A stretch of DNA of 11,912 bases, taken from assembly GCA_947306025.1 (NCBI GenBank), contig CAMZFJ010000024.1, positions 1 through 11,912 on the forward strand, read 5' to 3'. A program made the translations under genes and the position numbers. Positions within the stretch are counted from its first letter, which is position 1. Every line of letters begins with the position of its first letter. Positions 1-11,912 of this stretch are shown here, piece by piece. The notes under the pieces are model-generated. The model ran no database searches, was not told the DNA's origin, and worked only from the letters and a program-made list of their open reading frames with translations. The DNA comes from an uncultured Fibrobacter sp. GTDB lineage: Bacteria > Fibrobacterota > Fibrobacteria > Fibrobacterales > Fibrobacteraceae.

Positions 1-769
1 CTTCATTCGGCACGAACATGAGCACATACGGCACCGCATGCGGCACCACCTTCGGGTAATTCTTATCAGCAAGTTCATCGACATGCTTTACAATACTTGC
101 CAAATTTTCCTTGCATGCAGCCTCGCGCGCTTCGTCGTTTTCTGCAGAAACATAATCCGTGTAAGCCGTAAGCGAAACCTTCGAATCGACAATCACATTC
201 GAGCCATCAGAACATTTCACGACAACATCAGGGCGCAATTCACGTCCGTTTTCATCCGTATAGCTTTTTTGCGTAAAGTATTCCAAATTTTCGCGCAAGC
301 CGCTGTCGCTTAAAATATTCGCAAGCACAACTTCGCCCCAATCGCCTTGCACCTTGCCACGATTCTTGAGCGCATCCGCAAGATTTTCGGCATCAATCCC
401 AAGCTTTCTAGATTGTTCTACCATCGTCTTGATAGCGCCATTCAGTTCCGCAATATTCTTGTCGTTGCCTTCTTTTGCACGCCCGAGCATTTCGCGCATG
501 TTGTCGAGTTCCTTGAGCAAAGGCTTTGTAAACGTTTCCATGTGCTCGCGATTTTCGCCTTTAAATTCCTCACTGCGTTCCTTGAGGAGTCTCGCAGAAA
601 CCGCTTCGAATTGCGACTTCATCGCCGAAAGTTCCGCATTGAAAAGCGCCTCGCGATCTGCATGGACAGAACGCCCCATTTTGTGCGCCACAAGCGCCCC
701 CACCAAAATACCAATCGCAAAAGCAAAAACCGCAACCGCCGCCACAATCAAATAAGTCGTATCCATCAT
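1..769 (-). CDS. rmuC: RmuC family protein (DNA recombination), N-terminal part, cut by window edge
   Basis: The visible 256 residues begin with a membrane-spanning helix (about residues 5-28), followed by a charged helical, probably coiled-coil region (about 35-125). The start of the RmuC core domain follows: QGDWGEVVLANIL at 141-153, RPDVVVKC at 179-186, VDSKVSL at 194-200 and YPKVVPHAVPYVLMFVPNE at 238-256, all typical of the family. RmuC proteins are predicted to have a PD-(D/E)XK-type nuclease fold, and E. coli rmuC limits recombination at inverted repeats. The exact reaction is not settled. The membrane anchor suggests a cytoplasmic domain held at the inner membrane. Two ATG codons are adjacent (767-769 and 764-766). 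A GAGG at 774-777 lies 4 bases from the first and 7 from the second, so the second may be the true start. The gene is divergent from the plus-strand gene at 880. Confidence 0.93.
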   Translation of the reverse strand, partial: MMDTTYLIVAAVAVFAFAIGILVGALVAHKMGRSVHADREALFNAELSAMKSQFEAVSARLLKERSEEFKGENREHMETFTKPLLKELDNMREMLGRAKEGNDKNIAELNGAIKTMVEQSRKLGIDAENLADALKNRGKVQGDWGEVVLANILSDSGLRENLEYFTQKSYTDENGRELRPDVVVKCSDGSNVIVDSKVSLTAYTDYVSAENDEAREAACKENLASIVKHVDELADKNYPKVVPHAVPYVLMFVPNE

Positions 770-773
770 TTTA

Positions 774-777
774 CCTC
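774..777 (-). promoter_or_regulatory. Shine-Dalgarno GAGG of rmuC
   Basis: GAGG on the minus strand lies 4 bases before the first of two tandem ATG codons and 7 before the second. The spacing slightly favours the second ATG (764-766) as the start of RmuC. Confidence 0.6.
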
Positions 778-781
778 AGTC

Positions 782-789
782 CAAATATA
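782..789 (-). promoter_or_regulatory. Putative -7 promoter element TATATTTG for rmuC
   Basis: TATATTTG exactly fits the TAnnTTTG element known for the primary sigma factor of Bacteroidota. It ends 12 bases before the rmuC ATG, leaving a leader just long enough for the GAGG. I see no clear TTTG partner 19-21 bases upstream. The same kind of element precedes five other genes here, which raises confidence. Confidence 0.55.
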
Positions 790-828
790 TAAATAGTCCA
801 TGTCTAATTCTGACATTTAAGACCTTTT

Positions 829-849
829 GCAGAATGCAGTCGGCAGAAT
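829..849 (+). repeat. Three tandem 7-base units in the divergent promoter region
   Basis: GCAGAAT (829-835), GCAGTCG (836-842) and GCAGAAT (843-849) lie end to end between the two divergent promoter elements, 18 bases upstream of the plus-strand one. Units 1 and 3 are identical. They could be a regulator site with two outer half-sites or a short relic of the heptamer repeats at 6082-6335. With only three units, chance is possible. Confidence 0.35.
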
Positions 850-866
850 TTCCGAACTAAATTAAC

Positions 867-874
867 TATCTTTA
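867..874 (+). promoter_or_regulatory. Putative -7 promoter element TATCTTTA for the gene at 880
   Basis: TATCTTTA (TAnnTTT pattern) ends 5 bases before the ATG at 880-882, and no Shine-Dalgarno is present. If used, transcription would start at or almost at the ATG, giving a leaderless message. The spacing matches that seen for the UbiA and polymerase genes. Confidence 0.45.
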
Positions 875-879
875 TTGCA

Positions 880-1281
880 ATGGATTACGAATACAGCGTC
901 ATTGGTTCTATTTTCTGCAACGCAGACACACTTGCCGTCACCGCGGATTCCGAATTCACGTACAAAAGCTACAAGTTTTCGCTCCGCAAATTCAGCAATC
1001 GCATCAGCGTAAGCCTTCGCGACATTACAAGCAGCACCACCGACGATATTCCAGATGCAGTAAATACAACCAACATCAGCAACATCTGTCAAAACATCCC
1101 CGAAGCAGACGTCACCGAAGTTTGCAAAATCCTCTCTGAGAAATTCGCCTGTACCGTATCCATGCGCAAAGGCTACGAAGTCTACGGCAACGCCAATGTT
1201 TTCAACGGTGGCTCCGACTACGAAGTCATCGAAGAAAAATGGTTCACCGTTGAGTTCGACAACGGCATTCAAAAAAACTAA
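880..1281 (+). CDS. Hypothetical protein, 133 aa
   Basis: I do not recognise this protein. It is the only plus-strand gene in the window. Codon use supports it: third positions favour C in ATC, TTC, GAC, AAC, TAC and GGC, as in its neighbours. The overlapping minus-strand frame (862-1308) gives a low-complexity product and would intrude on the kinase gene. The protein has no signal peptide or membrane helix. It alternates hydrophobic and polar residues (e.g. YEYSVIGSIF near the start, EEKWFTVEFDNG near the end), suggesting a small, mostly beta cytoplasmic domain, with one helical stretch near 75-90 (DVTEVCKILSEKFACTV). The start has a TAnnTTT element 5 bases upstream and no ribosome-binding site. 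Its TAA (1279-1281) overlaps the TAG of the convergent kinase (1278-1280). Confidence 0.7.
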   Translation: MDYEYSVIGSIFCNADTLAVTADSEFTYKSYKFSLRKFSNRISVSLRDITSSTTDDIPDAVNTTNISNICQNIPEADVTEVCKILSEKFACTVSMRKGYEVYGNANVFNGGSDYEVIEEKWFTVEFDNGIQKN

Positions 1282-4200
1282 CGGAAGAATTTCGCAAGGG
1301 TCGCGCAAAGCACTTCAACATCCACAGGCTTTGCCACGTGATCGTTCATGCCGGCATCCATTGCGGCACGTTTGTCTTCGTCAAACGCATTCGCCGTCAT
1401 CGCTATAATCGGCACATCCGAAACGCCCTTCTTTTTCATAGCTCTAATCTGACGAGTCGTTTCATAACCGTCAATACCCGGCATCTGGATATCCATCAAA
1501 ATAGCATCGTACTCGATCGATGAATACTTGAGTTTTTCTACAGCAAGGTCTCCACGTTCCATCGCCGTCACTTCAATACCGCGATCTTCAAGGATTTCCG
1601 TAGAAATTTCACGGTTGAGTACATTATCTTCAACAAGCATCACCTTTCGGCCTGTAAAGTCGTATTTTTTCGGCTCATTCGAGAGTTCTTCAAATTCAGA
1701 CATCGATTCCGACGAGCAACCACAGAACTTTTGCAATATGCTATGCAAATCCGACGGGAACAAAGGCTTTGCAAAGAACGATGTTACACCCGCTTCAAAA
1801 GCTTCCTTTTCTATATCAATCCAATCATACGAAGTCAGCACGACAATCGGCGTGGTCATTCCGATAACTTTGCGAATCTGGCGTGTAATCTGGATTCCCT
1901 TCATTTCCGGCATATTCCAGTCAATTAGAATCAGGCCGTAATTATCGTTTGCAGCGCGAGAGTTTTCAATGTAGGCCAAAGCCTCGTCACCCGACATACA
2001 CAAATCAAAACGCAAACCTTCTTTCTTTAACGCCGCATCTACAGTTCTACAGATATTCGGTCGATCGTTCACGATCAAGCAATGGAAACCTGCGAACTTT
2101 CCATTCACCACAGAAGTTGCAGGCTTTTCACAAAGCTTAAACTTAAAGGTCATGAAAACTTCCGTTCCCACCTGTTCTCGGCTCGAAACCTCAATAGTCC
2201 CACCCATCATATCTATGATGTTCTTCGTGATGGACATGCCAAGGCCGGTTCCCTGAATACCGCTTACCGTCGATGAATTCACGCGAGTAAACGGTGCAAA
2301 AATTTGCTTCAAGAAATCCTCATTCATACCGATACCGTTATCTTTCACCAAGAATTCATAAATGGCGTAGCCCGGCTCGGCAGAAACTTCCTTGACATTC
2401 ATCAAGACGACACCTTTTTCAGGCGTGTACTTAATGGCATTGGAAACAACATTCAACAAAACTTGATTCAGGCGCAATTTATCGCACATGATCATTTCAT
2501 TATGAACATTTTCCAGTTCAACAATGAATTGCTGCCCACGAGAACGAACATCCGAAAGAACAATTCCCTTTAGCATGTGGATAATATCCGCAAGGCTTTC
2601 CGGACGATTCGTAATATTCATCTTTCCCGATTCAATGCGACTCATATCGAGAACATCATTGATGAGCGAAAGCAAATGCTCCGACGACCGGCTAATTTTC
2701 GAAAGGTAATCAGCAACTTGTTCCTTATTGTCGATATGTTCCGTTGCAAGCCCCGTAAAACCGATAATCGCATTCATCGGCGTACGGATATCATGGCTCA
2801 TATTGTTGAGGAAGGTTGTCTTTGCACGGCTTGCAGAATTTGCCATCAAAAGCGCTTTTTCCAAAGCCTCTTTATCCTTTTTCTGCTTACGCGTTTCTTC
2901 ATCAACGCTATGGAAGCCCGCAACAATCTGCACCGGGTTCGTCGCCGTCAACACAAATTTAATTTGCCAATATTCAATACGCCCTAAAACATCAGCCTTG
3001 AAATTGACATAATAGGCGTTCTTGCTTTTGAGATTTTCAAGAATCACGTCTCTACGGGTAGACTTCAAGAACAATTCGTAATCATCTCTACATACAAACT
3101 TTTCAACAATTACACCGAGACGTTCATTAAATCCCTTGATTTTATCCCACTCTGGGAATACACGCGGGAAAAGATCCGTACAACGGTAAACGTTTTCACG
3201 CATGGAAACAGCATCAATATAACACACCAAGTCAAAGTCTTCGGCAAGGCCCTGGATCACAGCCTGTTGCTGGATTTCCTTACGCAAGACATCATCCTTA
3301 TCGGCAAAGCCTAGCGCTGCAAATTTCGGATGGTTCGAATCACCCACTTTCACAAACTTCATTTCGCAATAGCGATTGAGGAAGTTCACGTACATGGTCT
3401 CAAAGCTTTTTCGTTTCGAAAGTTGCTCGCGAATATTCTTGATGGATCCGGCTTGGAGCATTCGATTCTTGTAAATGCCACTTACAAACTTATCTACATA
3501 AACAGAATACGCCGCCGAATACTTGACATTGCGCTTGAACGTTTCGCCAAAAGAATTCGCAGTCGTCTTATTCATGGAATAAGGCGTAATCTCTTCTGTT
3601 TCAAGATTGATGTAATAAACCGATGTGTATTCAGCAGAAAGCGCTTCAATAATGGAAATATTGCGTTCCAGTTCTTCTTTCTGTTCCGCAATCATCTTGT
3701 TCAGCTGGATTTTTTCGGCGCGTTTTTTATCCACAACAGAAAACGTCATAATGACAAGAGTCGCGACACCATTCCGACGTTCCACAACCTGCATTACAAA
3801 ACTCAGCCACGGATCCTTAAAACGGGATGCCTTAAAGAGCAATTCACGACGATCATCATAAGCCAGCAATCGCTGGATATACTGCGGGCTTGCAAGACGA
3901 AGCCATTCATCCTTGTATTCGCTATCGACAAGTTGCACCATTCTATAAGCGCGATAAGAACAAGTGCTACGCTGCCTTTTATCGCCAAAATCAACTTTCT
4001 TCGATGGCAAAATTTCACGGGCCGTATCATTCGACAAATCGCAAAGGAGGATTGCCTCGTATTCCGCCATAATTTTTTCATGCACAAAGCGGGCACTGAC
4101 TTCTTCATCGCGGTCGGCAAAAGCAACAACCATCGCCGTCGGCTCTTCGTTCACAGCATTGACCTTGACAAACTTCATTTCGCTGTAACGCACTTGCCCA

Positions 4201-5756
4201 GCGAGATTCGAACGGAAAAGAGCGACATAAGTCTTATTATTTCTAAGGAAAGCCTTGATATTTCTGATATCGCCAGCCTCAAGCATTCTCTCTTTATCGG
4301 CATCGTAAACAAAGTCGTGTACAAAATGCAAATATGCATCATTATACTTTATTCCATCTTTTAACATTGCACCGTAATAATGCCTTGACATCTCGTTCAT
4401 GGAATACGGAATCACTTCATCCGTTAAAAGATTGATATACATGACCGATGAATATTCTGACGCCAGCACATCGATAATCGAAAGGTTGACTTCCAATTCT
4501 TTTTTCTGGTGTTCCAGTTTTTCGTTCATGCTAAGACGTTCAGATTGGTCCCTATCTATCGAAGTACTCGTCAACACGAGCGTTACCGGGACACCATCAA
4601 TTCTGTCCAGAACTCTAAACACACTTCGGCACCAAAAGAAAGAGCCATCTTCAGTCAAATGCTTAAAGATTAACTCACGACTATCATCTTTTGCAAATAG
4701 TTGCTTTAGGTAATTGACATCACCCAATTTTTTCCATTGTTCATGATGATCTTTGTGAACAAAAGTCAGCGCATTGCTAAAGGCTTCACCGTAACTATAA
4801 ACTTCCTTTGCTTTATCAACCATGTTATACTTAGACTGGCGAACAACATGGACCAAAACTTCTTCAAGATCAATAAGATAAATACTTGCAAATTCATCGC
4901 GAACTTTTTCATTGATTTTTTGAGTAATGACCTCTTCATTTTTATTGACAAAGCCCACCAAAAATTCATTTTCTTCGCCAATATCAAAACGCATCACGCG
5001 GACTTCGTACCAGCGAGCATACCCAAGCGCAATATCACGGAACAAATAACGGAAGCTGTGTTCATGAGAAAGGCGTTCAAGAATACGTTTCCTATCAAGA
5101 CCTTCACGTATCATCTTACGATCGGCCGGATGGATTACATTCATGGCAACAAATTCACCGGTACTTTGCAAGTTTCCTTCAAGCGGGAAAAAGCCTTTAA
5201 GTTCTTCCTTGCAATAAAGCGTTCTAAACGTATTCCTTGTCGGATTAAAGACAAACACAGATTCCACTTGCTCGCCAAACTTCATGACAATGCTTTCGTT
5301 GAGATGGCGATCTAGTTCGTAGCGCTGTTTTGAACGAATGTCGCGGTCGACATTGCGCAGTCGCATCACAATCCCTTTAAGCGCTTTGGATTCATCACGG
5401 TCCGCAAAGAAGCCCATTTGGAAATACACTTCTTTGCCGTCAATATCACACTTAAAAGGAACTACATACTGCGTTTTCTTTTCAAGATTTTCTAGAATAA
5501 TTTCACGACGAGTACTTTTATAAAAAACTTCGCGATCACTATCACAAACAAAATTATTGCAAAGAATATCCAAACGTTTATGGAAATTGCACTCACCCTG
5601 AAGAGCAGGAACACGAGTCACAAGAAACGGGCTTATATGAAAGATCTCAACATCGTCATCTTCAGGATTTTTTTTCAAGTCAACGTAGCAAACACAATCA
5701 TATTCATCCGCTATGGATTCAATGATTGCATTACCCTTCAAATCTTTTCTTATCAT
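1278..5756 (-). CDS. Hybrid sensor histidine kinase with seven PAS-like modules and two receiver domains, 1492 aa
   Basis: This is a cytoplasmic hybrid histidine kinase: there is no signal peptide or membrane helix. Its N-terminal ~955 residues are seven PAS-like sensor modules of three recurring types. Type A lies at about 11-140, 426-553, 701-825 and 834-953; type B at about 155-275 (HPADRKMI); type C at about 284-405 and 558-680. The transmitter follows: H-box SHDIRTPMN with phospho-accepting H988, N-box around N1106, G1 box DNGIGM (1139-1144), F-box FAPF (1153-1156) and G2 box GTGLGM (1169-1174). Receiver 1 (about 1221-1345) has D1279, T1308 and K1330, but its acidic pair is N1230-D1231. 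Receiver 2 (about 1369-1492) has E1376-D1377, D1422, T1454 and K1476. It probably relays phosphate to an output regulator not in this window. The ligand is unknown. The start has AGGA 10 bases upstream and a TATATTTTG promoter element. Confidence 0.95.
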   Translation of the reverse strand: MIRKDLKGNAIIESIADEYDCVCYVDLKKNPEDDDVEIFHISPFLVTRVPALQGECNFHKRLDILCNNFVCDSDREVFYKSTRREIILENLEKKTQYVVPFKCDIDGKEVYFQMGFFADRDESKALKGIVMRLRNVDRDIRSKQRYELDRHLNESIVMKFGEQVESVFVFNPTRNTFRTLYCKEELKGFFPLEGNLQSTGEFVAMNVIHPADRKMIREGLDRKRILERLSHEHSFRYLFRDIALGYARWYEVRVMRFDIGEENEFLVGFVNKNEEVITQKINEKVRDEFASIYLIDLEEVLVHVVRQSKYNMVDKAKEVYSYGEAFSNALTFVHKDHHEQWKKLGDVNYLKQLFAKDDSRELIFKHLTEDGSFFWCRSVFRVLDRIDGVPVTLVLTSTSIDRDQSERLSMNEKLEHQKKELEVNLSIIDVLASEYSSVMYINLLTDEVIPYSMNEMSRHYYGAMLKDGIKYNDAYLHFVHDFVYDADKERMLEAGDIRNIKAFLRNNKTYVALFRSNLAGQVRYSEMKFVKVNAVNEEPTAMVVAFADRDEEVSARFVHEKIMAEYEAILLCDLSNDTAREILPSKKVDFGDKRQRSTCSYRAYRMVQLVDSEYKDEWLRLASPQYIQRLLAYDDRRELLFKASRFKDPWLSFVMQVVERRNGVATLVIMTFSVVDKKRAEKIQLNKMIAEQKEELERNISIIEALSAEYTSVYYINLETEEITPYSMNKTTANSFGETFKRNVKYSAAYSVYVDKFVSGIYKNRMLQAGSIKNIREQLSKRKSFETMYVNFLNRYCEMKFVKVGDSNHPKFAALGFADKDDVLRKEIQQQAVIQGLAEDFDLVCYIDAVSMRENVYRCTDLFPRVFPEWDKIKGFNERLGVIVEKFVCRDDYELFLKSTRRDVILENLKSKNAYYVNFKADVLGRIEYWQIKFVLTATNPVQIVAGFHSVDEETRKQKKDKEALEKALLMANSASRAKTTFLNNMSHDIRTPMNAIIGFTGLATEHIDNKEQVADYLSKISRSSEHLLSLINDVLDMSRIESGKMNITNRPESLADIIHMLKGIVLSDVRSRGQQFIVELENVHNEMIMCDKLRLNQVLLNVVSNAIKYTPEKGVVLMNVKEVSAEPGYAIYEFLVKDNGIGMNEDFLKQIFAPFTRVNSSTVSGIQGTGLGMSITKNIIDMMGGTIEVSSREQVGTEVFMTFKFKLCEKPATSVVNGKFAGFHCLIVNDRPNICRTVDAALKKEGLRFDLCMSGDEALAYIENSRAANDNYGLILIDWNMPEMKGIQITRQIRKVIGMTTPIVVLTSYDWIDIEKEAFEAGVTSFFAKPLFPSDLHSILQKFCGCSSESMSEFEELSNEPKKYDFTGRKVMLVEDNVLNREISTEILEDRGIEVTAMERGDLAVEKLKYSSIEYDAILMDIQMPGIDGYETTRQIRAMKKKGVSDVPIIAMTANAFDEDKRAAMDAGMNDHVAKPVDVEVLCATLAKFFR
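3282..4085 (-). repeat. Second copy of a duplicated C-A sensor pair within the kinase
   Basis: This encodes kinase residues 558-825. The order is a type C PAS-like module, a short helical linker (EKIQLNKMIAEQKEELERN) and a type A module opening with SIIEALSAEYTSVYYINLET and then PYSMN. It is clearly homologous to residues 284-553, encoded at 4098-4907, in the same order and with a near-identical linker. Internal duplication is the simplest explanation. Confidence 0.75.
4098..4907 (-). repeat. First copy of a duplicated C-A sensor pair within the kinase
   Basis: This encodes kinase residues 284-553. A type C module is joined by the linker ERLSMNEKLEHQKKELEVN to a type A module opening with SIIDVLASEYSSVMYINLLT and then PYSMN. 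The partner copy is at 3282-4085. The linker-to-PYSMN boundary is the best-conserved part of the two copies. Confidence 0.75.
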
Positions 5757-5771
5757 GTCTGACCAATCCTA

Positions 5772-5780
5772 CAAAATATA
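5772..5780 (-). promoter_or_regulatory. Putative -7 promoter element TATATTTTG for the hybrid kinase
   Basis: TATATTTTG lies 15 bases before the ATG at 5754-5756. The short leader contains AGGATTGG, giving a weak Shine-Dalgarno. No TTTG lies at the 19-21 base spacing; a TTTG at 5791-5794 is too close. Confidence 0.5.
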
Positions 5781-5862
5781 TGAAAAAAAGCAAAAAAGCT
5801 AAGATTTTCCAACAGAACATGCGACAAGCGTCACAAATACTTTAAAGTCTGTTTTTTACGTC

Positions 5863-6078
5863 TTAAAAGTCCATATTTTCTAGCATTTTTTCGTCGCGAT
5901 TGTCTTCTAAATGGCGTTCAGCGGTCTCTGCTATTTTGGCGTTATGACCACGTAAAGCAGCAAACGGGCTAAATATTTTAGCACGAGATTCAATCGACAT
6001 CCGCGGATGCTTCATCAAGAAATTCCAATCGTCCCGCGGGTAAGGCAAATCGATTATATCTTTGTAGTTGTCGAGCAT
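5863..6078 (-). CDS. YolD-like protein, 71 aa
   Basis: This small soluble protein has the core HPRMSIESRAKIFSPFAALRGH (about residues 24-45; first part HPRMSIESRAKIF), characteristic of YolD-like proteins. It is followed by a charged C-terminal helix. YolD-like genes usually lie beside UvrX/YqjW-type Y-family polymerases and are thought to play a part comparable to UmuD of polymerase V, perhaps controlling access to the lesion. The polymerase is here too, just upstream on the same strand, which supports the assignment. The unusual point is the 257-base repeat-filled gap between them, with a hairpin just after the polymerase stop. The ATG (6076-6078) has no Shine-Dalgarno and no TAnnTTT element; heptamer repeats run almost to the start codon. 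An intact frame and a conserved core argue that the gene is still functional. Confidence 0.8.
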   Translation of the reverse strand: MLDNYKDIIDLPYPRDDWNFLMKHPRMSIESRAKIFSPFAALRGHNAKIAETAERHLEDNRDEKMLENMDF

Positions 6079-6081
6079 AAT

Positions 6082-6133
6082 GCAGTGATTAGTGGTTAGT
6101 AAACAGTATGCAGTGGTTAGTGATTAGTGGTTA
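6082..6133 (+). repeat. Heptamer array GTGRTTA in two blocks
   Basis: Two 19-base blocks, GCAGTGATTAGTGGTTAGT (6082-6100) and GCAGTGGTTAGTGATTAGT (6110-6128), differ at two positions and are offset by 28 bases. Each is built of tandem GTGRTTA heptamers, two in the first block and three in the second (to 6133). Read on the minus strand this forms the region just before the YolD-like ATG, and it is almost free of G (TAACCACTAATCACTAACCA at its upstream end). Confidence 0.85.
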
Positions 6134-6139
6134 TTTTTA

Positions 6140-6167
6140 GACGAGAGACGAAAGACGAGAGAGAGAA
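6140..6167 (+). repeat. Heptamer array GACGARA, polypurine
   Basis: GACGAGA (6140-6146), GACGAAA (6147-6153), GACGAGA (6154-6160) and the degenerate GAGAGAA (6161-6167) lie end to end. The tract is nearly all purine on the plus strand. The word is unrelated to the neighbouring GTGRTTA array but has the same 7-base period. Confidence 0.8.
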
Positions 6168-6207
6168 ATAATCGTGGTTTCGGCGCAGTTACCAGATGTT
6201 AGTTAGT

Positions 6208-6270
6208 AGTTACTAGAGATTCTTTAGTTACTAGAATTCTTAATATGAAATTCTCTAGTAACTAGTAACT
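6208..6270. repeat. Inverted repeat with two competing left arms
   Basis: AGTTACTAGAGA (6208-6219) is perfectly complementary to TCTCTAGTAACT (6252-6263), a 12-bp stem. A second left arm, AGTTACTAGAATT (6226-6238), can pair with the same right arm: 13 bp with a two-base bulge and a 10-base loop. A further AGTAACT follows at 6264-6270. The two left arms cannot both pair with the right arm at once. Confidence 0.7.
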
Positions 6271-6284
6271 CGGAACTCATAACT

Positions 6285-6297
6285 GTTGCGAAGCAAC
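6285..6297 (-). terminator. Small hairpin GTTGC-TTC-GCAAC, terminator-like
   Basis: A 5-bp stem with a three-base loop lies 38 bases after the polymerase stop. It is followed by AGTTATG rather than a U run, so termination by this hairpin alone would be weak. It is the second of two hairpin modules downstream of the polymerase. Confidence 0.4.
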
Positions 6298-6309
6298 CTC
6301 AGTAACTCC

Positions 6310-6335
6310 AAACTCAAAACTGCGGCAAAGCCGCA
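6310..6335 (-). terminator. Probable intrinsic terminator of the Y-family polymerase gene
   Basis: The hairpin TGCGGC-TTT-GCCGCA begins on the base after the polymerase TGA (6336-6338). A T-rich tail, GTTTTGAGTTT (6320-6310), follows. The stem is short (6 bp) but GC-rich. If it works, it would cut the YolD-like gene off from polymerase transcription. Confidence 0.55.
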
Positions 6336-7736
6336 TCATGCCTTGTGCCCTCCGATTTGTTCGTTGCGTTCACGAGTTGTGGCTCCTTCCTGCATGTCCA
6401 TGCCCTTAAAAATGGCGTTCTTGCCAAAGCGCTTTTTTATCGCAATTTGCGCAAGCATCATCTTCTTTTCGCGTTCCACTTTTTTCACATCCGTGAACAA
6501 GTCATAGCTCTCTTGCGTCGTGCTTAAAACATTATTTGCCGTCAAGTTCAAGCGTTTCACAGTGAGCATCGGATTCATAATGCGGTCGGCAAGTTTCATC
6601 ACCGCTTCGGCAATCGTCGATGCCGACGAAGTGTAATTCATGAGCGGTGCGGTTCCGTGTGCCGGTTTTGGAATCGTACGGCCATAACCGTCAACAACAG
6701 TCTCGCCATGATAAATTCCTTTATCCACATTTTCACGGTCGTAGCCCACATGGAGCGTAAGGCCATTCGTCACAAGACCTTTTTCAACAAGGTCCAACGC
6801 AAGCGTATCGACCATTTCGCGGATAACAATTTTCGCTTTCGCAGAGTCGTACGCACAACTTAAAACCTGCCCACCGCCAATGCTATGCGTCTTGGATTTA
6901 TACCGTTTGATTTCGGCAATTCCGCATGGTTCATAGCCCCATGCATGGTCAATTAAAATTTCGGCATTCACGCCAAACATCTTGTAAAGCGCATCGGGAT
7001 TCTTGACGCTCACACGCGCAAGGTCGCCCATCGTAAAGATGCCACGACCATTATTCAAATAGCAATGTTCCAAGCGCTCCGCAATGCCGCGGCCCAACTG
7101 CCAAAAGCTCGTCAACGGCCGATGACTCCACAGTTCCCTGCGGTACGTCATCTCGTCAAGTTCCGCAATGCGTACGCCATCTGTATCAGGCGCGACATGC
7201 TTCGCCATCACATCCATCGCAATCTTGCAAAGATAAAGGTTTGTCCCGATGCCCGCCGTTGCTGTAATCCCCGTCGTTTCAAGCACATCGCGGATCATAT
7301 CCTTTGCCAGTTCACGTGCCGACTTTTTATACAGCGAAAGGTAATGCGTCAAGTCGATAAAACATTCATCAATCGAGTAAACATGAATGTCTTCTTCGCT
7401 CACGTATTTCAAATAAACTTCATAGATGTGGGTAGAATATTCCACATACTTCGCCATTTGCGGAGGCGCCACAATGTACTGGATTTTTTCGCCCGTCCGG
7501 CGTTTCACATCGCGTACCTTTTGAATAACTTCGAACAATCGCGCACGCCCAGGAATCCCATACGCTTTAAGGCTCGGAGTTACGGCCAAGCAAATCGTCT
7601 TTTCCGTACGGCTCGCATCGGCAACCACCAGGTTCGTCGTCAGCGGGTCAAGTCCACGCAGCACGCACTCCACGGACGCAAAAAACGACTTCAAGTCGAT
7701 TGCAACATAAGTACGGTTTTCGCGTGGCAGTCTCAT
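6336..7736 (-). CDS. Y-family translesion DNA polymerase (UvrX/YqjW-like), 466 aa
   Basis: The enzyme copies past damaged bases with low fidelity. The palm has D14 in AIDLKSFFASVE (12-23) and D123-E124 in YSIDECFIDL (120-129), the metal-binding carboxylates of Y-family polymerases. TATAGIGTNLYLCKIAMD (158-175) is the conserved palm segment after them. Helix-hairpin-helix motifs lie near 205-245, and the little finger begins around GGGQVLSCAY (287-296). SYDLF (410-414) fits the position and form of a sliding-clamp-binding motif (QL[SD]LF type). The C-terminal RFGKNAIFKG and EGATTRERNEQIGGHKA are typical of UvrX/YqjW-like enzymes rather than classic DinB. At 466 residues it is somewhat longer than classic DinB. 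The ATG is preceded by TATATTTA, only 4 bases away, and by no Shine-Dalgarno. A LexA-box-like sequence lies upstream. The YolD-like partner gene is downstream. Confidence 0.95.
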   Translation of the reverse strand: MRLPRENRTYVAIDLKSFFASVECVLRGLDPLTTNLVVADASRTEKTICLAVTPSLKAYGIPGRARLFEVIQKVRDVKRRTGEKIQYIVAPPQMAKYVEYSTHIYEVYLKYVSEEDIHVYSIDECFIDLTHYLSLYKKSARELAKDMIRDVLETTGITATAGIGTNLYLCKIAMDVMAKHVAPDTDGVRIAELDEMTYRRELWSHRPLTSFWQLGRGIAERLEHCYLNNGRGIFTMGDLARVSVKNPDALYKMFGVNAEILIDHAWGYEPCGIAEIKRYKSKTHSIGGGQVLSCAYDSAKAKIVIREMVDTLALDLVEKGLVTNGLTLHVGYDRENVDKGIYHGETVVDGYGRTIPKPAHGTAPLMNYTSSASTIAEAVMKLADRIMNPMLTVKRLNLTANNVLSTTQESYDLFTDVKKVEREKKMMLAQIAIKKRFGKNAIFKGMDMQEGATTRERNEQIGGHKA

Positions 7737-7740
7737 ATTC

Positions 7741-7748
7741 TAAATATA
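7741..7748 (-). promoter_or_regulatory. Putative -7 promoter element TATATTTA for the polymerase gene
   Basis: TATATTTA ends 4 bases before the ATG at 7734-7736. A start site a few bases further on would fall on the ATG itself, implying a leaderless message; there is no Shine-Dalgarno in between. The upstream TTTG at 7762-7765 is only 13 bases away, too close for the usual spacing. Confidence 0.5.
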
Positions 7749-7757
7749 GAATTTTAC

Positions 7758-7771
7758 TGCACAAAAATTCA
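7758..7771 (-). promoter_or_regulatory. Degenerate LexA-box-like site upstream of the polymerase
   Basis: The minus strand reads TGAATTTTTGTGCA. The LexA box reported for Fibrobacter succinogenes is TGCNCN4GTGCA. The right half GTGCA is perfect, and the left half matches at TG only, giving 7 of 9 defined positions. It sits just upstream of the -7 element, a sensible operator position for an SOS gene. One imperfect half-site makes this tentative. Confidence 0.35.
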
Positions 7772-7825
7772 CCTAACAATAAAATTAAAATACGGGCATC
7801 GAGCGCACCGCAAAAGATATAGCCA

Positions 7826-8797
7826 CTAGAGGCTCGCCAGGAGCGCCATCAGGCCCAGGAACATTCCGATTTTCACAGCGGTTTGGGCTCGCCTGTAATT
7901 TTTCCTGTGAGCTTGGTAAAGTACATAGGCAAAGCAAGGCGTAAGCACTATGCCCGTGATATACAAGAACAGCGGTTGCATTCCCCAAAAGAACACCGGG
8001 ATTGGTAGCGAAATCCAGGTAAATAGGACAATCGCTCCGGCAAGACGCCTCGCAGTTGCGGCACCTGCTATAAGCGGGAACGTCATAATACCCGCCTTGA
8101 GGTCTCCTGTTTCGTCTTCCAAGTCCTTGTAGATTTCACGTGCGGACGTCAGCAAGAACGCAAAGCCGATTGCAGGAAAAATACTGGAGACAAAATTTTC
8201 GGGGAACGGGTGCAGAAAGCTGTAGAAATTCTGTAGCGCAAAAAGCAAAGGAGTCGTACACAAAATCGCAATCGTCATATTCTTTATAAGCGGAATATGC
8301 TTGAGCCACCTGTTGTAAGCAATCAGGAGCGCTCCGAGAAGCACGAAAAACCAAAGCGGTGATGTGGCGGCAACAAAGCCATTCCAAAGTTTGTTTGAAT
8401 TGTAAACAACATCCAGCTTACCTATCTGAATCTCGATCGATCCGAGATTCTGCAAAATGGTATCGAAGAGCCCGCAGAAAAGCATCAAGACAAACATGGC
8501 AACCCACGTCCTGCGTGCAGCCTTGACCGAAACCTTTCCAGTCACAAGCGGGCGTTCCGGGCGGTTCATCTTGTCGCTTTCCAAATCCAAAATGTCGTTC
8601 TGAATGTTTGCAAAGCCAATGGCAAAAGCAAACCCGAGCGCCTGTATTACCCATCCAAGGCGAAAGGCTGATTCGCCATACGTAACCATTATAAAATAAG
8701 GATAATTCGCCCCCAGCAATTCATAGCCTACAAGCAACGTAATCACGGCGATTACGATATTGACGGGGCGAGTCATCTTGAGAAGAGCGGCAAGCAT
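7826..8797 (-). CDS. UbiA-family membrane prenyltransferase, 323 aa
   Basis: Polytopic inner-membrane enzyme that transfers an isoprenoid chain from its diphosphate to an acceptor. Both aspartate-rich Mg-diphosphate motifs are present: NDILDLESD (67-75, D68/D71/D75) followed by NRPERPL, and KDLEDETGD (224-232, D225/D228/D232). About eight hydrophobic segments surround them. NIQNDILDLESDKMNRPERP-type first motifs are common in UbiA relatives annotated as geranylgeranylglycerol-phosphate geranylgeranyltransferases in FCB-group bacteria. The acceptor cannot be read from sequence; quinone and other lipid pathways remain open because no pathway gene is adjacent. A longer loop (about 111-145) separates the early helices. 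The start at 8797 is set by TATATTTT 5 bases upstream; AGG lies only two bases from the ATG, too close for a normal ribosome site. Confidence 0.92.
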   Translation of the reverse strand: MLAALLKMTRPVNIVIAVITLLVGYELLGANYPYFIMVTYGESAFRLGWVIQALGFAFAIGFANIQNDILDLESDKMNRPERPLVTGKVSVKAARRTWVAMFVLMLFCGLFDTILQNLGSIEIQIGKLDVVYNSNKLWNGFVAATSPLWFFVLLGALLIAYNRWLKHIPLIKNMTIAILCTTPLLFALQNFYSFLHPFPENFVSSIFPAIGFAFLLTSAREIYKDLEDETGDLKAGIMTFPLIAGAATARRLAGAIVLFTWISLPIPVFFWGMQPLFLYITGIVLTPCFAYVLYQAHRKNYRRAQTAVKIGMFLGLMALLASL

Positions 8798-8802
8798 CGC
8801 CT

Positions 8803-8834
8803 AAAATATACAAAAGAAAACATTACTACACAAA
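8803..8834 (-). promoter_or_regulatory. Promoter of the UbiA gene: TTTG, 20 bases, TATATTTT
   Basis: TTTG (8831-8834) is separated by 20 bases from TATATTTT (8803-8810). This fits the Bacteroidota-type TTTG-N19-21-TAnnTTTG layout and is the most complete promoter in the window. The -7 element ends 5 bases before the ATG, so the message is probably leaderless. Confidence 0.6.
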
Positions 8835-8836
8835 TA

Positions 8837-8859
8837 CCCCCCTATTCGTAATAGGGGGG
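8837..8859 (-). terminator. Strong hairpin after the diguanylate cyclase gene
   Basis: CCCCCCTATT (8837-8846) and AATAGGGGGG (8850-8859) form a perfect 10-bp stem with a three-base loop, about 40 bases after the GGDEF gene stop. On the minus strand it is followed by TATTTGTG, a poor U run, so termination may be partial. Its foot is two bases from the TTTG of the UbiA promoter, so it lies exactly at the gene boundary. Confidence 0.6.
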
Positions 8860-8898
8860 CAAAATCTTTTGCAATTATATTTATCTTCGATTACTTTG

Positions 8899-10275
8899 TT
8901 ATCTGTACTTCAATTCAGGATGTGCTTCGTAGTACGCGTTCTTGAAAGCGTACATGCGTTCATCAGCAAGGCGCATAGCCTTACGAATATCCTTCTTGCC
9001 ATAGCAAATGCCAATCGAGAAGCGAACATATTCCGTTTTTCCCGACAAGAAATGAACGCGAGCAACACGGTTTTGCAACTCATCTTCATCAATCTCATTC
9101 ACAAGAATCATGAATTCATCGCCACCAGCACGGTAAACAGCACCATCGTGGAATACAGCTTGCAAAATCGAAGCCGCTTCACGCAACATGCGGTCGCCAG
9201 CGCTGTGTCCCTGTTCATCATTCACACGCTTGAGACCATTCAAATCCACAAACAGCACGGCTTTCGGTACAGGCTCGCTACCTTCAACAATCAAGTCGAC
9301 ACGATTGTTCATCTCATTTCTGTTCTTGACATTTGTCAAGGAATCAATCGTGCTCATGATTTCTAGCTTATTCAAAAGCTGATAGCTAGCCACTTCAGAA
9401 GCAAGGAAGAACGTCGTAACTTCCAGAGTTTCCTTGATCTTTATGGCCTCGGCAACATTAAAATTAAGCACCCACATATAACCGAGATGCTGTTTGCCAT
9501 GTCGGAGAGCGAACAACACGACACTATGGACATTCGCCTGTTCAAGCGTTGTAGCCCAAAGCGGGTTTTGTTCCCGCAACTTTTCCATATCGTGTTCATC
9601 TTTCAGAATGAGGCACGTACTGCCATCCAATGTGTCCGGCCACGTTTTTACAATTTCATAAAAACCATCGATGTAGTTCGATAACGGGAGTAAGGTTGAG
9701 CCAGGACGAATCGATTCTGCGAAATTTGTACAAATTTTCTTTTCATTATCCACAAGCATAATGCAGCAATGATCGGAACCACAAATTTCACGGATATCTC
9801 CAATAACCTCTTGGAACGCCTGCCTGATATCATCCGAGCCACGCAGTTTGATGCAAGCCTTCAGCACATCCGACGCCGTTTCTGCAGAAAGGTCTGCCAT
9901 CGCAGAAGAGTCTGCCTTGGGGGCGACGTCGTAGCAATAAAAGCAATAACCGATATTTTCTTTATCAGAATCCAGCGGCAACAGGAACATGTTAAGCCAC
10001 AGATTCATCATGTAAAGATTCACATAAGCATGAATTGGCTTGCCTTCGCGCGCACAATGGTAGCAGTGATCTTCGAAATTCGGATTCTTCGGGAAACAGG
10101 CCTCGTAAGGGCAGCCCGGAACAAACGGCTGATGGGTCAGGGCTTCGATGTCGGCACAATGAGCCTTGTTACCAGCAACAACGCGAATATTCCCATACGA
10201 TCCATCAGGGAAATATTCAACAGATATAATACAAGCCTTACCTCTGTGGTCCGACAGTAATTGATCAAAATTCAT
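8899..10275 (-). CDS. GAF-GGDEF diguanylate cyclase with cysteine-rich N-terminal domain, 458 aa
   Basis: Probably makes cyclic di-GMP from two GTP in the cytoplasm. The GGDEF domain (about 305-450) begins with DSLTNVKNRN (311-320), has FVDLNGLKRVND (342-353) for metal and guanine binding, and the intact signature GGDEF at 384-388. The inhibitory I-site RxxD is not intact: VFHD (374-377) keeps the aspartate but lacks the arginine, so product inhibition may be lost. A GAF-like domain covers about 135-300. The first ~120 residues carry C55, C60, C71 and C74 (CPYEAC, then CYHC) and C111/C114 (CFYC), which look like metal or redox ligands. There are no membrane helices. The start is secure: GGGAG lies 7 bases upstream. 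The upstream neighbour is a BcsA-like synthase whose family is often controlled by cyclic di-GMP. Confidence 0.93.
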   Translation of the reverse strand: MNFDQLLSDHRGKACIISVEYFPDGSYGNIRVVAGNKAHCADIEALTHQPFVPGCPYEACFPKNPNFEDHCYHCAREGKPIHAYVNLYMMNLWLNMFLLPLDSDKENIGYCFYCYDVAPKADSSAMADLSAETASDVLKACIKLRGSDDIRQAFQEVIGDIREICGSDHCCIMLVDNEKKICTNFAESIRPGSTLLPLSNYIDGFYEIVKTWPDTLDGSTCLILKDEHDMEKLREQNPLWATTLEQANVHSVVLFALRHGKQHLGYMWVLNFNVAEAIKIKETLEVTTFFLASEVASYQLLNKLEIMSTIDSLTNVKNRNEMNNRVDLIVEGSEPVPKAVLFVDLNGLKRVNDEQGHSAGDRMLREAASILQAVFHDGAVYRAGGDEFMILVNEIDEDELQNRVARVHFLSGKTEYVRFSIGICYGKKDIRKAMRLADERMYAFKNAYYEAHPELKYR

Positions 10276-10282
10276 ATAGATG

Positions 10283-10287
10283 CTCCC
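10283..10287 (-). promoter_or_regulatory. Shine-Dalgarno GGGAG of the diguanylate cyclase gene
   Basis: GGGAG lies 7 bases before the ATG at 10273-10275 and fixes the start. It is the best ribosome-binding site in the window. Confidence 0.75.
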
Positions 10288-10311
10288 AGCCGTTTTGGGG
10301 TGAGTTGTTTA

Positions 10312-10319
10312 TAAATATA
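10312..10319 (-). promoter_or_regulatory. Putative -7 promoter element TATATTTA for the diguanylate cyclase gene
   Basis: TATATTTA fits the TAnnTTT pattern. The leader to the ATG would be about 30 bases and includes GGGAG, unlike the near-leaderless genes nearby. The surrounding sequence is very AT-rich, so chance is more likely here than at the other sites. Confidence 0.45.
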
Positions 10320-10327
10320 TATCAATT

Positions 10328-10423
10328 TCACAAAAAGATTTTACAAAAAAGCCGCCTACGCAAATCAAAAATGCCGCTTTTTAGCATAAAAAAAGCAATT
10401 AAAAAACAAAGCGAGTATTTCAT
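10328..10423 (-). CDS. Possible small hydrophobic peptide, 31 aa
   Basis: An ATG (10421-10423) has AGGAG (10434-10438) 10 bases upstream. It opens a 31-codon frame whose product begins MKYSLCFLIAFFML, then KSGIFDLRRR, and ends hydrophobic. This looks like a single short membrane helix flanked by positive charges. It lies alone in the 215-base gap between the glycosyltransferase and the diguanylate cyclase and overlaps no other gene. The region is AT-rich with many T runs, which readily give phenylalanine- and leucine-rich frames by chance. I do not recognise the peptide. The good ribosome site is the main support. Confidence 0.3.
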   Translation of the reverse strand: MKYSLCFLIAFFMLKSGIFDLRRRLFCKIFL

Positions 10424-10490
10424 TACCAATTTTCTCCTATATAGACAAAACCTATTTTCCAACATTAATGACACGGGCACCAATGGTCCG

Positions 10491-11912
10491 CTAAATTTTT
10501 ATAATCCTTTGTCCAAGATTTTTCCAAAGATTGCCTAAGTAATCATCTCTTAGACGCAAACGCTGCGGTAAAGTCGGAGTGCGATCGTAAAGCATTTGCA
10601 CATACTCATCTTTCTGCCCTGCAAAATCAAGAACCTCGACCGTATAAACGCTCGGAACTTTTGGATTATAAGAATGACGGATAGAGACAATCGCTCCCTT
10701 GATTTTCAAATCATAAGCCTCATTAGAAATTTCAAGTGCAACCGATTCTCCTAAATAAAGGACATCAACTTCATCCGTAAAAATATCGACAGAATGTTCC
10801 GTGAGCTTGGTCGTCACACCTTCGATTTGTTGCCCATCGCCTTTGAAAAGCGTGATGAATTCGGCGGCAAACACCTTCACGTTTTCGCCATCGGAATCGC
10901 GGCCTACACCAAGGAACAAACACATCGTCAAATAGTACGTATTGCGGATTAGCCAGAACAACACCGCCAAAATACCGATGTATTCAAACGCCACCATCAG
11001 ATACGTCATGCGCACAATTCCCGCAAGCGTGAGCACCAAAAGAACAGCAAACGGCATAAGACTCCGCTTGTCGATAACGCGGCGAGTGCTCGACTTTTCT
11101 TTCTTGGTCACCTTGAATGTCGAAAGTGTAATTCCAAGCGATTCCTTAATAATCGGGAACAAGAGGAATGGCATCACGGAAGTCTCGTAAATACCGCTCC
11201 ACTGCGCAGAAATCTTGCCTTGGCTCGTAATACGGAGCGCTATAATTTGTAACAAGTGCATCGGCAACCAGAAAAGAGCAAGGTCAATCAACGTGCATTT
11301 AAAAATCGGGATGCAGAACACCGCAAACATCAACGGCGAAATCAAGTAAATCAAATTCTTGAGCGGCGAGAACCAATAAAGCACGGAACTCAAATAGCTC
11401 AACTTTTGCGAAACATTCAACTTACGATTGCGCACAAACTTCAATTGCTTTGCCGTTGCAATCACACCGCGCCCCCAACGGGTGCGCTGCTGCACATGTT
11501 CTTGAAACGAAGACGGCGCAACGCCAGACGCAAGCGCTTCGGAAAGTCCAAGGCTCACATACCCAGCGGATTCAATCAGCATGCCCGTTGCAAAATCCTC
11601 CGTAATAGACTTTGTATAAAATCCACCAATATCTTCGAGAGCCTTGCGCGAAAGAATCGTATTCGAGCCACCATAAATAACGCTGTTGCTCGAAGTCTTC
11701 GCCGCTTCAATCACGTCATAAAAGTAGTCCTGTTCATTCGGGACAATCCGTTCTGCATAAAGATTGTGCTGGAAAACATCAGGCGTATAGAAACTTTGCG
11801 GCGTCTGGATAAACCCAAGCGGGCGACGGCGTTTTTCAGGCAAGTTCGCATTGATCCGCTCGGCATCAATAAAGTATGGAATCGTCTTGAGCAAGAACTT
11901 GCGTTGCGGAAT
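10491..11912 (-). CDS. BcsA-like processive glycosyltransferase (GT2) with PilZ-like C-terminus, N-terminal part beyond window edge
   Basis: The frame is open to the window edge, so the 473 visible residues are the C-terminal part. They hold the second half of a GT2 catalytic domain: FIQTPQSFY (34-42), GGSNTILSRKAL (81-92), the TED catalytic motif (104-106) and QxxRW (Q142, R145, W146) for the growing chain. Membrane helices then cover about 170-260 and 285-335. FKVTKK (266-271) matches the FxVTxK gating loop of cellulose synthase BcsA. The last ~110 residues are a beta-rich PilZ-like domain, but the cyclic di-GMP ligands RxxxR and D/NxSxxG are not intact (only VGRDSDG and TEHSVDI). The enzyme probably makes and exports a beta-linked polysaccharide from a UDP-sugar; cellulose is possible but not proven. 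A diguanylate cyclase gene is next downstream, with a 215-base gap between. Confidence 0.9.
   Translation of the reverse strand: MPQRKFLLKTIPYFIDAERINANLPEKRRRPLGFIQTPQSFYTPDVFQHNLYAERIVPNEQDYFYDVIEAAKTSSNSVIYGGSNTILSRKALEDIGGFYTKSITEDFATGMLIESAGYVSLGLSEALASGVAPSSFQEHVQQRTRWGRGVIATAKQLKFVRNRKLNVSQKLSYLSSVLYWFSPLKNLIYLISPLMFAVFCIPIFKCTLIDLALFWLPMHLLQIIALRITSQGKISAQWSGIYETSVMPFLLFPIIKESLGITLSTFKVTKKEKSSTRRVIDKRSLMPFAVLLVLTLAGIVRMTYLMVAFEYIGILAVLFWLIRNTYYLTMCLFLGVGRDSDGENVKVFAAEFITLFKGDGQQIEGVTTKLTEHSVDIFTDEVDVLYLGESVALEISNEAYDLKIKGAIVSIRHSYNPKVPSVYTVEVLDFAGQKDEYVQMLYDRTPTLPQRLRLRDDYLGNLWKNLGQRIIKI

Follow-up and report, generated by a model that had tools for sequence, protein, structure and literature searches.

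Why does one spacer between two genes hold several unrelated seven-base words that all repeat with the same period? The question is raised by an uncultured Fibrobacter sp. (contig CAMZFJ010000024.1), of which we analyzed a stretch of 11,912 nucleotides, here called the window. The spacer lies between the gene of a Y-family DNA polymerase (IMS/ImpB-MucB-SamB; 6336-7736, minus strand; Pfam PF00817, E 1.4e-28, and PF11799, E 2.8e-9), which is the upstream gene of the operon, and a codirectional ORF of 71 aa (5863-6078, minus strand), which the initial annotation had called YolD-like and for which a Pfam search gave no match. The closest relatives of the polymerase were found in six Fibrobacter genomes, with protein identities of 92-94%. 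The operon adjoins a gene for a large hybrid sensor kinase (1278-5756, minus strand; HisKA, HATPase and two receiver domains in Pfam). The three heptamer words reported earlier were all found, namely GTGRTTA (6082-6133), GACGARA (6140-6167) and AGTTNNN on the minus strand (6250-6321). Over 6082-6335, the identity at lag 7 was 0.457, compared to 0.263 (sd 0.028) in dinucleotide shuffles, with none of 2000 shuffles as high, and lags 14, 21 and 28 were elevated too. When taken alone, the GTGRTTA array (6082-6133) and the AACT array (6250-6321) had lag-7 identities of 0.667 and 0.492, both above their own shuffles. The short GACGARA array (6139-6167) gave p = 0.03 against its own biased composition and a non-significant 0.23 if any lag from 3 to 15 may win, and it was accepted because the same word recurs genome-wide in relatives.

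The spacer contains more than these three arrays. A fourth stretch, overlooked in the initial annotation, consists of plus-strand AGTT units at 6188-6237 and pairs as a reverse complement with the AACT array; two small GC hairpins (6285-6297 and 6322-6334) had also been overlooked. Read in the operon sense, on the minus strand, the spacer begins directly 3' of the polymerase stop with the hairpin GCGGC TTT GCCGC (6322-6334), which is paired in the RNA fold. It is followed by the outer G-rich units AGTTTTG AGTTTGG AGTTACT (6299-6321), assigned by sequence to an AGTTACT-family element, by a small hairpin within the arm, GTTGC TTC GCAAC (6285-6297, also by sequence), and by the G-rich 5' arm of the AGTTACT-family element, AGTTATG AGTTCCG AGTTACT AGTTACT AGAG... 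(6245-6284, by alignment and fold). After a short loop, the C-rich 3' arm of this element, made of AACTNNN units (6188-6237), is the reverse complement of the 5' arm at 6245-6284. Next come the C-rich 3' arm of a GACGAGA-family element with TCTCGTC units (6138-6169, by alignment), whose own 5' arm is absent, and the C-rich 3' arm of a GGTTAG-family element with CTAACCACT units (6079-6135, by alignment), which ends at the start codon of the next gene. In the fold, the arms at 6245-6284 and 6188-6237 paired with each other (z -2.5; 3 of 200 shuffles were as stable).

Related genomes carry tandem copies of these words as well. A 23-base GTGRTTA-type pattern (up to 3 mismatches) matched in 10 of 14 relatives, with up to 117 matches per genome compared to 0-8 for the reversed control, where pattern counts, here and below, include overlapping matches in one array. 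With simple ORFs as gene calls, we found 17 intergenic lag-7 islands in G006 (400 kb) and 14 in G007 (387 kb), compared to at most 3 at any lag from 4 to 22 that is not a multiple of 7, and 0 at lag 7 in shuffles. Another setting gave 71 lag-7 islands in 814 kb of G004 that had not been selected for arrays, and the same setting gave none in stretches of G009, G012 and G013 (100-121 kb each) or in single 21-kb loci of G002 and G010. Across 63 non-Fibrobacter loci, with 112 kb of intergenic DNA, no lag-7 island was found at a stricter cut-off, and a looser setting applied to 60 of these loci found arrays in 7 of 537 spacers. The recurrence of the words and an intergenic period 7 far above shuffled controls in Fibrobacter contradict the two outcomes that would have refuted the initial annotation, which is right in that unrelated words have one common period and that the period itself is the conserved feature. 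Clustering of 217 arrays by word gave TTAnTAG (61), TGGTTAG (49), GNAGTAG (35), ACGANAG (19) and minor clusters; these counts carry a sampling bias, since GGTTAG arrays guided the choice of the G003 stretches, and arrays were also considered in choosing several G007 stretches, which biases densities and word counts there. Word usage varies sharply among species. The reversed control patterns matched often in a few genomes (57 in G057, 30 in G099 and 13 in G163), which hints that these genomes have additional heptamer words. Interspersed with the heptads are other dispersed-looking intergenic repeats (L167:2163-2293, L151:9527-9673 and L004:8316-8431), of types such as CATTCTGAGCGGAG...GAAGAATCC and CCTGAGC...GTCGAAGGG, and they differ between close relatives too.

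The arrays have a fixed architecture. When two of the 217 arrays were adjacent in one spacer, a G-rich array was followed by a C-rich array in 32 cases and the reverse order occurred once, with 8 G-rich/G-rich and 7 C-rich/C-rich pairs; the G-then-C polarity is identical on both strands. Word similarity within the 32 arm pairs was 0.616, compared to 0.507 between arms from different spacers (p 1e-8); the gap between paired arms was 9-84 bp in 30 of the 32. Of 125 lone arms, 28 had a reverse-complement match of at least 9 bases on the expected side, compared to 3 with one on the opposite side. The median number of units per arm was 5.3 and 5.6. Such a pair of arrays is a hairpin whose stem is repetitive, and at L156:2213-2407 one palindrome is nested in the loop of another. 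In G004, arrays were present in 10 of 83 divergent, 39 of 240 codirectional and 15 of 74 convergent spacers, and many arms abut start codons. A pure terminator role did not fit these spacer-context counts and was rejected because divergent spacers carry arrays too.

A scan for ORFs flanked by two arms, which targeted no protein family, gave 20 matches among 2109 ORFs, with a PF05635 protein (E 7e-39) ranking first by word match; the other candidates among the 20 were left unclassified. PF05635 is the "23S rRNA intervening sequence protein" (IVP, or S23), a four-helix-bundle protein, and the solved homologue 2gsc matches the IVP found here (E 3e-19). We collected 108 Fibrobacterota IVP genes, including 60 extra loci with intact frames that were taken from the matches listed, mainly in Fibrobacter-like genomes, and are a non-random set. 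A period-7 arm was present on at least one side of 92 of the 108 genes, compared to 171 of 1075 control ORFs, and arms were present on both sides of 56 of the 108, compared to 12 of 1075. The controls were ORFs of at least 100 aa from the G004, G006 and G007 stretches, and two IVP genes lie within them; the array-biased G007 stretches are part of this control, and the bias therefore works against the link between IVP and arms. A set of 24 neighbouring genes (5' side positive in 15, 3' side in 8) had been tried as the control and was dropped for the 1075 ORFs because those genes adjoin the same element. Other steps were nearly absent at the 108 genes, with 0 of 108 at lags 4-6 and 9-12 and 2 of 108 at lag 8. 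The 16 genes under the arm threshold mostly show weak heptads by eye, and L247 shows none. Of 48 IVP loci, 25 passed on both arms; all 25 of these had a G-rich 5' arm and 23 had a C-rich 3' arm. At these 25 loci, the own-arm word match was 0.751, compared to 0.526 (p 2e-14), such that the terminal inverted repeats form a stem. Both neighbouring ORFs, by crude calls, ran in the IVP sense at 58 of 108 loci. The arm words include GACGAGA, GTAGGAA, GGTTAG, AGTTACT, AGAACTT, TAGGTTN, TGAGTTA, GATTGAT, TAGGGTA and others, and 68 of the 108 genes carry words outside the four classes that were typed.

PF05635 was found in 11 of the 14 genomes and, across the phylum, in 100 of 167 (E 0.001); the profile search gave no match in G009, G013 and G014. 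AGTTACT arrays are present in G014, where the PF05635 match is absent, and G012 has one IVP and almost no arrays. In viral contigs, 10 stretches matched IVP and none was confirmed. For the window and 19 of the 108 IVP loci, there was no Rfam match at the gathering score, and the elements are therefore not filed as classical rRNA intervening sequences (IVS).

The arrays of the window align, with the order of units retained, to the arms of three IVP subfamilies, and there is no PF05635 ORF between the repeats of the window copies. The arm at 6245-6284 aligned to the 5' arms of all five AGTTACT-type IVP genes with scores of at least 48, the best match being L248 with the unit order kept (54, compared to 28 for the best of 20 shuffles). 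Its partner at 6188-6237 was above the cut for one of five 3' arms of the same type (again L248, 44 versus 32). The stretch at 6138-6169 was above the cut for all 16 of the 3' arms of GACGAGA-type IVP genes (best matches L242, L328 and L338, with a score of 58 compared to 26-30 in shuffles), and 6079-6135 for one of seven 3' arms of GGTTAG-type genes (L318, 44 versus 24).

Protein identity and word similarity were correlated across 41 of the 48 IVP loci, seven having been dropped from this comparison (Mantel r 0.28, p 0.0005), and also when only different loci were compared (r 0.16, p 0.005). Proteins that are 60-80% identical at different loci (about 14 pairs) had a word sharing of 0.83. One junction, which we read from its flanking sequence as lysS-lolC-like (14 genes), carries proteins of the GACGAGA, GTAGGAA and GGTTAG types, the first of which is found at two junctions. 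The heptamer word thus tracks the IVP subfamily more than the locus. Furthermore, pattern matches were more numerous where the cognate IVP was present, with arrays beside IVP genes counted along with the rest: the median was 69 in 15 genomes versus 16 in 38 others for GACGAGA, 91 in 7 versus 19 in 46 for GGTTAG, and 79 in 5 versus 4 in 48 for AGTTACT, a genome scored as lacking the cognate IVP possibly carrying one outside the sampled IVP genes. These were the words counted across the phylum, GTAGGAA being left out. The enrichment had a permutation p of 5e-5, also after genome-wide richness was removed, as a correlation that ignores kinship, and the cognate word ranked first in 15 of the 25 genomes that have exactly one of the three typed IVP words. 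Arrays also occur where the sampled IVP genes include no cognate (360 GGTTAG matches in G089, and 186 and 98 AGTTACT matches in G136 and G090); incomplete genomes, unsampled IVP genes or loss are alternative explanations.

Copies that lack the ORF share their termini with complete elements, namely the 5' module of the GACGAGA type and the arms of the AGTTACT type, and they outnumber the complete copies. Of the 16 GACGAGA-type IVP genes, 14 have the GACGARAGAACG-hairpin-CTAYAGACGA module on their 5' side. Stretches totalling 2.61 Mb, some of them overlapping, have this module at 27 places and contain only 3 full IVP genes and 2 weak partial matches.

The same junction was compared in 17 relatives. 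In 11 of them the junction is empty: the small gene starts near or overlaps the polymerase stop, leaving 30-38 nt to the conserved motif of the small protein. In the other six the gap is 74-290 nt, and five of these filled junctions have heptad arms with differing words (L004, L005, L006, L008 and L012); the sixth, L013, has a short insert with no clear array. Around the junction, L003 and L004 share about 94% identity, yet one is empty and the other has a 187-bp insert. The last C-rich stretch (6079-6135) is common to the window, L004, L005 and L006, and this GGTTAG-family arm is therefore probably ancestral at the junction. The sequence upstream of it differs, and L004 and L006 resemble one another there. 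Because the last C-rich stretch is common to all four and the upstream parts differ, the simplest reading of the junction is a series of stacked insertions followed by losses. Comparison of empty and filled polymerase-yolD junctions gave no clean target-site duplication, only an ambiguous short repeat at one locus. In the window, GCATGATG (6334-6341, polymerase end) and GCATTATG (6076-6083, start codon of the next gene), both in operon sense, form a pair that resembles a short target duplication of the stop/start overlap, at this one locus.

Array positions coincide in orthologous spacers. Between G004 and G006, 8 spacers had arrays in both genomes, 3 and 0 in one only and 30 in neither (p 1.7e-6); between G003 and G004, the counts were 8, 1 and 1, and 26 (p 2.6e-6). 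Two more genome pairs, with 11 and 4 orthologous spacers, gave nothing significant. Words at orthologous sites were on average no more alike than those at other sites (0.476 versus 0.469 and 0.507 versus 0.490; small numbers), and the word is kept at some orthologous sites (L151:11191 with L208:7190, and L003:13447 with L004:13607).

We conclude that the patchwork in the window is very probably made of stacked, ORF-less remnants of small palindromic elements linked to IVP. A complete element consists of a G-rich heptad arm, the IVP gene and a C-rich heptad arm, placed between genes and mostly in the sense of its neighbours, with each IVP subfamily having its own heptamer words and the step staying at seven, rarely eight. 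ORF-less copies are two arms around a short loop; they behave like derivatives of the MITE type that would rely in trans on the IVP that matches their word. By inference, the elements are mobile, IVP binds their arms either as DNA or as an RNA hairpin, and its ring fixes the step at seven bases. Successive elements would settle at the operon junctions that tolerate them, stacking or nesting and then shedding parts, leaving different words with one period; here, they would have landed between the polymerase stop and the next start codon. The mixed words at one site are best read as several element families stacked or nested in one spacer. Such selfish elements would settle where transcripts may be interrupted, that is, between cistrons, as the classical IVS do in rRNA loops.

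Replication slippage was part of the slippage or copying mechanism with a seven-base step put forward in the initial annotation, and an explanation of this kind has been credited to Mrazek (2007) in the introduction of MacGregor (2015; PMC4679880), which also states that heptanucleotides are the most abundant long simple repeats in most genomes. A DNA polymerase that prefers a seven-base step would expand any non-coding word with period 7. It predicts no inverted arms of fixed G-then-C polarity, no word common to both arms, no IVP gene between them, and neither a word that follows the subfamily nor cognate enrichment, and the local form of the proposal fails on these points; the absence of intergenic period 7 at the strict cut-off in the 63 non-Fibrobacter loci, and its rarity at the loose one, also speak against it. 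We therefore regard slippage as a very improbable source of the arrays, although it may lengthen them once present. Even less credible are REP/BIME-like palindromes mobilized by a RAYT (Y1 transposase): the repeats are palindromic, intergenic and dispersed, and GTAG lies within some words, but PF01797 was found in only 5 of the 14 genomes and is absent from the array-rich G004, G007 and G011.

A regulon would need no movement at all. IVP would then be an RNA-binding regulator, the cognate arms its sites at operon junctions and the arms of its own gene autoregulatory, with sites and protein co-evolving. The frequent abutment of arms on start codons, a word that tracks the protein and the enrichment of cognate arrays would all suit such a system, and translational control by TAACTGA heptamers near start codons has been proposed (MacGregor, 2015; PMC4679880). 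However, arrays occur in every gene context, divergent spacers included; they are present or absent at one site, nested, and often of another word at orthologous sites; and IVP genes themselves sit in the same junctions with different words. We consider this explanation unlikely, and we retain stacked, IVP-linked elements as the preferred reading.

The nucleoid or RNA-binding protein that the initial annotation suggested as a reader of the period has a possible candidate in an IVP ring. The related S23 protein of X. campestris (2gsc) is reported to be a homopentamer of four-helix bundles (Warrier, 2016; PMC4990558). We tentatively propose, as an idea that is more doubtful than the element model itself, that seven bases are the footprint of one IVP subunit, that the ring drives element copying, and that heptad repeats in different bacterial phyla are arms of one large, unrecognised class of IVP elements. 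The ring would wrap one strand or the hairpin of an arm with one heptad per subunit, much as TRAP wraps (G/U)AG triplets, and five subunits would fit the medians of 5.3 and 5.6 units. The word would change as the subunit surface changes, and the step could not; a ring on its arms would drive copying into operon junctions. The link between IVP and the arms predicts the heptamer word of a genome from its IVP sequence.

Armed IVP genes also occur elsewhere. Of 27 plasmid records with an IVP match, 17 were analyzed, 15 of them cyanobacterial. Of these 17 loci, 12 had 5' heptads and 14 had 3' heptads, and the remaining 3 had octamers instead of 3' heptads. One or both sides carried heptad arms in Nostoc, Calothrix, Anabaena, Pseudanabaena, other cyanobacteria and Azospirillum, and octamer arms in Gemmatirosa, Picosynechococcus and Leptolyngbya. 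The step is eight instead of seven at L297, L298 and L301, and at L259 by eye alone. Both heptanucleotide and octanucleotide dispersed elements have been reported in Geobacter metallireducens (PMC2700814). On three cyanobacterial plasmids (L285, L294 and L298), an IVP gene with heptad or octamer arms lies between cas genes, twice between cas6 and cas4 and once between cas10 and a cmr3-family gene. Insertion into operons may partly account for the association reported between PF05635 and CRISPR-cas, comprising 18 genes in cas loci (PMC3936711), given that 3 of the 17 plasmid copies lie between cas genes.

We assign the repeats to a variant of the IVS/IVP element family. A 428-444-nt 23S rRNA IVS element with an S23/IVP gene has been described (Warrier, 2016; PMC4990558); classical IVS have an inverted-repeat stem, an S23 gene, excision by RNase III and a hypothesised mobility, and S23/IVP proteins are described there as having no known function. 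The Fibrobacter elements resemble them in the protein family, in the gene placed in the loop of a stem of terminal inverted repeats, and in being proposed selfish or mobile elements that insert where RNA continuity is dispensable. Unlike 23S rRNA IVS, they lie between protein genes and outside rRNA (19 IVP loci and the window), their stems are heptad arrays with a subfamily-specific word, and ORF-less copies are far commoner than complete ones. In this last respect they resemble MITEs, which are non-autonomous derivatives of transposons: the ORF-less copies share terminal modules with the complete ones, outnumber them, and are commoner where the cognate gene is present. They differ from MITEs in that no transposase was identified for the heptad-arm elements, and we know of no catalytic activity of IVP. 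A structural homology to IVP is stated for Avd, the accessory protein of diversity-generating retroelements (PMC10053308), and the Pfam bAvd model matches IVP weakly (E 1e-4, below its cut-off). Searches joining IVP, S23 or the four-helix bundle with repeats found no such link in the passages retrieved, including those of PMC4990558, PMC3936711, PMC10053308 and PMC5041132, and among the PMC matches listed for Fibrobacter repeats there was nothing on the subject. For the unexplained repeats and for the protein without a known function, the link between them offers a testable answer, the repeats being arms and the protein being the element's own.

STRR are heptanucleotide repeats of cyanobacteria, and like STRR/LSSR tandem repeats the arrays of the window and of other Fibrobacter are tandem 7-mers in non-coding DNA. 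Heptanucleotide repeats of cyanobacteria and other bacteria have been ascribed to slippage or left open, and TAACTGA repeats are described in Beggiatoaceae, cyanobacteria and Bacteroidetes (MacGregor, 2015; PMC4679880). Like the Fibrobacter arrays, TAACTGA repeats are intergenic heptads, mixed with other heptamers in some species and mostly just 5' of start codons in one genome; two close relatives differ mostly by 7-nt indels (PMC4679880). In addition, TAACTGA is among the units of the Fibrobacter IVP arm L263. In contrast to our arrays, one inverted TAACTGA repeat was reported, the terms 'four helix', 'intervening' and 'S23' are absent from that paper, and its retrieved portions contain no link between word and protein. 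IVP genes with heptad or octamer arms are found on 15 cyanobacterial plasmid records, and the heptamer repeats known from cyanobacteria and Beggiatoaceae may therefore be arms of this kind. Such an arrangement outside Fibrobacter suggests where the long-puzzling 7-base repeats in many bacterial genomes come from.
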